From Schleiferia thermophila (GTDB lineage Bacteria > Bacteroidota > Bacteroidia > Flavobacteriales > Schleiferiaceae): a stretch of DNA of 64,000 nt. The notes beneath the pieces are model-generated. The model did no database searches. It saw nothing but the letters and a program-made list of their open reading frames with translations, and was not told where the DNA came from. This document shows, in pieces, positions 1 to 64,000 of the stretch (positions within the stretch are counted from its first letter, which is position 1; each line of letters opens with the position of its first letter). A program made the position numbers and the translations under genes. The DNA lies in NCBI RefSeq assembly GCF_003337435.1, contig NZ_QPJS01000001.1, positions 326,513 to 390,512 on the forward strand, read 5' to 3'.

Positions 1-2
1 TG

Positions 3-194
3 CTAAAACACGGAAATTTCTTTACCGTCTATGCCAATCTAATCAATGTACTGGTAAAGAGCGGGGACAAGATAAAAAACAGGCAAGAGCTGGGTACGGT
101 GTTTACCGACTTTAAAGAAGGAAAGACGATTTTACACTTTGAAGTCTGGGAGGAGTCAAGACACATGGACCCCATGCTGTGGCTTCAGAAGTAG
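3..194 (+). CDS. M23 peptidase / EnvC-like murein hydrolase activator, C-terminal end only
   Basis: Only the last 63 codons lie in the window; the gene is cut at the left edge. The reading frame beginning at base 3 resembles the end of a LytM (M23) domain: LKHGNFFTVYANL, a VKSGDKI turn, then TILHFEVW and DPMLWLQK before the TAG stop. In active M23 enzymes the last metal ligands form H-x-H; here the first His is replaced (ILHFE). That fits the degenerate EnvC-type activators that switch on amidases during cell separation. A neighbouring ftsK agrees with a division or envelope role. The domain call is good; whether it is catalytic cannot be judged from this fragment. Confidence 0.75.
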   Translation, partial: LKHGNFFTVYANLINVLVKSGDKIKNRQELGTVFTDFKEGKTILHFEVWEESRHMDPMLWLQK

Positions 195-227
195 CAAGAG
201 TTTAAGAGAACCTTGGTTTTGAAATCA

Positions 228-235
228 TACATTTG
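228..235 (+). promoter_or_regulatory. Candidate -7 element upstream of ftsK
   Basis: TACATTTG matches the Bacteroidota -7 consensus TAnnTTTG and lies 21 bases before the ftsK ATG. No TTG occurs at the expected distance upstream, so only half of the promoter is supported. Confidence 0.35.
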
Positions 236-256
236 CACTTTCCGTAAAAATCCCTG

Positions 257-2722
257 ATGCCGCCAAAAAAGGCCACAAAATCAACCAAAAACAGCCAGAA
301 CTCTAGAGCAGCCTTCCACTTCAGCGACTTGCTGAGCAAGCCCGCCTATAAGCTGTTTGCAGGCTTTTTTCTGTTGTTTTCGGCACTCTTCATTGCGGGG
401 TCTTTGGTAAGCTATTTCATCTATTGGAAGAGCGATATGAGCGCCTTCGACCAAACCTTCTGGCAATTAATTTCCAATAGAGATTTCACGGTTCGAAACC
501 TCTGGGGCAAGCTTGGAGCAGCACTGGCACACTCCATGGTATACCGCTCTGCAGGTGTGGCTGCTTTCGCTTGGGTATATGTGTTGTTTCAAATGGGCTC
601 GCGCTTGGCGCTCAATCTGGGATTCCGCGGATTTTCCACTGTGCTGATCAGGTTCTTGTTTATCATCATCTGGCTGCCAACCTTTCTGGGACTTGTTTTA
701 CCCGATTCGCTTGCTCTTTTGGCAGGAGCCAATGGATATTTTCTCGCCGGGTGGCTGGTGAGTTCCGCCGGACCGGCAGGAGCGTATACCGTATTATTTT
801 TTGCTTTGCTGACCTACTTAGCAGCCTCTTTTGAATGGACACCCGAAAAAGTAGCATCGTGGCTCGCTGCCCTCCGCTCTGCATTCAAATCAAAGAAACA
901 AAAAAAATCAACACCAGCCGGAGAAGCCCTTGAAAGTTTTGACTACACAAATGAAACCTGGCAATTCAAAAACCATTCGACCCCAACCAATAGTGACAAC
1001 ACCTCAGATAGCCAGCTTATCCCTGAACGAGAATCTCCCAACACTGATGAAAAGGAAGATGATTCCTTCACAGTGGAAATAAAACAAGATGAACAACCTC
1101 CTTCCGATGTCGGAAAGAATAGACCGATTGATGAAATCGAAGTTAAAGAGGAATCTCCCCTCGACGACGACACAGCCAATCGCCTGATCAAAAAATATGG
1201 CGAGTACGACCCCACCCTGGAACTTTCTTCTTACAAATCACCCACACTCGAACTGCTGGTTGACTACGGCAGCAGGCAAATCACCGTGGAAAGAGCCGAG
1301 CTGGAGTCCAATAAGGACAAAATCGTAGAAACCCTCCAGCAGTACAGCATTGAAATATCAAAAATTAAGGCCACTGTAGGTCCTACGGTTACCTTGTATG
1401 AGATAGTGCCGGCTCCTGGAATCAGGATTTCTAAAATAAAAAATCTGGAGGACGACATCGCTCTTAGCCTGGCAGCCATGGGTATACGCATTATTGCCCC
1501 TATACCCGGAAAGGGTACCATTGGAATTGAAGTGCCCAATGCCCACCCTCAGATCGTACCAATGCGCACCTTATTGGTCAGCGAAAAATTTCAAAACACC
1601 GAAATGGAACTTCCACTGGTCCTCGGAAAAACCATCAGCAACGAAACCTTTGTGGCAGACTTGACCAAAATGCCACACCTGCTTATGGCTGGCGCCACAG
1701 GACAGGGAAAATCCGTCGGTATCAATACCATCATCACATCCATCCTCTATAAGAAGCACCCTTCTCAGGTAAAATTTGTACTCGTTGACCCTAAAAAAGT
1801 AGAACTCAATCTCTACAACAAAATCGAAAGACACTATCTTGCTCGCCTTCCCAACAGCGAGGAAAGCATCATCACCGACACAAAGAAAGTCGTTTACACG
1901 CTCAATTCTTTGACCATAGAAATGGACAATCGGTATGAATTACTCAAAGCAGCCAATGTCCGCAACCTAAAGGAATACAACACCAAGTTCATTCAGCGTA
2001 GACTCAATCCCGAGGAAGGACACAGGTACCTTCCCTATATCGTACTTGTGATAGATGAGTTTGCCGATCTGATTATGACCGCCGGAAAAGAGATAGAAAC
2101 GCCCATAGCCCGACTCGCTCAACTGGCACGTGCCATAGGCATTCACCTGATTATTGCCACCCAAAGACCATCGGTCAACGTGATCACAGGCGTGATCAAA
2201 GCCAACTTTCCGGCAAGAATTGCCTTCCGGGTATCCAGCAAAATCGACAGCCGAACAATTCTCGACACTGGAGGTGCCGAACAACTGATAGGACGAGGCG
2301 ATATGCTGCTTTCTACGGGCAATGATTTAATTCGCCTTCAATGTGCATTCATCGATACTCCTGAGGTAGAAAATATCGTTGACTTTATCGGTTCTCAACG
2401 AGGCTATCCCTCTGCCTACTTACTGCCCGAATACGTAGGCGATGATGAAGAACCCGGCATACTTGATGTAGACCTGAGCAAGCGCGACAGCAAATTTGAC
2501 GATGCAGCCCGTCTGGTAGTTGCTACTCAACAGGGAAGTGCCAGCCTCATTCAGCGAAAGTTGGGATTGGGATTTGCCAGGGCAGGCCGGCTTATTGACC
2601 AGCTGGAGGCTGCAGGTATCATTGGGCCTTTTGAAGGAAGCAAAGCCCGCCAGGTGCTGGTTAAAGACGAAGCTGAGCTGGAACACATTTTGAAAAACCT
2701 CAAAGAAAAATTCGCCAAATAA
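257..2722 (+). CDS. ftsK: DNA translocase FtsK/SpoIIIE family
   Basis: This is the hexameric, ATP-driven DNA pump that clears chromosome ends from the closing septum and supports XerCD dimer resolution. The 821-residue product has hydrophobic membrane segments in about residues 30-190, then an acidic, low-complexity linker (about 210-310), the alpha/beta motor with Walker A GATGQGKS at residues 479-486 and a Walker B-like LVIDEFADL, and a C-terminal winged-helix gamma domain (about 745-810) that would read KOPS-like sites. The ATG at 257 precedes the first membrane segment at the usual distance. Its TAA overlaps the next ATG by one base (TAATG), so ftsK and the LolA-like gene are probably translationally coupled. 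Family assignment is secure. Confidence 0.96.
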   Translation: MPPKKATKSTKNSQNSRAAFHFSDLLSKPAYKLFAGFFLLFSALFIAGSLVSYFIYWKSDMSAFDQTFWQLISNRDFTVRNLWGKLGAALAHSMVYRSAGVAAFAWVYVLFQMGSRLALNLGFRGFSTVLIRFLFIIIWLPTFLGLVLPDSLALLAGANGYFLAGWLVSSAGPAGAYTVLFFALLTYLAASFEWTPEKVASWLAALRSAFKSKKQKKSTPAGEALESFDYTNETWQFKNHSTPTNSDNTSDSQLIPERESPNTDEKEDDSFTVEIKQDEQPPSDVGKNRPIDEIEVKEESPLDDDTANRLIKKYGEYDPTLELSSYKSPTLELLVDYGSRQITVERAELESNKDKIVETLQQYSIEISKIKATVGPTVTLYEIVPAPGIRISKIKNLEDDIALSLAAMGIRIIAPIPGKGTIGIEVPNAHPQIVPMRTLLVSEKFQNTEMELPLVLGKTISNETFVADLTKMPHLLMAGATGQGKSVGINTIITSILYKKHPSQVKFVLVDPKKVELNLYNKIERHYLARLPNSEESIITDTKKVVYTLNSLTIEMDNRYELLKAANVRNLKEYNTKFIQRRLNPEEGHRYLPYIVLVIDEFADLIMTAGKEIETPIARLAQLARAIGIHLIIATQRPSVNVITGVIKANFPARIAFRVSSKIDSRTILDTGGAEQLIGRGDMLLSTGNDLIRLQCAFIDTPEVENIVDFIGSQRGYPSAYLLPEYVGDDEEPGILDVDLSKRDSKFDDAARLVVATQQGSASLIQRKLGLGFARAGRLIDQLEAAGIIGPFEGSKARQVLVKDEAELEHILKNLKEKFAK

Positions 2723-3357
2723 TGCATAAAATTTCCTTTTTCCCGATGCTCTTCACAGCAGTACTACTTACTGCACACGGACAGACCACTCACAAAGAAG
2801 CAAAAGCACTGCTGAACGTCGCTGTGGAAAAGCTTCAATCCGGAAAATTGTACACCATAGAATTTGAATACCAGTTCGAAAATCCAAAAGCCACTCCTCC
2901 TGTGACACAGACCGAGAAAGGGAAACTCATGCTCAAAGGAAACAAATATCACCTTTTTTTCATGGATATGGAGCAAATTTATGACGGCACGAAAGCATAT
3001 AATATCCTGCCCGACGATAAGGAAATTCAGGTAATGGAACCCGATGAAAACGACATTCTAAGTCCTTCAGCCATCTTAAACCAATACCGCGAAGGGCATA
3101 CCTACTACCTCGGTGGTAAAGTAAAAATCAACAACATCACACATGAAGTAGTGGTCATAAAACCCAAAGCCAGTGCCGAGGTTGACTATATAGAAGTGGT
3201 AATCAACCCCAAAAACCATCAGCTCCAAAGTATGACTCAGCGAGGCAGAGACGGAACCACAACTACATTTAAGATTTTGAGAATTGCTGAAAATACAGCA
3301 GGAGGTACCATTACTTTTACAAAAGACAAGTACAAAGGCTATAAAATCATACAATAG
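2722..3357 (+). CDS. LolA-like outer-membrane lipoprotein carrier
   Basis: The 211-residue protein has a cleavable signal peptide (about residues 1-20, ending near AHG-Q). It is followed by a region like the LolA/LolB half-barrel: repeated beta strands such as YTIEFEYQFENP, GKLMLKGNKYHLFF and QIYDGTKAYNILPDDKEIQV. LolA ferries lipoproteins through the periplasm to the outer membrane. In Bacteroidota a LolA-like gene commonly follows ftsK, which supports the call. Sequence identity to proteobacterial LolA is evidently low, so the exact substrate is inferred. It starts on the ATG that overlaps the ftsK stop and is followed after 11 bases by the LptF/G gene, suggesting an envelope-biogenesis operon. 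Confidence 0.75.
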   Translation: MHKISFFPMLFTAVLLTAHGQTTHKEAKALLNVAVEKLQSGKLYTIEFEYQFENPKATPPVTQTEKGKLMLKGNKYHLFFMDMEQIYDGTKAYNILPDDKEIQVMEPDENDILSPSAILNQYREGHTYYLGGKVKINNITHEVVVIKPKASAEVDYIEVVINPKNHQLQSMTQRGRDGTTTTFKILRIAENTAGGTITFTKDKYKGYKIIQ

Positions 3358-3368
3358 TACAGGCCGAA

Positions 3369-4865
3369 GTGAAAATCCTTGACCGGTACATTCTAAAACT
3401 TTTTCTCCGCCCTTTTGCCATTGTATTTGTGGTAATGGTGCTCTTTCTGCTGATGCAGTGGGTATGGAAGTACATCGACGACCTGGTGGGCAAGGGAGTG
3501 GAATGGTACTACATTGCTGAGCTTCTTCTGTATTTTGCCGCGCAAATGGTACCTCAGGCCATTCCTCTGAGTGTATTGCTGGCTTCGCTGATGGTCTTTG
3601 GAGACTTGGGAGAACATATGGAGCTGGCGGCTTTAAAATCAGCCGGAATATCCCTGTACCGTATGATGTTTCCACTCTTTTGGGCTGTGACCGCGATTGC
3701 TGTGATCTCATTTCTCTTCAACAACTATGTAATACCCGTCACCAATCTAAAAGGGGAAACACTGCTGCGCAACATCGCCAGCAAAAAACCAGCCCTCAAC
3801 ATCAAACCAGGAGTCTTCTATGCCGGCATCGATGGATTCAACATCAAAGTAGGCGAAAAGTACGGAGAAGACAAAAGCAAATTGAAAAACATCATCATTT
3901 ACGATCACACCGATCGCCTCGGTAATATCAAAGTGATCAGTGCTGCCAATGGAGAAATGCGCGTGACTCCAGATAAACAATTCTTAGAAATCACTCTCTA
4001 CAATGGCTATTCATACGAGGAAATTCAGGCACGGAAGAGGAGTGAGCTAGAGCGAAGACCCTTCGCCAGGTCCTCGTTTGACAAGTCAATCCTTCGGCTC
4101 GACTTATCATCATTTGAGTCAGGAGACCTCAAAAGACAAACCGGAAAAGACTTTTCGATGCTTACCATCAATCAGCTCACAGTGGCAGCAGATTCCATAC
4201 GAAAAGTTTTTGACAAGAGAATCAACGAGCTCAACGGAGCTATGCTTGAGCGCATTACAACACACAATGAAAATGCAGTCATTGCTGCACAAATGGGCTT
4301 TACCACTGACTATGAAAACTCACCTCAGGACACTGCTGCATTGATTCCTGAGGATATGCTGCATGGACTCAACTCCGAGCAGCGGTCAGTGGTGCTCGAA
4401 AATGCGCTCCGACTGGCGCGCAGTCACAAATCCTATTTTGATCAGGCACGATTGGAGTTCCATTGGTGGCGCAAGGTGATAGCCCGCTATCACATCGAAA
4501 AGCACAAAAAATTAGCTTTGGCCTATCTGGCTTTTATTATGTTTTTTACCGGAACTGCTCTCGGCGCTATAATTCGTAAAGGAGGATTAGGTATGCCGGT
4601 GGTCATTAGTGTGTGTACTTTTATTGTATATCATGTCACTAGTTTTACTATTGAAAAACTTGGAAGGGAGATCGTACTTGAACCATGGTTTTCCATTTGG
4701 CTTCCGTCACTGATTTTTACACCTCTTGCCGTATTTTTGGTCTATAAATCGGCCACAGATTCCGCCATTATGCAATGGGAAACCTGGCAAAAGCTGATTA
4801 AACCACTACAATACCTGAAAAAAATAAATATAAAGTACCATGAGAGTCCTGCTGCTGACCAATAA
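3369..4865 (+). CDS. LptF/LptG (YjgP/YjgQ) family permease
   Basis: This is the inner-membrane component of the LPS-extracting ABC machine, which lifts LPS into the LptC-A-D bridge. The 498-residue protein has the family layout: KILDRYILKLFLRPF at the N-terminus, three membrane helices within about residues 10-125, a large periplasmic beta domain (about 130-370), and three C-terminal helices (about 378-465). The KKLALAYLAFIMFFTGTALG stretch and the following GGLGMPVVIS turn are typical. The start is GTG at 3369, eleven bases after the previous stop; no better ATG is present. LptF and LptG cannot be told apart here. Its 3' end overlaps the glycosyltransferase start by 26 bases. Confidence 0.88.
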   Translation: MKILDRYILKLFLRPFAIVFVVMVLFLLMQWVWKYIDDLVGKGVEWYYIAELLLYFAAQMVPQAIPLSVLLASLMVFGDLGEHMELAALKSAGISLYRMMFPLFWAVTAIAVISFLFNNYVIPVTNLKGETLLRNIASKKPALNIKPGVFYAGIDGFNIKVGEKYGEDKSKLKNIIIYDHTDRLGNIKVISAANGEMRVTPDKQFLEITLYNGYSYEEIQARKRSELERRPFARSSFDKSILRLDLSSFESGDLKRQTGKDFSMLTINQLTVAADSIRKVFDKRINELNGAMLERITTHNENAVIAAQMGFTTDYENSPQDTAALIPEDMLHGLNSEQRSVVLENALRLARSHKSYFDQARLEFHWWRKVIARYHIEKHKKLALAYLAFIMFFTGTALGAIIRKGGLGMPVVISVCTFIVYHVTSFTIEKLGREIVLEPWFSIWLPSLIFTPLAVFLVYKSATDSAIMQWETWQKLIKPLQYLKKINIKYHESPAADQ

Positions 4866-6060
4866 ATATCCCTATCCCGGCAGAGACGGGAGCAGCATAG
4901 CGATTCTCAATATGATCCGCGGTCTGCTGTCGCAAGACATGGAGGTACATCTCTTTGCGCTGAATGCCAGTCGGGTTTATGTACACCCCACCCAGTTTAG
5001 TTTCGATGAACCAGGGGAGCTCTACATCAAATCCATGCGCGTCAATACCGATTTTACTTTATGGGGTGTCCTTAAGAGCTTGTTTACTCGCCAGTCGTAT
5101 CACGTCAGCCGGTTTTACAACAGGAAATTTGAAGATCGTCTTATTCAGATCCTAAAAGACTATCGGTTCGATGTGGTTCAGCTCGAGGGAGTTTTCATGG
5201 GGGTCTATCTACCTGCAATCCGTAAGTACTCTCCAAAAAGTATTGTGAGTCTCAGAGCGCACAACGTAGAATATAAAATTTGGAACAGATGGTTGGAACA
5301 CAACAAAGGGATAAAACACTATTATGTAAAACTGCAGGCCCACCGATTGCAAAAATTTGAAGAATCCATCTGCAGACAGGTAGACTGTATCTTGCCGATT
5401 TCCGATGTTGACAGCCGTGATTTCACATTGATGACCAAAGAACCTAAAAAAGTCTATACCATTTACTTTGGCCTGAAGCCTGGCTCCATGCGGCAGTTTT
5501 CAAATTTCAAATACGGAAAGAAAAAAATCGTTTACCTGGCCTCCTTTGATTGGTTGCCCAACCGACAAGGGTTAGATTGGTTTTTGAAAGAAGTGTGGCC
5601 ATTGGTTAAAGCACTAGTGTCCGATGCTGAATTCCATGTAGCCGGGCGTGGTTTACCACCCAGATACCTTCATTACAGAGGAGAACGGCTTAAATTTTAC
5701 GGAGAAATAAATTCGCCAATGGAGTTTTTGTTGGGTGGCAAAATTACCGTCATACCCTTGCTTAGTGGCAGTGGTGTTCGAATTAAACTGCTTGAAGCAC
5801 TGGCCTTAGGCATTCCGGTCATCTCTACCGGCATAGGGGCAGAAGGGGTGAATGTGGTCAACGGTGAGCATCTGCTTATTGCCGATAATCCACGCGAATT
5901 TGCACACGCCATTGCCTTGCTGCTCGATGATGAAGAGCTGCGCATAACGCTCAGCTATAATGCCCGAAAACTCATCGAAAGTCAATACAATCTCGACAGT
6001 ATATCCCTGTCATTGGTCAATTTTTACAGGCAGGTTTCCGAAAACCGAATTGCTTACTGA
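4840..6060 (+). CDS. Glycosyltransferase family 4
   Basis: This 406-residue GT-B fold protein begins MRVLLLTNKYPYPGRDGSS, the usual N-terminal Rossmann start with the glycine-rich acceptor loop. The C-terminal donor-binding half contains FYGEINSP, then GSGVRIKLLEALALGIPVIS at about residues 308-328, which holds the E-x7-E-like nucleotide-sugar signature, and a GAEGVNVVNGEHLLI segment. There is no signal peptide, so it should act at the cytoplasmic face on a lipid-linked or surface glycan. The gene overlaps the end of the LptF/G permease by 26 bases in another frame, consistent with coupled translation in an envelope operon. Donor and acceptor sugars cannot be predicted. Confidence 0.88.
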   Translation: MRVLLLTNKYPYPGRDGSSIAILNMIRGLLSQDMEVHLFALNASRVYVHPTQFSFDEPGELYIKSMRVNTDFTLWGVLKSLFTRQSYHVSRFYNRKFEDRLIQILKDYRFDVVQLEGVFMGVYLPAIRKYSPKSIVSLRAHNVEYKIWNRWLEHNKGIKHYYVKLQAHRLQKFEESICRQVDCILPISDVDSRDFTLMTKEPKKVYTIYFGLKPGSMRQFSNFKYGKKKIVYLASFDWLPNRQGLDWFLKEVWPLVKALVSDAEFHVAGRGLPPRYLHYRGERLKFYGEINSPMEFLLGGKITVIPLLSGSGVRIKLLEALALGIPVISTGIGAEGVNVVNGEHLLIADNPREFAHAIALLLDDEELRITLSYNARKLIESQYNLDSISLSLVNFYRQVSENRIAY

Positions 6061-6061
6061 A

Positions 6062-7927
6062 TTGAAAAAAAAGTTTCAGACCTCAAAAGAGGTTGCAATG
6101 GCATTTTGTGCTGTTTTTTCAGGACTTTCACTTCAAGCCCAATTTCAATGGCCCGAGCCAATTCCTTCGGTAGCCTTTCAATACCGAACCCTTCAATCGG
6201 ATTTTAAAATGCTGGATACGGCCTTTAGGCCGGAGCTTTACGGTGGATTTGCATTCGACGAGTCCACCTCTCGACTCAGATTGGAGGCAGGAAACCTGGG
6301 TGCACCCGTTTTTGAGCCCATTTACAATCCGATGTACCATGCGTATCTGCACTGGGGCAATTACCCTTTTTATCACAACAGAGTAAGGCAAGAGCAGGTG
6401 CTTTTTTTCAAAGTCACTGCACCGCTTACCGAAGCCAGATATCTGCAAGGATATAATCGCGGGCAACTTTTTCGCATTTTTCACACACAAAACATACACT
6501 CCCGCTGGAACTTTAATCTGCATTGGCAAAGGTTAAATTCCGAAGGCTTCTATCCTCATATGAATACTGAAAGGTCCAATTTTACTATTTCGACCGATTA
6601 TTGTTCTCCTGATAAAAGATATGTCTTCACCGGTTATTATACATATCAGCGTCAGCTGTCAAATGAAAATGGCGGTTTGCGTTTTGATACGGTCTTTACT
6701 CAAAACACAAGGCGCGATCGACCACTTGTACCAGTGAAGTTCAGAGAAGGCAGGAGTGTGTCTTCCATTCAGGAAGCCTACTTTCAGCATCGGTACAGTC
6801 TGATTTCTGCCATTTCAGATTCTGACGAAACCGGTCGTAAATATTCTTCTGTTACAGGTATAGGTCATCGCATGTACTACTCTGGTGAAAAATACCAGTA
6901 CATAAAATCTCACCGACCAGATGATACTTTGTATTTCAGAGATTTTTACTACAGTTTTGAAAAGACCGATGACAGTACTGCGTTTATTTTCTTTAGAAAT
7001 GAGGCATTCCTCTTCGCTGAATTGAGCAAAAACGCTTATGCTGAAGCAGGTGCCGGATTTCAGCACAGTTTACACGGAGGCCGATTTCACAGCCGGTATT
7101 TCTCACAATTCCGATTGTATGGCGACGTAAGCTGGAAGCTGAATAGATTGCTTCTGACTGCCGGAATAAGCCACCATCCCGTGGGTGAAGCTTCTGGAAC
7201 ATCTTCGCTACAGGCTGCTGCCAGCATTTTTTGGTTTAAGCACTACAGTGCCAAAGCATATATAAAAAACTCCGTGGAAGCGCCCCACACATTCTTCGTT
7301 CTTCACCTCTCCAATCTCACTGCTTGGAATCGCACATTCAGCTACATCAGATACCGCGAAATGGGAGGAACTGTGGAATTGCCAATAGTAGGCACCTTGG
7401 AAGCAAAAGCATGGATCAATCAAGGGTTGTTATTTATAGGCGACGACTTGAGACCTGTACAACATCAGGGACCTATCTCGATAGCCCAATTTCAGTGGAG
7501 AACAGAATACAGACCTGCCAAATTCCTGACTTACAGACATAGGATAACCAATCAACAAATCTCAGACCGCGAAGTGCTCAGGCTTCCACAGTGGGCTGCT
7601 GAGGCTGACGTATTCGCTAAATTCTCTCTTTTCAGGGGCAATCTCAGCGTCATCGCCGGAGTAGGCGGAATGTACGTAAGCCGGTTTAAGGCAATGGGTT
7701 ATACACCTGTGCTCGGAACTTTTTATCTGGCCAATTCCGGCCTGATTGGCAATACATTTATCGCAGATGCATTCATGCATTTTCAAATTAAAAACGCTGT
7801 CATCACCGTAAGATACGAAAATGCCACCGCCGGCTGGCTTACACCTTTTAATTACTTTGCAGCAGCCGGTTATCCTGTAGCAGATCCCTTCCTGAGAGTT
7901 GGAATTTTGTGGAGATTTTTCAATTAA
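6062..7927 (+). CDS. Putative outer-membrane porin (Porin_10-like)
   Basis: The mature protein is rich in aromatic, alternating beta-strand segments and looks like an outer-membrane barrel. The region around residues 55-130 (GNLGAPVFEPIYNP, HNRVRQEQVLFFKVTAPLTE, GYNRGQLFRIFHTQNI) resembles the 'putative porin' family common in Bacteroidota, and the chain ends in an aromatic-rich strand (VGILWRFFN). The open frame extends back into the glycosyltransferase gene. I place the start at TTG 6062, which gives LKKKFQTSK followed by a hydrophobic signal core ending SLQAQ; ATG 6098 is the alternative. It directly follows the glycosyltransferase stop. Substrate unknown. Confidence 0.72.
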   Translation: MKKKFQTSKEVAMAFCAVFSGLSLQAQFQWPEPIPSVAFQYRTLQSDFKMLDTAFRPELYGGFAFDESTSRLRLEAGNLGAPVFEPIYNPMYHAYLHWGNYPFYHNRVRQEQVLFFKVTAPLTEARYLQGYNRGQLFRIFHTQNIHSRWNFNLHWQRLNSEGFYPHMNTERSNFTISTDYCSPDKRYVFTGYYTYQRQLSNENGGLRFDTVFTQNTRRDRPLVPVKFREGRSVSSIQEAYFQHRYSLISAISDSDETGRKYSSVTGIGHRMYYSGEKYQYIKSHRPDDTLYFRDFYYSFEKTDDSTAFIFFRNEAFLFAELSKNAYAEAGAGFQHSLHGGRFHSRYFSQFRLYGDVSWKLNRLLLTAGISHHPVGEASGTSSLQAAASIFWFKHYSAKAYIKNSVEAPHTFFVLHLSNLTAWNRTFSYIRYREMGGTVELPIVGTLEAKAWINQGLLFIGDDLRPVQHQGPISIAQFQWRTEYRPAKFLTYRHRITNQQISDREVLRLPQWAAEADVFAKFSLFRGNLSVIAGVGGMYVSRFKAMGYTPVLGTFYLANSGLIGNTFIADAFMHFQIKNAVITVRYENATAGWLTPFNYFAAAGYPVADPFLRVGILWRFFN

Positions 7928-8072
7928 ATCCTTTTACTGGATTTTTTTAATACTCGGGAAGTGTAGAGTTCCTTTCAAGCTATCAAAATCAATTTGAAAA
8001 TTTTATATTCAAATTATCAAAAATCCTAAATATTTTACCGAAAATTGTAAAGTTCTAAAGTAGCTTAAGGTC

Positions 8073-8080
8073 TATCTTTG
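8073..8080 (+). promoter_or_regulatory. Candidate -7 element for the 8.1 kb surface cluster
   Basis: TATCTTTG matches TAnnTTTG, 32 bases before ATG 8113, in a 170-base AT-rich spacer. The nearest upstream TTG (8045-8047) is 25 bases away, slightly beyond the usual spacing, so support is partial. Confidence 0.35.
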
Positions 8081-8112
8081 TTTACCTTTACCAGCTAAAA
8101 GTGGATAAAGAA

Positions 8113-10749
8113 ATGATGAAAAAAATATTCTGGCCAACCATTCTTCTCTTGTTATTTCTATATCCCAAATACGGCCATGCATTTAAAGGGACAGTAAGAA
8201 ATATTTATGCACAGCCAATTTCCAACGCTTTGGTCGAATTTGTCAATGAGTCCGGAGAGAAATTCACAACCCGTACCAATGCACAAGGCGTCTTTGAAAT
8301 CAACCTGAAACTCTTCGATACAGAGGCGGAAAAAAAAGGTCTATATGTCTTTGGAAATTATCCCAATCCATTTTACCGGGAAACAGTAATTCCCTTCTAT
8401 CTAAACCGGGAAAAAAAAGTTACCCTTTACATAGCCGATCGCTCCGGACGCATTTTGTTTACGGCATTTAGAAACAAATTGTATCCAAAAGGCATTAACA
8501 ACTATCGACTTCATACCCTTATGGACAATGGAGCTTATTTGCCTCCCGGTATGTATTTAGCTGTCCTTACCGATGGAAAGGTTTCTCATAGTACTAAGCT
8601 CCTGGTCATAAGCAGTGGTACCCAATCTCCAAACATCCGAGACATTCAGGATATTTCTCTTGAAACCTTAGATCCTTCTGTATATCAGCTCACCATATCA
8701 GCACCCGGGTATAAGGATTACGTCAACAAGCGATTCATACCGGCTGACCGAGATGAAAGATTTTTTGTACTACATCAGCACGACTCGCTACCATGGAAAT
8801 GTGTAGATCATTATCTGGCTCGTCATCAATCTGATGGCAGTTATGCTCCTGTTTTTATCAATGGCATCTGCCTCGGTATATCCACACCTGGCACCAATCC
8901 GGGAGAACTAGCAGCCAGTAAAGAAGAATACAGAAGATGGCTGAAATTAATCTGGGAGGCAGGATACAATTCCTTTCGAACCTATACCATACATTATCCA
9001 CGCTTCTATGAAGTACTGGACGAATTCAACGCGGAGCATATCGAACGTCCGCTATGGCTCAACCAAGGTATTTGGCTCGATGACGAATTCGTGACATACA
9101 ATCTCTATGACAAAGAGCAAGAATACAGAAACGATATAGAAGAGGTAATTGATGCTATGCACGGAAACCGGACAATTCCCGAAAGACCGGGCCGAGCTTC
9201 AGGCACATATGCATTGGATGTGACTCCCTGGATTATGTGTTGGATGCTCGGCAGAGAAGTCGAACCTTACGAAATTATAGGAACCGATACTCTAAATCCT
9301 ACAAAAACCTCCTGGGATGGAGAATACGTGTCCATTGACAGCGCATCTCCATCAGAAGCCTGGTATGCTCAAATGATTGACTTTGCATTCAAACACGAAT
9401 GGGAAACTTATGGTGTACAACGACCCATAGGCAATTCTTCATGGCCGACACTCGACCCCCTACATCATCCTACAGAGCTGCCTGAGCTGTCCGATGAGGA
9501 CATAGCACAAGTAGATCTTACTGGTCTTAAGCTAAAAAAAGCATACGGAGGATATTTTGCCAGCTATCATGCTTATCCATATTATCCCAATTTCATCAGC
9601 GATGATCCCGGATATCAAACGTTTTCAGACCAATACGGCCCCAATAGCTATCTGGGTTATCTGACAGACTTAAAAAATCATTACGGTAATAAGCCTTTGC
9701 TTTTGGGAGAGTATGGCGTACCGACTTCTTGGGGAACAGCTTCTTATGCGCACAGTGGTATGCATCACGGTGGTCATACGGAAGAGAAGAAAGCATTCTA
9801 CAACATACGAATGATTCAAAATATCCATCAGACACACTGTGCCGGCGGATATGTCTTTGCATGGATGGACGAATGGTTTAAAACCATGTGGTATACCAAT
9901 CCCTATGGTCCGACAAGAGATCGCAGAGCATTATGGCACAATGTGGTCAGTGCGGAAGAAAATTTTGGTCTGCTGGCATTTGAAACCGACAGCCCTACTT
10001 TTAACAGATGGCCGGTACTAAGTAATAGTTGTTTTGAGAAATTAACTTATGATTACGGGCAAGACTTTTTCTACATACTGGTCAGATTACGACAACCTTT
10101 ACAGGGAAGCGATACCCTGTGGTTTGGCATTGACACCTATGATCCGGAACTTGGCGAAAGCATTCTGCCAAACGGACGTATCCTCACAGGTTCCAGAGCT
10201 GAATTTGCGCTGATGATCACTGCAGATACTGGGAAATTGTACGTTACAGAGGCCTACAATCCTTTTGCCATCAACATCTACCACATCGACCCGACCTTTG
10301 CTCCTCCACAGGCCAAATGGCACTCAACCAAAACAGATGGAAAACCTTGGGAAATCTTGCGGTTTACAAATGGGTATCGTGATTTTGAAGTAGATACTAT
10401 AGGTCATTTTTATGTGAAAAAGCCAGATGAACCTTACATCAATAAGCACGCAATCATATGGCTAGACTCCCTTGAATTTGTAGTTCGAATTCCCTGGACG
10501 TATCTGCTTGTGGCAGATCCCAGTGACCACCAAGTAGTGCATGACTACAGAGAGACAAAACAAAATGAACGAAGAAAAACCGATGGATTTTTCATTACAG
10601 CTTTCAGAAATGAACAGTGCGGCCTTCCCACACCTTACCGCCTGCTCTGGCCGAGATGGGATAAAGCCTGGCCTTATAAAGAGCGCATTAAGGAAAGCTA
10701 TTGGATAGTAAAAGATGCAAATTTTACATTGGATTTAAAACCATTTTAA
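8113..10749 (+). CDS. Exported TIM-barrel glycoside hydrolase with N-terminal beta-sandwich modules
   Basis: The protein has about 878 residues. A signal peptide (about 1-24, ending YGHA) leads to a carboxypeptidase-regulatory/CNA-B-like sandwich (FKGTVRNIYAQPISNALVEF, to about residue 75). Next comes a FlgD- or T9SS-CTD-like sandwich (about 82-165: GNYPNPFYRETVIPFYL, DRSGRILF, LPPGMYLAVLTDG). Such a module normally sits at the C-terminus. The rest resembles a (beta/alpha)8 glycosidase: NGICLGI, RTYTIHYPRFYEVLDE, LGREVEP (Glu 382 or 384 as candidate acid/base) and LLLGEYGVP (Glu 533 as candidate nucleophile). No specific GH family is recognised. I chose ATG 8113; GTG 8101 is possible. It opens a cluster with a GH18-like protein and a polysaccharide deacetylase, suggesting work on an extracellular polysaccharide. 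Confidence 0.7.
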   Translation: MMKKIFWPTILLLLFLYPKYGHAFKGTVRNIYAQPISNALVEFVNESGEKFTTRTNAQGVFEINLKLFDTEAEKKGLYVFGNYPNPFYRETVIPFYLNREKKVTLYIADRSGRILFTAFRNKLYPKGINNYRLHTLMDNGAYLPPGMYLAVLTDGKVSHSTKLLVISSGTQSPNIRDIQDISLETLDPSVYQLTISAPGYKDYVNKRFIPADRDERFFVLHQHDSLPWKCVDHYLARHQSDGSYAPVFINGICLGISTPGTNPGELAASKEEYRRWLKLIWEAGYNSFRTYTIHYPRFYEVLDEFNAEHIERPLWLNQGIWLDDEFVTYNLYDKEQEYRNDIEEVIDAMHGNRTIPERPGRASGTYALDVTPWIMCWMLGREVEPYEIIGTDTLNPTKTSWDGEYVSIDSASPSEAWYAQMIDFAFKHEWETYGVQRPIGNSSWPTLDPLHHPTELPELSDEDIAQVDLTGLKLKKAYGGYFASYHAYPYYPNFISDDPGYQTFSDQYGPNSYLGYLTDLKNHYGNKPLLLGEYGVPTSWGTASYAHSGMHHGGHTEEKKAFYNIRMIQNIHQTHCAGGYVFAWMDEWFKTMWYTNPYGPTRDRRALWHNVVSAEENFGLLAFETDSPTFNRWPVLSNSCFEKLTYDYGQDFFYILVRLRQPLQGSDTLWFGIDTYDPELGESILPNGRILTGSRAEFALMITADTGKLYVTEAYNPFAINIYHIDPTFAPPQAKWHSTKTDGKPWEILRFTNGYRDFEVDTIGHFYVKKPDEPYINKHAIIWLDSLEFVVRIPWTYLLVADPSDHQVVHDYRETKQNERRKTDGFFITAFRNEQCGLPTPYRLLWPRWDKAWPYKERIKESYWIVKDANFTLDLKPF

Positions 10750-10759
10750 TCAACGAAAA

Positions 10760-13009
10760 ATGGAATTTAAAAAACTGTATTTTTTTGTACTTTACACAAC
10801 TACAATGTTTGCTTTTGGGCAATATTTACCTAAGTGGACCCTGCAAGGATGGACATATCCCGGCTATTCGGCTGTCGATCCTACGTGCTGGGCGTATGAT
10901 GAAATCATCGATGGAAGATTTATTAATGTGGTCAAGTCTGAGTTTTTGAGTGTGGATGAAAATGGCTATTTAGATTTGAAAGAAGATGGATTTATTTGCA
11001 ATCATAACACCGCTACAAATTATGAGTTTTTAAGATCAAATGTTGCCTATAACCTGGTTACCATAAGCGGAGCATTTAATAGCGCGTTCTCCAGCTTTAA
11101 AAAATTACTGGAAGATACACAAAAAATCAATTATTTCGTTAATAATGCTCTATCATTTGTGGTTGAAAATGATTTTGATGGTGTAGAAATAAATTTTGAA
11201 CAGTTCAAATTGTGGCAACCCATCCATTGGAACAATTTTAAACAACTTGTTACTCTACTGGGCGATACCCTTCACTACCACAGCAAAATGCTATGTATTA
11301 TTGGGCCACCATTTGAAAATCACTTGGATGACAATGCAGTATTGTGGAGTTATAATCAACTAAAATGGTTGCCAGTAGATTATTTTGTAATAATGGTTTA
11401 CGACTATTTCTATTGTAATTTAAATGCTCCAGTAGCACCATTGAATTGGTTTAAAAATGTTTTAGAATATAGTATTTTACAAATTGGTGATGTAAGTAAA
11501 ATAGTGGTGGGAATAAATTCTTATGGATACACAACTAGCGAATTGATTGATATCGACAATTGTCATTTTGCGCAACCATTGAGAACATTTTCGCAGATTT
11601 TGCAAAATCCAAATTATCTCAATGCTACAAGAGATCCTGATTCTTATGAGCTTTTCTGGGAAGAAAACGGGGATTACTATTGGTTTTCAGATGCATTATC
11701 TTTATCAAAAAAATTACTAACAGCTGCTTCTTATGGAATTACAAATTTTTCAGTTTGGCATCTGGGAGGCAATCCATGGTTTGACGAGGGATTAACCGAA
11801 AAAAATTTCTCGCCAGATTCAGTGCATTCAGTCGATTGGTCCGATATCAATAATCTTCTTATACTCAATAAGTCCCATGCACAATCAAATGCACTCGGTT
11901 CTGAAGTGTTGTTGTATTTTATCTTAAAAGAAAAAGAAAATTTTATTAATGCAAATACACTAAAATTTATTTTAATAGGGTCGTGTACAGACTGCGGAAA
12001 TGATTCAGCCAGAATTGAAGTGAGTATTTCAGGAGATGGTGGAAATTCTTACTTTCCTGTATCATTTTTACATATCAGAATACCTTTTGATATCAGCTAC
12101 GAAATTCTTTGTGAAGATAGTTTGTTGAGTTTTATACAGGCAATCTACCCTGATACACTTATTGTGAAAATAAAGGCGTTGGATACATTTAATATACGCA
12201 TTAACACTATCCGATTACTGTCCGAAATACATCAGCCTGCCGGCGATACCATTGTGATTAAAGTTTCAAGTAGTACAGATGATGCTCGCAATTCAATTGG
12301 TGGCGGAGCGTACAATCACACTGTATATACTCAATACATTGGTAATTACAACTCTGTCTCGTACATTCACGGTTTACGATTTGAAAATATCCCCTTTGAT
12401 GATCAAACAGTTTTTGACTTAATAATACTGGAATTATTCTATGCAGGGATCAGCTCTGGCGATACAATTAATGCAAGGATTTATGTTGAGGATTCTAATT
12501 CGCCGACAACCTTTACCCATTCTAACGGCCCATATCATCGGACAAGTTCCGTACAATATTGCGATGTAAAAATATTTGATTTACCTGAATTTGAATCCGG
12601 ATTTGGTTTTTTGAACTTTGATGTTACTGAATTAATTTCAAATCATCTATCAAAAAACTTTTGGAATAAAAATGATAACCTGGTCATCATTATTGAATCA
12701 TTGGAAAATCACAACAACACTTTTGTTGGTTTTAGTACATTTGACAGGGACCCGAAAAGGGGGGCTAACTTGAAATTCGTCAAGCAGTCTTCATTTAATT
12801 ATAAAAGGAATCTTACTAGTATTCAAAATGAAATTTCTTTGTTGAAAATACTTCCTAATCCTGCTACAGAATGGATTTCCATTAAATCAGATTTTTACCC
12901 TTTGGAAATAAAACTCTATAATGTATGGGGTCAGTGTGTTCATTCTTCAACAATCAAATCGGAAATCGAGAAAGTCAATTTACAAACATTAAAACAGGAT
13001 TATACGTAG
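10760..13009 (+). CDS. GH18-like exported protein with T9SS sorting domain, C-terminus frameshifted
   Basis: The 749-residue frame has a signal peptide (about 1-20, ending FAFGQ) and a chitinase-like GH18 barrel (about 25-360). The strand-4 motif reads DFDGVEINFEQF at 138-149; the family form is DGxDxDxE. Glu147 is kept, but Asp is replaced by Glu143 and Asn145. A DNRLRE-like beta sandwich (about 495-690) and a type A T9SS domain (LKILPNPATEWISI onward) follow. The frame stops at 13009. One extra A in the run at 12991-12994 would let it continue as TGLYVAKIVIENKIFFHKIK to a TGA at 13066-13068, which overlaps the next gene's ATG. That is the expected ending, so the shift is probably an error or a recent mutation. 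The coding sequence is AT-rich. Confidence 0.75.
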   Translation: MEFKKLYFFVLYTTTMFAFGQYLPKWTLQGWTYPGYSAVDPTCWAYDEIIDGRFINVVKSEFLSVDENGYLDLKEDGFICNHNTATNYEFLRSNVAYNLVTISGAFNSAFSSFKKLLEDTQKINYFVNNALSFVVENDFDGVEINFEQFKLWQPIHWNNFKQLVTLLGDTLHYHSKMLCIIGPPFENHLDDNAVLWSYNQLKWLPVDYFVIMVYDYFYCNLNAPVAPLNWFKNVLEYSILQIGDVSKIVVGINSYGYTTSELIDIDNCHFAQPLRTFSQILQNPNYLNATRDPDSYELFWEENGDYYWFSDALSLSKKLLTAASYGITNFSVWHLGGNPWFDEGLTEKNFSPDSVHSVDWSDINNLLILNKSHAQSNALGSEVLLYFILKEKENFINANTLKFILIGSCTDCGNDSARIEVSISGDGGNSYFPVSFLHIRIPFDISYEILCEDSLLSFIQAIYPDTLIVKIKALDTFNIRINTIRLLSEIHQPAGDTIVIKVSSSTDDARNSIGGGAYNHTVYTQYIGNYNSVSYIHGLRFENIPFDDQTVFDLIILELFYAGISSGDTINARIYVEDSNSPTTFTHSNGPYHRTSSVQYCDVKIFDLPEFESGFGFLNFDVTELISNHLSKNFWNKNDNLVIIIESLENHNNTFVGFSTFDRDPKRGANLKFVKQSSFNYKRNLTSIQNEISLLKILPNPATEWISIKSDFYPLEIKLYNVWGQCVHSSTIKSEIEKVNLQTLKQDYT

Positions 13010-13064
13010 CAAAAATTGTCATTGAAAATAAAATTTTTTTCCATAAAATAAAAGTAAATAACTT

Positions 13065-13976
13065 ATGAGAACAATCTTAATCTTATATTTTTTCTCTGTT
13101 TTGGCATTTGGTCAGAAAAAATATGTATTAAAATTTGAAAATTATCACAACAATCACCTTTTAAAAATAGATAGTATTAAAATTATAAATATATCCAGGC
13201 AGATCGATACAACCTTGTATTATCCAAACGATGTATTTGAATTGATAGAAAGTAACTTTGAATTTGATTTCAATGTATTTGACAATCAAAAACGATTTTC
13301 AGTTATTAATAATATTAATTCTTGTGAAACATATTTTCGGATCTCCATCGACATGGATCAGCCTGTTCAGATTACAGTTACTGATGTTTCGGGAAGGGTC
13401 ATTCAGCAGTTTAGAAAGAGGCTTGCATCCGGAAAGCATTATTTCACTATACAAGGCGGTGGTAATAATGTTTACATTATAAATGTTGATACCAGAAGGT
13501 CCAAGGATCATGCAAAAATTTTCAGACAATGTGACAACAAATCTCTTTCACTAAATTTACTCTACAGCGAAGAAACTCAAAGCGAAAATGATAAAAACAC
13601 TTTTGATTTCAGAAGAGGAGACAGCATTGAAGTAAGGTCGTATTCAGTTGATTTCGATGATGAAGTATTTATAGGTAATGAAATTTTTATCCCAACGGAA
13701 AGCCGCATTTTTAAGTTTAAAAAATTTACTGACTACAAGGCCTTGGTGATTATGTATCACAAAATAACTTTAGATACAGCTTCAGATTTATATGAGCGGT
13801 CGGTTTGGGATTTTGAAAACGACTTAACGTATATTAAAAACAAAGGCTATACAGTAGTATCAATTGAAGAATTGGAGGATATATACAAAGGAAAAAAGGT
13901 TTCAGAGGTAAATCTGTCATCATTACATTTGATGACGGCTTCAGTTCTGATTATCATATTGCAGCCCCATTGTTAA
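13065..13976 (+). CDS. Polysaccharide deacetylase, N-terminal part (frameshifted gene)
   Basis: This is the first half of a split NodB-type deacetylase. It has a signal peptide (about 1-17, FFSVLAFGQ) and then a beta-rich region with a sorting-domain-like stretch (about 98-150: QPVQITVTDVSGRVIQQF, GNNVYIINV). The deacetylase fold starts near residue 226 (ALVIMYHKIT, then WDFENDLTYIKNKGYTVVS). The frame leaves the family pattern at the A-run 13892-13897. Restoring one A gives SVIITFDDGFSSDYH, the TFDDG metal-binding motif, joined in frame to the second half at 13970-14446. The ATG overlaps the repaired stop of the upstream gene (ATGA). The enzyme would remove acetyl groups from an N- or O-acetylated glycan in the periplasm or outside the cell. 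Confidence 0.72.
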   Translation: MRTILILYFFSVLAFGQKKYVLKFENYHNNHLLKIDSIKIINISRQIDTTLYYPNDVFELIESNFEFDFNVFDNQKRFSVINNINSCETYFRISIDMDQPVQITVTDVSGRVIQQFRKRLASGKHYFTIQGGGNNVYIINVDTRRSKDHAKIFRQCDNKSLSLNLLYSEETQSENDKNTFDFRRGDSIEVRSYSVDFDDEVFIGNEIFIPTESRIFKFKKFTDYKALVIMYHKITLDTASDLYERSVWDFENDLTYIKNKGYTVVSIEELEDIYKGKKVSEVNLSSLHLMTASVLIIILQPHC

Positions 13977-14446
13977 AAAATTTAAATATGCCAGCGACCT
14001 TTTTTATTGTGCCGGGGTGGGTCTCTGTATTTCCTGATTATTTGACTTGGCCTGAGGTTTGGCTTCTCAGTCAGGAGCGTGATACCATCCGTAATAGCAG
14101 ACTCTTCCACATAGGTTCACATACCATGTATCATCCATTTCTTGAACAAATGGCCAATCAAATGTCATCTCAGGACTATCAAACTTTCTTGGATGAAGAA
14201 ATTGGCGAGAGTCGCGATTGGATTTTAGACGTCACCGGACAAAACAAATTATTTCTAGCATTACCCTTTGGTGATGGAGCAAATAATAAAAAAATAATAG
14301 ATACATGTAAAAAATTCGGATATACGGGCATAAGACATTCGATATGGAATACAATCACTCAAAGTACATTGAATATATGGTCTATTCCATCATTGCCTAT
14401 ACTTTCGTTTACCGAAATTGAAGTTATAGATGATTGGTTGGATTAA
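13970..14446 (+). CDS. Polysaccharide deacetylase, C-terminal part (frameshifted gene)
   Basis: This frame holds the rest of the NodB domain: NMPATFFIVPGW, then the second metal motif GSHTMYHPF (H-x3-H), EIGESRDWILDVTG and LPFGDGANNKKIIDTCKKFGY, which is the usual arginine/proline strand with Leu-Ala in place of Arg. It has no start of its own that makes sense; the TTG at 13970 lies inside the domain. The frame is open upstream through TFDDGF back to the A-run at 13892-13897. I therefore treat 13065-14446 as one gene interrupted by a one-base loss. If the loss is real the protein is non-functional, because the TFDDG and HxxxH motifs fall in different frames. Confidence 0.72.
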   Translation: MLKNLNMPATFFIVPGWVSVFPDYLTWPEVWLLSQERDTIRNSRLFHIGSHTMYHPFLEQMANQMSSQDYQTFLDEEIGESRDWILDVTGQNKLFLALPFGDGANNKKIIDTCKKFGYTGIRHSIWNTITQSTLNIWSIPSLPILSFTEIEVIDDWLD

Positions 14447-14532
14447 ATTACACATTATCAACAGCCGGTCCCGGTTATTAAGCTTTGCTTAAATCGATGA
14501 AAGGTTTCTAAATTCACCATTTAGTAAAAGTA

Positions 14533-17318
<2,786 letters not shown>

Positions 17319-17356
17319 TTTTTTTAGATAAAAAAAACCAAAACCGAACAAAGCTG

Positions 17357-17388
17357 TTGAATCTACAGTTGTAATGATGTTAAATTTA
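17357..17388 (+). promoter_or_regulatory. Candidate promoter upstream of paaA
   Basis: TTG (17357-17359), 21 bases, then TAAATTTA (17381-17388), which matches TAnnTTTG at all positions but the last. It sits 22 bases before the paaA ATG in an AT-rich spacer. Confidence 0.35.
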
Positions 17389-17410
17389 CACCCATTAAAT
17401 AAAAGAGCAA

Positions 17411-18361
17411 ATGCTTAACGAACAGGAAATGCTGGATAAATTTCAGCAATATGTAGATGGAGAAAATAAGGTAGAGCCCAAAGACTGGATGCCGGAAGCC
17501 TACCGCAAAACGCTTATACGCCAGATCAGTCAGCATGCGCACAGTGAAGTAGTTGGCATGCTTCCTGAGGCCAACTGGATCACAAGAGCACCCTCTCTGC
17601 GGAGAAAAATCACTTTGCTAGCTAAAGTTCAGGACGAAGCCGGACATGGGTTGTACCTGTATTCTGCAGTCGAAACGTTAGGTGTAAAAAGAGAAAAAAC
17701 AATACAAGACCTATTGGCTGGCAAAGCAAAATACTCCAGCATTTTCAATTACCCCACGCTTACCTGGGCGGATATTGGCGCCATAGGATGGCTTGTAGAT
17801 GGTGCTGCAATAGCCAATCAAGTGATGCTCTGCCGCACCAGTTATGGGCCTTATGCCCGCGCTATGGTGCGTATCTGCAAGGAAGAAAGCTTTCATCAGC
17901 GTCAGGGGTATGAAATTATGATGACCCTTGCCTTTGGCACTCCCGAGCAAAAAGCAATGGCACAAGATGCACTCAACCGCTGGTGGTGGCCATCACTGAT
18001 GATGTTTGGTCCTTCAGATGACAATTCTCCCAACAGCGCTCAGTCAATCAAGTGGAAAATCAAACGCAAGACCAACGATGAGCTTCGTCAGGAATTTATT
18101 GACAAAACCGTACCTCAGGCCGAATACCTGGGATTAACCATTCCCGACCCGCACTTGAAATGGAACGAAGAGAGAGGACATTACGACTTCGGACCCATTG
18201 ACTGGGATGAATTTTACAATGTAATTTCAGGCAATGGCCCCTGCAACAAACAACGTCTGGATGCCCGAATAAAAGCTCATGAAGAAGGTCGATGGGTTCG
18301 TGAAGCGGCAGCTGCTTATGCCAAAAAAGCAGCGCAAAGACAATTGGAAACTGTATCATAA
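17411..18361 (+). CDS. paaA: 1,2-phenylacetyl-CoA epoxidase catalytic subunit PaaA
   Basis: PaaA is the di-iron monooxygenase subunit that epoxidises the ring of phenylacetyl-CoA. The 316-residue protein is full length and carries the carboxylate/histidine iron ligands on its four-helix bundle, including [15 protein letters not shown] (E-x2-H) and [14 protein letters not shown] (E-x2-H). It also has the conserved [14 protein letters not shown] and [20 protein letters not shown] regions. Normally paaA is followed by paaB, paaC, paaD and paaE, whose products bind, stabilise and reduce it. Here a terminator hairpin comes 31 bases after the stop and the next gene is on the other strand, so it is a solitary paaA. 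Partners may be elsewhere, or it may serve another substrate. Confidence 0.92.
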
Positions 18362-18392
18362 ATAAGTTTACGATTCCTCTATACAAAAAAAT

Positions 18393-18422
18393 GCCGTCCG
18401 TGAATCGGACGGCTTCTTTCGT
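18393..18422 (+). terminator. Intrinsic terminator after paaA
   Basis: A perfect 8-bp stem, GCCGTCCG (18393-18400) with CGGACGGC (18406-18413), has a five-base loop and is followed by a T-rich tail. It is preceded by an A-run, so it may also act on the opposite strand for the convergent LruC gene that ends at 18436. Confidence 0.8.
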
Positions 18423-18683
18423 TTTAGGACGTTATTTATTGAGGTACCTGGTAAATTTTTTCCGGGTTTCTGTATCCAGGCAGATGTAAGTACCAGTCAG
18501 GATAGATGGAACCTACACTCTGCGCCCACTGAGAAAATTTCAGATGAGCATCCGTGATTTTGGCCTTTTCAACAGGATAGTCAAAAGTGCCGGATACATG
18601 TATGGCCCATGGTAGATTTTGTTTGTTTTTATAAAACTTTCCTGATGAGGGGTTTGAATCATCATCACCAGTTCCAAACAGAT

Positions 18684-19844
18684 TCAGATCAGCAAGTGAA
18701 GTAGGCGGATAATCGGGTAAGTGAATTTCTCTTCCTCTTGCTGATTGGAAAAGATAAATGGATTAAAGCCAGTTAAATTGAGCTCTGCGATGGTATAGGA
18801 AGCTGTACTGAAAGTGATATTGATGGTTACAGTGGCCGGCTGTTGGTAAGCTGCACCCGGAGTCGTATTGACACCTATGGCTCCACCTCCGGGATGGGGC
18901 ATTAGTTCATAAGCATTGTCAAATACGATAACTGTTGGAACGGCCTGTCCGGATTCCAAACCATTGCTTCCGAGTTGAATGAAATCTTCGGTTAAAATGC
19001 TGCCTGAAGCAGTGATCAGGGATTGATTGACGGTTGAATTGCCAAATTGAAAACCAAATCCATTTTTAAACCCTGCCCCAAAAGCTCTGAGTTTGAAAGT
19101 GGCTTTTATATCTTTAACCTTATTGGAATTGCTGGTGATTGCTGTGAGTTGATATTCGATCACCATATCGTTGAAGTCATAATCTCCATTGAAAGGCCAT
19201 AAGTCTTCAAAGGCTAGGGTACCTTGTGCTACCTTGTTGGAAAAAGCCCTTTCAGAATCGTTGGGAAATTCATCTTGAGCGTCAGGTACTCCATCTCCAT
19301 CGCTGTCGGCAGGTAAAGGTGCACAGGAGGTACCATTGCAATTCATCACATACCTAAAATCTGCAATACTAAAGGTTACAATTTGTCCATTTGTACCGGC
19401 TTTAGCAGAAATTCGCTGACTTTGCAAGGAAGTTAGCGTGTAGATGATCTGGAGGACTCCAGCTTTGCCTCCACCAATATTTTTTATGTTGTCAAATTTA
19501 AATCCCTGAAAAGGGTCGCTGCCCAAATTTGGACCAACAACAAGATTGCCACCCTTCATATTTCCGCTTAGGACTTGCAGGCTCATATTTGAGTAGGTAC
19601 CTGGAGCGGCTTCTATTGAAAGGTGTGATAACTCTTTGCATTTAGGTCCTCCACATCCGTTGTGTGAGACTTGCAATACAATGGTATATGTGTTATTTGG
19701 ATTGCAAACTACAGATTTGATGGTGGTAGAAAATCCTCCTCCATTTATTTTAGTGATATCACAGTTTTGTGACTGCGCTTTAACCGATTGGGATTCAGAA
19801 ATTATTCCTATAAAAAATAAGAATGTGACAACTGCTTTTTTCAT
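18684..19844 (-). CDS. LruC-domain exported protein, C-terminus frameshifted
   Basis: The 386-residue frame has a signal peptide (about 1-23, ending VKAQ), a Cys-containing beta domain (about 25-170) and a Ca-binding-like DSDGDGVPDAQDEFPND segment (about 179-195). An LruC domain follows: LAFEDLWPFNGDYDFNDMV and GFKNGFGFQFG, with VPTVIVFDNA further on. The frame ends abnormally at 18684. With one base restored beside the A4/T4 run at 18749-18752, it reads FQSARGREIHLPDY, SLADLNLFGTGDDDS, NLPWAIHVSG and YPDWYLHLPGYRNP to a TAA at 18436, the normal LruC ending and colinear with the paralogue at 27096-29039. The intact gene would be 18436-19844 (about 469 residues). It lies 13 bases after a small lipoprotein gene. 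Function unknown; probably a surface protein. Confidence 0.78.
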   Translation of the reverse strand: MKKAVVTFLFFIGIISESQSVKAQSQNCDITKINGGGFSTTIKSVVCNPNNTYTIVLQVSHNGCGGPKCKELSHLSIEAAPGTYSNMSLQVLSGNMKGGNLVVGPNLGSDPFQGFKFDNIKNIGGGKAGVLQIIYTLTSLQSQRISAKAGTNGQIVTFSIADFRYVMNCNGTSCAPLPADSDGDGVPDAQDEFPNDSERAFSNKVAQGTLAFEDLWPFNGDYDFNDMVIEYQLTAITSNSNKVKDIKATFKLRAFGAGFKNGFGFQFGNSTVNQSLITASGSILTEDFIQLGSNGLESGQAVPTVIVFDNAYELMPHPGGGAIGVNTTPGAAYQQPATVTINITFSTASYTIAELNLTGFNPFIFSNQQEEEKFTYPIIRLLHLLI

Positions 19845-19857
19845 TTGTGAATATTTT

Positions 19858-20214
19858 TTAGTTAAGAGTGTATTGAATTTTGTTGTGTGTCAATTGAATT
19901 GTGTAGGTGTGTTCCAAAAATTCAACTATTACCACTTTTTGAAATGCAGGAAGTTGAATTTGTGTACTATACACCTGGTCTTTGTGAACAAAGGCTTTTT
20001 GCAATACTTTCCCATCCTGATCTTTAATCAATAAGACAGTAGAAGCATAAGGTGTTATTTCCAGCGTGTAATTTTTTGCCGAATTCCAATCGAAATTTCC
20101 ATCCACTACCAATTGGTCAATATCTTGGGCTATTGGATCATTACCACCGATTTCTTTTTGACAGGAGAACAGACTTAAAGTAAGTAAGAGGATTAGTGTT
20201 TGGTGCTTTTTCAT
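19858..20214 (-). CDS. Small lipoprotein, similar to the N-terminal domain of LruC lipoproteins
   Basis: This 118-residue protein has a lipoprotein signal, MKKHQTLILLLTLSLFSC, with the lipobox Cys at 18. The rest is one small beta domain (NYTLEITPYASTVLLIKD, STQIQLPAFQKVVIVEF, TIQLTHNKIQYTLN). Its strand pattern resembles residues 30-125 of the LruC lipoprotein at 27096-29039, which also runs from lipobox through 'GTYKSSINLP' to 'NTINYDF'. So this locus appears to encode as two proteins what the second locus encodes as one. The two genes are 13 bases apart and surely cotranscribed. Function unknown; it may anchor the LruC partner at the membrane. Confidence 0.72.
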   Translation of the reverse strand: MKKHQTLILLLTLSLFSCQKEIGGNDPIAQDIDQLVVDGNFDWNSAKNYTLEITPYASTVLLIKDQDGKVLQKAFVHKDQVYSTQIQLPAFQKVVIVEFLEHTYTIQLTHNKIQYTLN

Positions 20215-20467
20215 TTCATTTTATTTATAATAAGTATCTAAAACATGGTGCCAAAAAAAATATACATTGAAAATCAGTAATTTAAAAGTTGCTTTCTAAT
20301 TAAAAGTTTCAAAAATGGAATTGTAAATTTCCAAATAATGGAAATTCTCTCAATTTGCAATTTTTAAAAAATGGAATGCTTTTAAGGACCAAATTTGGGT
20401 ACATTTGGTCTTTATCCTGTATTTCTAAGTATACAGCTTTGATTGGTTTTATCCAGGGAAGGACAAA

Positions 20468-20484
20468 AGTGTAAAATTTACACT
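20468..20484. promoter_or_regulatory. Perfect 17-bp palindrome, candidate operator upstream of glgP
   Basis: AGTGTAAAATTTACACT is a perfect palindrome around a central A. It ends 30 bases before the candidate glgP -7 element, so it covers the -33 region, where a dimeric regulator would block or activate transcription. The regulator is unknown. Confidence 0.5.
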
Positions 20485-20514
20485 ATAATAAAGAGTCTGG
20501 ACCCAGCAAATTTT

Positions 20515-20522
20515 TAGATTTG
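20515..20522 (+). promoter_or_regulatory. Candidate -7 element for glgP
   Basis: TAGATTTG matches TAnnTTTG and lies 20 bases before the glgP ATG. No TTG is found at the normal distance upstream; the palindrome at 20468-20484 occupies that area instead. Confidence 0.4.
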
Positions 20523-20542
20523 CAGAACAAAAAAATCTATTC

Positions 20543-22249
20543 ATGAATTTTCAGGACCTGCCTTACCTACCTGCAGGAGAGTATTCAAAGAGAGTTGCTT
20601 ACTTTTCAATGGAATTTGCAATAGATCAATGCCTTAAAATTTACGGTGGAGGATTGGGCTTTTTGTCGGGCTCTCATATGCGGTCGGCATACGAGTTAAA
20701 ACAAAACCTTATCGGTATTGGCATTCTATGGAAGTATGGTTACTACGACCAAAACCGAAATTCGGATCAAACCCTAAGGGTGGATTTTATCGAAAAAAAT
20801 TATACTTTTTTGGAAGACACAGGAATCGTGATCGATGTACACATTTTCGACAATCCTCATGTAAAAGTTAAAGTCTATAAGCTCAACCCTGAGACTTTTC
20901 AGACCGTCCCGGTATATTTGCTATCGACCGATATTCCTGAAAACGACTATCTCTCACGCACCATTACCTATCGGCTGTATGACGATAATGAGCTTACCCG
21001 TGTGGCACAAAGCATCGTTTTGGGGCAGGGAGGTGCAAAACTGGTTGAATTGTTAGGTGGAGCAGATGTCTATCACCTGAATGAAGGACATGCTTTGCCG
21101 GCATTTACTTATTTGTACGGAAAGGCTCAAGACAAAGAGACCATATGTCGAAAATTTGTTTTTACCACACATACCCCTGAAAAAGCCGGTAACGAAGAAC
21201 ATTCACTAGACCTATTGAAAAAAATTAACTTTTTTCCCGGATGGACTGAGCATGAAATCAAAAAGATAACCCATCAGACCCCCGGAGTGGTCAACTACAC
21301 ACTTGTTGCCCTTAGATTGGCAAAAAGAGCCAATGCCGTCAGTCGCTTGCATGGAGAAGTTGCTCGTCAGATGTGGAGGGATTTTGAAGATATTTGTGAG
21401 ATAGACCATATTACAAACGCTCAGAGCCTGACGTATTGGGGTGATGCCCCTATTCAGGCGGCCTTGGCAAATAAAGATTACGAGGCCATCGTCAGCAGAA
21501 AAAAGGAGCTAAAAAACGAGCTCTTTCGTGTAGTAGCCGACCAGACCGGAAAATTCTTTGATCCAGATGTAATTACCATTGTGTGGGCCAGAAGATTTGC
21601 AGCTTACAAACGTCCTGATTTGCTTTTCAGGGACCTTGACCGATTTATGGCTTTGTTGGAAAACAAAAAATATCCGGTTCAGATCATTTGGGCCGGCAAA
21701 CCTTATCCAACGGATTATCGTGCCATTGATATTTTTAACCAAATCGTATACCTGACACGTCATCTGCCCAATGCTTGTATTCTGACAGGTTATGAGCTGG
21801 AACTGTCGCGGATTCTCAAAAATGGAACCGATGTATGGCTCAATACACCTCGAAAGCTCAGAGAAGCTTCTGGCACCAGTGGCATGACGGCTGCTATGAA
21901 TGGGGCTGTCAACTTTTCCATCAACGATGGTTGGATGGTAGAATTTGGTCAACACCGGAAAAACTGTTATCTGATACCGGATACCACTGCGCCAGGTATT
22001 GTCGATATACAAGATAGGGAAGACTTTGAAAACCTATACAAGGTCCTGGAAGAAGAATTGCTTCCTGACTTTTATGAAGGTAAAGGCCAATGGAAAGAGG
22101 TAATGATGAATTCTATGACCGATGTGCTGAAATATTTCATATCAGATAGGATGGCAGATGAATATTATAAAAAACTGTATCATTTTAGTCCGGAAAAGGA
22201 TTTAAATCAAGACTCCTCCAAAAAGAAAAAAACGCGAAGAGCAACTTGA
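20543..22249 (+). CDS. glgP: Alpha-glucan phosphorylase family protein (GT35-like, short form)
   Basis: Glycogen/maltodextrin phosphorylases release glucose-1-phosphate from alpha-glucans using PLP. The 568-residue protein matches the short family form: RVAYFSMEFAID, YGGGLGFLSGSHMRSA, VYHLNEGHALPAF, FTTHTPEKAGNEEH, WARRFAAYKRPDL, then EASGTSGMTAAMNGAVNFS. In phosphorylases the residue after GTSGM is the lysine that binds PLP; here it is Thr449 (ACG, where a lysine AAG would need one base change). Either this subgroup lacks PLP and does different chemistry, or the site has mutated. The rest of the chain is well preserved, which favours a working protein. Neighbours (OsmC aside) include a maltokinase, consistent with alpha-glucan metabolism. 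Confidence 0.85.
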   Translation: MNFQDLPYLPAGEYSKRVAYFSMEFAIDQCLKIYGGGLGFLSGSHMRSAYELKQNLIGIGILWKYGYYDQNRNSDQTLRVDFIEKNYTFLEDTGIVIDVHIFDNPHVKVKVYKLNPETFQTVPVYLLSTDIPENDYLSRTITYRLYDDNELTRVAQSIVLGQGGAKLVELLGGADVYHLNEGHALPAFTYLYGKAQDKETICRKFVFTTHTPEKAGNEEHSLDLLKKINFFPGWTEHEIKKITHQTPGVVNYTLVALRLAKRANAVSRLHGEVARQMWRDFEDICEIDHITNAQSLTYWGDAPIQAALANKDYEAIVSRKKELKNELFRVVADQTGKFFDPDVITIVWARRFAAYKRPDLLFRDLDRFMALLENKKYPVQIIWAGKPYPTDYRAIDIFNQIVYLTRHLPNACILTGYELELSRILKNGTDVWLNTPRKLREASGTSGMTAAMNGAVNFSINDGWMVEFGQHRKNCYLIPDTTAPGIVDIQDREDFENLYKVLEEELLPDFYEGKGQWKEVMMNSMTDVLKYFISDRMADEYYKKLYHFSPEKDLNQDSSKKKKTRRAT

Positions 22250-22260
22250 TTCTTTTTGTG

Positions 22261-22695
22261 TCAATGCTGCGTTTCGGTGTTGTGGATATGGATACGTATG
22301 CTTAATTCCGCGAACTGTCTGAACATATGCATTACTCCGCAATATTTTTCTTCCGATAGCTTTACGCAGCGCGTCAGCTTCTCCATGTGGAGATTCGTCC
22401 CGGTGAATGTGTATTCTATGATAACCTGGTGGTAATATTTCGGATGTTGTTCGGTAAGCTCACCCGTTACATCGATGGCAAATTCTCTGGTTTCTATTCT
22501 CATTTTCTTCATCAGCATCACTACGTCTATTGCAGTGCATCCGGCCAGGGAGGCGAGCATAAGCGGTTTTGGTCTAAGTCCTGCTGAAGTCCATTGGACA
22601 GATTGCCCCGTTTGAATCAATAATTTTTGCCCCTCGGGCATTGTGATTTCAAAGTTTTCGTCACCCAGCCAGGTGAGATGAATGTGATGTTTCAT
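22261..22695 (-). CDS. OsmC family peroxiredoxin-like protein
   Basis: OsmC/Ohr proteins reduce organic peroxides with two cysteines. The start is set at ATG 22695 (MKHHIHLTWLGDENF), giving 144 residues; the frame extends 19 codons further upstream, but that part resembles no family member. The first Cys lies in PLMLASLAGCTAIDVVMLM and the second in VKLSEEKYCGVMHMF, at the usual spacing. A central strand pattern FAIDVTGELTEQHPKYYHQVIIEY is typical. It converges on glgP with 11 bases between the stops and diverges from the maltokinase gene. The thiol donor is unknown; bshB1 at 52434 suggests that bacillithiol is made in this cell. Confidence 0.85.
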   Translation of the reverse strand: MKHHIHLTWLGDENFEITMPEGQKLLIQTGQSVQWTSAGLRPKPLMLASLAGCTAIDVVMLMKKMRIETREFAIDVTGELTEQHPKYYHQVIIEYTFTGTNLHMEKLTRCVKLSEEKYCGVMHMFRQFAELSIRIHIHNTETQH

Positions 22696-22861
22696 TTCGG
22701 AATGGATTGTTACAAGTACCAGCAAATTTCCTAAAATCCATTTGTCAAACATTTTTCACTGGCATGAAAAATTTTCTTCTAAACTTTTTGCCCGATACTG
22801 ACTTTTGTCTTAACATAATCTTAGCACTTTTAGTATCATTGCAACAAAGACATGCAGTGGT

Positions 22862-24472
22862 ATGAAGAAAGTTGTGAGCTTAAAACCCTGGTCTGAGGTT
22901 TGGAGCTGCGAGCAGTTTACACGTGAATTTACCCTAAACCTGCTGCCTGAATACCTGAAATCCTGTCGATGGTTTGGCAGTAAAACCGCAGCCGTAAAGC
23001 GCCTGGATGTGCGGCATGATGTGCGTTGGAATTTTTCCGATAGCCGGTTGTCGTACTTGCTGCTAATCGATGTGGTTCATTACACGGCCCATACTGATAC
23101 GTATTTTTTGCCTTTGGTGTACAGAGCAGATGTGGAAGAGCCTGATGGCCGTGCTGTAATCTGCGAGTTGGAGCTGCCAGAATCGCGCGGATACATTGTC
23201 GACGCACTTTGTGATGATGACTTCAGGCAAGCCCTTTTTATCAACATCCTGAAAGAGAAAGAGCCTCCTGTAGGGCAAGGGCATTTGCGGTTTGAAAAAG
23301 GCAAAAAACTACAGGCTCCGGAAGTTATAGAATCACGACTGCTCAATGCTGAGCAGAGCAATACTACCTTGGTGTATAACGAAAGGTATTATTTGAAAAT
23401 GTACCGGAAACTGTTCAGAGACACCAATCCTGATCTTGAAATCACCCGGTTTCTGAGCGAAGAAGCCGGATATAAATATTGTCCAACCTATGCGGGCTCT
23501 ATCACCTGGAAGCGACCGGGATACTACGATGTGTCCTTAGGTCTTATGCAGAAGAAAATCGAAAACCAAGGCGATGCCTGGACTTATTTCCTTAGCAGAA
23601 ATCTGGATACATTCCTGAAAGTTAAAGAATTGGATATCAGACCGGCTGACCTACCCAAAGTCCCACTGTACAAAAGCGAAAAGCCCGAAGACATTCCCGA
23701 AATCTTTCACAAAATCACGCCAGAGGGATTTTTTGGCGATATAGCGCTCCTGGCTCGTCGAACGGTGGAAATGCATATAGCCCTTTTCAGGGAAAAAACC
23801 AACAGAAATTTTTCTCCAACCCAGTTTAACCAGGACTATCAGGTTTGGCTGCTCAACAGACTGCTCTATCAGCTGGATAATCGTCTTAATCTTCTGGAAA
23901 TCAATTATGACCGTTTGCCAGATCAGGGCAAGATCTGGGCTGCTGAAGTACAGCGAAACGCCGAACACATCAGAAACCGAATCCTGAATTTTGACTACCA
24001 TACCCTTAACAGCATGCGAATACGAATACACGGCGATTACCACCTAGGTCAGGTACTGGTAAGCAATGGTGATTTTTTTATTTTGGATTTTGAAGGGGAA
24101 CCCGAGAGCACCATCAGAGACCGAAAAGTGAAACAGCCTCCTATCAAAGATGTAGCAGGCCTATTTAGATCATTTCACTACAGCCTTTATGCTACGGTCT
24201 TTAATCATCCAGAAATCGGCCTACCACAAGAATTGCTTTTTGAAATAGCAGGAAGACTCTACAGAGCCATCACCTCGGTGTTTCTGCACTATTATACCTG
24301 GCAGGCTTTTGAGAACAATCTTGACATTGGTTACCGACCTGAAGTGGACTTTCTGCTCCGCTACCATGTATTTGAAAAGGCAATTTATGAGTTGGGATAC
24401 GAACTCAATTCACGTCCGGAGTGGGTAGTGATCCCTCTGAAAGGAATTATGCAAATAATCAACAACGACTGA
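22862..24472 (+). CDS. Maltokinase (Mak-like, aminoglycoside-phosphotransferase fold)
   Basis: Maltokinase makes maltose-1-phosphate from maltose and ATP, feeding GlgE glycogen synthesis. The 536-residue protein has the N-terminal cap typical of Mak (LPEYLKSCRWFGSKTAAVKRL, about 29-49; then LSYLLLIDVVHY). Its kinase domain has the catalytic loop IHGDYHLGQVLVSNGDFFILDFEGEP at about 389-414 (Asp as base, Asp-Phe-Glu-Gly metal motif) and KDVAGLFRSFHYS. In many bacteria Mak is fused to trehalose synthase TreS; here it stands alone and no treS or glgE is within view. An ATG at 22862 opens right after a 166-base divergent spacer. The downstream gene follows after 24 bases. Confidence 0.82.
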   Translation: MKKVVSLKPWSEVWSCEQFTREFTLNLLPEYLKSCRWFGSKTAAVKRLDVRHDVRWNFSDSRLSYLLLIDVVHYTAHTDTYFLPLVYRADVEEPDGRAVICELELPESRGYIVDALCDDDFRQALFINILKEKEPPVGQGHLRFEKGKKLQAPEVIESRLLNAEQSNTTLVYNERYYLKMYRKLFRDTNPDLEITRFLSEEAGYKYCPTYAGSITWKRPGYYDVSLGLMQKKIENQGDAWTYFLSRNLDTFLKVKELDIRPADLPKVPLYKSEKPEDIPEIFHKITPEGFFGDIALLARRTVEMHIALFREKTNRNFSPTQFNQDYQVWLLNRLLYQLDNRLNLLEINYDRLPDQGKIWAAEVQRNAEHIRNRILNFDYHTLNSMRIRIHGDYHLGQVLVSNGDFFILDFEGEPESTIRDRKVKQPPIKDVAGLFRSFHYSLYATVFNHPEIGLPQELLFEIAGRLYRAITSVFLHYYTWQAFENNLDIGYRPEVDFLLRYHVFEKAIYELGYELNSRPEWVVIPLKGIMQIINND

Positions 24473-24496
24473 TGGCAACTCCATAAACAATCAGGC

Positions 24497-26398
24497 ATGC
24501 AAGAAAATCCTATCGCCAGCCGAATTTTTGAATTTCTGAGAAAATATCCACCTTATCACCAGGTAAAGACTACTCAGCTGCTGGAAATATGCCGCTCATC
24601 GGAGTTAACGTATTACCATCCAGGAGATGTAGTCTTCAAAGCTGGCGAATCGATCAGCAACAAGGTTTTTGTAGTTTATAAAGGCATGATCCACCTGAAG
24701 TGGCCTGATAGTCAGGAGGTCTTTGAGTCAGCTGAACCAGGTGATACTTTTGGAATTCGGGCAGCCTTCAGTGGCAATCCTTATGTACTCACAGCTGAAG
24801 CAGCCGAAGAAAGTTTAATCCTATCACTTAATCTTGAGCTCTTCAGGCAACTGATGAAGTCCGATGCCAAATTTTCATCCTACTTCGCTTCCGGCCTTGC
24901 CAGTGGCACTATGCTTCGCCACCATCAGTGGGAACAACTCAGCAAAGCCGGCAACAATCTGATCGATGACGCACTGAAGTTAGAAAACTTCTTTGACCAC
25001 GAGCGAAAACCCATCACTTCTAGTCAGGCTGTTTCAATTCCGGAATTGGCAAAACTGATGATACAGCATCAGGTCGGCAGTGTGGTCATTACCAATGACG
25101 GTGGCCGTCCTATTGGCATTGTCACTGATAAAGATTTAAGAAAACTAATCGCTGCCGGGCAAGATCCCTGTCAACTGAAGTCTGCGGACATCATGTCGGG
25201 TCCAGTAATAACCATTGATAAAAGGAGCAGTTGGTCTGATGCCTACCTTACAATGGCAGAACACAGCATCAGACACTTGGTCATCACGGACGATGGTACA
25301 CCCCACACAGTGGTCAAAGGCGTGATTTCTGAGCACGACCTGCTGCGTAACACCAGCATGCAGATGCTCTCTACCCTGAAAAAAATTAAATCAGCCCCAA
25401 ATGTTGAAACCCTGGCCGAATGGCGCTCCGATGCTGAGCTTAAATTGAGAAAATTTCTCGATCAGGAAATAAATATGGATAACATTCTGCCATTGGCCAA
25501 CAAGGTTAATGACCTGACTACCTGTCGTGCCATCGAATTAGCACTCAGTCAACTTGGTGAGGAAACTGCCTCTCTGACACCTGAAAATTGGTGTTGGATG
25601 GCATTGGGCAGCTTAGGACGCAGAGAGCAGGTGCTTCGTACCGACCAGGACAATGCTCTCCTGTATCTGGGAAGCGAACACTTTCGCGAATTGTTGATAA
25701 AATTTGCCACAATAGTCAACGATATCCTCGAAACATGTGGCTATGAAAAATGTCCAGCTTTGGTAATGGCTTCTAATCCGCAGTGGTGTCTTACCCTGGA
25801 CGAGTGGAAGCGGACCTTTGAAAAATGGATCCGGCAGCCGGAACCAAAAGCCGTAATGTACACCACGATTTTTTTTGATTTCAGACCTGTGTATGGGAAT
25901 TATCCAATAGCCATTGAACTGAAAAATTATATTTTAGAGCTTATTGAAAAAAATCAAAAATTCCTTTCCTATCTGGCTGCTAATGCGCTTTCGGCGCCTC
26001 CAGCTTTTACCCTCTTTAAGTCATTGGCTACCGAAGACAGTGGCGAGCATAAAGGAATGTTTGACTTAAAAGGCAGAGCCCTTGCACCTTATGCCGATAT
26101 TGCGCGTATTTTAGCATATCAGCATAAAATCGCTGCTATCAATGATACGGCAGGAAGGTTTGAAACCATTGCAAAATTAGAACCGCACTATGCTGAGCTA
26201 CTGCAAGATGCAGCCAAAGCTTTTAAATGGCTGCTAAAAATTAGATGGAAAAATGCGAACGGAAATCATACCGGCAGATATCTTTCCAAATCCTTTCTTT
26301 CGCCTCTCGACAGACAAATTTTAAAAAAGGCATTGATGCCTCTGCAGGAACTTCAATCAATAATTGAGACTCGATTTCAAACTCAATTGCTTCGATGA
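24497..26398 (+). CDS. cNMP-binding / CBS-pair / DUF294 nucleotidyltransferase-like protein
   Basis: The 633 residues contain, in order, a cyclic-nucleotide-binding domain (about 15-135, HPGDVVFKAGESISNKVFVVYKG), two CBS repeats (about 165-290; HQVGSVVITNDGGRPIGIVTDKDLR and HSIRHLVITDDG), a GlnD-type nucleotidyltransferase (DUF294, about 300-450) with GSLGRREQVLRTDQDNAL near 372-389, and a helical DUF294 C-terminal domain. The NTase keeps the G-S and D-x-D residues needed for catalysis, so it may nucleotidylate a partner in response to a cNMP or adenylate ligand. Its target is unknown. The stop overlaps the exonuclease ATG (ATGA), a pairing often seen for this family. Confidence 0.88.
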   Translation: MQENPIASRIFEFLRKYPPYHQVKTTQLLEICRSSELTYYHPGDVVFKAGESISNKVFVVYKGMIHLKWPDSQEVFESAEPGDTFGIRAAFSGNPYVLTAEAAEESLILSLNLELFRQLMKSDAKFSSYFASGLASGTMLRHHQWEQLSKAGNNLIDDALKLENFFDHERKPITSSQAVSIPELAKLMIQHQVGSVVITNDGGRPIGIVTDKDLRKLIAAGQDPCQLKSADIMSGPVITIDKRSSWSDAYLTMAEHSIRHLVITDDGTPHTVVKGVISEHDLLRNTSMQMLSTLKKIKSAPNVETLAEWRSDAELKLRKFLDQEINMDNILPLANKVNDLTTCRAIELALSQLGEETASLTPENWCWMALGSLGRREQVLRTDQDNALLYLGSEHFRELLIKFATIVNDILETCGYEKCPALVMASNPQWCLTLDEWKRTFEKWIRQPEPKAVMYTTIFFDFRPVYGNYPIAIELKNYILELIEKNQKFLSYLAANALSAPPAFTLFKSLATEDSGEHKGMFDLKGRALAPYADIARILAYQHKIAAINDTAGRFETIAKLEPHYAELLQDAAKAFKWLLKIRWKNANGNHTGRYLSKSFLSPLDRQILKKALMPLQELQSIIETRFQTQLLR

Positions 26399-27036
26399 GC
26401 TTGCTGAAAAGAATTAAAAAACTTTTGATATCTAACGAGAAAACGGCACAGATTGACATCGAAAAAATTGCTGACGAAGATTTTGTGGTGCTCGATTTTG
26501 AAACGACCGGGCTTGATACTGCCAAAGACTCCATTGTGGAGGCTTGTCTATTGCCAGTGGAAAGAGGTTCGATCCTAATCCGAAATCAATTGTATCTGCA
26601 GATACAGTCAGATGACAACTCATTCAAAGCATCTTCAATCCACGGAATTTTACCATCAGACGGCATCATGGACCGGCGAGACAGCTTAATGAAAATTGCT
26701 AATTACGTAAACGGAAAATGGATGGTGGGCCACTGTGTCGGATTTGATTTTCTAATACTCAGCAATCATTGCAATGCACTAAACATATCGCTTAAAGTAA
26801 GAGGACTGATCGATACCCATCAGATGGCTATAAAACTGGAGAAAACAACAAATTTCTCAGGCGACGTTGTTCCATCAAACTATAGTCTGAAAAGCTTGTG
26901 CAAAAAATACAAAATTCCCCTTGAAGAAGAACACACGGCAACGGGCGATTCATTAGCTACTGCTATGCTCTTTATTAAGTTAATCAATCTTTACAAAAAG
27001 CGAAAGTATAGGGTCCCCGTCACAAGATTTGAATGA
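26395..27036 (+). CDS. DEDDh 3'-5' exonuclease (DnaQ-like), coupled to DUF294 protein
   Basis: The 213-residue protein has all DEDDh exonuclease motifs: VVLDFETTGLD (ExoI), GHCVGFDFLIL (ExoII) and EEHTATGDSLATAML (ExoIII). It is a stand-alone nuclease distinct from the exonuclease fused to DnaE at 53397. Coupling to the upstream cNMP/CBS/DUF294 gene (4-base overlap) implies a shared physiological task, possibly turnover of a nucleotide or RNA in response to the signal sensed upstream; this is inference from gene order. A hairpin lies between its end and the convergent LruC gene. Confidence 0.88.
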   Translation: MSLLKRIKKLLISNEKTAQIDIEKIADEDFVVLDFETTGLDTAKDSIVEACLLPVERGSILIRNQLYLQIQSDDNSFKASSIHGILPSDGIMDRRDSLMKIANYVNGKWMVGHCVGFDFLILSNHCNALNISLKVRGLIDTHQMAIKLEKTTNFSGDVVPSNYSLKSLCKKYKIPLEEEHTATGDSLATAMLFIKLINLYKKRKYRVPVTRFE

Positions 27037-27044
27037 TTGTAGGT

Positions 27045-27072
27045 AAAAAAATAACCGGGAATAATCCCGGTT
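27045..27072 (-). terminator. Intrinsic terminator for the LruC lipoprotein gene
   Basis: The 8-bp stem AACCGGGA (27053-27060) with TCCCGGTT (27065-27072) has an ATAA loop. Read on the minus strand it is followed by a T-run (plus-strand A-run 27045-27051), so it best terminates the minus-strand LruC gene; it may also stop the convergent exonuclease transcript. Confidence 0.75.
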
Positions 27073-27095
27073 CAAAGCTCCTTCCCGTAGGAGTT

Positions 27096-29039
27096 TTATC
27101 TGTAAATAATCAAATTGTTGTTTCTGTAGCCAGGTTTGTTTTCATACCAATCGGTTCGTTCGGTACCGATGGTGTTGACCCAGGTGTTAAAATGTAGATA
27201 GGCATCCCAAATTTTTGTTTTCTCTGTAGGTGGATTGAAATCATGGCTTACTAATATCGCCCATGGAAATCCGTCTTTGTTTCGGTAGGTTAGAGTACGT
27301 TGTTTGTTGGTAATGTCATCGCCTGTACTCAGCAGCGATAGATCTGCGAGTGCTGTTGGTTGCTTGCCTGAAAGGTGAATTTCGCGACCTCTGTTTCCAT
27401 CTACAAAGGTAAAGAAGTTTAATCCACTTTGATTAAGGCTTTGAAGTGACTGGGGAGTATTGTATTTGATAGTGATAGTTATGGTATCGAAAAGTTGTTT
27501 AAAGGCGTTGTCAAACACAATCACAGTGGCCAAATTTTGGTTGGTTTCCAAGCCTTTGCTTGTAGCTGTGATGATGCCTTCTGTCAATCTTATCCCATCA
27601 ACGCTTTGGACAACCGATTCGGCATAGGGCAATTGGAATCCGAAACCGTTTTTATATGAAGCTCCAATATGGTCAACAATAAACTTATATTCAGACTCAA
27701 CAATTTGGTTTTGAGCATTCAGAATGTTTTTAAGGTTGAACTTTACAACCAGATCATTGAAATCGTAATCACCCAAATAAGGCCAGAGGTCCTCGAATGC
27801 TATAGATGAGTAAGAACCTTTAAAGGGTTGGTAGTGGTTAAATGCTTTGGTGGCATCATTTGGATATTCATCGATAATATCGGGTATGCCATCACCGTCG
27901 GTATCTGCGGGTGGCGCACCGGGAAGGGGTACGTTGGCCTGGCTGATGGCTGTGACAGGATTGGAAGATATAAAGTAAACAGCATCATTAAAGTCATTGT
28001 CACAAGAGGAAAGATCTCTCCTCAAGTCTTCAAATCCGATGGCAAATCGGTTGTATTGCGGAAAATTGAGCATTACCATATGCCGCTTCAGATTTTGATT
28101 TGGTTCAGGATTAAAGGTCGGATTTGAGTAAAATTTTATATTACCTGGTAATATGGTGGCACTTCCCCCGGGATTGGTAAATCCATTTTGGATGAGTACC
28201 CAGCCTATGGATTTGCCTGCCGGAAAACGACCGAGTTTTACCTTCATTCCCGGCAGAAGCTGTCCTCCACTACCATTCAGTGAGTAGTTGGGAAAAATAA
28301 TTGTGATGGTATCAATTTGGGAAAGTGATGTGGGTGGATTTTGTGTGTCGTATATATAAAAGCCGAGTACATTTCTGTATCCCGCCCCTTCATGTACTAC
28401 GGTCACATATACATCGGCCAATTCTGTAATCTGCACATCCGTTTGCACACCGGATTGGATATAGTGAGGGTTAAACTGTGGTACAGGTCTGTTTTCAGGC
28501 AGGGCATCGTTTACTGCTTTTAAAAAAGAGGAGGACAGCTGATCACCCGGATTTTCAAGATACGTGGGTAAACCAACGCTGTTGAATGGACCTATAAACT
28601 TATACACGATGCCATTATGCGTAATTGGGGCAGGTATGTTTTTCAGACGGGTGAAAGTATTTTTGGCAGGAGCAAAAAAATCGTAGTTGATAGTATTGTT
28701 AGCTACTGGGATTTCAATGTCTCCCGGGAGTCCGATGAAAAACGATTTCAGAAACACTGATTTCAGAGAAGAGGGCAGGTTGATGGAGGATTTGTACGTA
28801 CCTTGAGCGTCGAGTCGAAGAGTCTGCAAAAGGCTGCCTCCTGAGTCGGGATTGTGAGTGAAAATTTTTACAATTGCACCGGCGTACTCGGGCTTTGCTG
28901 TCAATGTGATGCTTCCAGGCTTTACGGTCTCGAAGTCAAAGTTTAGGGCGGAAGTATAGGGCTGTTCATCAGATTGTTTCTTACAGCTTACCAATGCCAC
29001 TGCCAATACTATGCTGAAAAGAATTGTTTTAAAACTCAT
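27096..29039 (-). CDS. LruC-domain lipoprotein
   Basis: The 647-residue protein starts with a lipoprotein signal (MSFKTILFSIVLAVALVSC, Cys19). A small beta domain (about 28-125) follows, then a middle domain (about 130-370, including HEGAGYRNVLGFYIYD and FAIGFEDLRRDLSSCDNDFNDAVYF, a DUF4114-like pattern). A DTDGDGIPDIIDEYPND linker (about 379-395) and the C-terminal LruC domain (FEDLWPYLGDYDFNDLVVKF, YKNGFGFQLPY, ATVIVFDNA, NRGREIHLSGKQPTALADLSL) complete it, ending YENKPGYRNNNLIIYR. It is full length and serves as the reference for the frameshifted paralogue at 18436-19844. The Asp-rich linker probably binds calcium. Surface location is likely; the role is unknown. Confidence 0.85.
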   Translation of the reverse strand: MSFKTILFSIVLAVALVSCKKQSDEQPYTSALNFDFETVKPGSITLTAKPEYAGAIVKIFTHNPDSGGSLLQTLRLDAQGTYKSSINLPSSLKSVFLKSFFIGLPGDIEIPVANNTINYDFFAPAKNTFTRLKNIPAPITHNGIVYKFIGPFNSVGLPTYLENPGDQLSSSFLKAVNDALPENRPVPQFNPHYIQSGVQTDVQITELADVYVTVVHEGAGYRNVLGFYIYDTQNPPTSLSQIDTITIIFPNYSLNGSGGQLLPGMKVKLGRFPAGKSIGWVLIQNGFTNPGGSATILPGNIKFYSNPTFNPEPNQNLKRHMVMLNFPQYNRFAIGFEDLRRDLSSCDNDFNDAVYFISSNPVTAISQANVPLPGAPPADTDGDGIPDIIDEYPNDATKAFNHYQPFKGSYSSIAFEDLWPYLGDYDFNDLVVKFNLKNILNAQNQIVESEYKFIVDHIGASYKNGFGFQLPYAESVVQSVDGIRLTEGIITATSKGLETNQNLATVIVFDNAFKQLFDTITITIKYNTPQSLQSLNQSGLNFFTFVDGNRGREIHLSGKQPTALADLSLLSTGDDITNKQRTLTYRNKDGFPWAILVSHDFNPPTEKTKIWDAYLHFNTWVNTIGTERTDWYENKPGYRNNNLIIYR

Positions 29040-29259
29040 GGCCCAGGGTTTTTTAAAATTCTCTATACCAAATGTTTGCTAGAAAGTAAGTTCATGATTA
29101 TCAGAATTTAAGAGTTGACATCGAGTCCAATTTTTGGAAAGAGTGAAGTTTTTTAGACTTTTTGGTCTGGTCAAAAGACGAAATATAAAGATTCTGATCC
29201 ATAGATTTTTAAGCATGACCTATGAAGCCTTTTGGCAAAAATGGTTGAAAATATTTTTG

Positions 29260-29916
29260 TTATCGGGAGCCGAAGACCGCACTGCCAATTCGTACCATAT
29301 TACTGCCGCATTTCAGCGCAATCGGATAATCTCCACTCATTCCTATGGAAAGAACATCAAGTTGCAGCTCAGGAAATCGATCGGATAGCTGGGAAAATAA
29401 ATGTTTCAGATGCAGAAATTCCCTTTCTACGGCCGATAGGTCATTGGTATTGGTGGCCATGCCCATTAGTCCGCGAAGCCTACAATTGGGAAATAGGTTC
29501 TTGGCCATTTTTTCGGTTAGTTGGTGACATTCCTCGTCATTCAGTCCGAATTTGGTTTCTTCTTTAGCAATATGAACCTGCAACAGAATGTCTATGGTGC
29601 GCTGATTTCTGGAGGCTTGTTTTTGTATTTCAGTCAGTAGTTTCTCACTGTCCACACTGTGAATCAGGTAAATAAAAGGGGCAATGTACTTGACTTTATT
29701 GGTCTGCAGATGTCCGATCATATGCCATCGGATGTCGTTGGGCAGTTGTGAGGCTTTATCGGTCAATTCCTGAACGCGATTTTCTCCAAAATCTCTGTGA
29801 CCTGCCTGGTAAGCTTCCATAATTTCGGGTATGGATTTGAATTTTGAAACCGCTACCAGAGTCACGTCAGTGCCTATCTCATCTTTTATTCTTTTGAGAT
29901 TTTCAGCAATGCTCAT
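29260..29916 (-). CDS. YggS/PLPBP family pyridoxal-phosphate homeostasis protein
   Basis: PLPBP (YggS) proteins are small single-domain PLP-binding barrels that buffer the PLP pool and have no known enzymatic activity. The 218-residue protein has the PLP lysine in TLVAVSKFKSIPE, then DFGENRVQEL, RWHMIGHLQTNKVKYI, HSVDSEKLL, LRGLMGMATN and LSIGMSGDYPIALKCGSNMVRIGSAVFG. All are family signatures. Its ATG overlaps the kmo stop (ATGA), making it the last gene of a kynU-kmo-yggS operon. Kynureninase is PLP-dependent, which gives the association some logic. Confidence 0.92.
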   Translation of the reverse strand: MSIAENLKRIKDEIGTDVTLVAVSKFKSIPEIMEAYQAGHRDFGENRVQELTDKASQLPNDIRWHMIGHLQTNKVKYIAPFIYLIHSVDSEKLLTEIQKQASRNQRTIDILLQVHIAKEETKFGLNDEECHQLTEKMAKNLFPNCRLRGLMGMATNTNDLSAVEREFLHLKHLFSQLSDRFPELQLDVLSIGMSGDYPIALKCGSNMVRIGSAVFGSR

Positions 29917-31262
29917 GCTTTGATTGCCTTTAGTTTCGTGATGATTTCATTTTCGATCTCCTCACTCTCCCAAATGGAGTGGATATCTGGCCTGTTCATA
30001 ATGCTTTCCATGATTTGGTCGTGAATTTTTCCAAGCTTCAAAGCTTCTGAATAGCGAATGTGGCTAAAAGTGACCATGGAATAGAGCGGAGTCCACAAAT
30101 CGGGGTATTTTTGTTGGATTCGTGCTTCAATTTTTTTCTGCAGCAGAAATTTTGGGTCTGCGGTGAGGTCTCGCATTTCGATAAAGTTTCGCATGGCAAG
30201 ATCGGCAATGGCATCGGCATCGGGCTTGCGCAGTTTCTGGTATTCGTCCAGTGCTTTATCCCAATTGCTCTGGCTGTCGAGCAACTGAAACAATACTTCG
30301 ACATCCTCAAAACCGCTGTTCATTCCTTGGCCGTAGAAGGGAACGATTGCGTGAGCAGCATCTCCGATTAGGGCTGTTTGGTTGCGTACCCAAGGATAGC
30401 ATCGGATAATGCAAAGTGACGACACAGGGTTTTGCTGCCATTGGTTTTCAAAATCTGGAATCAAGGCCAGTGCATCGGAAAAATTTTCTTGAAAAAACTT
30501 TCTGGCTGTGTAGGCGTCTGTTAGAGTGGCGAACGAGTATTCACCTTCAAAAGGGAAGAACAGTGTGCATGTGAAGGTACCATCCAGGTTGGGCAAGGCG
30601 ATAAGCATGTAGTCTTTTCTGGGCCAGATGTGAAGAGCATTGTTCTCAAGCAAAAATTGGCCATCAGGTCCGGCCGGTATATTGAGCTCTTTATAGCCAT
30701 GGGAGATGTACTCCTGTTGGTAGTTAAATCGATCGGTTTTCATCATTTCGCCTCTGACACCGGAAAAAGCACCATCAGCTCCGAATATGTAGTCGGATTT
30801 TACTACTACTTCGTTGGAGGAGGAGTCCAGAAATTTGACTTCAGTTGTTTGGAAGTCCACTTCTACACATTTCCGGTTGAAAAAAAGTTCTACATTGTCA
30901 AAGGCGTCAGCAGCATTGAGCAGAGCGATGTTGAGTCCACCGCGGGACACGGAATAGATGGCTTGTCCGGGCTGGCCGTAGGGTTGTCTTACATATTCGC
31001 CTGAAGGCTGGTGAATGCCGCGGTGATACATGGGCAGGGCAATCCTTTTGATTTCCTGCTCGAGTCCCGCATCGCGCAGGGCCTTCCAACCCCGGTCGCT
31101 TAATGCCAGATTGATGGAACGACCCGCATAAACACTGGTCTTTCGTGGATCGGGTCGGCGCTCAAATACTTTGACTTTGTGTCCTCTTTTGGCAAAATAG
31201 ATGGCCAGCAGGGCACCTACGAGTCCACCGCCCACGATGGTGATGTCTTTCTTCTGTTTCAT
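29913..31262 (-). CDS. kmo: Kynurenine 3-monooxygenase
   Basis: KMO is the FAD/NADPH enzyme that hydroxylates L-kynurenine to 3-hydroxykynurenine. The 449-residue protein opens with the dinucleotide fold DITIVGGGLVGALLAIYFAKRG and the KMO-specific YAGRSINLALSDRGWKAL. Further signatures are YHRGIHQPSGE, YSVSRGGLNIALLNAAD, FGADGAFSGVR and the FAD-ribityl motif LIGDAAHAIVPFYGQGMNSGFED. It overlaps kynU upstream and yggS downstream by four bases each. With kynU it would produce 3-hydroxyanthranilate, a precursor for quinolinate and NAD. Tryptophan dioxygenase and 3-hydroxyanthranilate dioxygenase genes are not in the window. Confidence 0.95.
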   Translation of the reverse strand: MKQKKDITIVGGGLVGALLAIYFAKRGHKVKVFERRPDPRKTSVYAGRSINLALSDRGWKALRDAGLEQEIKRIALPMYHRGIHQPSGEYVRQPYGQPGQAIYSVSRGGLNIALLNAADAFDNVELFFNRKCVEVDFQTTEVKFLDSSSNEVVVKSDYIFGADGAFSGVRGEMMKTDRFNYQQEYISHGYKELNIPAGPDGQFLLENNALHIWPRKDYMLIALPNLDGTFTCTLFFPFEGEYSFATLTDAYTARKFFQENFSDALALIPDFENQWQQNPVSSLCIIRCYPWVRNQTALIGDAAHAIVPFYGQGMNSGFEDVEVLFQLLDSQSNWDKALDEYQKLRKPDADAIADLAMRNFIEMRDLTADPKFLLQKKIEARIQQKYPDLWTPLYSMVTFSHIRYSEALKLGKIHDQIMESIMNRPDIHSIWESEEIENEIITKLKAIKA

Positions 31263-32530
31263 TTTTGTTGCTCAATTACAGCGCTTTCAATGGTTTCAAG
31301 GGTTTTTTGGATATCGGAAAAACTGTTGTACAATGGTACAGGAGCCATGCGGATGACATCCGGATGTCGCCAATCGGTCACAATGCCGGCTTCTGTGAGC
31401 CTGTCAAAAACCTGCCTTCCGATACCTTCGAATACTACACTAACCTGGCAGCCTGAGTGTTCATTGGAATAGGGAGTCAATATGCGGATTCCGGACGAAT
31501 GGGTGTCGTTGATTTCTTCAATGCCTCTGGCCAGCAGAGTGGTGAGTTTACGGCTTTTATTTCGCAGGGCTTCCCAGCCAGCTTGCCGAAACATGGGCAA
31601 CGATGCCAGCAATGGTGTAAGGGAGAAGATAGGCGGGTTTGAGAGTTGCCATGCTTCGGCCGTGGGAATGGGCTGAAAGTTGTGTGGCATCTGGAAGCGT
31701 GTATCCTTGCAATGTCCCCACCAGCCTTCAAATCTGGGCAAAAGGCGATTGTGATGCCGCTGGTGGACGAAGATACCTGCTACAGCGCCCGGGCCTCCGT
31801 TGAGGTATTTGTAGCTGCACCAGGCCGCAAAGTCAACACCCCATTCATGAAGTTTCAACGGTATATTGCCCACGGCGTGTGCCAGATCCCAACCGACTGT
31901 ATATCCCCTTTCTCGGGCAAAGGTGGTAATTTCTTCCATATCAAACACCTGCCCCGTGTAGTAGTTGACCCCTCCCATCAGCAGGAGAGTGGCTTCGTCG
32001 GCATATTTGTCGATATACTCCAGTATGGTTTCGTGTTTTAGAATACCTGTGTGCTTGTCGGCCGGAATTTCAAGTACTGCATCGGTGTAGCCATGAAACC
32101 GCGCATGGCTGTCCAGAGCGTAGTAGTCACTGGGAAAGGCCTTTGCTTCGCAGAGAATTTTGTAGCGGAATTTTGTGGGTCTGTAAAAGGACGCCATCAG
32201 CAGATGCAAGTTGGCCGTAAGGGTATTCATTGCCACGACCTCATTGGGTTCAGCCCCTGTCAAATAGGCCAGTTCGGCAGTAAACAACTCGTGATAATGC
32301 ATCCATGGTCTTCGGGCATGGGTATGCCCATCGACACCCAGATTGGCCCAGTCGTCCAGCTCTTCAAGAAGATATTGCTTTGCTTTGATGGGCTGGAGTC
32401 CCAGCGAATTGCCGGTGAGATAGACTTTTTCTGTCCCGTCGGGGTTTCGTGGCAAGTGAAACTGAGAGCGGAATTCTTTCAGTTTGTCCTCAGCGTCAAG
32501 GGCGTAGAAATCTATAGTTTTCCATTGCAT
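31259..32530 (-). CDS. kynU: Kynureninase
   Basis: Kynureninase is a PLP-dependent hydrolase that splits 3-hydroxykynurenine (or kynurenine) to 3-hydroxyanthranilate (or anthranilate) and alanine. The 423-residue protein has the family start VYLTGNSLGLQP, the GVDGHTHARRPWMHYHE segment, VVAMNTLTANLHLLMASFYRPT, WDLAHAVGNIPL, and the PLP lysine in WCSYKYLNGGPGAVAGIFVHQRH. It is the first gene of the kynU-kmo-yggS operon. A TACTTTTG element ends only five bases before the ATG, so the mRNA may be nearly leaderless. Confidence 0.95.
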   Translation of the reverse strand: MQWKTIDFYALDAEDKLKEFRSQFHLPRNPDGTEKVYLTGNSLGLQPIKAKQYLLEELDDWANLGVDGHTHARRPWMHYHELFTAELAYLTGAEPNEVVAMNTLTANLHLLMASFYRPTKFRYKILCEAKAFPSDYYALDSHARFHGYTDAVLEIPADKHTGILKHETILEYIDKYADEATLLLMGGVNYYTGQVFDMEEITTFARERGYTVGWDLAHAVGNIPLKLHEWGVDFAAWCSYKYLNGGPGAVAGIFVHQRHHNRLLPRFEGWWGHCKDTRFQMPHNFQPIPTAEAWQLSNPPIFSLTPLLASLPMFRQAGWEALRNKSRKLTTLLARGIEEINDTHSSGIRILTPYSNEHSGCQVSVVFEGIGRQVFDRLTEAGIVTDWRHPDVIRMAPVPLYNSFSDIQKTLETIESAVIEQQK

Positions 32531-32535
32531 GCTTG

Positions 32536-32543
32536 CAAAAGTA
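32536..32543 (-). promoter_or_regulatory. Candidate -7 element for kynU operon
   Basis: On the minus strand TACTTTTG matches TAnnTTTG and ends five bases before the kynU ATG. No TTG is found at the expected upstream distance. Confidence 0.4.
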
Positions 32544-32584
32544 GGATCAGCTACTGTTCATCAGCATGGTGGGCACGGGAATTC

Positions 32585-33475
32585 TCAGTTCTCCGGTTTG
32601 TATCCTCTTAAGTACAAGGTCGTACCTGGTTGGGGTTGTTCGCCGGCCGACATTCGGTTTCTCTTGTAGAGGTATTTGAGTTTAATGCCAAATTGCTGGC
32701 TGATGTGGTACATGTCGTCATCGGGTTTCACGGTGTAGGTTTTTACTTTTCGCGAGCTTCTTCTCTTTGGCTGCAAAAAGACGATGTCGCCGGCTTGCAG
32801 GGCATGTGCATAGTTGACTTCGTTGTATTTAAGCAGATAATCGACCCGTGTATCAAATTCCTTTGCGATGGATTCCCAGGTGTCGCCGGCTTGTGCGATG
32901 ATGTATTTAATTCTGTTTTCGTGGTATTGAAGGCGGTTTTCCCCGGTCACTAAAGCACCCAAAGCCTCCCGGTCGAATTGATACAGCTGATTTTCCTCGA
33001 TGATTTTGATAAGCAGTTCTGGATATTTGGGATTAGTGGCATATCCGGCTTCGCGCAGGCCATAGGCCCATGAGCGATAGTCCTCTATCGGCAACTCAAA
33101 CAGCTTTTTGTACCGTGTTCGTTCGCTTAAAAACAAGGAGTGGTCCCGAAAGGATTCTTCAGCGGTTTTGTACTTTCTGAAGCATTCGTTTTTTTGGTCG
33201 TCGTCGTGGTAAACAGCCGGACCGTTCCACTCCCGATGGCATTTGATTCCAAAGTGATTGTTGGCCTCTACAGCTAACCGGCTTGTGCCATCGGCAGACT
33301 CCAGTATGGCTTGTGCCAGTTTGATGCTTGCCGGTATTTTAAAGGTTTTCATCTCTTCTATGGCGATGGTTTTATACCTGGCGATGTACTCCTGCCTTCG
33401 CTTATTGGCTGGTTGAGCATACAATTCCAGGGTGAGTACGCCCAAGATGAGCCACCAATGGTGCTTCATAAACAA
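32585..33475 (-). CDS. Exported N-acetylglucosaminidase with two LysM domains
   Basis: The protein (296 residues; ATG at 33475, or 33469) has a short signal peptide (about 1-20, ending ELYAQ). A Bax/FlgJ-type glucosaminidase domain covers about residues 25-170, with IKLAQAILESADGTSRLAVEANNHFGIKC providing the catalytic Glu, plus YRSWAYGLREAGYATNPKYPELL. Two LysM repeats (about 190-235 and 245-290; YIIAQAGDTWESIAKEFDT and YTVKPDDDMYHISQQFG) bind peptidoglycan. It should cut glycan strands in the wall. Its 5' end overlaps the 3' end of the upstream desulfhydrase-like gene by 74 bases, unusually long for this genome. Confidence 0.88.
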   Translation of the reverse strand: MFMKHHWWLILGVLTLELYAQPANKRRQEYIARYKTIAIEEMKTFKIPASIKLAQAILESADGTSRLAVEANNHFGIKCHREWNGPAVYHDDDQKNECFRKYKTAEESFRDHSLFLSERTRYKKLFELPIEDYRSWAYGLREAGYATNPKYPELLIKIIEENQLYQFDREALGALVTGENRLQYHENRIKYIIAQAGDTWESIAKEFDTRVDYLLKYNEVNYAHALQAGDIVFLQPKRRSSRKVKTYTVKPDDDMYHISQQFGIKLKYLYKRNRMSAGEQPQPGTTLYLRGYKPEN

Positions 33476-34397
33476 GATTGTGGTTTTTGGCTTTAATTTG
33501 TGGCAAGATACCCAACATGCCTTGTAATCCTCCAGTATGAATCAACAAGTTTCTTACAGTCTCTGGTGAATTTTCCAATTCAAAAAATGCTCTAAAGGCT
33601 TTAGCAGTGTAGACAAGGTCAGTCATTATACCTGTTTGCCTGTAAAAATCATTGGCAAAAGTGAGCAGTCTTTCATCCCAGCGGGCATATCCTCCGGTGT
33701 GCTGGCTATTAAAGTAAACAAGATTTTCGGGCTGCTTGATGCCAAAGAGTTTGGTGTACTCCTCCATAAGTGCTTCGCCATGGGCTTTCAGTACCGGCAC
33801 GGCTACCACTTTGGCCTTGGGTGCGGCAAGCGCTACACCGATGGCTGTGGTGAGCGTACCGGCAGCGAGCCATATTACCTGATAGGAGCTGAGTTGTGAT
33901 CCGTAAGAGCTCTTCACCGATGCAACTCCTGCAGGGCCTTTTCCTCCTTCGGGAACGGTGATCCAGTTTTCATCTTCTGCAAAATCGTTTTTCCGCCTGG
34001 CAAATTCTTCTTTATTCAGCGAAATTAAATTCATGCCCAGCGATTTGCAGATATTCAGGGAGGACGTCATATGATAAGCCCCCCTTACAAAAGCTCTGCA
34101 TGGTATTCCAAGCAATTTTGCAGCATAGGCTGTAGCTACTAAATGATTGGAATAAGGGCCTCCGAAAGTTTGGAGTCCTTTTTTTCGCTCCTGGCATGTG
34201 CACAAAAAGCGCCATAGTTTTCTGAGCTTATTTCCGGAAATAACGGGGTGAATCAGATCGTCTCTAAGCACCTCAAATTGCCTGCCTCGGAAGGAAAAAG
34301 ATTGAACGGGAACTGACCGAAGGCGACCGATGAAATGTTCTAAAGATTCTGCCACTAACTTAAAGGATTGCTGAAAGTCATTGCAAAATTCAGTCAT
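33402..34397 (-). CDS. D-cysteine desulfhydrase / ACC deaminase family PLP enzyme
   Basis: This 331-residue PLP enzyme is of the tryptophan-synthase-beta fold. SFRGRQFEVLRDDLIHPVISGNKLRKLWRF contains the PLP lysine (GNKLRK), and GGPYSNHLVATAYAAKLLG holds the Ser-Asn-His motif. Further matches are VPEGGKGPAGVAS and LLIHTGGLQGMLGILPQ near the end. Family members deaminate D-cysteine or 1-aminocyclopropane-1-carboxylate; the substrate cannot be fixed. The last 24 or so codons (after LGILPQ) are not family-like and run 74 bases into the glucosaminidase gene, so the true end may lie earlier if a small indel is present. It diverges from meaB with almost no spacer. Confidence 0.82.
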   Translation of the reverse strand: MTEFCNDFQQSFKLVAESLEHFIGRLRSVPVQSFSFRGRQFEVLRDDLIHPVISGNKLRKLWRFLCTCQERKKGLQTFGGPYSNHLVATAYAAKLLGIPCRAFVRGAYHMTSSLNICKSLGMNLISLNKEEFARRKNDFAEDENWITVPEGGKGPAGVASVKSSYGSQLSSYQVIWLAAGTLTTAIGVALAAPKAKVVAVPVLKAHGEALMEEYTKLFGIKQPENLVYFNSQHTGGYARWDERLLTFANDFYRQTGIMTDLVYTAKAFRAFFELENSPETVRNLLIHTGGLQGMLGILPQIKAKNHNLVYEAPLVAHLGRTHPGIVCSTSQ

Positions 34398-35424
34398 TCT
34401 TCACATAGATTTGGGCGTGATTAATCCGCAGTATAAATATCAACCTTCCGAAGTCCCCTCTGTACAAGAGCTGTATGCGGCTATAGCATCTGGCGATCGC
34501 ACAGCATTGGCCAGAGCCATTAGTCTGCTGGAGAGTACAAATCCCACACATCGCTCTGTGGCAGCAGAGCTTGTTGAGCTTTGCACCAAATACCCGCGGG
34601 ATACCTATCGTATTGGAGTATCGGGTGTGCCCGGAGTAGGTAAAAGTACTTTTATTGAAGCTTTTGGCAATTATTTAATTGATGAATTTGGCTTCAAAAT
34701 AGCCGTCCTGGCCATTGATCCGAGCAGTCAGACAGGAGGGGGCTCCATCCTGGGCGATAAGACCCGCATGCCAAAGCTTGCCTCACGTAAGGAAGCATTT
34801 ATCAGACCATCACCTTCGGGGAATCAGTTAGGAGGAGTGAGCCGAACTACCCGGGAGTCAATGCTGTTGTGCGAAGCTGCCGGCTATGATTTTATTTTGA
34901 TTGAAACTGTGGGTGTAGGGCAGAACGAAACCGCAGTATATCATCTTACTGACTTTTTTATGGTTCTGATGCTGGCCAATGCTGGAGATGAATTGCAGGG
35001 AATCAAACGCGGAATTTTAGAATTGGCTCACTTAGTGGTCATTAACAAAGCTGACGGCGACAACATTACTTCGGCCCGTCGAGCAGCCGCCGAGTATGCC
35101 CGGGCGCTGCATCTGCTTCAGGAGGCTCCTTCTCAATGGTCGCCCAGAGTGTGTACTGCAAGTGCTTTAACCGGTGCTGGTTTGACTCAGATCTACGACT
35201 TTATGGACCAATATCAGCGATTGACGCGGGCCAATGGCTATTGGCATCAAAACAGACTTCGGCAGCTATCGTATTGGTTTGATCAGGCAATGTCAGCATC
35301 CTGGCAGTTTTTTCTGCAGAAACATCCCGATAAGTATCAAAAGTATAAAGAGCTCAAAGACAAGGTATCCCAGGGTGCAATGGATCCCTTTCTCGCAGCA
35401 GAGGAAGTCTTCTCCACTCTGTAA
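34381..35424 (+). CDS. meaB: Methylmalonyl-CoA mutase-associated GTPase MeaB
   Basis: MeaB (ArgK) is the G-protein chaperone that guards adenosylcobalamin-dependent methylmalonyl-CoA mutase. The protein has SVQELYAAIASGDRTALARAISLLES, the P-loop GVSGVPGVGKSTF (about 80-92), DPSSQTGGGSILGDKTRM, the ETVGVGQNE switch and VVINKADGDN (NKxD guanine specificity). The start is doubtful: TTG 34381 lies inside the divergent neighbour's start, and GTG 34417 would give a 335-residue protein and avoid the overlap. No mutase genes (mutA/mutB) are in the window. Confidence 0.93.
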   Translation: MQNSVILHIDLGVINPQYKYQPSEVPSVQELYAAIASGDRTALARAISLLESTNPTHRSVAAELVELCTKYPRDTYRIGVSGVPGVGKSTFIEAFGNYLIDEFGFKIAVLAIDPSSQTGGGSILGDKTRMPKLASRKEAFIRPSPSGNQLGGVSRTTRESMLLCEAAGYDFILIETVGVGQNETAVYHLTDFFMVLMLANAGDELQGIKRGILELAHLVVINKADGDNITSARRAAAEYARALHLLQEAPSQWSPRVCTASALTGAGLTQIYDFMDQYQRLTRANGYWHQNRLRQLSYWFDQAMSASWQFFLQKHPDKYQKYKELKDKVSQGAMDPFLAAEEVFSTL

Positions 35425-35527
35425 AAGCGCATTTCAATGCTCAGTGGCAGAGAGATGAGGCGCCGAAGGTGTAATTGGCCGAGAGGTTGTGCACTTCCGC
35501 GATCCTTGCATCTGTTTAACTTTTTTA

Positions 35528-35549
35528 CCGGTGTGGATATCCTCACCGG
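35528..35549. other. Imperfect palindrome between meaB and the his operon end
   Basis: CCGGTGTGG and CCTCACCGG face each other around ATAT, with one T-T mismatch. It lies between the convergent meaB and hisIE genes, where a terminator would be expected, but neither strand has a clear T-run after the stem. A structural role is possible but unproven. Confidence 0.3.
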
Positions 35550-35555
35550 GGAGCA

Positions 35556-36170
35556 CTAGGAATTTTTTGCACCTTCTTTGGCCATATGCCTGTTTTCCAG
35601 TACAGAAATCACGTGCTTCAGATTCCTGCCTTTTGACTGGAGCAATATCAGAAAATGAAACAAAAGGTCTGCTGCTTCATGGAGAAATGTATCATCAGCA
35701 TTATTAGACACGGATTCTATTACCAGTTCTACGGCTTCTTCGCCTACTTTCTGGGCTATTCCGGGCAAGCCCCTGGCGAAAAGGTCAGCTGTGTACGAAT
35801 GTGTTTCAGGCTGTAGCCGGCGTTTGGCGATAATATTTTCCAGCTCGTACAGAAAGCTGTTCCCTTCATCGCCGAAACAGGACATGGTGCCTGTATGGCA
35901 AATGGGCCCTTCGGGCTCGGCAAGAACCAGCAGACAATCCTTGTCGCAGTCCAGCATTACATTTTTTACCTTGAGGATATTGCCGGAGGTTTCCCCTTTT
36001 GTCCAGAGGCGTGACTTACTCCGGCTGTAGAAGGTGACCATTTCAGTTTCAAGGGTCTTAACCCACGCTTCTTCATTCATATAGCCAAGCATGAGAACTG
36101 TTCCGGTCAGATGGTCTTGCACAATCGCGGGAACAAGACCGTCCATGTACTTGTCAAAATTTGGCTTCAT
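35556..36170 (-). CDS. hisIE: Bifunctional phosphoribosyl-AMP cyclohydrolase / phosphoribosyl-ATP diphosphatase
   Basis: This protein carries histidine biosynthesis steps 2 and 3 in one chain of 204 residues. The HisI half (about 1-110) has GTVLMLGYMNEEAW, RSRLWTKGETSGN and the metal/zinc ligands in MLDCDKDCLLVLAEPEGPICHTG. The HisE half (about 115-200) has FARGLPGIAQKVGEEAVELVIES and DLLFHFLILL. It is the last gene of the his operon and overlaps hisF by four bases. Confidence 0.96.
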   Translation of the reverse strand: MKPNFDKYMDGLVPAIVQDHLTGTVLMLGYMNEEAWVKTLETEMVTFYSRSKSRLWTKGETSGNILKVKNVMLDCDKDCLLVLAEPEGPICHTGTMSCFGDEGNSFLYELENIIAKRRLQPETHSYTADLFARGLPGIAQKVGEEAVELVIESVSNNADDTFLHEAADLLFHFLILLQSKGRNLKHVISVLENRHMAKEGAKNS

Positions 36171-36925
36171 CGTCTTACAGGTATTTTTTGTTGAAAAAGG
36201 AATTCTTTAATCTGCTGAATGGTAAAATTTTCGTAGTGGAGTATGCCGGCTGCCAGAGCGGCATCTGCCTGTCCTATGGTGAAAACTTCTGCAAAGTGGT
36301 GAAGAGCTCCGGCTCCTCCTGAAGCTATTATGGGCACTTGGACCAAAGAAGCTGCTTTTTTAGTCAGCTCGATGTCAAATCCAGCCCGTGTACCATCCCG
36401 ATTCATCGATGTGAGCAATATTTCACCTGCACCTCTGTCTACACCTTCTTGAATCCATTGAACAGCGTCTATATCAGTGGCCATAGTACCTCCTTTGAGA
36501 TACGCAATCCATTGGTACGGTGCGATTTGACGTGCGTCTACGGCCAATACGACGCATTGACTGCCAAATTCTTTGGCCATATCGGTGATGAGGTCTGGAT
36601 TTAGGAGTGCTGCAGTATTGATTGAAATTTTATCGGCCCCGTGATGAAGCAATGCAGCAGCATCTGCCACACTTTTTATTCCACCACCCACTGTAAAGGG
36701 TATGCTGATGCAGGATGCTACTCTGTATACCAGCTCAATCAAGGTTTTTCGCCCTTCGAGGGTCGCTGTAATATCCAAAAACACCAATTCATCCGCACCT
36801 TCCGAAGCATAGCGCGAGGCGAGTTCTACCGGATCTCCGGCATCTCTCAGGTGCAGAAAATGAGTCCCCTTCACGGTGCGACCGTCTTTTACATCCAGAC
36901 ATGGAATGATTCTTTTTGTCAGCAT
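36167..36925 (-). CDS. hisF: Imidazole glycerol phosphate synthase cyclase subunit
   Basis: HisF takes ammonia from HisH and closes the imidazole ring, forming imidazole-glycerol-phosphate and AICAR. The 252-residue (beta/alpha)8 barrel has IPCLDVKDGRTVKGTHF (catalytic Asp), ELVFLDITAT, IPFTVGGGIKS, and ILLTSMNRDGTRAGFDIEL (second catalytic Asp), then VPIIASGGAGALHHF. It is full length. The AICAR it releases re-enters purine synthesis through PurH, whose gene begins at 62620. Confidence 0.97.
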   Translation of the reverse strand: MLTKRIIPCLDVKDGRTVKGTHFLHLRDAGDPVELASRYASEGADELVFLDITATLEGRKTLIELVYRVASCISIPFTVGGGIKSVADAAALLHHGADKISINTAALLNPDLITDMAKEFGSQCVVLAVDARQIAPYQWIAYLKGGTMATDIDAVQWIQEGVDRGAGEILLTSMNRDGTRAGFDIELTKKAASLVQVPIIASGGAGALHHFAEVFTIGQADAALAAGILHYENFTIQQIKEFLFQQKIPVRR

Positions 36926-36929
36926 ATTT

Positions 36930-37658
36930 TTAAGCGTTTGATAGCAACCAGGCCTTTAACTCATGTAATTGAATGGTACCTTCATACAAGGCTTTGCCTA
37001 CAATGGCCCCCCAAAGACCTGCTTCTTTAAGGCGGTCCAGTTCACTTACGTGATGGATTCCCCCACTGGCTATAAGTTCTAAGTCGGGAAAGGTGCTCAG
37101 CACTTCGTTGTAGATGTCGGTAGAAGTGCCGGCAAGCATTCCATCGCGCGATATATCTGTACAGAAAAACCGCCGGATACCTTTGGCTCTGTATTGAGCT
37201 ATGAAGTCCTTTAAGGTTATTTCTGATATTTCAGTCCAGCCTCTCACTGCGAGTCTATGTTCTTTTATATCAGCGCCGGGCATAAATCGGTCTGGACCAA
37301 ATTGTTCGATCAACTGCAGCATCAGTTTCTGATTCTTTACAGCGAGAGTACCTACAGAAACCCTTGTAGCACCCGCAGCAAGAACAGCAGTTACATCCTT
37401 CTCTCCGGTAATGCCCCCACCGAAATCGATTTCCAGACCTGTATGAGTAGCGAGTTGCTCCAGCACTTTCAGATGAGTGATTTTGCCCAATCGGGCACCA
37501 TCGAGATCTACCACATGTAGGTAATTGATTCCTGCTGCCTCAAACTGTCGGGCTACATATACAGGGTCTGCATGGTAGGTTATGGCAGTACCATAGATGC
37601 CCTGCGACAACCGCACACATTTTCCATCCATCAGGTCTATTGCGGCAAATACTTTCAT
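36930..37658 (-). CDS. hisA: ProFAR isomerase
   Basis: HisA isomerises 5'-ProFAR to PRFAR. The 242-residue barrel has AIDLMDGKCVRLSQG with the catalytic Asp, YLHVVDLDGARLG, IDFGGGITGEKDV, and FFCTDISRDGMLAGTSTD with the second Asp, then LIASGGIHHVSEL. It lies four bases upstream of hisF and overlaps hisH by four bases. Confidence 0.97.
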   Translation of the reverse strand: MKVFAAIDLMDGKCVRLSQGIYGTAITYHADPVYVARQFEAAGINYLHVVDLDGARLGKITHLKVLEQLATHTGLEIDFGGGITGEKDVTAVLAAGATRVSVGTLAVKNQKLMLQLIEQFGPDRFMPGADIKEHRLAVRGWTEISEITLKDFIAQYRAKGIRRFFCTDISRDGMLAGTSTDIYNEVLSTFPDLELIASGGIHHVSELDRLKEAGLWGAIVGKALYEGTIQLHELKAWLLSNA

Positions 37659-38242
37659 GTCTTCAGTCTTAGGAAGTTTTTTAAAATCTGTAGTCCTGGT
37701 TCAGCTGATTTTTCCGGGTGAAATTGTACACCTCTGAAATTTAAGTGCCGTACAGCAGCTGAGTAGCTGATTCCATATTGGGCCTCTGCTATGGTACGGT
37801 CTCCTGTCTCCAGGTAATAACTATGCACAAAATATTGAAATTCTAGTTTTTTTAGCCCGAAAAAAAGCTCATCCTCAGCAAACTTCACGCAGTTCCAGCC
37901 GATCAAAGGAACTTTAAGTTTGGATGAAAATTTTTTTACTCTTCCTGCTATGATGTTTAAACCATCGGCATTTCCCTCATCCGAGCTTGTGCAGAGCAGT
38001 TGCATACCGAGGCATATTCCTAGAAATGGCTGTTGCAAAGAGCGGAGTATATGGTCTAAGCCTTTTTCCCGGAGATAATTCATAGCAGATGAGGCTTCAC
38101 CCACTCCAGGCAGTATCACTCGGTCAGCTTCTGCAATTTTGCCCGGATCATCGGTAATAACATAAGAGGCGCCTAATTTTTCCAAGGCAAATTTTACTGA
38201 AGTGATATTTCCTGCATTAAACTTTACTATTGCTACACTCAT
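37655..38242 (-). CDS. hisH: Imidazole glycerol phosphate synthase glutaminase subunit
   Basis: HisH is the class I glutamine amidotransferase partner of HisF. The 195-residue protein shows the oxyanion/nucleophile strand FLGICLGMQLLCTSSDEG with its Cys, the YFVHSYYLE segment, and the catalytic His-Glu in VQFHPEKSAEPGLQILKNF. It overlaps hisA by four bases and lies 33 bases downstream of hisB. Confidence 0.97.
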   Translation of the reverse strand: MSVAIVKFNAGNITSVKFALEKLGASYVITDDPGKIAEADRVILPGVGEASSAMNYLREKGLDHILRSLQQPFLGICLGMQLLCTSSDEGNADGLNIIAGRVKKFSSKLKVPLIGWNCVKFAEDELFFGLKKLEFQYFVHSYYLETGDRTIAEAQYGISYSAAVRHLNFRGVQFHPEKSAEPGLQILKNFLRLKT

Positions 38243-38275
38243 GCTCTTGTCTTTGATTGAAAATGGGTTTGTGAT

Positions 38276-39391
38276 TTACAATACTCCTTTGGTGGTGGGC
38301 AACTGAAAGTTGCCTTTTTCACGTCTGATGGCCATCTTCAAAGCTCTTCCAAAAGCTTTGAAAATACTTTCTGCTTTGTGGTGTTCGTTTTTGCCTTTGG
38401 CCCGGATCAGCAGGTTGCATGCAGCTGCATCGCTAAAAGACTTAAAAAAGTGATACAACATTTCTGTCGGAAAATCGCCAATTTTTTCCCTCCGGAATTT
38501 TGCTTTCCAGACTAGCCATGGTCTGCCGCCAAAGTCTATTGCCACCAGAGCACGGCAATCGTCCATAGGCAATACAAATCCATATCGCTCCAAGCCCGAT
38601 TTATCGCTCAAGGCTGCTTTAAATGCCATTCCCAGAGCGAGTGCCGTGTCTTCTGCGGTGTGATGTTCGTCGATGTGCAGATCGCCTTTGGCAGCTACCG
38701 ACAGATCGATACCGGAATGTTTGGACATTTGCTCGAGCATGTGATCTAAAAACCCAATGCCGGTGCTAATCTGGTGGGCCTGCCCGCTGCCGTCAAGGTT
38801 AATTTCGACGGTGATATCTGTTTCAGCAGTTTTTCGACGAATTGCGGATTTACGGGGTGGCGAAATCAGAAACTCCTCTATTTCCTGCCAATGACCGGCC
38901 GTGAGTGCAATGGGCAGATGACTGCTCTCAGCAGCTTCGCTGTTATTAATGAGAATGGCTTTGCATCCGAGGTTTGCAGCCAGCTGTGCATCGGTGAGTC
39001 TGTCGCCTATCACAAAGGAGTTTTCCAAGTCATATTCTCCTGTTATGTAGCGCGTAAGCATAGCGATGCCGGGTTTTCTGGTGGGCAGATTTTCTTCAGG
39101 TCTGGAGCGGTCTATGTGGACTTCACTGAAATGGATGCCCACAGATTCCATAGTTCGTAGGATCAGCTGCTGAATGGGCTGAAATCTCTCTTCGGGATAG
39201 GTGTCTGTACCCAGGCCATCCTGATTGGTCACCATCACCAATCGATATCTTTCGGATTTGGCAATACGGCTTAGGGAGGTCAGCATTCCGGGCAAAAAAT
39301 CGACCTGTTCAAAGTGGTCGATTTGAAAGGTAACTGGTGGCTCTTTTACCAGTGTACCATCTCTGTCGATGAAGAGAATTTTTTCTTTCAT
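38276..39391 (-). CDS. hisB: Bifunctional histidinol-phosphatase / imidazoleglycerol-phosphate dehydratase
   Basis: The 371-residue fusion catalyses two histidine steps. The N-terminal HAD phosphatase (about 1-170) has LFIDRDGTLVKEPP and the metal-loop His/Cys region, plus FVIGDRLTDAQLAANLGCKAILI. The C-terminal dehydratase (about 180-371) has two manganese-binding repeats, HIDEHHTAEDTALALG and ENEHHKAESIFKAFGRAL (the latter read as KNEHHKAES). Overlap with hisC is four bases. Confidence 0.96.
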   Translation of the reverse strand: MKEKILFIDRDGTLVKEPPVTFQIDHFEQVDFLPGMLTSLSRIAKSERYRLVMVTNQDGLGTDTYPEERFQPIQQLILRTMESVGIHFSEVHIDRSRPEENLPTRKPGIAMLTRYITGEYDLENSFVIGDRLTDAQLAANLGCKAILINNSEAAESSHLPIALTAGHWQEIEEFLISPPRKSAIRRKTAETDITVEINLDGSGQAHQISTGIGFLDHMLEQMSKHSGIDLSVAAKGDLHIDEHHTAEDTALALGMAFKAALSDKSGLERYGFVLPMDDCRALVAIDFGGRPWLVWKAKFRREKIGDFPTEMLYHFFKSFSDAAACNLLIRAKGKNEHHKAESIFKAFGRALKMAIRREKGNFQLPTTKGVL

Positions 39392-40452
39392 GGATCAGTG
39401 GTTGTATCTATTTCCTTAAGCGCTTGTACTAAATGCAGAACTTCTTCAACAGTTCCAACAGTGATTCTCAGGCAGTTTTGGCAGTTGATTTCTTTTGAAC
39501 GGTTGCGGACAATAATGTGTCTCTGTCCCAGCAAGCGATACACTTCGTCAGCATTGTCAAATCGGACCAGCAGGAAGTTGGCATCCGATGGAAAGATATG
39601 TTTTACTCTGTTTAACTGGGATAATTCACGGGTCAGCAGCTGGCGGTTTACTTTGACTGATTCTTTGATTTTCAATGGGTAATCATGGTTTTTCAGCGCT
39701 TTAACTGCCATTTCCATCACCGGAGTGCTCAAATTATAGGGTAGTTTTACTTTGTTCATTGCCGAGATCACTTCGGGATGCGCTATGGCTATACCTACTC
39801 GCAGTGCAGCCAGTCCCCACAGTTTAGACAGCGTTTTCAGTACTATCAGATTCGGATGGTGCAGCACCTCCTGTGCCCAGGAAGTGCTTTCAGCAAAATC
39901 CATATAGGCTTCGTCCATCACCACTACTCCTTCAAAGTGTTGCAGAATTTCCAACACTCGCTGGTGATCCATGAGGTTACCGGTTGGATTGTTGGGGGAG
40001 CATAGAAAGAGCATCTCGGCTCCTGTTCCCTGCCGGATGATTCCGGGTACATCAGGCTGGAATTCATTATCAAGGGGCACCTTGATCACATTGAGCTCAT
40101 AGATTTCTGCCAAAACTTCATACATTCCATAGGTTGGTGGTAAAATGACCACACCGCTATGACCAGGTGTGCAGAACACTTTCATCAGCACATCGATAAC
40201 TTCATCGCTTCCGCTTCCGCAGAAGAGCATGTCTGCCGGAAGTTCTAACCTATCGGCCAGTACAGCCTTCAGTGCTTTGTGGCTAGGGTCGGGATAGCGA
40301 TGAAGGTCTTTGGCCACAGGTGAACCAAAGGGGTTTTCATTGGCGTCCAGAAAGATGCCTTGTGTGCCCTTGTATTCGTCTCTGGCAGTCGAGTAGGGCA
40401 CCATACGGCGGATATGAGGCCGCATCAGTTTACGTACATCTAAGTTTTTCAT
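39388..40452 (-). CDS. hisC: Histidinol-phosphate aminotransferase
   Basis: HisC is a fold-type I PLP aminotransferase converting imidazole-acetol phosphate to histidinol phosphate. The 354-residue protein has FLDANENPFGSP, FCGSGSDEVIDVLMKVFCTPG, LFLCSPNNPTGNLM, VVMDEAYMDFAES, the PLP lysine in VLKTLSKLWGLAALRVG, and LPYNLSTPV. It overlaps both neighbours by four bases. Confidence 0.96.
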   Translation of the reverse strand: MKNLDVRKLMRPHIRRMVPYSTARDEYKGTQGIFLDANENPFGSPVAKDLHRYPDPSHKALKAVLADRLELPADMLFCGSGSDEVIDVLMKVFCTPGHSGVVILPPTYGMYEVLAEIYELNVIKVPLDNEFQPDVPGIIRQGTGAEMLFLCSPNNPTGNLMDHQRVLEILQHFEGVVVMDEAYMDFAESTSWAQEVLHHPNLIVLKTLSKLWGLAALRVGIAIAHPEVISAMNKVKLPYNLSTPVMEMAVKALKNHDYPLKIKESVKVNRQLLTRELSQLNRVKHIFPSDANFLLVRFDNADEVYRLLGQRHIIVRNRSKEINCQNCLRITVGTVEEVLHLVQALKEIDTTTDP

Positions 40453-41738
40453 GTATACAATGCCTTTAGTCTGATTTCCACTGCCATGGCATGTGCTTCC
40501 AATTGCTCAGCTCTGGCCATGTGCACGATGGCCGGGCCGATCTGCTTAAGACCACCTTCTGTGATGTGTTGGAAGCTAATTTTTTTTACAAAGCTGTCAA
40601 GCGAAACCCCGCTGTAGACTCGGGCATACCCATTAGTAGGCAAGGTATGATTGGTGCCGGAGGCATAGTCACCGGCACTCTCCGGTGTGTAAGCACCTAA
40701 GAATACAGAGCCCGCATTTGTAATTTTTTCTTCATACCATTGGTGATCAACAGAGTGAATTATAAGGTGTTCCGGTGCGTATTGATTGGAAAAGGAAATC
40801 ATTTCTTCTCTGCTTTTAAAGACGATGCACCGGGAGTTTTTCAGAGAGGCCTCAGCTATTGCTTTTCTGGGTAATTTTTGAAGCAGATGCTCCAAAGCTG
40901 CCAGTACATCCATGGCCAGTTCAGGGCTATCGGTCAGCAGTATCACCTGCGAATCAGTTCCATGCTCAGCCTGAGAGAGCAGGTCTGATGCCACAAATGC
41001 CGGATTGGAGCCTTTCTCTGCCAGCACAAGTACTTCCGACGGACCAGCAGGTAGATCAATTGCGACTCCGAATCTCTGAGCCTGAAGCTTTGCCTCGGTC
41101 ACATACTGATTTCCCGGTCCGAAAATTTTATCCACTCTGGGGATGCATGCTGTGCCGAACGTCATGGCTGCTATGGCCTGAGCTCCTCCACATGCTCGTA
41201 TCTGGTTCAATTTTAGGCGTTCAGATACATATAGAATTTCATCAGCAATTCTCCCGCTCTTGTCTGGCGGTGTACATACCACAATTTCTTTGCAACCCGC
41301 TATCTTAGCAGGAACCGCCAGCATTATAAGAGTAGAGAAGAGAGGTGCCGTACCTCCTGGTATGTACAGACCTACCCGCTCAATAGGTACAGACCTTCTC
41401 CAACATTCTACACCTGGTATCGTTTCAACTTTGGCGACGAATTCTGCCTGGGATTGGTGAAACTTATCAATATTGGATATCGCCAGCTCGATTGCCTCTT
41501 TTACCTCTTGCTTGATTCTGCCAGCCGCCGTAGACATCATTTCCCGACTTACCAACAGCGAGGAAGCATCAGGATAATCAAATTTTCTTGTGTACCTCAG
41601 CACAGCCTTGTCTCCTTCCGTTTTTACCTCCTCCATGATGGTTTTTACTATTTGGCTGAGGTCATGACTATCAAATGAAGCTCTTTTGCAGAGAACATCC
41701 CACTGTTCTCGTTTTGGATTTACTACTAGGTTCATCAT
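40449..41738 (-). CDS. hisD: Histidinol dehydrogenase
   Basis: HisD is a Zn, NAD-dependent four-electron oxidase converting histidinol to histidine. The 429-residue protein has VGLYIPGGTAPLFSTLIMLAVPA, KIFGPGNQYVTEAK, VAIDLPAGPSEVLVLAE, DLLSQAEHGTDSQVIL (Zn ligands), PEHLIIHS and GAYTPESAGDYASGTNHTLPT. It lies between hisG and hisC with four-base overlaps on both sides. Confidence 0.97.
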   Translation of the reverse strand: MMNLVVNPKREQWDVLCKRASFDSHDLSQIVKTIMEEVKTEGDKAVLRYTRKFDYPDASSLLVSREMMSTAAGRIKQEVKEAIELAISNIDKFHQSQAEFVAKVETIPGVECWRRSVPIERVGLYIPGGTAPLFSTLIMLAVPAKIAGCKEIVVCTPPDKSGRIADEILYVSERLKLNQIRACGGAQAIAAMTFGTACIPRVDKIFGPGNQYVTEAKLQAQRFGVAIDLPAGPSEVLVLAEKGSNPAFVASDLLSQAEHGTDSQVILLTDSPELAMDVLAALEHLLQKLPRKAIAEASLKNSRCIVFKSREEMISFSNQYAPEHLIIHSVDHQWYEEKITNAGSVFLGAYTPESAGDYASGTNHTLPTNGYARVYSGVSLDSFVKKISFQHITEGGLKQIGPAIVHMARAEQLEAHAMAVEIRLKALYT

Positions 41739-42607
41739 TCAATCATTTTTTCAATCGGTATTACTAAAATTCCTTCAGCTCCCTGGGTTTTGAGCTCTTC
41801 GATGATGTCCCAGAAGCGGTCTTCCTGCACAACGGAGTGCACAGAACTCCAGCCTTCCATAGCCAGGGGAAGTACCGTAGGACTCTTCATCCCAGGTAGT
41901 ACGCGGAAGATGGACTGGAGTTTTTCGTTTGGGGCATTGAGAAGGATGTACTTGTTGTTCACGGCTTTTTTTACCGCCTGAATTCTGAATATCAATTTTT
42001 TCAGAATTTCTTCTTTTGCCTCTGTAAGTGTTTTGTTTCCCACCAGCACTGCCTGGCTTTTCATCACCACCTCTACTTCTTTCAGTCCGTTAGCCAGCAG
42101 GGTGCTTCCCGTGCTTACCAGGTCGCAGATGGCATCGGCCAGGCCGATGCCAGGTGCAATCTCCACTGAGCCGCTGATGGGGTGTATTTCTGCTTTCACC
42201 CCACGGTGATGAAGAAATCCGCTGAGAATGCGTCCATAGCTTGTAGCGATACGCTTTCCCTCAAGCCATTTCAGACCATCGTATGCCTGTTGCTTAGGCA
42301 CAGCGATGCTGAGCCTGCACTTTCCAAAACCTAGCTCTTCTAGTATCCTCACGTCCGAGCCCTTCTCTGCCAGCACATTCTGACCCACAATGCCGATGTC
42401 CGCTATACCATCCGTTACATATTGAGGGATGTCGTCATCTCTGAAAAAGAATACTTCAACCGGAAAATTTTCAGCTTCCACTTTCAGTTTCCCCGAACCG
42501 TTAAACAGCGATATACCACACTCTTTCAGCAGTTTTACAGAGTCTTCGTGCAGTCTGCCAGATTTCTGCAACGCCAGGGTAAGTTTGATGTCCTTCTTAT
42601 TGCTCAT
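41735..42607 (-). CDS. hisG: ATP phosphoribosyltransferase, long form
   Basis: HisG catalyses the first and feedback-controlled step of histidine synthesis. The 290-residue length shows the long form with a C-terminal ACT-like regulatory domain (about 215-290), so no HisZ partner is needed. Features include LTLALQKSGRLHEDSVKLLKECG, FFRDDDIPQYVTDGIADIGIVGQNVL, RIATSYGRILSGFL, and the PRPP loop ADAICDLVSTGSTLLANGL. It is the first structural gene of hisGDCBHAFIE and sits 34 bases after the attenuator terminator. Confidence 0.97.
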   Translation of the reverse strand: MSNKKDIKLTLALQKSGRLHEDSVKLLKECGISLFNGSGKLKVEAENFPVEVFFFRDDDIPQYVTDGIADIGIVGQNVLAEKGSDVRILEELGFGKCRLSIAVPKQQAYDGLKWLEGKRIATSYGRILSGFLHHRGVKAEIHPISGSVEIAPGIGLADAICDLVSTGSTLLANGLKEVEVVMKSQAVLVGNKTLTEAKEEILKKLIFRIQAVKKAVNNKYILLNAPNEKLQSIFRVLPGMKSPTVLPLAMEGWSSVHSVVQEDRFWDIIEELKTQGAEGILVIPIEKMIE

Positions 42608-42640
42608 GAATCTGTGAGTTGTCTGTTTTGCAAAAGGTTA

Positions 42641-42679
42641 AAAAACAAAAAAGGCTTACCGGATTGCGGTAAGCCTTTT
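42641..42679 (-). terminator. his attenuator terminator
   Basis: On the minus strand, AAAAGGCTTACCG and CGGTAAGCCTTTT form a perfect 13-bp stem around CAATC, followed by TTTTGTTTTT-type tail. It lies between the His-rich leader peptide and hisG, so it should stop transcription when histidine is plentiful. Its 5' arm (42666-42675) is complementary, with two G-U pairs, to bases 42714-42723 inside the leader ORF, giving an alternative antiterminator. Confidence 0.88.
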
Positions 42680-42709
42680 CTGCAGGAAAGTCAATCTTTG
42701 CAACGACAG

Positions 42710-42760
42710 CTACAGCCTACCGCGGGGGCGGAGGTGCAGATGATGATGCAAAGTCGACAT
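42710..42760 (-). CDS. hisL: Histidine operon leader peptide (HisL-like)
   Basis: A 16-residue ORF reads MSTLHHHLHLRPRGRL, with codons CAT CAT CAT CTG CAC at positions 5-9. An AAAGGA sequence sits just upstream of its ATG, a plausible ribosome site. It starts about 18 bases after a well-formed promoter and ends 31 bases before the terminator stem. Four His codons in a short ORF directly before a terminator and the his genes are the hallmark of ribosome-mediated attenuation, as in the enterobacterial his operon. Stalling at the His codons would free the GCGGTAGGCT segment (42714-42723) to pair with the terminator 5' arm and allow readthrough. Confidence 0.85.
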   Translation of the reverse strand: MSTLHHHLHLRPRGRL

Positions 42761-42777
42761 AATTCCTTTCACAGCCG

Positions 42778-42807
42778 CAAAAATAACACTGTTGATTACT
42801 CTCGCAA
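42778..42807 (-). promoter_or_regulatory. his operon promoter (-33 TTG, -7 TATTTTTG)
   Basis: On the minus strand TTG (42805-42807) is followed by 19 bases and TATTTTTG (42785-42778), an exact match to the Bacteroidota consensus with normal spacing. Transcription should start near 42772, about 12 bases before the leader-peptide ATG. Confidence 0.75.
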
Positions 42808-42936
42808 GAGGTTAGTGACATGATTTTCATCCTTTGCATTTATTAAAAAATCTATAAATGACTCCATCCCGGCCATACTCAATCGTTAATTGTCATCTAT
42901 CGGGTCAATAAAATCCCCTGACACAATTCAATTGCT

Positions 42937-42944
42937 TATTTTTG
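42937..42944 (+). promoter_or_regulatory. Candidate -7 element for bamD operon
   Basis: TATTTTTG matches TAnnTTTG and ends eight bases before the bamD ATG at 42953, implying a very short 5' leader. No clear TTG at the normal distance. Confidence 0.42.
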
Positions 42945-42952
42945 CGCGCTTC

Positions 42953-43774
42953 ATGAAGGGTATCAAATTTCTATTTGCGGTATTGGCTTTTGGTCTGCTG
43001 TTCACTTCCTGCAGTGAATACAGCAAGGTATTAAAATCCAACGATTTGAATTACAAATTTGAAATGGCCAAAAAGTACTACGACAAAAAAAAGTACAACA
43101 AGGCCTACCCCATCTTTGATGAACTCCTCAATCTATATCGCGGTACAGCACAGGCTGAAGAAGTATACTATTATTACAGCATGACCCTGTATAAACTGGA
43201 AGATTACATGCTGGCGGCCTACCATTTCAAAAACTTTTATCGCACTTTCCCGCAGAGCAAATACGCTGATGAAGCCGCCTTCATGACCGGATATTGCTAC
43301 TACCTGGAGTCGCCGGTCTATTCCCTTGACCAGACCTACACCATCAAAGCCATCAACGAACTACAACTCTACATCAACACACATCCCAAAAGCACACGCA
43401 TCGAACAATGTAATGAACTCATCATTGAGCTGCGTCAGAAACTCGAGCGCAAAAACTTCGAACGCGCCAAACAATATTACACCACCATGCAATACCAGGC
43501 TGCCATTGTGGCTTTAAACAATGTACTCAACGATTTCCCCGAAACCAGATACAGAGAAGAAATACTGCTCCTCTTGCTCAGAAGCAACTACGAATTGGCC
43601 CGCTTCTCCATCGAAAGCAAAAAACTCCAGCGCTTTATCGAAACCCGCAAAGCCTGCGAAGACTTCCTCGAGCGCTATCCCGACAGCCGCTTTGCCAAAG
43701 AGGCCTCAACCATTCGTGAAAGAGCAATGTTTCAAATTGAATTTTTAAAAGAGAATCAGGAATATGGAAGCTAA
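42953..43774 (+). CDS. bamD: Outer membrane protein assembly factor BamD
   Basis: BamD is the essential TPR lipoprotein of the BAM complex that inserts outer-membrane barrels. The start is ATG 42953, giving a lipoprotein signal MKGIKFLFAVLAFGLLFTSC (Cys20) and 273 residues; the open frame upstream to 42890 is not used. TPR helices run through the whole mature chain: KKYNKAYPIFDELLNLYRGT, AEEVYYYYSMTLYKLEDYMLAAYHFKNFYRTFP, YQAAIVALNNVLNDFPETRYREEI, RKACEDFLERYPDSRFAKEA. It heads the conserved block bamD-rpoZ-coaBC-porD and overlaps rpoZ by 11 bases. Confidence 0.92.
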   Translation: MKGIKFLFAVLAFGLLFTSCSEYSKVLKSNDLNYKFEMAKKYYDKKKYNKAYPIFDELLNLYRGTAQAEEVYYYYSMTLYKLEDYMLAAYHFKNFYRTFPQSKYADEAAFMTGYCYYLESPVYSLDQTYTIKAINELQLYINTHPKSTRIEQCNELIIELRQKLERKNFERAKQYYTTMQYQAAIVALNNVLNDFPETRYREEILLLLLRSNYELARFSIESKKLQRFIETRKACEDFLERYPDSRFAKEASTIRERAMFQIEFLKENQEYGS

Positions 43775-44102
43775 GAAAAAGCTCAACGCCCCAAAAGTCA
43801 CCTCCACCGTAGATATCGAAAAAGTAGCCGAAAAAACAGGCAACATCTACGAAGCCATCATCATCATAGCCAAAAGAGCAGCCCAAATCGCCGAAGAGCT
43901 CAAAATGGAAATCAACGAAAAAATGGAAGATTTCAACGTCCCGGGCGAAATTCTGGAAGAAATCTTCGAAAACCGCGAACAAATCGAGCTCTCCCGCTAC
44001 TACGAAAACCTGCCCAAGCCACACCTGATGGCCCTACAGGAATGGCTCGATGGCGAAATCTACTACCGCTACGCCGAAGCCAACGAAGCTTCACACAACT
44101 AA
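43764..44102 (+). CDS. rpoZ: DNA-directed RNA polymerase subunit omega (Bacteroidota Rpb6-like type)
   Basis: The 112-residue protein has the omega/Rpb6 core GNIYEAIIIIAKRAAQIAEELKMEINEKMEDF. It is followed by the longer C-terminal tail found in Bacteroidota (NLPKPHLMALQEWLDGEIYYRY). Omega helps fold and hold the beta-prime subunit of RNA polymerase. Its position between bamD and coaBC is standard for the phylum. The stop overlaps the coaBC ATG by one base (TAATG). Confidence 0.85.
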   Translation: MEAKKKLNAPKVTSTVDIEKVAEKTGNIYEAIIIIAKRAAQIAEELKMEINEKMEDFNVPGEILEEIFENREQIELSRYYENLPKPHLMALQEWLDGEIYYRYAEANEASHN

Positions 44103-45307
44103 TGCTCTCCGGCAAAAAAATACTGCTCGGCATCACCGGCGGAATTGCCGCGTACAAATCAGCCTTCCTCGCACGGCTTTTGGTCAAGGAAGGTGCCGAC
44201 GTTCAAGTAGTTCTCACTCCCGGAGCCCTTGACTTCATCACACCCCTCACACTATCCGCCCTCACCGGCAGACCCGTGTATGTACATTCCCACGACACCA
44301 CCACAGGTCAATGGTACAACCACGTCGAGCTCGGCCTCTGGGCCGATGCCATGGTGATAGCCCCGGCTACCACCAACACCCTGGCCAAAATGGCTCACGG
44401 CCACTGCGACAACTTTCTGCTGGCCTGCTACCTCAGCGCCCGCTGCCCCGTGTTTTTTGCCCCAGCCATGGACCTCGACATGTACGCACATCCCGCAGTA
44501 CAACACAGCATTCAGACCCTTCAGACCTTTGGTTGCCATTTAATCGATTCCGAATCAGGCCCCCTTGCAAGCGGACTCTCCGGCAAGGGCCGTATGGCCG
44601 AGCCCGAAACCATATTGGCTCACCTGCAAGACTACTTCCGGAAGCGCACCTCCCTGTCCGGCAAAACAGTACTCATCAACGGAGGCCCTACCTACGAGCA
44701 CATCGACCCGGTCCGCTTCATCGGCAACCACTCCTCCGGCGACACCGCCGTGTACCTCGCCCGCGAAGCCCACTCAAGAGGCGCCCGCGTCACCCTTGTC
44801 CTCGGTCCCACCCGCTACACAAGCCACACCTTCCCATTCGAAGTCGTCCATGTCACCTCAGCCCTCCAAATGCACACCGAGTGCCTCGCACGGGCAGCCT
44901 CTGCTGATGTCATCATCTGTGCAGCAGCAGTGGCCGATTATCGCCCCGCCGAATACCAGATAAACAAAATCAAAAAAAACCAGGACTCCCTCTCCATCCA
45001 ACTCGTTAAAAATCCCGATATCCTCGCCGACCTCTGCCAGTCTAAAAAAGCCCATCAGCACATCATAGGCTTCGCCCTCGAAACCGAAAACCTCACCCAA
45101 AACGCACTCACAAAACTTCACCAAAAAAAAGCCGACGCCATCATAGCCAACAGCCCCGGACCACACACCGGATTTGCCACACCCACCAATCAGGTCACAA
45201 TTCTCTATTCCGATGGCACTATTCACCAAAGTTCCCTCGTTCTAAAAAATAAACTCGCCAGCTGGATATGGGACCACATCTCAGAACACTTTCAAATATC
45301 ACAATAG
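44102..45307 (+). CDS. coaBC: Bifunctional phosphopantothenoylcysteine decarboxylase / phosphopantothenate-cysteine ligase
   Basis: This enzyme carries coenzyme A synthesis steps 2 and 3. The start is the ATG at 44102, overlapping the rpoZ stop; frames extending upstream to 44042 lie inside rpoZ. The CoaC half (about 1-180, FMN) has ILLGITGGIAAYKSAFLARLL, VIAPATTNTLAKMAHGHCDN and FFAPAMDLDMYAHPAVQ. The CoaB half (about 187-401) has VLINGGPTYEHIDPVRFIGNHSSG and IICAAAVADYRPAEYQINKIKK, then VKNPDILADLCQ, IGFALETEN and DAIIANSPGPHTGFATPTNQV. The length of 401 residues is normal. The coding strand is strikingly C-rich and G-poor here. Confidence 0.95.
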   Translation: MLSGKKILLGITGGIAAYKSAFLARLLVKEGADVQVVLTPGALDFITPLTLSALTGRPVYVHSHDTTTGQWYNHVELGLWADAMVIAPATTNTLAKMAHGHCDNFLLACYLSARCPVFFAPAMDLDMYAHPAVQHSIQTLQTFGCHLIDSESGPLASGLSGKGRMAEPETILAHLQDYFRKRTSLSGKTVLINGGPTYEHIDPVRFIGNHSSGDTAVYLAREAHSRGARVTLVLGPTRYTSHTFPFEVVHVTSALQMHTECLARAASADVIICAAAVADYRPAEYQINKIKKNQDSLSIQLVKNPDILADLCQSKKAHQHIIGFALETENLTQNALTKLHQKKADAIIANSPGPHTGFATPTNQVTILYSDGTIHQSSLVLKNKLASWIWDHISEHFQISQ

Positions 45308-46185
45308 CCTTCCTTCTATCCATCAGCCCCCTGGCCGCCCAGGAGCTCAATGCACGCGTTACCATCAACCACCAGCAAATCCAGCGCAGCAACGTCAACA
45401 TCTTCCGTACCCTCGAAGCCTCCCTCTTCGAATTTCTCAACAATACCCGATGGACCGGAGCCCGCTACACCATCCAAGAGCGTATCGAGTGCAACTTTAC
45501 CCTCATCCTCGAACAGGAACCCTCCCAAAACGAATTCCAGGGCAAGCTCCAAATCCAGTACAGCCGCCCCATCTATGGCACCAACTACAACTCACCCGTT
45601 CTCACCTTCCAGGATATCGACATCTACTTCCCCTACACCGAATTTGAACGCCTCGAATTCAACCCCCAAAACATCGACAACAATCTGGTAGCCATCTTCG
45701 CCTTTTACGCTTACCTCATCATAGGTCTCGACAATGCCACCTTCGCCCCCAACGGCGGCCGTGAGCAGTTTGAAACCCTCCAGAACATCGTCAATTTTAT
45801 GCAAAGCCAGGCACGCTTCCCCGGCTGGCGCGACGACGGGCGCGGCTTTCGCAATCGCTTCTGGATCGCCGAGCACCTCAATCACTCCACCACACCCGAC
45901 TTCCTCCAAACCCTCTACACATACCATCGCCTCGGCCTCGACGTCATGCATACCGTCAGCCGCGTCAAAGAAGGCAAAGAAAAAGTCGCACAAGCCATCA
46001 CCTCCCTGCAGCCCTATTACAAAAAACGCCCCCAAAGCATCCTCCTGCAGATGTTTTTCCAGGCCAAAGCCGACGAAATCGCCGGAATCTTCTCAGCAGG
46101 CGACCCCATCAATACCGTCGAACTGCGCAATGTACTCAGCGAAATAGACCCCCTCAACAGCTCCAAATACACCCAGCTGAAATAA
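45268..46185 (+). CDS. porD: T9SS-associated protein PorD (DUF4835)
   Basis: This 305-residue protein has a signal peptide (about 1-25, ending SPLAAQ). The family core follows: ELNARVTINHQQIQ, EASLFEFLNNTRWT, SRPIYGTNYNSPVLTFQDIDIYFPYTEFERLEF, FAFYAYLIIGLDNATFAPNGG and ARFPGWRDDGRGFRNRFWIAEHLN. DUF4835 proteins are annotated as PorD of the type IX secretion machinery; their precise role is not settled. It starts inside the last 40 bases of coaBC, as commonly seen in this block. recN, which often follows, is absent; a GC-rich spacer comes next. Confidence 0.85.
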   Translation: MGPHLRTLSNITIAFLLSISPLAAQELNARVTINHQQIQRSNVNIFRTLEASLFEFLNNTRWTGARYTIQERIECNFTLILEQEPSQNEFQGKLQIQYSRPIYGTNYNSPVLTFQDIDIYFPYTEFERLEFNPQNIDNNLVAIFAFYAYLIIGLDNATFAPNGGREQFETLQNIVNFMQSQARFPGWRDDGRGFRNRFWIAEHLNHSTTPDFLQTLYTYHRLGLDVMHTVSRVKEGKEKVAQAITSLQPYYKKRPQSILLQMFFQAKADEIAGIFSAGDPINTVELRNVLSEIDPLNSSKYTQLK

Positions 46186-46237
46186 ACTCCAAACACCGGA
46201 AAATTCTCTTCACTCAAACACAAATCCATTTTTTCTT

Positions 46238-46360
46238 GGGCGTGCCCCTGCTCGCCGGCCACCTGACGGCGACCTTACCGCGCAGGGTCGGGCTGCTCCG
46301 GGGTACGCTTCGCTCCCGTGCTCCGCACCGCCCTGCGGGCGCCCTCCGCATCCCTCACGC
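46238..46360. repeat. GC-rich intergenic repeat-like element
   Basis: This block runs from GGGCGTGCCCCTGCT to CATCCCTCACGC and contains GGTCGGGCTGCTCCGG, ACGCTTCGCTCC and several inverted segments. Its base composition differs sharply from flanking AT-rich DNA. From memory, similar 'GGGCGTG ... GGGCTG ... ATCCCTCACGC' spacers recur between genes in many Bacteroidota genomes, but only one copy is present here, so repetition cannot be shown from the window. Confidence 0.45.
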
Positions 46361-46679
46361 GCACCTCCCACCGCACCGATCGCTTACATACAGTCCGCCA
46401 TATTCCACAGCACAACCCTTCCGGTTCAAACCTCCTGCTGTACTTCAGATTCAAAACCGTCGGTTGTGAAACAGTTCCGGATGTACCATCGACCCCTCCG
46501 CTCCCGGGAGGCGATCCATTTCCCTTTGACCGCGTTTTATTCAAATAAAAATTCCATAAGACCCCTTACACCCTGTCAGAAATTACCACACCGATCTGCA
46601 CCCACAGAAAAATCTGAAAATTCTATTTACACCTTCAGAATCCGCGATTGCGCATCCTATCAGCTAGGATAAAGTTTAT

Positions 46680-46713
46680 AAAAAACAAAGGCCGTTTGCG
46701 ACCGCAAACGGCC
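46680..46713 (-). terminator. Intrinsic terminator of bcp
   Basis: GGCCGTTTGC (46690-46699) and GCAAACGGCC (46704-46713) form a perfect 10-bp stem with loop GACC. Read on the minus strand it is followed by TTTGTTTTT, directly downstream of the bcp stop. Confidence 0.85.
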
Positions 46714-46745
46714 ATTGCTCCAATCGGTAGGTGATGTAGTACAGA

Positions 46746-47213
46746 TCAAGCTACTTCAAGGCTTTCAAGTATTTGCTTAGCGTGATTTTTTGTATCTACT
46801 TTGGTAAATACTTTCAGAATAACCCCATTCTCATCGATGACAAATGTTTCCCGGTGAATGCCATCATACTCCTTGCCCATAAATTTTTTCTTTCCCCACA
46901 CACCGAAGGCCTCAATGACTCTGCGATCGGGGTCCGAAATAAGCGTAAAAGGAAGATTGTATTTTTCAATAAATTTTTGATGAGACTTCTGGCTATCGGT
47001 GCTCACACCCACCACAGCAAAGCCCTTGGCCACCAGTTCCTCATATGAATCTCGGAGGCTACAGGCTTCAGCCGTACAGCCCGGAGTGTCGTCTTTTGGG
47101 TAGAAATACACAATGAGCTTTTTGCCGGCAAAGTCCGATAGTCTTACCGGATTACCATTTTGATCCACTCCTTCAAATTCAGGGGCACGATCCCCCTCTT
47201 TCAGATGTGTCAT
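46746..47213 (-). CDS. bcp: Thioredoxin-dependent thiol peroxidase (Bcp/PrxQ)
   Basis: This 155-residue peroxiredoxin reduces peroxides with thiols. It has LKEGDRAPEFEGVDQNGNPVRLSDF, the active site YPKDDTPGCTAEACSLRD with peroxidatic and resolving Cys five residues apart (PrxQ type), VVGVSTDSQKSHQKF, and LISDPDRRVIEAFGVWG. It is a single transcription unit with its own terminator, next to a small membrane protein gene. Confidence 0.95.
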   Translation of the reverse strand: MTHLKEGDRAPEFEGVDQNGNPVRLSDFAGKKLIVYFYPKDDTPGCTAEACSLRDSYEELVAKGFAVVGVSTDSQKSHQKFIEKYNLPFTLISDPDRRVIEAFGVWGKKKFMGKEYDGIHRETFVIDENGVILKVFTKVDTKNHAKQILESLEVA

Positions 47214-47258
47214 ATCACGCGATTTTTGGCTTTAAACAATCAGACAACCAACAAATGT

Positions 47259-47417
47259 TCACGATGTGAACCACTTTAAACCCCCGTAAATCACCGCCAG
47301 CCACACTAAACCCTTGACCAAAAAAAATAAAAATAGCCCCATGGCCACCTTCCATCCAGCCTCGTTTACCACAGCTTTCCAGCCTTTTTCCTTTAGAAGA
47401 AGTTTGTATTTTTTCAT
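47259..47417 (-). CDS. Small membrane protein downstream of RNase P RNA
   Basis: From ATG 47417 the protein has 52 residues: a basic amphipathic start (MKKYKLLLKEKGWKAVVNEAG) and one hydrophobic segment (about 24-48, VAMGLFLFFLVKGLVWLAVIYGG). The frame extends upstream into rnpB to 47489, but that part overlaps the RNA and is not believable. It starts about 22 bases beyond the RNase P RNA 3' end. I do not recognise a function; a single-pass inner-membrane protein is the simplest reading. Confidence 0.6.
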   Translation of the reverse strand: MKKYKLLLKEKGWKAVVNEAGWKVAMGLFLFFLVKGLVWLAVIYGGLKWFTS

Positions 47418-47439
47418 GCCGTACAGATAAAAAAACGAA

Positions 47440-47822
47440 AAGCCTGAGCTGTAAGCCGGATTCTGTACCCCTTTAGGGGTTTCTGTCATTTATCTGTTGC
47501 GGCCTACCCACTGCTCATACGCACCGGGCCAGTGCGACGGTCTGCTTTAAGCAGACCCTTGGCAGTTTATTTGGCCTTGCTACGCACAAGGTTTGCCATG
47601 CCTACGCCGTTACCGGTCGTAGCGGTGGGCTCTTACTCCACCTTTTCACCCTTACCTGCACTCATCAGAATGCAGGCGGTATGTTTTCTGTGGCACTATC
47701 TGTCAGCAGCCCTTTACGACTGCTGCCCTGCCTTTCGGCAGGTGTGCTGCCCTGTGTAGTCCGGACTTTCCTCACCCGACCGACCCATTGGTCAGCCGGG
47801 CGCGACAGAACGCTCAGGCTTT
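47440..47822 (-). ncRNA. rnpB: RNase P RNA (class A)
   Basis: Read on the minus strand, the RNA starts AAGCCTGAGCG and contains the universal GAGGAAAGTCCGGAC (CR-I) and, near the 3' end, ACAGAATCCGGCTTAC (CR-V). The ends pair as P1 (GCCTGAGC with GCTCAGGC). Intermediate helices such as CCTGCCGAAAGGCAGG and GGTCTGCTTAAAGCAGACC are clear. It cleaves tRNA 5' leaders. The length of about 380 nt is normal. Several small open frames across it on both strands are fortuitous. Confidence 0.95.
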
Positions 47823-47868
47823 TGTTTTAATTCTTGCCCTCAAAGGTAAGGCCAAAAAGGGGATCAGA

Positions 47869-49770
47869 TCAGTTGGCGACCACTACTTTGGTGCGCTTGA
47901 TTAATTCGCCGTTTTCATTGATTATCAAAAGATTGTAAACACCATTCCGCAAGGGTGTGGTGTTGAACGAAAATCTGTTTGCTCCTCGACGCACCTGAGC
48001 AGCATGCAGGTCTATACTCCCCCCTTTGGCATGAGCGGCCGTAGTAAGCACAAACCTGAGTTTCTGTGGCTCATCCAAAATAAACTCCACTTCAAAAAAG
48101 CGCTGAGCCGGATTGGGATAAAGTTTGAAATCCCTGGCAAAATCCACACTCGGCGGTCCGCTTTGCCAATGTGGAGATGACAAAAGAGCGATGCGGGTTT
48201 CGGGCCTCCTGTTGGCTTTGGAGCCATAGCCGGCCCCTATCACCCAGCCGGGCGTTTGATACAAGCGCTGGCTGCCTGAGTAGTCGCCCCACCGTTCGTA
48301 AAAGCGCTGTACCCCAATGCCCAGTACATCCACATAGCCTGCTCCGCGTTCCACCTCTTCCCTCTCGGAAAGCCTTCCCTCGTGATCCACATAGCAGGCA
48401 CTCATGCCCGATGGATATTCACGCCCGCAGTGATTGAACGTAATGATGGCATCGTTTTCCAATGCATTGCGGCCCGTGTAGCTGATGGCAGGAAAGCCAA
48501 AGTCCAGTGAATCGTGGTAATAATGCGCGATATCAATCGAGCGGTGTTCAAATTCAGGAAAATATATGCGCCCATATACAAAACCCGCCCCATTGAGTGG
48601 AGTGATGGTATTGTGCACAAAGTGAAGAATGTTGTTTTCAAAAAAACCATCCTGGATCCGCGCATCTACACAGTCAAAGCGATGGTTTTGCATCTGGCGG
48701 GCATCCGGAGGAAGTCCATAGGACTGGCTGCTTCTCATTTCTACCATCTTCAGGTTACTGGAAGCTGCACCGCCATTCACTATGGTGAGAAAATACCTGT
48801 TGCTCTCTGGTGCCAGGTTTTCATTGGATAGCAAAAACATTTTCTCACCATAGTGCCCGCTTCCACCTTTGATGGGCGTAAAGTTGAAAATCGGCTTCAT
48901 CGTATCAGCTCCGTCTGGCTGGTAGCGGAGCTGGTGAAAGTAGGCAGCCGTAAGTCCCGAGTCACCCCTGTAGCCGGCCATTTTGTCCAACTGCCAAAAT
49001 GTAGACTCTACATATCCGCTGTTGTTAAACGATCCATTCAGAAAAGTATTGACCGTGATAAACAAGTCGCTGCCACTTACGGCCAGGTGAGGATAATCGC
49101 TCCAGGTTTCATTGTCGAGAGGATTGCCGTTCAGGGCATAGAGATTCCACCCGTCGGCCGCGGGATTGCTACTGCGGCTGAATGCCACTGCAATCCAGGA
49201 AGTCTGCCAGGTAAATCCATTCAATATCACCAGGATAAACCTGTCTTCATCAGGATCATAAAGGACCCTGGGATCATACTTTACATCGGGAAGACCCAAA
49301 GGAGCACAAAACTGCTGCAGCGATTGTACAGACAGCAAACTGTCTTCGTTCAGGTCGTAGGTAAATATATTGGTGTTTATAACGGAAATGATGAGATTGT
49401 TTCGCGAGATGGCAATGTGGTTGTCGTTGGGTGCGGACCCATTGTAGCTGTTGCCTTCAAACTGACGGTGCAGTATCGGTCCGGGAATCTGTTCAGCAGT
49501 ACCTCTCTTACGGTCCGTACGTCTTGGAAGTTGATTGATGCTGTCTTTCAACTGCTGTAAATAAGCCCTGAAACCCTCGCCCCCGGGCGGAGGAGCTTCA
49601 AGGTGTTGAACATGAGAGAAGAAATCTTCCGATTCCGGTTTATGAAGGGTAATATATGGCCCCTCTGCAGATAGAATTTTCTTCTCCCAGCTGACCGAAG
49701 TGTGCTGAGCACAAAGCCGGCTCTCAGCCATCCAAGTAAAGGCAAACAATACAATTGCAATCCTTTTCAT
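47869..49770 (-). CDS. Large T9SS type A cargo protein, function unknown
   Basis: The start is ATG 49770, giving a signal peptide (MKRIAIVLFAFTWMAESRLCAQ) and 633 residues; the frame runs on upstream to 50034 but into the divergent gene's leader. The body looks like a beta propeller: GSAPNDNHIAISRNNLIISV, YDPRVLYDPDEDRFILVILNG, WSDYPHLAVSGSDLFITVNTF, DYSGSQRLYQTPGWVIGAGYG. The C-terminus (about 545-633) is a type A sorting domain: FKLYPNPAQRFFEVEF, LRNGVYNLLIINENGELIKRTKVVV. It should be exported and processed at the cell surface. I cannot name an activity. Confidence 0.8.
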   Translation of the reverse strand: MKRIAIVLFAFTWMAESRLCAQHTSVSWEKKILSAEGPYITLHKPESEDFFSHVQHLEAPPPGGEGFRAYLQQLKDSINQLPRRTDRKRGTAEQIPGPILHRQFEGNSYNGSAPNDNHIAISRNNLIISVINTNIFTYDLNEDSLLSVQSLQQFCAPLGLPDVKYDPRVLYDPDEDRFILVILNGFTWQTSWIAVAFSRSSNPAADGWNLYALNGNPLDNETWSDYPHLAVSGSDLFITVNTFLNGSFNNSGYVESTFWQLDKMAGYRGDSGLTAAYFHQLRYQPDGADTMKPIFNFTPIKGGSGHYGEKMFLLSNENLAPESNRYFLTIVNGGAASSNLKMVEMRSSQSYGLPPDARQMQNHRFDCVDARIQDGFFENNILHFVHNTITPLNGAGFVYGRIYFPEFEHRSIDIAHYYHDSLDFGFPAISYTGRNALENDAIITFNHCGREYPSGMSACYVDHEGRLSEREEVERGAGYVDVLGIGVQRFYERWGDYSGSQRLYQTPGWVIGAGYGSKANRRPETRIALLSSPHWQSGPPSVDFARDFKLYPNPAQRFFEVEFILDEPQKLRFVLTTAAHAKGGSIDLHAAQVRRGANRFSFNTTPLRNGVYNLLIINENGELIKRTKVVVAN

Positions 49771-50048
49771 ATGGCTAAAATAAAGAAAGAAAGCCACTCT
49801 ATAGCTCAAATTTGTCGATCTGATTAGGCGTGCTGCTGCCTTAACTTCCAAAATTCCATTATCATTTAGCTGATGAAACATATTACCAAGGCCAATACGG
49901 CAGTGTTCCGGATGGCAACGGCTCTTATTGAAATTTTCTGAGAAGATTGATCTCAAAATTCCTAAAACGTGTATTTTTTGCATTTTTTCCCTGTAAAGTT
50001 CATCGATTAACTTGCGCCGGTCTATTATTTTCAAAACAATTACTACCG

Positions 50049-52454
50049 ATGTGGGACAGACTCGCTGTCTGGATCATCAGGCAGCCGATGGCTATGATTC
50101 TGCTGCTGGCGGCTTCCTTGTCGTTTGCCATTTTCAGGGCTGATGAAGTGCGTATGAGTTATCAGTTCAGCAGATTACTTCCGGTGAATGATTCCGTGCA
50201 CATTCGCTACGAGTGGTTTAAAAAAAACTTTGCACAGGTCAGCAATACAGTAATTCTGGCTGTTGAAACGACTTCCCCAGAAGACCAAAGGTTTCTGGAC
50301 CATTGGCTTTCACTGGCCGATTCTCTGAGGCAAGTCAGCGGAGTAGCTGAAGTGATTACTTTCAGCAACGCATTGGAACTTAAAAAAGACGTTTCGAATG
50401 CTAAATTTCAATTCAAACCGGTATTTGAAGGCAAACCCTCCATGAGCAGATGGGTAAGCATATTAAATGATTCCTTGCCATTTTACAGAGGCATTTTTGT
50501 CAATGAAGATGGCTCTGCGGTACTTGCATACGTACAGATTGACACCCAATCGCTTTACAATGAGCGAATTATTACCATTATCGGTGAGATTCAGCAGATG
50601 TTAAACACCTTTGAAGCATCTACCGGACTGGAAGTCAAAATTTCAGGCATTCCTTATCTAAGGATGGGGAATGTTGCACAGTTGAAAAAAGAAATTTACC
50701 AGTTTGTACTTTTGGCCACAGGTGTTACAGCACTGTTGTTTTTCCTCTTTCTTCGAAATCTCAAGGCTACGTTGATTTCGCTTTTTGTGGTAGGTACAGG
50801 GGTCATCTGGTCCCTTGCGCTCATGTCGATTTTCGATTTTGAAATCACCTTGCTCACCAGCCTGATTCCCCCGCTTGTGATCGTGATCGGAATACCAAAT
50901 TGCATCTTTCTCATCAACAAATTTCATTACGAATATAAAAACCACAAAAACAGAATCCTTGCTCTTCAGCGTACCATTGCCAAAATTGGAAATGCTATTT
51001 TTTTTAGCAATCTGACCACTGCATTTGGATTTTTTGCCCTTGCATTTACGCGAAGTTCCACACTTGTGGAGTTTGGTCTGGTGGCATCTCTTAGCATTTT
51101 GGCGGTATTTGTGCACTCTATTGTCATTATCACATTGTATTATTTATATGCACCTGCACCCAAAGAGCGACATATCAAACACTTCGACCGGCGCTGGTTA
51201 GGGGGGTGGATCAGGATTATTCAGCATGCGGTGTTTAATAAGAGGCCCTTGATTTATGGAATTGGTGCAGTGGTTATACTAACCTCCATCGCAGGTATGC
51301 TAAAAATGGAGACTTCAGGCAGGATTACCGACGATTTGAACAAAAACAGCAAAACTTACCAAGACCTAAAATTTATAGAGGAAAAATCCGGAGGGGTGGA
51401 ACCACTGGAGATCATAATCGATACGAAAAAAAACTTATCTGCACGTAGGCTCAATACAATCAAAACGCTTGCTGCTATACAAGACTCCCTGAAAGCTATT
51501 GGAATAGAGCGCAGCATGAGTCTGGCAGACTTGTCAAAATTTGCCACTCAGGCATATTATTTCGGAGATCCAGCTGCTTACCGCACTCCTACTACACAGG
51601 AGAGCCGCTTTATGTCCAGATTTCTGAAAGGTTCCTTCGACCAAAGCAATGTCCTGATGCGTTCATTGAATGATGAGTCGGGACGATTTCTCCGTATTCA
51701 CACACTTGTCAGGGATTTGAATACCCTGGAAATGATGGCCCTCCGAAACCAGATAGAGGCTATTCTGGACCAAGTGATGGAGGATACCGGTTTTACAGGT
51801 TTTGTCACAGGAGCCTCTGTGCTCTTTCTGGAAGGGACCCGCTATTTGGTCAGAAATCTGATTCAAAGTCTTGGAATAGCGATTTTGCTGATTTCCATGC
51901 TGATGTTTTACCTGTTCAGATCCTGGAAAATGGTACTGATCAGTCTGGTGACCAACTTTATTCCCCTGCTCTTTACGGCAGGATTTATGGGTTTTGCCGG
52001 CATTCCACTGAAGCCCTCTACCTTGTTGGTCTTCGGTATTGCTTTTGGGATATCAGTAGATGACACCATTCACTTTCTGGCTAAGTACCGACAGGATTTA
52101 CAAAAAACCGACTGGGATATACCCTTGAGCATCCAGATGGCCATCAACGAAACAGGTGTAAGTATGTTTTACACCTCTGTAATACTCTTTTCCGGATTTA
52201 TCATATTTACATTTTCAGGTTTTGGCGGCACGGTAGCTCTGGGCCTTTTGGTATCGCTCACATTACTTGTGGCCATGCTTACCAACTTGTTTTTGCTACC
52301 GGCTTTTGCACTTTCATTGCACCGAATACTGGCTGATGAAGATTTTGACAACCCTCCCATACAGGTGGTCGATCCAGATGATGCACCGGACTCTGAGCTG
52401 ATTGAGACTTCTGAAGATAATAAAGCCGGCAGCTCAGATCAGTTCGGAAAGTGA
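50049..52454 (+). CDS. RND superfamily / MMPL-type transporter
   Basis: With the start at ATG 50049 the protein has 801 residues. It has the RND layout: a first membrane helix (about 8-28), a large periplasmic domain (about 30-215), five or six helices (about 220-400), a second helix near 415, a second periplasmic domain (about 435-600), and five or six helices to about 770. Motifs include IPPLVIVIGIPNCIFLINKFHYEY, a helix-4 type segment, and FGIAFGISVDDTIHFLAKYRQDL with the paired Asp of the proton relay. Family members export lipids or hydrophobic compounds. Its last 21 bases overlap the convergent bshB1. Confidence 0.88.
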   Translation: MWDRLAVWIIRQPMAMILLLAASLSFAIFRADEVRMSYQFSRLLPVNDSVHIRYEWFKKNFAQVSNTVILAVETTSPEDQRFLDHWLSLADSLRQVSGVAEVITFSNALELKKDVSNAKFQFKPVFEGKPSMSRWVSILNDSLPFYRGIFVNEDGSAVLAYVQIDTQSLYNERIITIIGEIQQMLNTFEASTGLEVKISGIPYLRMGNVAQLKKEIYQFVLLATGVTALLFFLFLRNLKATLISLFVVGTGVIWSLALMSIFDFEITLLTSLIPPLVIVIGIPNCIFLINKFHYEYKNHKNRILALQRTIAKIGNAIFFSNLTTAFGFFALAFTRSSTLVEFGLVASLSILAVFVHSIVIITLYYLYAPAPKERHIKHFDRRWLGGWIRIIQHAVFNKRPLIYGIGAVVILTSIAGMLKMETSGRITDDLNKNSKTYQDLKFIEEKSGGVEPLEIIIDTKKNLSARRLNTIKTLAAIQDSLKAIGIERSMSLADLSKFATQAYYFGDPAAYRTPTTQESRFMSRFLKGSFDQSNVLMRSLNDESGRFLRIHTLVRDLNTLEMMALRNQIEAILDQVMEDTGFTGFVTGASVLFLEGTRYLVRNLIQSLGIAILLISMLMFYLFRSWKMVLISLVTNFIPLLFTAGFMGFAGIPLKPSTLLVFGIAFGISVDDTIHFLAKYRQDLQKTDWDIPLSIQMAINETGVSMFYTSVILFSGFIIFTFSGFGGTVALGLLVSLTLLVAMLTNLFLLPAFALSLHRILADEDFDNPPIQVVDPDDAPDSELIETSEDNKAGSSDQFGK

Positions 52455-53150
52455 TTTCAAACCAGGCGTACGAGAAAAGATAAAACCCTCTCCATGAGTT
52501 GTGCCGATCAGTCGTCCCATATCGCGTGCCCGGTACTCTATACTATCAAGAAATTCCCTTGAGCTGATCACAGTTTCGGGCTCTGTACTGTCCGGATTGT
52601 ACAATTGTGATGCATGGGCCTTGCAGGAGGCCAGTTTACGGTCAAAAAAACCGCTGATGTCCAAAATGACATCAGGCTGAAGATTCATAAACTGAATGTA
52701 ATGCATCAAAATATGTGGTCTCCAGGGTTGTTGCGGCTCACCCAGGTATGTGGTCTTCAACTTGTGTAAGCCAGCCGAAAAAACTGCCTTTTCTGCCAAA
52801 CGTGCAGAAGCTCCATGGTCCGGATGTCTGTCCTTTGGCGCATTGGCCAATACTATCCGAGGTTTGCAATACCGTATGACTTTAATGACTTCTCTGACAG
52901 CCTCTTCCGAATCGCGGATCCATCCATCCGGCAATCGGGCATTGAGCCGAAACTGAGCCCCTAGAATTTCGGCAGCTTTCTGCGCTTCTGCCCTGCGAAT
53001 GGCCGGGGTGCCTCGCGTGCCCATTTCACCTTCGGTCAGGTCCAGGATACCTGTTTTAAACCCCATGGAAGCATGCTTGGCTAAAGTGCCACCAGCTCCA
53101 AGTTCCACATCGTCCGGATGAGCACCTATAGCCAGTATATCAACTTGCAT
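52434..53150 (-). CDS. bshB1: Bacillithiol biosynthesis deacetylase BshB1
   Basis: BshB1 deacetylates GlcNAc-malate in bacillithiol synthesis. The 238-residue LmbE-fold protein has the Zn motif ILAIGAHPDDVELGAGGTLAKH, GEMGTRGTPAIRRAEAQKAAEILG, the KDRHPDHGASARLAEKAVF motif with the catalytic Asp/His, and SREFLDSIEYRARDMGRLIGTTHGEGF. The length is normal. bshA and bshC are not in the window. Bacillithiol would be a thiol donor for the peroxide-detoxifying proteins elsewhere here. Confidence 0.92.
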   Translation of the reverse strand: MQVDILAIGAHPDDVELGAGGTLAKHASMGFKTGILDLTEGEMGTRGTPAIRRAEAQKAAEILGAQFRLNARLPDGWIRDSEEAVREVIKVIRYCKPRIVLANAPKDRHPDHGASARLAEKAVFSAGLHKLKTTYLGEPQQPWRPHILMHYIQFMNLQPDVILDISGFFDRKLASCKAHASQLYNPDSTEPETVISSREFLDSIEYRARDMGRLIGTTHGEGFIFSRTPGLKSLSELI

Positions 53151-53175
53151 TGCGAATGTGATTCTATTAAGTCCG

Positions 53176-53203
53176 CAAAAGTATGTTGATACATTGATTT
53201 CAA
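53176..53203 (-). promoter_or_regulatory. Candidate bshB1 promoter
   Basis: On the minus strand, TTG (53203-53201), 17 bases and TACTTTTG (53183-53176) fit the Bacteroidota consensus, 25 bases before the bshB1 ATG. Confidence 0.5.
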
Positions 53204-53396
53204 GTGAACTGATTTTGCATCTGATTCATACTTCCAGTACATCTTTTGGTTTCTCGCGCTGTATTTTACCTGCATTCTCCGGCTACTCCACAAGAGGGCA
53301 ATGTTGAAAAGTATGTAATAAAGCTCCCTCAAACTGTCTTATATTAGCACAAAATACTGATATTCAGATTTGTACAGATAAATTTCTGATTTAAAG

Positions 53397-56300
53397 ATGT
53401 TTTTGATTTTCGATACGGAAACTACCGGCCTTCCAAAAGACTACAAAGCACCCGTTACCAATTCGGACAATTGGCCTAGGATGGTTCAAATCGCCTGGCA
53501 GTTGCACGATGATTTTGGAGCGCTCGTAGAGCATAAATCGTACATTGTAAAACCCGATAATTGGGAAGTGCCTTACGAGGCTGAAAATGTGCATGGCATA
53601 TCTACGGAGTATGCATACCAGGCCGGCGAGCCTGTTCAGAAGGTATTGAACAGATTTCTTGAAGTGCTGCAAAAAGCAACAGTATTAGCAGGCCACAACC
53701 TGCAGTTTGACATCAACATCATTGCCAGCGAGCTGTATCGGTATGGTTATGATTTTAGTTCCTTGCTTCACTTCTACAGGCTTGATACCTGTGATGAGCT
53801 TACCGCCCGGATCACCTGTTTGCCGGGAGGCAAAGGCGGTAAATTCAAATTTCCCAATCTGACAGAACTGTACAGCCACCTGTTTCAGGAAACCTTTGAA
53901 GAGGCCCACAACGCTACCGCCGATGTGGAAGCTACCGCCCGTGTTTTCTTCGAATTGATAAGAAGAAATCACTTTACGGAAGAGCAACTAAAAAAGCCCC
54001 AGGGTTATCTGGACCTCTTCAGGCAAAAGAATCCAACTCCAATTTCTCTTTGGGGTATCCGACACATCAATTTAAAAGACGCCAGCAAAAAGCTAAAACA
54101 ACCCACAGATAATCAAAACCCAAACTATCAACAGACAGTAGCCAAATCTAATCTCACCGGATTCTTTCACCTGTACAACAAAACGAGGTTTTCGGTTTTG
54201 TCTTCTACCATCGAGATAGATGAACTGGTAAATAAAACCGCTGAATTCAATCTGCCGGCGGTGGGCATAGCAGATAACGGCAATATGATGGCCGCCTTTG
54301 AATTTATGTCAAAAATCAAAGAAATCAATGCTTCACGCAAACAGGACCATCAAATCAAAGGTTTGGTGGGCTGTGAACTTCAGTTGGTAAACGACATTTA
54401 CAAGAAAACTCATCAGGAACGCACCAGCAGTATTGTACTTTTTGCAAAAAACAAATCCGGATATTCCAATCTTTCAAAAATTGTATCTATTGCCAATACC
54501 GATGGTTTCTATTACACCCCAAGAGTAGACCGAAACCTGATACAGCAATACAAGGAAGATCTCATTGCCCTGAGCGGTCCTATTACCGGTGAAATTCCCG
54601 CACTTATTCTTTCCCAGGGAAAAACAGCTGCCGAAGAAGCCCTCCTCTGGTGGAGAGAACAGTTTGGCGACGACTTTTACCTGCAGCTCAACCGACATGG
54701 TCTGCCAGAAGAAGACCATGTAAACCGTGTTCTGATCGAATTGGCGCACAGCTATGGAATAAAGATTGTAGCCGCAAACAACAATTTTTACCTAAATCCC
54801 GACGAACACGAATTACTCGATGCCTTGATATGTATACGCGATGGAAATTTGGTGTCCGACCCTATAGGTAAGGGAAGAGGCAATAGGTTTGGCTACACCG
54901 AAAGAGCTTACTACTACCGTTCCCCTGATGAGATGTACGCGCTATACTCCGACATTCCGGAGGCCATCAGCAATCTGGCAGAAATCCTTGAAAAAATTGA
55001 AAACTACGACTTGAAAAGGGATGTAGTACTACCCAAATTTGAAATACCGGAAGAATTTAAAGACCCACGCGACGAAATCGACGGAGGTAAAAGAGGAGAA
55101 AACAAATACCTTAGACACCTCACCTATGAAGGAGCCGGAAAAAGATATCCCGAAATCACTGATATCATCCGAGAAAGACTGGATTTTGAGCTGGAAACGA
55201 TAGAGAAAACCGGCTATCCGGGTTACTTTCTCATCGTGGCTGATTTCTGTAAGGCCGCCAGAGATATGGGAGTAGTGGTCGGGCCGGGACGAGGCTCAGC
55301 TGCCGGTTCAGCAGTGGCATATTGCATCGGCATTACCAACGTAGATCCCATCAAATACAACCTGCTCTTTGAGCGGTTCCTCAACCCCGAACGTGTAAGC
55401 CTTCCGGATATCGATACGGATTTCGACGATGAGGGCCGTAACAAAGTCATTCAATATGTAATGGATAAATATGGTGCAAACCAGGTGGCGCAAATCATAA
55501 CCTATGGCACCATGGCTGCTCGCAGCTCTGTGAGAGATTGTGGCAGAGTGCTAGGCCTTACACCCGCTGAGGTGAACCAACTGTCAAAAAAAGTACCCTC
55601 AAATCTAAGTCTCTCAGAGCTCTTTCGCCTCGATGACAAAGACCTTCGGGAGAGGATCAAATCAAACGAGTTTCAAAGCGCACTCGAATTAAGAAATATC
55701 TACAAAAAAAACCAAAGCACTGAAGCAAAAGTGCTCAGATTGGCCGAAAAAATGGAAGGCGCTTTGCGAAATACCGGAATTCATGCCTGTGGGATCATCA
55801 TCACTCCGGTCGATGTTCGCGACCTGGTACCCGTTGCCAGGGCCAAGGATTCTGAAATGTGGTGTACACAGTTTGACAACAGCATTGTAGAATCAGCAGG
55901 ACTACTGAAGATGGATTTTCTGGGTCTGAAAACCCTGACTATTATTAAAGATGCCTGCGAAATAATCAAAAAACGCCACGGCATATCCATCAATCCCGAT
56001 GACATCCCTCTGAATGACCCTGAAACATACGAGAAAATTTTTAAAACCGGAAATACCAAAGGGGTCTTTCAGTTGGAATCGCCCGGTATGCAGAAATATC
56101 TTCGACAACTGATGCCCACCACTTTTGAGGACATCATAGCGATGGTGGCCCTCTACCGACCAGGTCCAATGGAATACATTCCCGACTTCATAGATCGCAA
56201 ACACGGGCGTAAGCCCATCGTTTATGACCTGCCCGAAATGGAAGAATATCTGGCTGAAACCTATGGAATCACCGTCTACCAGGAGCAGGTGATGCTGCTA

Positions 56301-57725
56301 TCGCAAAAACTGGCTGGCTTTACCAAAGGTGAGGCGGATGTACTGCGCAAGGCCATGGGCAAAAAACAAAAAGCAGTACTCGATAAAATGAAACCCAAAT
56401 TTATCGACCAAGCCTCTGCCAAAGGATTTCCTGTCGAAAAACTTCAAAAAATATGGACCGACTGGGAGGCCTTCGCCTCATATGCCTTTAATAAATCACA
56501 CGCTACCTGCTATGCTGTGCTGTCGGTGCAGACAGCCTATCTCAAAGCACACTACACGGCTGAGTTTCTGGCATCTACCATCACCCACTATCAAAATGAC
56601 ATTAAAAACATAAGTTTTTACATGGAAGATGCCAGAGCCAATCGTATACCTGTGCTTGGTCCCAGTGTCAACGAGAGTGATATGAAATTTTCGGTCAGTA
56701 AAGCCGGAGCCATTCGATTTGGTCTGGCAGGAATGAAAGGCGTAGGCGAAAATGCGGCCCTCAACATCATCGAAGAACGCGAAAAAAACGGCCCCTTCAA
56801 ATCGGTTTTTGACTTTGTCGAAAGAGTGGATCAAAAGGTGGTCAACAAGCGCGTAATGGAAGCTCTTGCCCTCGGTGGTGCTCTTGACGATTTCAGCGAA
56901 TGTCATCGAGCGACCTACTTCTGCGAATCAGAGGGCAAAACTTTCCTCGAAACACTGATCAAATACGGACAATCTTACAAAAACGCCATGTCTACAGCAC
57001 AGATGACGCTCTTTGGCGATTTGCTATCAGATAGCTTTCAGACCCCTTCAGTTCCCTCTGCTGAGCCGTGGAATACGCTACATACTTTGCAGCTAGAGGC
57101 CGAGGTGAACGGATTATACCTGAGCGGGCATCCACTTGACGACTACGATACCGAAATTCAAAGTTTCGCCAACGTCTCAATGGCTGACCTCGCCAATCTG
57201 GACGAACTGACCAATCAGGAAGTAAACGCCATCGGTATAGTGACAGCCTTTTACATCGATACCGAACGAAACGGGGAGCGAACCTGCCGATTTGATTTGA
57301 TGGATAGAAGTGGTACGCATACCTTCAGATTGCGCTCAAGGCACTATTTGAATTTTGGTCATTTCATACAAGAGTCCAATGTGCTCTTCATTTCAGGAAC
57401 TGTACGTCCTCCCTTTATCAAAAAAGACGGCACACCGGGCAAGGCCTACCTGGAAATCAACTCCATCCTGCCGGCAGTAGAGCTTGCCGCTAAAGCTGGT
57501 CGGATGACCATTAAAATCCCATGTAACCAACTGGATACAAACCTGATATACCAATTGAAATCCATACTGACCTCCCATCCGGGTACTCACCTTGTAAGAG
57601 TAGTTCTTGAGGACGAATACAATGAAATAAGTGTCCCCGGCATTTCCAGGCTCAAAGTAAAGGTGGATCGCCAACTGATCTATGAGCTCCAGCAATTACC
57701 CGTAATCACCACCTTGCTGAAATGA
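53397..57725 (+). CDS. dnaE: DNA polymerase III alpha subunit fused to an N-terminal DEDDh exonuclease
   Basis: This is the replicative polymerase, 1442 residues. An N-terminal exonuclease of DnaQ type covers about 1-195 (FDTETTG at 5-11, GHNLQFDINI near 99, HNATADVEAT near 171). The PHP domain starts near 256 with FFHLYNKTRFSVLSS, where family members have HLHxHS/T, and AIADNGNM replaces TDHGNM, so its metal site is eroded. The polymerase core has VVGPGRGSAAGSAVAYC and LPDIDTDFDDEGR (near 668, catalytic Asps), then HACGI. The clamp-binding QMTLFGD is at 1202-1208, with a C-terminal OB domain. Proofreading probably comes from the fused exonuclease, not PHP. Confidence 0.95.
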   Translation: MFLIFDTETTGLPKDYKAPVTNSDNWPRMVQIAWQLHDDFGALVEHKSYIVKPDNWEVPYEAENVHGISTEYAYQAGEPVQKVLNRFLEVLQKATVLAGHNLQFDINIIASELYRYGYDFSSLLHFYRLDTCDELTARITCLPGGKGGKFKFPNLTELYSHLFQETFEEAHNATADVEATARVFFELIRRNHFTEEQLKKPQGYLDLFRQKNPTPISLWGIRHINLKDASKKLKQPTDNQNPNYQQTVAKSNLTGFFHLYNKTRFSVLSSTIEIDELVNKTAEFNLPAVGIADNGNMMAAFEFMSKIKEINASRKQDHQIKGLVGCELQLVNDIYKKTHQERTSSIVLFAKNKSGYSNLSKIVSIANTDGFYYTPRVDRNLIQQYKEDLIALSGPITGEIPALILSQGKTAAEEALLWWREQFGDDFYLQLNRHGLPEEDHVNRVLIELAHSYGIKIVAANNNFYLNPDEHELLDALICIRDGNLVSDPIGKGRGNRFGYTERAYYYRSPDEMYALYSDIPEAISNLAEILEKIENYDLKRDVVLPKFEIPEEFKDPRDEIDGGKRGENKYLRHLTYEGAGKRYPEITDIIRERLDFELETIEKTGYPGYFLIVADFCKAARDMGVVVGPGRGSAAGSAVAYCIGITNVDPIKYNLLFERFLNPERVSLPDIDTDFDDEGRNKVIQYVMDKYGANQVAQIITYGTMAARSSVRDCGRVLGLTPAEVNQLSKKVPSNLSLSELFRLDDKDLRERIKSNEFQSALELRNIYKKNQSTEAKVLRLAEKMEGALRNTGIHACGIIITPVDVRDLVPVARAKDSEMWCTQFDNSIVESAGLLKMDFLGLKTLTIIKDACEIIKKRHGISINPDDIPLNDPETYEKIFKTGNTKGVFQLESPGMQKYLRQLMPTTFEDIIAMVALYRPGPMEYIPDFIDRKHGRKPIVYDLPEMEEYLAETYGITVYQEQVMLLSQKLAGFTKGEADVLRKAMGKKQKAVLDKMKPKFIDQASAKGFPVEKLQKIWTDWEAFASYAFNKSHATCYAVLSVQTAYLKAHYTAEFLASTITHYQNDIKNISFYMEDARANRIPVLGPSVNESDMKFSVSKAGAIRFGLAGMKGVGENAALNIIEEREKNGPFKSVFDFVERVDQKVVNKRVMEALALGGALDDFSECHRATYFCESEGKTFLETLIKYGQSYKNAMSTAQMTLFGDLLSDSFQTPSVPSAEPWNTLHTLQLEAEVNGLYLSGHPLDDYDTEIQSFANVSMADLANLDELTNQEVNAIGIVTAFYIDTERNGERTCRFDLMDRSGTHTFRLRSRHYLNFGHFIQESNVLFISGTVRPPFIKKDGTPGKAYLEINSILPAVELAAKAGRMTIKIPCNQLDTNLIYQLKSILTSHPGTHLVRVVLEDEYNEISVPGISRLKVKVDRQLIYELQQLPVITTLLK

Positions 57726-57764
57726 GAGTCCTTTCCAAGACCAACGCCTTCGGTTGAAATGCCC

Positions 57765-57772
57765 TACTTTTG
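57765..57772 (+). promoter_or_regulatory. Candidate -7 element for arsC-like gene
   Basis: TACTTTTG matches TAnnTTTG and ends 24 bases before ATG 57797. No TTG at the normal distance. Confidence 0.35.
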
Positions 57773-57796
57773 CCCCTACTGAACTAATTGAAATCA

Positions 57797-58144
57797 ATGC
57801 TGATCGTATACCACAATCCTCGCTGTGGAAAAAGTCGCGAAGCACTTAAATGGCTCGACGAACGAAACATCTCCTACACCGTAAAAAAATACCTCAATGA
57901 GCCAATGACATTTGAGGAAGTGCAAGGCCTGGCCGTATTGGCGGGCCTCCATACCATCAACATCATCAGAACAACCGAGCCTGTATGGAAAGAGAAATAT
58001 GCCGATCTCGAACTGGATGACGATGAACTGGTATATGCCATAATAGAGGATCCCATCCTGATGCAACGGCCGATTGTATACAACCCTGAAAAAGATTTGG
58101 CTGTGATAGCACGTCCGGCTGAAAAAATCCGGGAAATCCTGTAA
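57797..58144 (+). CDS. ArsC family (arsenate reductase-like) protein
   Basis: The 115-residue thioredoxin-fold protein has LIVYHNPRCGKSREALKWLDERNISY, the ArsC active-site Cys in a CGKS loop, VKKYLNEPMTFEEV, and AIIEDPILMQRPIVYNPEKDLAVIARPAEKI with the RPI motif. True arsenate reductases and functionally uncertain homologues look alike at this level, and no ars operon genes are adjacent. ATG 57797 is preferred over TTG 57788. It is followed one base later by rsmG. Confidence 0.85.
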   Translation: MLIVYHNPRCGKSREALKWLDERNISYTVKKYLNEPMTFEEVQGLAVLAGLHTINIIRTTEPVWKEKYADLELDDDELVYAIIEDPILMQRPIVYNPEKDLAVIARPAEKIREIL

Positions 58145-58145
58145 G

Positions 58146-58769
58146 ATGGAGTTAATCCGTTCGTATTTCGAGCATTTTTCAGAGGAACAATTGGCTAAAT
58201 TTTCAGCCCTGAAACCATTGTATGAATACTGGAATGCCCGGATCAATGTAATATCCCGCAAGGATATGGAAAATTTCTACGTTCACCATGTGCTTCACAG
58301 CCTTGCTATAGTTCGATTTACCTCCTTTTTCTCGGGCGCAAAAGTGCTGGATGTCGGAACCGGGGGAGGATTTCCGGGCATACCATTGGCCATAGCGTTG
58401 CCTGAAGTTGAATTTCATTTGGTAGATTCCATTGGAAAAAAAATAAAGGTAGTCCGGGCAGTGGCCGAAGCTCTCCAACTCACCAATGTGATGGCCAGCC
58501 AAACAAGAGCCGAAACCCTGAAGCAGCAATACAACTATGTTGTGAGCAGGGCTGTGACCAGACTGCCGATTTTTTCCTCCTGGATCAAGGGGAAACTCGA
58601 AAAAAACAATCCCAAAGGCGCACTACCACCGGCAGTGCTCTACCTTAAAGGCGGGGACCTGGAAGACGAACTGGTTCCTCCGGTGCAACCTATCGAAATT
58701 GTATCCCTTCACTCCTATTTCCGCGAAGCATTTTTCGAAACGAAAAAGCTGGTAGTATTCCGGGTTTGA
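58146..58769 (+). CDS. rsmG: 16S rRNA (guanine527-N7)-methyltransferase RsmG
   Basis: RsmG methylates G527 in the 530 loop of 16S rRNA with SAM. The 207-residue protein has YEYWNARINVISRKDMENFYVHHVLHSL, the SAM loop VLDVGTGGGFPGIPLAI, HLVDSIGKKIKVVRAVAEALQL and YVVSRAVTRLPIF. Length is normal. It follows the ArsC-like gene by one base, so they are cotranscribed. Confidence 0.95.
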   Translation: MELIRSYFEHFSEEQLAKFSALKPLYEYWNARINVISRKDMENFYVHHVLHSLAIVRFTSFFSGAKVLDVGTGGGFPGIPLAIALPEVEFHLVDSIGKKIKVVRAVAEALQLTNVMASQTRAETLKQQYNYVVSRAVTRLPIFSSWIKGKLEKNNPKGALPPAVLYLKGGDLEDELVPPVQPIEIVSLHSYFREAFFETKKLVVFRV

Positions 58770-58796
58770 AATTCGAAGCTTTGCATACGATTCCAT

Positions 58797-58804
58797 TATT
58801 TTTG
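58797..58804 (+). promoter_or_regulatory. Candidate -7 element for the PorV-family gene
   Basis: TATTTTTG matches TAnnTTTG, 26 bases before the TTG start at 58831. No TTG -33 element at the normal spacing. Confidence 0.38.
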
Positions 58805-58830
58805 ACGTTGAATCCCTTAAAGCTCAGCTA

Positions 58831-59901
58831 TTGAAGAAATCTTTAATTCTGGTATGGATTTGTCTGATTTCTGCAGGAAGCCATGCTCAACTTATCAGAA
58901 AGTACAGCAATGAATTTTTAACAATCGGTGCCGGTGCCAGAGGTCTTGCCATGTCCGGGGCTGTCACAGCTAGCACCGAAGGAACAGAAGCCGGATACTG
59001 GAACCCAGCAGGGATGCTCCATGGCGACTTTCTATATGATGCTGCACTGATGCATGCTTCCTGGTTTGCCTCCATAGCCAATTTCGATTACTTGTCACTG
59101 GCATTTTCACCCGCAGAGAGTCCATATCGATTTGGTGTATCGCTATTTCGCTTTGCTATTGACGATATACAAAATACCCTTAATCTGGTTGATCAGGAAG
59201 GACAGGTAGATTATGGCCGGATCACCAGGTTTTCTGCTGCCGACTATGCGCTGATGGCACACTTTGCAATGCCTGTGACAGGAGTTGAAAATCTTCAACT
59301 GGGATTCAATACAAAGCTGATATACAGAAATATAGGCCCATTTGCCAACGCTTTCGGTTTTGGCTTTGACGTGGGTGTTGCTTATCGGCCGGGCAATTGG
59401 CAGTTGTCAGCTGTGGTCAGAGATGCCACCACTACCTTCAACGCCTGGTTTATCAACGAAGACCAACTCAAAGAAGCCTTTGAACAAACAGGCAACGAGA
59501 TGCCCGAGGAAAACATCGAACTCACTCCACCAGTGCTCACCCTTGGTGTAGCAAGGCGATTTGCCCTAAGCCCGGATTTTGGACTGCTGACAGAAGTGAA
59601 TACCAGCCTGCTGGGAGGGCCACAAGCAGGAGTTAATTTCGGCACAGTACTGACGCTGAATCCGTCCATTGGTCTGGAAGCAGATTACAGAGAATGGGTC
59701 TATTTGCGATTTGGGGCTGGCAGATTTCAAAAAACTACTACTTTCAATGGGGGTGAGCATTGGCTATTTAGCCCCTCCATGGGATTGGGACTGCAGTTTG
59801 GCCGGTTGAAAATTGACTATGCTTTGACCAATCTGGTATCGTTTGAAAGCGCTTTAATTAGTCACGTCTTTAGTCTCAGAATGCAGTTTGTCAGGAAGTA
59901 A
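58831..59901 (+). CDS. PorV/PorQ family outer-membrane protein
   Basis: The 356-residue barrel has a signal peptide (TTG start; KKSLILVWICLISAGSHAQ). The UPF0164/PorV-like N-terminus FLTIGAGARGLAMSGAVTAST is followed by GYWNPAGMLH and then amphipathic strands to a terminal SHVFSLRMQFVRK. PorV proteins act as FadL-like shuttles that carry T9SS substrates from the translocon to the surface or attachment complex. Several T9SS cargo genes in this window would be clients, but whether this is PorV itself or a paralogue cannot be decided. Confidence 0.8.
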   Translation: MKKSLILVWICLISAGSHAQLIRKYSNEFLTIGAGARGLAMSGAVTASTEGTEAGYWNPAGMLHGDFLYDAALMHASWFASIANFDYLSLAFSPAESPYRFGVSLFRFAIDDIQNTLNLVDQEGQVDYGRITRFSAADYALMAHFAMPVTGVENLQLGFNTKLIYRNIGPFANAFGFGFDVGVAYRPGNWQLSAVVRDATTTFNAWFINEDQLKEAFEQTGNEMPEENIELTPPVLTLGVARRFALSPDFGLLTEVNTSLLGGPQAGVNFGTVLTLNPSIGLEADYREWVYLRFGAGRFQKTTTFNGGEHWLFSPSMGLGLQFGRLKIDYALTNLVSFESALISHVFSLRMQFVRK

Positions 59902-60026
59902 AATCGTCTGATAATCAAAAAAAATTAGTTTCTCAAATAGCATTTGACTCATTCCATTCTAGGCACTTATTTGTATGGCTATACGGTTTGTTTCTTTGCT
60001 ATTATTGTTAAGAAATTTTACGCTTT

Positions 60027-61397
60027 ATGAGGAATAATAGTCAAGCAAAGAGATCCGCCATTGTGGAAGAGCTTAAACAGTTGGCTGATGCAGAAGCCTT
60101 TTATGACGAATGGCATCTTTTTGCTTACAACTATTCTGCTGGTGATCCTTTGGTGAAACAAATCGGACAGGAAGCCTTCAATCTGTTTATGGACAAGAAT
60201 GCACTGGACTTCACCGTTTTTCCCAGTGCTATGCATCTGGAGAGGAGGCTTGTATCCTTGGCCAAAAGCTGGATGAGGGGTACGGAAGAGACAAATGGCA
60301 TATTTACCTCAGGAGGAACTGAGAGTTTGCTACTAGCAGTGTTGGCGGCTCGTGAGCAATACAGGGCTCTTGGAAAAAACAGAACCCCTGTGATTGTAGC
60401 CCCCGAAACCATTCATCCATCATTGGTCAAAGCAGCATTTTATTTTGGAATGCGCGTCCATAAGACACCAATAGGAGCCGATGGAAGAGCATTGGTAAAG
60501 CCTCTGATAGACGCTCTCGGCGAGGATACCGCTCTGGTAGCATTGTCTGCACCAAGTTGGGCCTATGGCAATATTGATCCGGTAGCCGAAATAGCTCCGG
60601 AAGCTGCAAGACTCCACATTCCGGTACACGTAGATGCCTGTTTTGGTGGTATGTACCTTCCCTTTGCCAGGTTGAATGGCTTATCAATTGCCGATTTTGA
60701 CTTTTCCGTTACCGGGGTTAGCAGCATTTCATTGGATTTTCACAAATTCGGATATACCCCGAAGGGTGCTTCTATGGTGCTTTTCAGGGACTTCTGCTAC
60801 GCTATACGTACGACGTATGTCAATGCGCAGACTCCGGGTTATGTCCTGGTCAACAGGGGTGTGCTTTCCTCCAAATCTGTGGGGCACCTGGCAGCTGCAT
60901 ATGCAGTAGTCAGTTACATTGGCACAGAGGGGTATCGACAATATGCGCAGGAAATAGGGAAAGCAGCAGAAGCTTTTCGAAATGGGTTGAGCAAATTGGG
61001 ATTTACTCCGGCAATTTCCTCAGAAGATATTGTTTGCACCTTTTATCATCCAAAAATTGACCTGGTCCGTCTGGCTTTAAATTTAAAGAAAAAAGGCTGG
61101 GTTTTTCACCTGTTAAAGGCCAACCCAGATGCTGGTATTCCGGCATGTATTCATTTAACGATCAATCCGGTACATCTTCATATTGTCGATCAGTTTTTAA
61201 AGGATATCGAAAGTGCCATGAGTGAAGATTCAGGATTCAACGGGGATTTTCTGAGGGAAAATCCCTCCGACCTGGTGAGAAAACTCTCGGATGGCAGCAT
61301 AGATCCGATTCTGCTACCGGTGCTGCTCGATGTAGTACCGCCCTCAGAAGCCGAAGTACAAATTCGTAGCGTAGTCAATTCTTGGTTTAAACCTTGA
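60027..61397 (+). CDS. Sphingosine-1-phosphate lyase-like PLP decarboxylase family protein
   Basis: The 456-residue group II decarboxylase fold protein has IFTSGGTESLLLAVLAAREQY, ALVALSAPSWAYGNIDPVAEIAPEA and HVDACFGGMYLPFA. The PLP site SISLDFHKFGYTPKGASMVLFR has Lys240 within it. The 'G(V/I)xSIS-D-HK-G-PKG-S' pattern is closest in my memory to sphingosine-1-phosphate lyases. Those split S1P into a fatty aldehyde and phosphoethanolamine. The N-terminal membrane anchor of eukaryotic forms is absent, as in bacterial ones. The next gene (an MFS transporter) begins on TTGA overlapping its stop. Many Bacteroidota make sphingolipids, so the substrate is plausible but unproven. Confidence 0.72.
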   Translation: MRNNSQAKRSAIVEELKQLADAEAFYDEWHLFAYNYSAGDPLVKQIGQEAFNLFMDKNALDFTVFPSAMHLERRLVSLAKSWMRGTEETNGIFTSGGTESLLLAVLAAREQYRALGKNRTPVIVAPETIHPSLVKAAFYFGMRVHKTPIGADGRALVKPLIDALGEDTALVALSAPSWAYGNIDPVAEIAPEAARLHIPVHVDACFGGMYLPFARLNGLSIADFDFSVTGVSSISLDFHKFGYTPKGASMVLFRDFCYAIRTTYVNAQTPGYVLVNRGVLSSKSVGHLAAAYAVVSYIGTEGYRQYAQEIGKAAEAFRNGLSKLGFTPAISSEDIVCTFYHPKIDLVRLALNLKKKGWVFHLLKANPDAGIPACIHLTINPVHLHIVDQFLKDIESAMSEDSGFNGDFLRENPSDLVRKLSDGSIDPILLPVLLDVVPPSEAEVQIRSVVNSWFKP

Positions 61398-62539
61398 GAG
61401 ATTTGGTCAGCCGGTCGCTGTTGCTTGCTGGATTTGTAATGGTCACCTTTGCCAATCAGGCGATGTGGGTCACCTTTGCGCCGGTAGCCAGTCAGGTAGC
61501 CGCCAAACTTCAGGTTGAGGTTCGCTGGGTGGGCTTCTTACCTGTGTTGTATCCTGTTGTTTTTTTGTTATTGTCCATCCCAGCCGGAAAATTGGCGGAT
61601 ATGGATGCTGTTAAGTGGGTGATGATAGCCGGAGTGCTTACGGCTATTGGCGCAACCGTTCGATTTGCCGGGTTCAATCTTTTTGTTTTATACTTCAGTC
61701 AGTTTTTGGCCGCTGTTGCTCAGCCATTGATTTTAAATGGATTTGTACCACTGACCAAACTCTATTCTCAGGAAAAGCGCTCGGTGGTACTCACTACCAT
61801 GAGTGTTTCGATGTACAGTGGGATTGCTTTTTCCCTGCTGGCAGGAGTACCTGTATACAGTACGTTTGGAATTACAGGTTTGATACTACCCGCTGCAGTT
61901 TTGTCGGTTATTGGGTTGGTTGTTTTGATTTGCGCTCATCGGTTTCTCAGCACCGGACCAGCAACACCCTCTTCGGTCAATACAGGTTTTGGATCAGTTG
62001 TATGTAGGCCTTTTGTGATGGTTTTTGGTTGTATTTTGGGCCTTGGAGTGGGGACTTTTGACAATCTGTCGACATGGCTGGAGCCGGCTCTCAGTTCAAC
62101 AAATTTTTCACATCATGCTGGACAGATTATGGGGATTGCTATATCAGCTGGTGTTATCGGGGTGGGCGTGATATCTCCCGCAGTGGCACGATATAGGTGG
62201 CACATCGGATATTTAAAATTTGTATTGGTGTTTGTCCTTTTATCTATGGTTTTGTTGACCGTTTATCCGAAATTGGTTGTTTTTTACATTTTAATTATCA
62301 CCAGTAGTGTGTTGATGTTTCCGGCTTATCCCCTTATAATGGAGATGGTGGCAGAGCGTTTTTTGCAGGGGGGATTGGCAGCAGGTGCAGTTGGTATGGT
62401 CAGCCGGGTCGTAACGGTCACACTTACCCTGCTGGCATCTGCTTACATCGGCGATGCCTCTCTGTTTTTTCGATTTTTATCGATACCGCTTTTGGCAGGT
62501 GTTGCTTTGATTACTTTGTGGAATGACACAATAATTTAG
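61394..62539 (+). CDS. MFS transporter coupled to the lyase-like gene
   Basis: The 381-residue protein has about 11-12 hydrophobic helices in two halves, and loop motifs such as FLLLSIPAGKLADMDAVKWVMIAGVLTAIGATVRF. Ser/Gly-rich helices are typical of MFS carriers. The 'VLYPVVFLLLSIPAG ... TAIGATVRFAG' region reminds me of the FLVCR branch, which carries choline and ethanolamine in animals; this is an impression, not an alignment. The start is TTG 61394 overlapping the lyase stop (TTGA). Coupling to the lyase suggests transport of its substrate or product. Confidence 0.75.
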   Translation: MRDLVSRSLLLAGFVMVTFANQAMWVTFAPVASQVAAKLQVEVRWVGFLPVLYPVVFLLLSIPAGKLADMDAVKWVMIAGVLTAIGATVRFAGFNLFVLYFSQFLAAVAQPLILNGFVPLTKLYSQEKRSVVLTTMSVSMYSGIAFSLLAGVPVYSTFGITGLILPAAVLSVIGLVVLICAHRFLSTGPATPSSVNTGFGSVVCRPFVMVFGCILGLGVGTFDNLSTWLEPALSSTNFSHHAGQIMGIAISAGVIGVGVISPAVARYRWHIGYLKFVLVFVLLSMVLLTVYPKLVVFYILIITSSVLMFPAYPLIMEMVAERFLQGGLAAGAVGMVSRVVTVTLTLLASAYIGDASLFFRFLSIPLLAGVALITLWNDTII

Positions 62540-62585
62540 TGCAATGAAGGTGTTATTCTGTGACAGGCAATTGAACTACCCAAAT

Positions 62586-62593
62586 TACATTTG
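62586..62593 (+). promoter_or_regulatory. Candidate -7 element for purH
   Basis: TACATTTG matches TAnnTTTG and ends 26 bases before the purH GTG. The nearest TTG (62571-62573) is only 12 bases away. Confidence 0.38.
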
Positions 62594-62619
62594 TCCTGTT
62601 TTTTTCTAAATTTTCATTA

Positions 62620-64000
62620 GTGTCAGTAAAGAAAATAAAAACTGCCTTAATTTCAGTATTTTACAAGGATGGATTGGAACGACTTGTGCGCGAGCTTCGC
62701 GATAAAAATGTGGAAATTTTTTCAACCGGAGGGACTCAGGATTATATTCAATCGCTCGGAGTACCAGCTACATCAATTGAGGAGATTACCGAATTTCCCG
62801 AAATTTTAGGAGGAAGGGTTAAGACCTTACATCCAGCAGTATTTGGAGGAATTTTGAGAAGAGATTCCAATCTGGATGACCTGCTGCAAATTAGTCAATA
62901 CGGTATCACGCCTTTCGACCTGGTAGTGGTGGATTTATATCCGTTTGAAGAAACAGTAAAATCGGGAAAGTCGCATCAGGACATTATAGAGAAAATTGAC
63001 ATTGGCGGCATTAGCCTTATCAGAGCAGCAGCAAAAAATTTCACCGACGTAGCCATAGTGTCCTCAAGGTTTCAATATGATCGTTTTCTCGAACATTATC
63101 TGTCATACGAAGGCTGCACAGACCTGGACTTCCGCAAAGAGCTGGCAAGGGAGGCTTTCCGCATCAGTAGTACGTATGACAGAGCTATTTTCCATTGGTT
63201 TAGTGATTTGCCATTGCCATCGGAAAAAGTGCATTCGCTACGCTACGGAGAGAATCCTCATCAGCGCGGGTGGTTTGAAGGGGACCTTTCCGAAATTTTC
63301 ACTCAACTATCGGGTAAGGAGCTCAGCTACAACAACCTTCTGGATATAGACGCTGCCTTGGCCTACCTAGGCGAATTTGACGAGACCTCATGTGTGATCG
63401 TAAAACACAATAATGCCTGCGGACTTGCTTCAAGAACCGATGTATTTCAGGCATGGACGGATGCACTGAAAGCGGACCCTGTTTCTGCATTTGGAGGTAT
63501 TATAGCCTTCAATGCTCCTGTGGATACAAAAACAGCTGAAGCAGTTTCCGGAATTTTTTTTGAAGTACTCCTTGCTCCAGGCTTTGACAGTGAAGCCCTC
63601 GAACTACTGCGATCCAAAAAGAACAGAATTATTGTCCAAATCCATCCATTTGTACCCAACAGACTCACCAAGCGGTCAGCACTCAATGGGTATTTGGTAC
63701 AAGACAGGGATTTGCATACCGATAGTGCTGAGGATTTCAAATATGTAACGCGTAAAAAACCCACCCATCAAGAGGTGAAAGATCTGATTTTTGCCTCCAA
63801 AATCAGTAAGCACACCAGAAGTAATACCATAGTATTGGCCAAAGATCACATGCTGTTGGCTGCCGGGACTGGGCAGACTTCAAGAGTGGATGCCTTGAGG
63901 CAGGCTATTCTGAAGGGTCAGACCTTTGGTTTGAGTCTGCAAGGTGCTGTGATGGCAAGTGATGCATTTTTTCCGTTTCCGGATTGTGTCGAAATTGCAC
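62620..64000 (+). CDS. purH: Bifunctional AICAR formyltransferase / IMP cyclohydrolase, 5' part
   Basis: The frame is open from GTG 62620 to the right edge, about 460 codons of a roughly 510-residue protein. The IMP cyclohydrolase domain has ALISVFYKDGLERLVRELRDKNVEIFSTGGTQ, GGRVKTLHPAVFGGIL, DLVVVDLYPFEETV and KIDIGGISLIRAAAKNF. The formyltransferase part has LRYGENPHQRG, SYNNLLDIDAAL, VIVKHNNACGLASR, DPVSAFGGIIAFN, SRVDALRQA and ASDAFFPFPDCVEIA. It is the last two steps to IMP, and also recycles the AICAR produced by HisF/HisH. Confidence 0.96.
   Translation, partial: MSVKKIKTALISVFYKDGLERLVRELRDKNVEIFSTGGTQDYIQSLGVPATSIEEITEFPEILGGRVKTLHPAVFGGILRRDSNLDDLLQISQYGITPFDLVVVDLYPFEETVKSGKSHQDIIEKIDIGGISLIRAAAKNFTDVAIVSSRFQYDRFLEHYLSYEGCTDLDFRKELAREAFRISSTYDRAIFHWFSDLPLPSEKVHSLRYGENPHQRGWFEGDLSEIFTQLSGKELSYNNLLDIDAALAYLGEFDETSCVIVKHNNACGLASRTDVFQAWTDALKADPVSAFGGIIAFNAPVDTKTAEAVSGIFFEVLLAPGFDSEALELLRSKKNRIIVQIHPFVPNRLTKRSALNGYLVQDRDLHTDSAEDFKYVTRKKPTHQEVKDLIFASKISKHTRSNTIVLAKDHMLLAAGTGQTSRVDALRQAILKGQTFGLSLQGAVMASDAFFPFPDCVEIA

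Follow-up and report, generated by a model that had tools for sequence, protein, structure and literature searches.

The window, a 64,000-nucleotide stretch of DNA from Schleiferia thermophila, very probably carries a ribosome-mediated transcription attenuator of its histidine operon. This reading, put forward in an earlier note made from the sequence alone, is supported by elements that are correctly ordered and spaced and are conserved, and by an antiterminator that coevolves with the terminator. Sequence comparison establishes the elements, their conservation and this coevolution; we infer that the leader ORF is translated, that ribosomes stall on it and that the operon responds to histidine. 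Transcription would begin just upstream of a 16-codon leader. With ample charged His-tRNA, the leading ribosome at the stop codon would cover segment 2, segment 3 would pair with segment 4, and the resulting terminator would end transcription before hisG. With charged His-tRNA scarce, the ribosome would wait on a His codon and the free segment 2 would pair with segment 3, blocking the terminator and allowing transcription of hisGDCBHAFI(E).

The histidine leader region of the window

The promoter lies where the earlier note had placed it on the minus strand, as TTG-N19-TATTTTTG (Table 1). It is of the Bacteroidota type, and TATTTTTG corresponds to TANNTTTG, which we take to be the -7 consensus of the phylum. 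A generic sigma-70 scan did not list this promoter, a result of little weight for one of the Bacteroidota type. The AAAGGA site (42769-42764, minus strand) and the ORF MSTLHHHLHLRPRGRL, running from the ATG at 42760 to the TAG at 42710, were likewise found as described. Four of the 16 codons of this ORF encode His (codons 5, 6, 7 and 9; 42748-42740 and 42736-42734), giving the his operon a short upstream ORF in which codons for the regulating amino acid abound.

Table 1. Coordinates of leader, terminator and operon features in the window (position 1 is its first letter)
Feature	Position	Strand	Basis
TTG, -33-like promoter element	42805..42807	-	sequence
TATTTTTG, -7-like promoter element	42778..42785	-	sequence
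Leader ORF MSTLHHHLHLRPRGRL, stop included	42710..42760	-	sequence; class-wide His-rich leaders
His codons CAT CAT CAT (CTG) CAC	42734..42748	-	sequence
Segment 2, antiterminator strand GCGGTAGGCT, inside the end of the leader ORF	42714..42723	-	folding, duplex, class-wide coevolution
Segment 3, part of terminator 5' arm and first loop base, partner of segment 2	42666..42675	-	sequence, duplex, coevolution
Intrinsic terminator hairpin (3:4), 17 pairs, 13 perfect	42645..42683	-	folding, sequence
T-rich run of terminator	42640..42652	-	sequence
Terminator-to-hisG gap	42608..42644	-	segment 5 p 0.22; start pairing p 0.34
hisG	41735..42607	-	TIGR00070 and TIGR03455 above cut-off
hisD	40449..41738	-	TIGR00069 above cut-off
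hisC	39388..40452	-	TIGR01141 above cut-off
hisB, bifunctional	38276..39391	-	NF003937 above cut-off
hisH	37655..38242	-	TIGR01855 above cut-off
Block hisA + hisF + hisI/E	35556..37658	-	names assigned from the ORF translations
hisA (presumed)	36930..37658	-	translation
hisF (presumed)	36167..36925	-	translation
hisI/E (presumed)	35556..36170	-	translation

Sequence and folding both place an intrinsic terminator between the leader ORF and the first gene. The perfect 13-bp hairpin with a T-run anticipated earlier is present as AAAAGGCTTACCG-CAATC-CGGTAAGCCTTTT (42679-42649, minus strand) and reaches 17 pairs when the outer ones are counted (42683-42645). Leader and terminator together fold with z = -9.2, and none of 200 dinucleotide shuffles folded as well. 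One strand of the terminator also belongs to the antiterminator, which overlaps the leader ORF past its regulatory codons. As had been claimed, GCGGTAGGCT can pair with GGCTTACCGC over ten bases, two of them as G-U; these ten pairs plus four more are contained in the best duplex of leader and terminator arm (-23.3 kcal/mol, where 200 shuffled leaders average -13.0; p 0.005).

With a ribosome decoding the His codons, whose first bases run from 42748 to 42736, the start of the antiterminator strand lies 25 nt downstream of the A site at the first such codon and 13 nt at the last. A ribosome footprint extends about 12-15 nt downstream, and the spacing therefore fits a ribosome that leaves segment 2 free while on the His codons, although perhaps not at the last one (13 nt), and that covers it when on the leader stop codon. 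RNA free of ribosomes is also predicted to form a long hairpin closing the leader ORF, and this hairpin would favour termination if the leader were untranslated.

The terminator is followed by hisG, confirmed by NCBIfam profiles, with its ATG at 42607 on the minus strand. The genes under control make the amino acid that would be sensed, as hisG, hisD, hisC, hisB and hisH are each recognised by an NCBIfam profile. Elsewhere, the window encodes a class A RNase P RNA (47436-47821, minus strand; RF00010, 248.8 bits).

Leaders, terminators and antiterminators across the class

Searches recovered hisG from 66 of 198 relatives, from 211 of 395 genomes belonging to the order and from 127 of 295 belonging to the class, three overlapping sets in which the window's genome is included. 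The upstream regions used came from 66 hisG places in the relatives, 40 in the order and 80 in the class, the latter two groups hand-chosen to cover genus and family codes. A leader was scored as His-rich when an ATG ORF within 320 nt before hisG had three or more His among eight codons. Such a leader precedes hisG in 152 of 171 loci of the class, the window included, and contains four or more His in 129 of them; the reverse strand gave 6 of 171 and shuffled sequences 70 of 3420. Not counted are the 14 loci of one family (f16), L032, which was located in the wrong place, and L067, which lacked a 5' hit. The ATG His leader was not detected in 19 of the 171 loci, including all five of family f58 and both of f78.

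A second sample comprised 80 records close to the window HisG, many of them from Chitinophagaceae and including Chitinophaga, Niastella, Pontibacter, Algoriphagus and Marivirga. Here 77 have a His-rich leader, one via a non-ATG start, and one of the three leader-less records has only 10 nt upstream. Within the hisG loci sampled, control by a leader peptide appears nearly universal for the class. The promoter recurs as well: TANNTTTG occurs within 60 nt upstream of the leader ATG in 116 of the 152 loci (mean 6.1, maximum 14 in 200 single-base shuffles), with TTG N17-21 ahead of it in 64 of the 152, a count made without a control.

The earlier note would have taken its reading as refuted if the leader ORF or the two alternative stems were not conserved in close relatives, and this comparison turned out in favour of the reading. 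Leader, terminator and antiterminator recur throughout the class, and the antiterminator covaries. We examined the latter in 36 loci from 20 family codes whose terminator core is GGCTTNC- or GGCTTNNC-like, as in the window. At the leader end, most of these loci have a GGTAGGC- or GGTAAGC-like strand able to pair with the terminator core. Leaders pair with their own arm at -14.3 kcal/mol versus -12.6 with swapped arms, a difference matched in 0 of 10,000 permutations, a figure that overstates certainty because related loci are not independent. Individually, the pairing reaches p <= 0.05 in 23 of the 36 loci and in 41 of the 51 loci of a first set that includes the window; in the remaining 13 and 10, respectively, the helix taken alone falls short of significance.

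This coevolution bears on the possibility that the leader peptide controls translation of hisG, with the hairpin incidental to it. All nine loci of family f55 (L173, L176, L177, L179-L181, L183-L185) have a His leader and none has an intrinsic terminator by our rule, indicating that a leader is not always tied to terminator output, and the hisG start codon of many relatives can be masked by a segment upstream of it (see below). The window terminator, however, is strong and has a T-rich run, terminators of its type coevolve with the leader, and the gap before hisG shows no significant pairing with the start codon (p 0.34), so that we consider translational control alone very improbable for the window. 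About half of the f55 loci carry a TGTATGTTTCTACGYGAA-like stretch after the leader.

Control of the terminator by some other sensor, be it a T-box, a metabolite riboswitch or a protein, with the His codons coincidental, is less probable still. We found nothing that favours it, apart from the T-boxes that passages of PMC9413887 place ahead of Firmicutes his operons; against it, the window leader contains no Rfam family at its gathering score, no T-box match was found there, and His-rich ORFs recur at the same place class-wide. The least credible alternative is a hairpin with no regulatory role, either an ordinary terminator or a decayed leftover: family f16 offers a parallel, with a rule-found hairpin in 12 of 14 loci and a His-rich leader in 0 of 14, but leader, antiterminator and terminator are all intact in the window, and the next long ORF upstream of the leader (42890-43774, a predicted ORF only) points in the opposite direction, leaving the terminator without another obvious job.

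The f16 genomes are 0.6 Mb in size and probably Blattabacterium-like. The two f16 loci in which the rule found no hairpin have the same inverted repeat without a T run. Eight of the 14 (L012, L018, L020, L021, L027, L028, L033, L036) carry ATGCATTAA, encoding Met-His-stop, shortly past the promoter motif TATATTTGC. This is perhaps a vestigial or minimal leader.

An additional segment ahead of hisG in relatives

Many relatives of the window carry a further segment, which we call segment 5, between terminator and hisG. In many loci whose terminator is CCCGTYTGAGTAAA-like, the upper 5' arm and loop have a complement downstream, for example TTTACTCAGAC. The pairing of segment 5 with the terminator 5' arm and loop was tested in 150 loci, namely the 171 minus 20 without a rule-found terminator and one with too short a gap. 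It passed our cut-off (RNAduplex p <= 0.035 and at least 7 pairs) in 64, where about five are expected by chance; 58 of these belong to the window's order and six to other families of the class. Examples include L022, L025, L030, L037, L043, L062, L064, L106 and L155; L080 is also counted, and its pairing looks accidental. Segment 5 lies 12-31 nt before the hisG ATG (sd 3.9) and 0-49 nt from the terminator (sd 11.1), and this tighter spacing to the ATG makes it look anchored to the start codon. Many loci, in family f3 and others, have the CCCGTYTGAGTAAA-like terminator type without segment 5 (L006, L019, L026, L047, L070).

The pairing of segment 5 with the terminator loop is well supported by covariation. 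In 90 loci of the order unselected for segment 5, own pairs average -11.25 kcal/mol versus -8.06 for swapped ones (0 of 10,000 permutations as good). Of the 64 segment-5 loci, 63 entered this comparison, as L051 lacked the anchor. In an unbiased test, the site was picked by CTCA and position, and four loop positions not used in picking were scored: 181 of 224 are paired, whereas 10,000 permutations average 153.6 (sd 3.7) and never exceed 171. This test omitted 25 of 81 TGAG terminators without a CTCA site; 7 of the 25 have a segment 5 with CTCG or TTCA instead, two are of the window type and none of the others passes. Loop and segment covary within genus code g21 (GTAAA/TTTAC, GTACA/TGTAC, GCACA/TGTGC and GTATA/TATAC, the last in L042, where the pairing reaches only p 0.065) and within g87 (GTTTT with AAAAC or AGAAC). 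The window has no significant segment 5 in its terminator-hisG gap (p 0.22). A candidate, TGCAGAAAAGG with CCTTTTGCA, was suggestive by eye and was rejected (p 0.24 and 0.22).

Segment 5 probably also pairs with the hisG start, which in relatives is often ATGAGTAAA (Met-Ser-Lys). The segment-5 region and the start pair at a mean of -11.4 kcal/mol in the 64 loci, versus -9.5 when permuted (0 of 10,000) and -5.8 in 73 other loci, although 11 of the 64 do not reach -9 kcal/mol. In L037, which has a divergent hisG start, the segment follows the change (ATGAACACCC with GGGTTGTTCA). Unbiased site choice gives weaker support to the start pairing (165 of 204 positions versus 156.9; 99 of 10,000 permutations as good) than to the loop pairing in the same 51 loci (0 of 10,000). 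In 32 loci whose loop differs from the start, both pair equally well with the segment (96 of 128 positions each).

RNA polymerase would be past the terminator by the time segment 5 is made, and segment 5 should therefore have no effect on the terminator; its target would be the read-through mRNA and most likely the translation of hisG. These bacteria probably initiate translation largely without Shine-Dalgarno pairing. A role of segment 5 in hisG translation is likely, and a second switch acting there could work in either direction.

For the relatives, and not for the window, we speculate, giving the idea slightly less than an even chance, that the attenuator of a large set of them is a two-layer switch, with the terminator loop serving as decoy to an anti-start segment. 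The terminator loop and upper 5' arm would imitate the hisG start (TGAGTAAA compared with ATGAGTAAA), and segment 5, complementary to both, would either hide the start codon or be sequestered by the terminator strand. Transcription and hisG translation would then be set together by one leader ribosome, the decoy probably acting during transcription before the start codon is made.

Folding did not support a simple equilibrium version of the decoy, in that the start codon is hidden in both states. Over 63 loci, the start is unpaired at 0.35 with a ribosome on the His codons and strand 4 withheld, versus 0.34 in the off state; it is more open with the ribosome on His in 44 of the 63, and by more than 0.2 in only 3. 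Forcing the 3:5 pairing costs 0 to 12.5 kcal/mol relative to the best fold in 20 chosen loci. With strands 2 and 4 both withheld, 3:5 beats the pairing of segment 5 with the start in 33 of 63 loci. When the RNA is cut just after segment 5 and strand 4 is withheld, 3:5 forms at least 4 pairs in 55 of 63, and such wide formation is seen only with the RNA cut before the start codon exists. A co-transcriptional decoy thus survives folding, on the assumption that strand 4 is unavailable.

Relation to known attenuators and to the hisG lineage

The enterobacterial his leader (hisL) combines a His-codon peptide, a terminator before hisG and an antiterminator exclusive with that terminator under a stall logic. 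The window resembles hisL (RF00514) in all these respects and differs in that three competing strands suffice. It is not an instance of the RF00514 His_leader family, with no match at the gathering score or at E <= 5 (42560-42860). In a scan of 14 loci including that of the window (L001), RF00514 scored 36.5 bits in L025, 33.9 in L064 and 32 in L062, with gathering set at 49. Vitreschak et al. 2004 is said to mention attenuators in Bacteroidetes.

The earlier note had described enterobacterial logic in a phylum where it is much less documented. The logic fits, but signs of it are in print. Passages of PMC9723704 report a structured element before hisG in Flavobacterium psychrophilum, common to other Flavobacteriaceae and without an Rfam match, and 'strong clues' for leader-peptide attenuation ahead of amino-acid operons in that species. 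This element stands before the same gene as in the window and, we infer, in the same order-level group; the section concerned gives neither sequence nor mechanism for it, and it is likely identical with the elements found here. Since signs of attenuation in Flavobacteriaceae have been published (PMC9723704), we count the window attenuator as a known kind, and its locus is unexceptional within a type spread across the class.

Two further systems serve as comparators. The his attenuators that passages of PMC9413887 describe in the Bacillus cereus group, Eubacteriales and Erysipelotrichales belong to another phylum and share with the window a His-rich leader (three to five in a row there), a terminator and an antiterminator; transfer of the operon together with its attenuator is also proposed there. 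The Bacillus subtilis vmlR leader, in which passages of PMC9226507 tie one ORF to both transcription and translation attenuation, is a comparator for the possible two-layer design of the relatives, a second layer of which the window shows no sign. It differs in sensing antibiotics rather than histidine and in not serving a biosynthetic operon. PMC8632094 gives no match for hisG or 'Bacteroid'. Among the open-licence papers listed for Bacteroidetes or Flavobacteria leader peptides and for two-output attenuators, we recognised no description of pairing between terminator loop and hisG start.

The HisG tree comprises 54 hand-picked rows and was built by a quick method with SH-aLRT only. The window falls in a 17-row group (support 96) with L002 of its own family, families f43 and f36, Chitinophagaceae and f16, and 13 of the 17 rows have the window terminator type. 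Other rows of its own family (L022, L025, L037) lie elsewhere and have another terminator type. The segment-5 type requires 4 changes on the tree, versus 16.9 in shuffles (0 of 500 as low). The window HisG (41735-42607) has its closest counterparts outside its own order, at 72% in a family-f43 genome and up to 71% in Chitinophaga, compared with at most 67% among order matches in the relatives set. Attenuator type tracks the hisG lineage more than the host family on this tree, so the attenuator may be carried along when the operon moves. The two could have been transferred jointly, although the tree is no proof of this.

In L234, L236, L239, L240, L250 and L251 (Pontibacter, Marivirga, Algoriphagus, Marinigracilibium), leaders end in HHFHHSS-like sequence and a CCTC..GAGG inverted repeat spans the leader stop codon. 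The window terminator type, the only one sought, was not recognised by pattern in the tree rows L234, L236, L240 and L251. L234 has a short hairpin with T's.

The apparent near-universality of leader control in the class stands beside the fact that no Rfam model reached gathering either in the window or in any of the 14 scanned loci. The three-strand attenuator of the window is a version that is simple to test. In its relatives, the covarying pairing of terminator loop and hisG start would, if regulatory, make a two-layer amino-acid attenuator.
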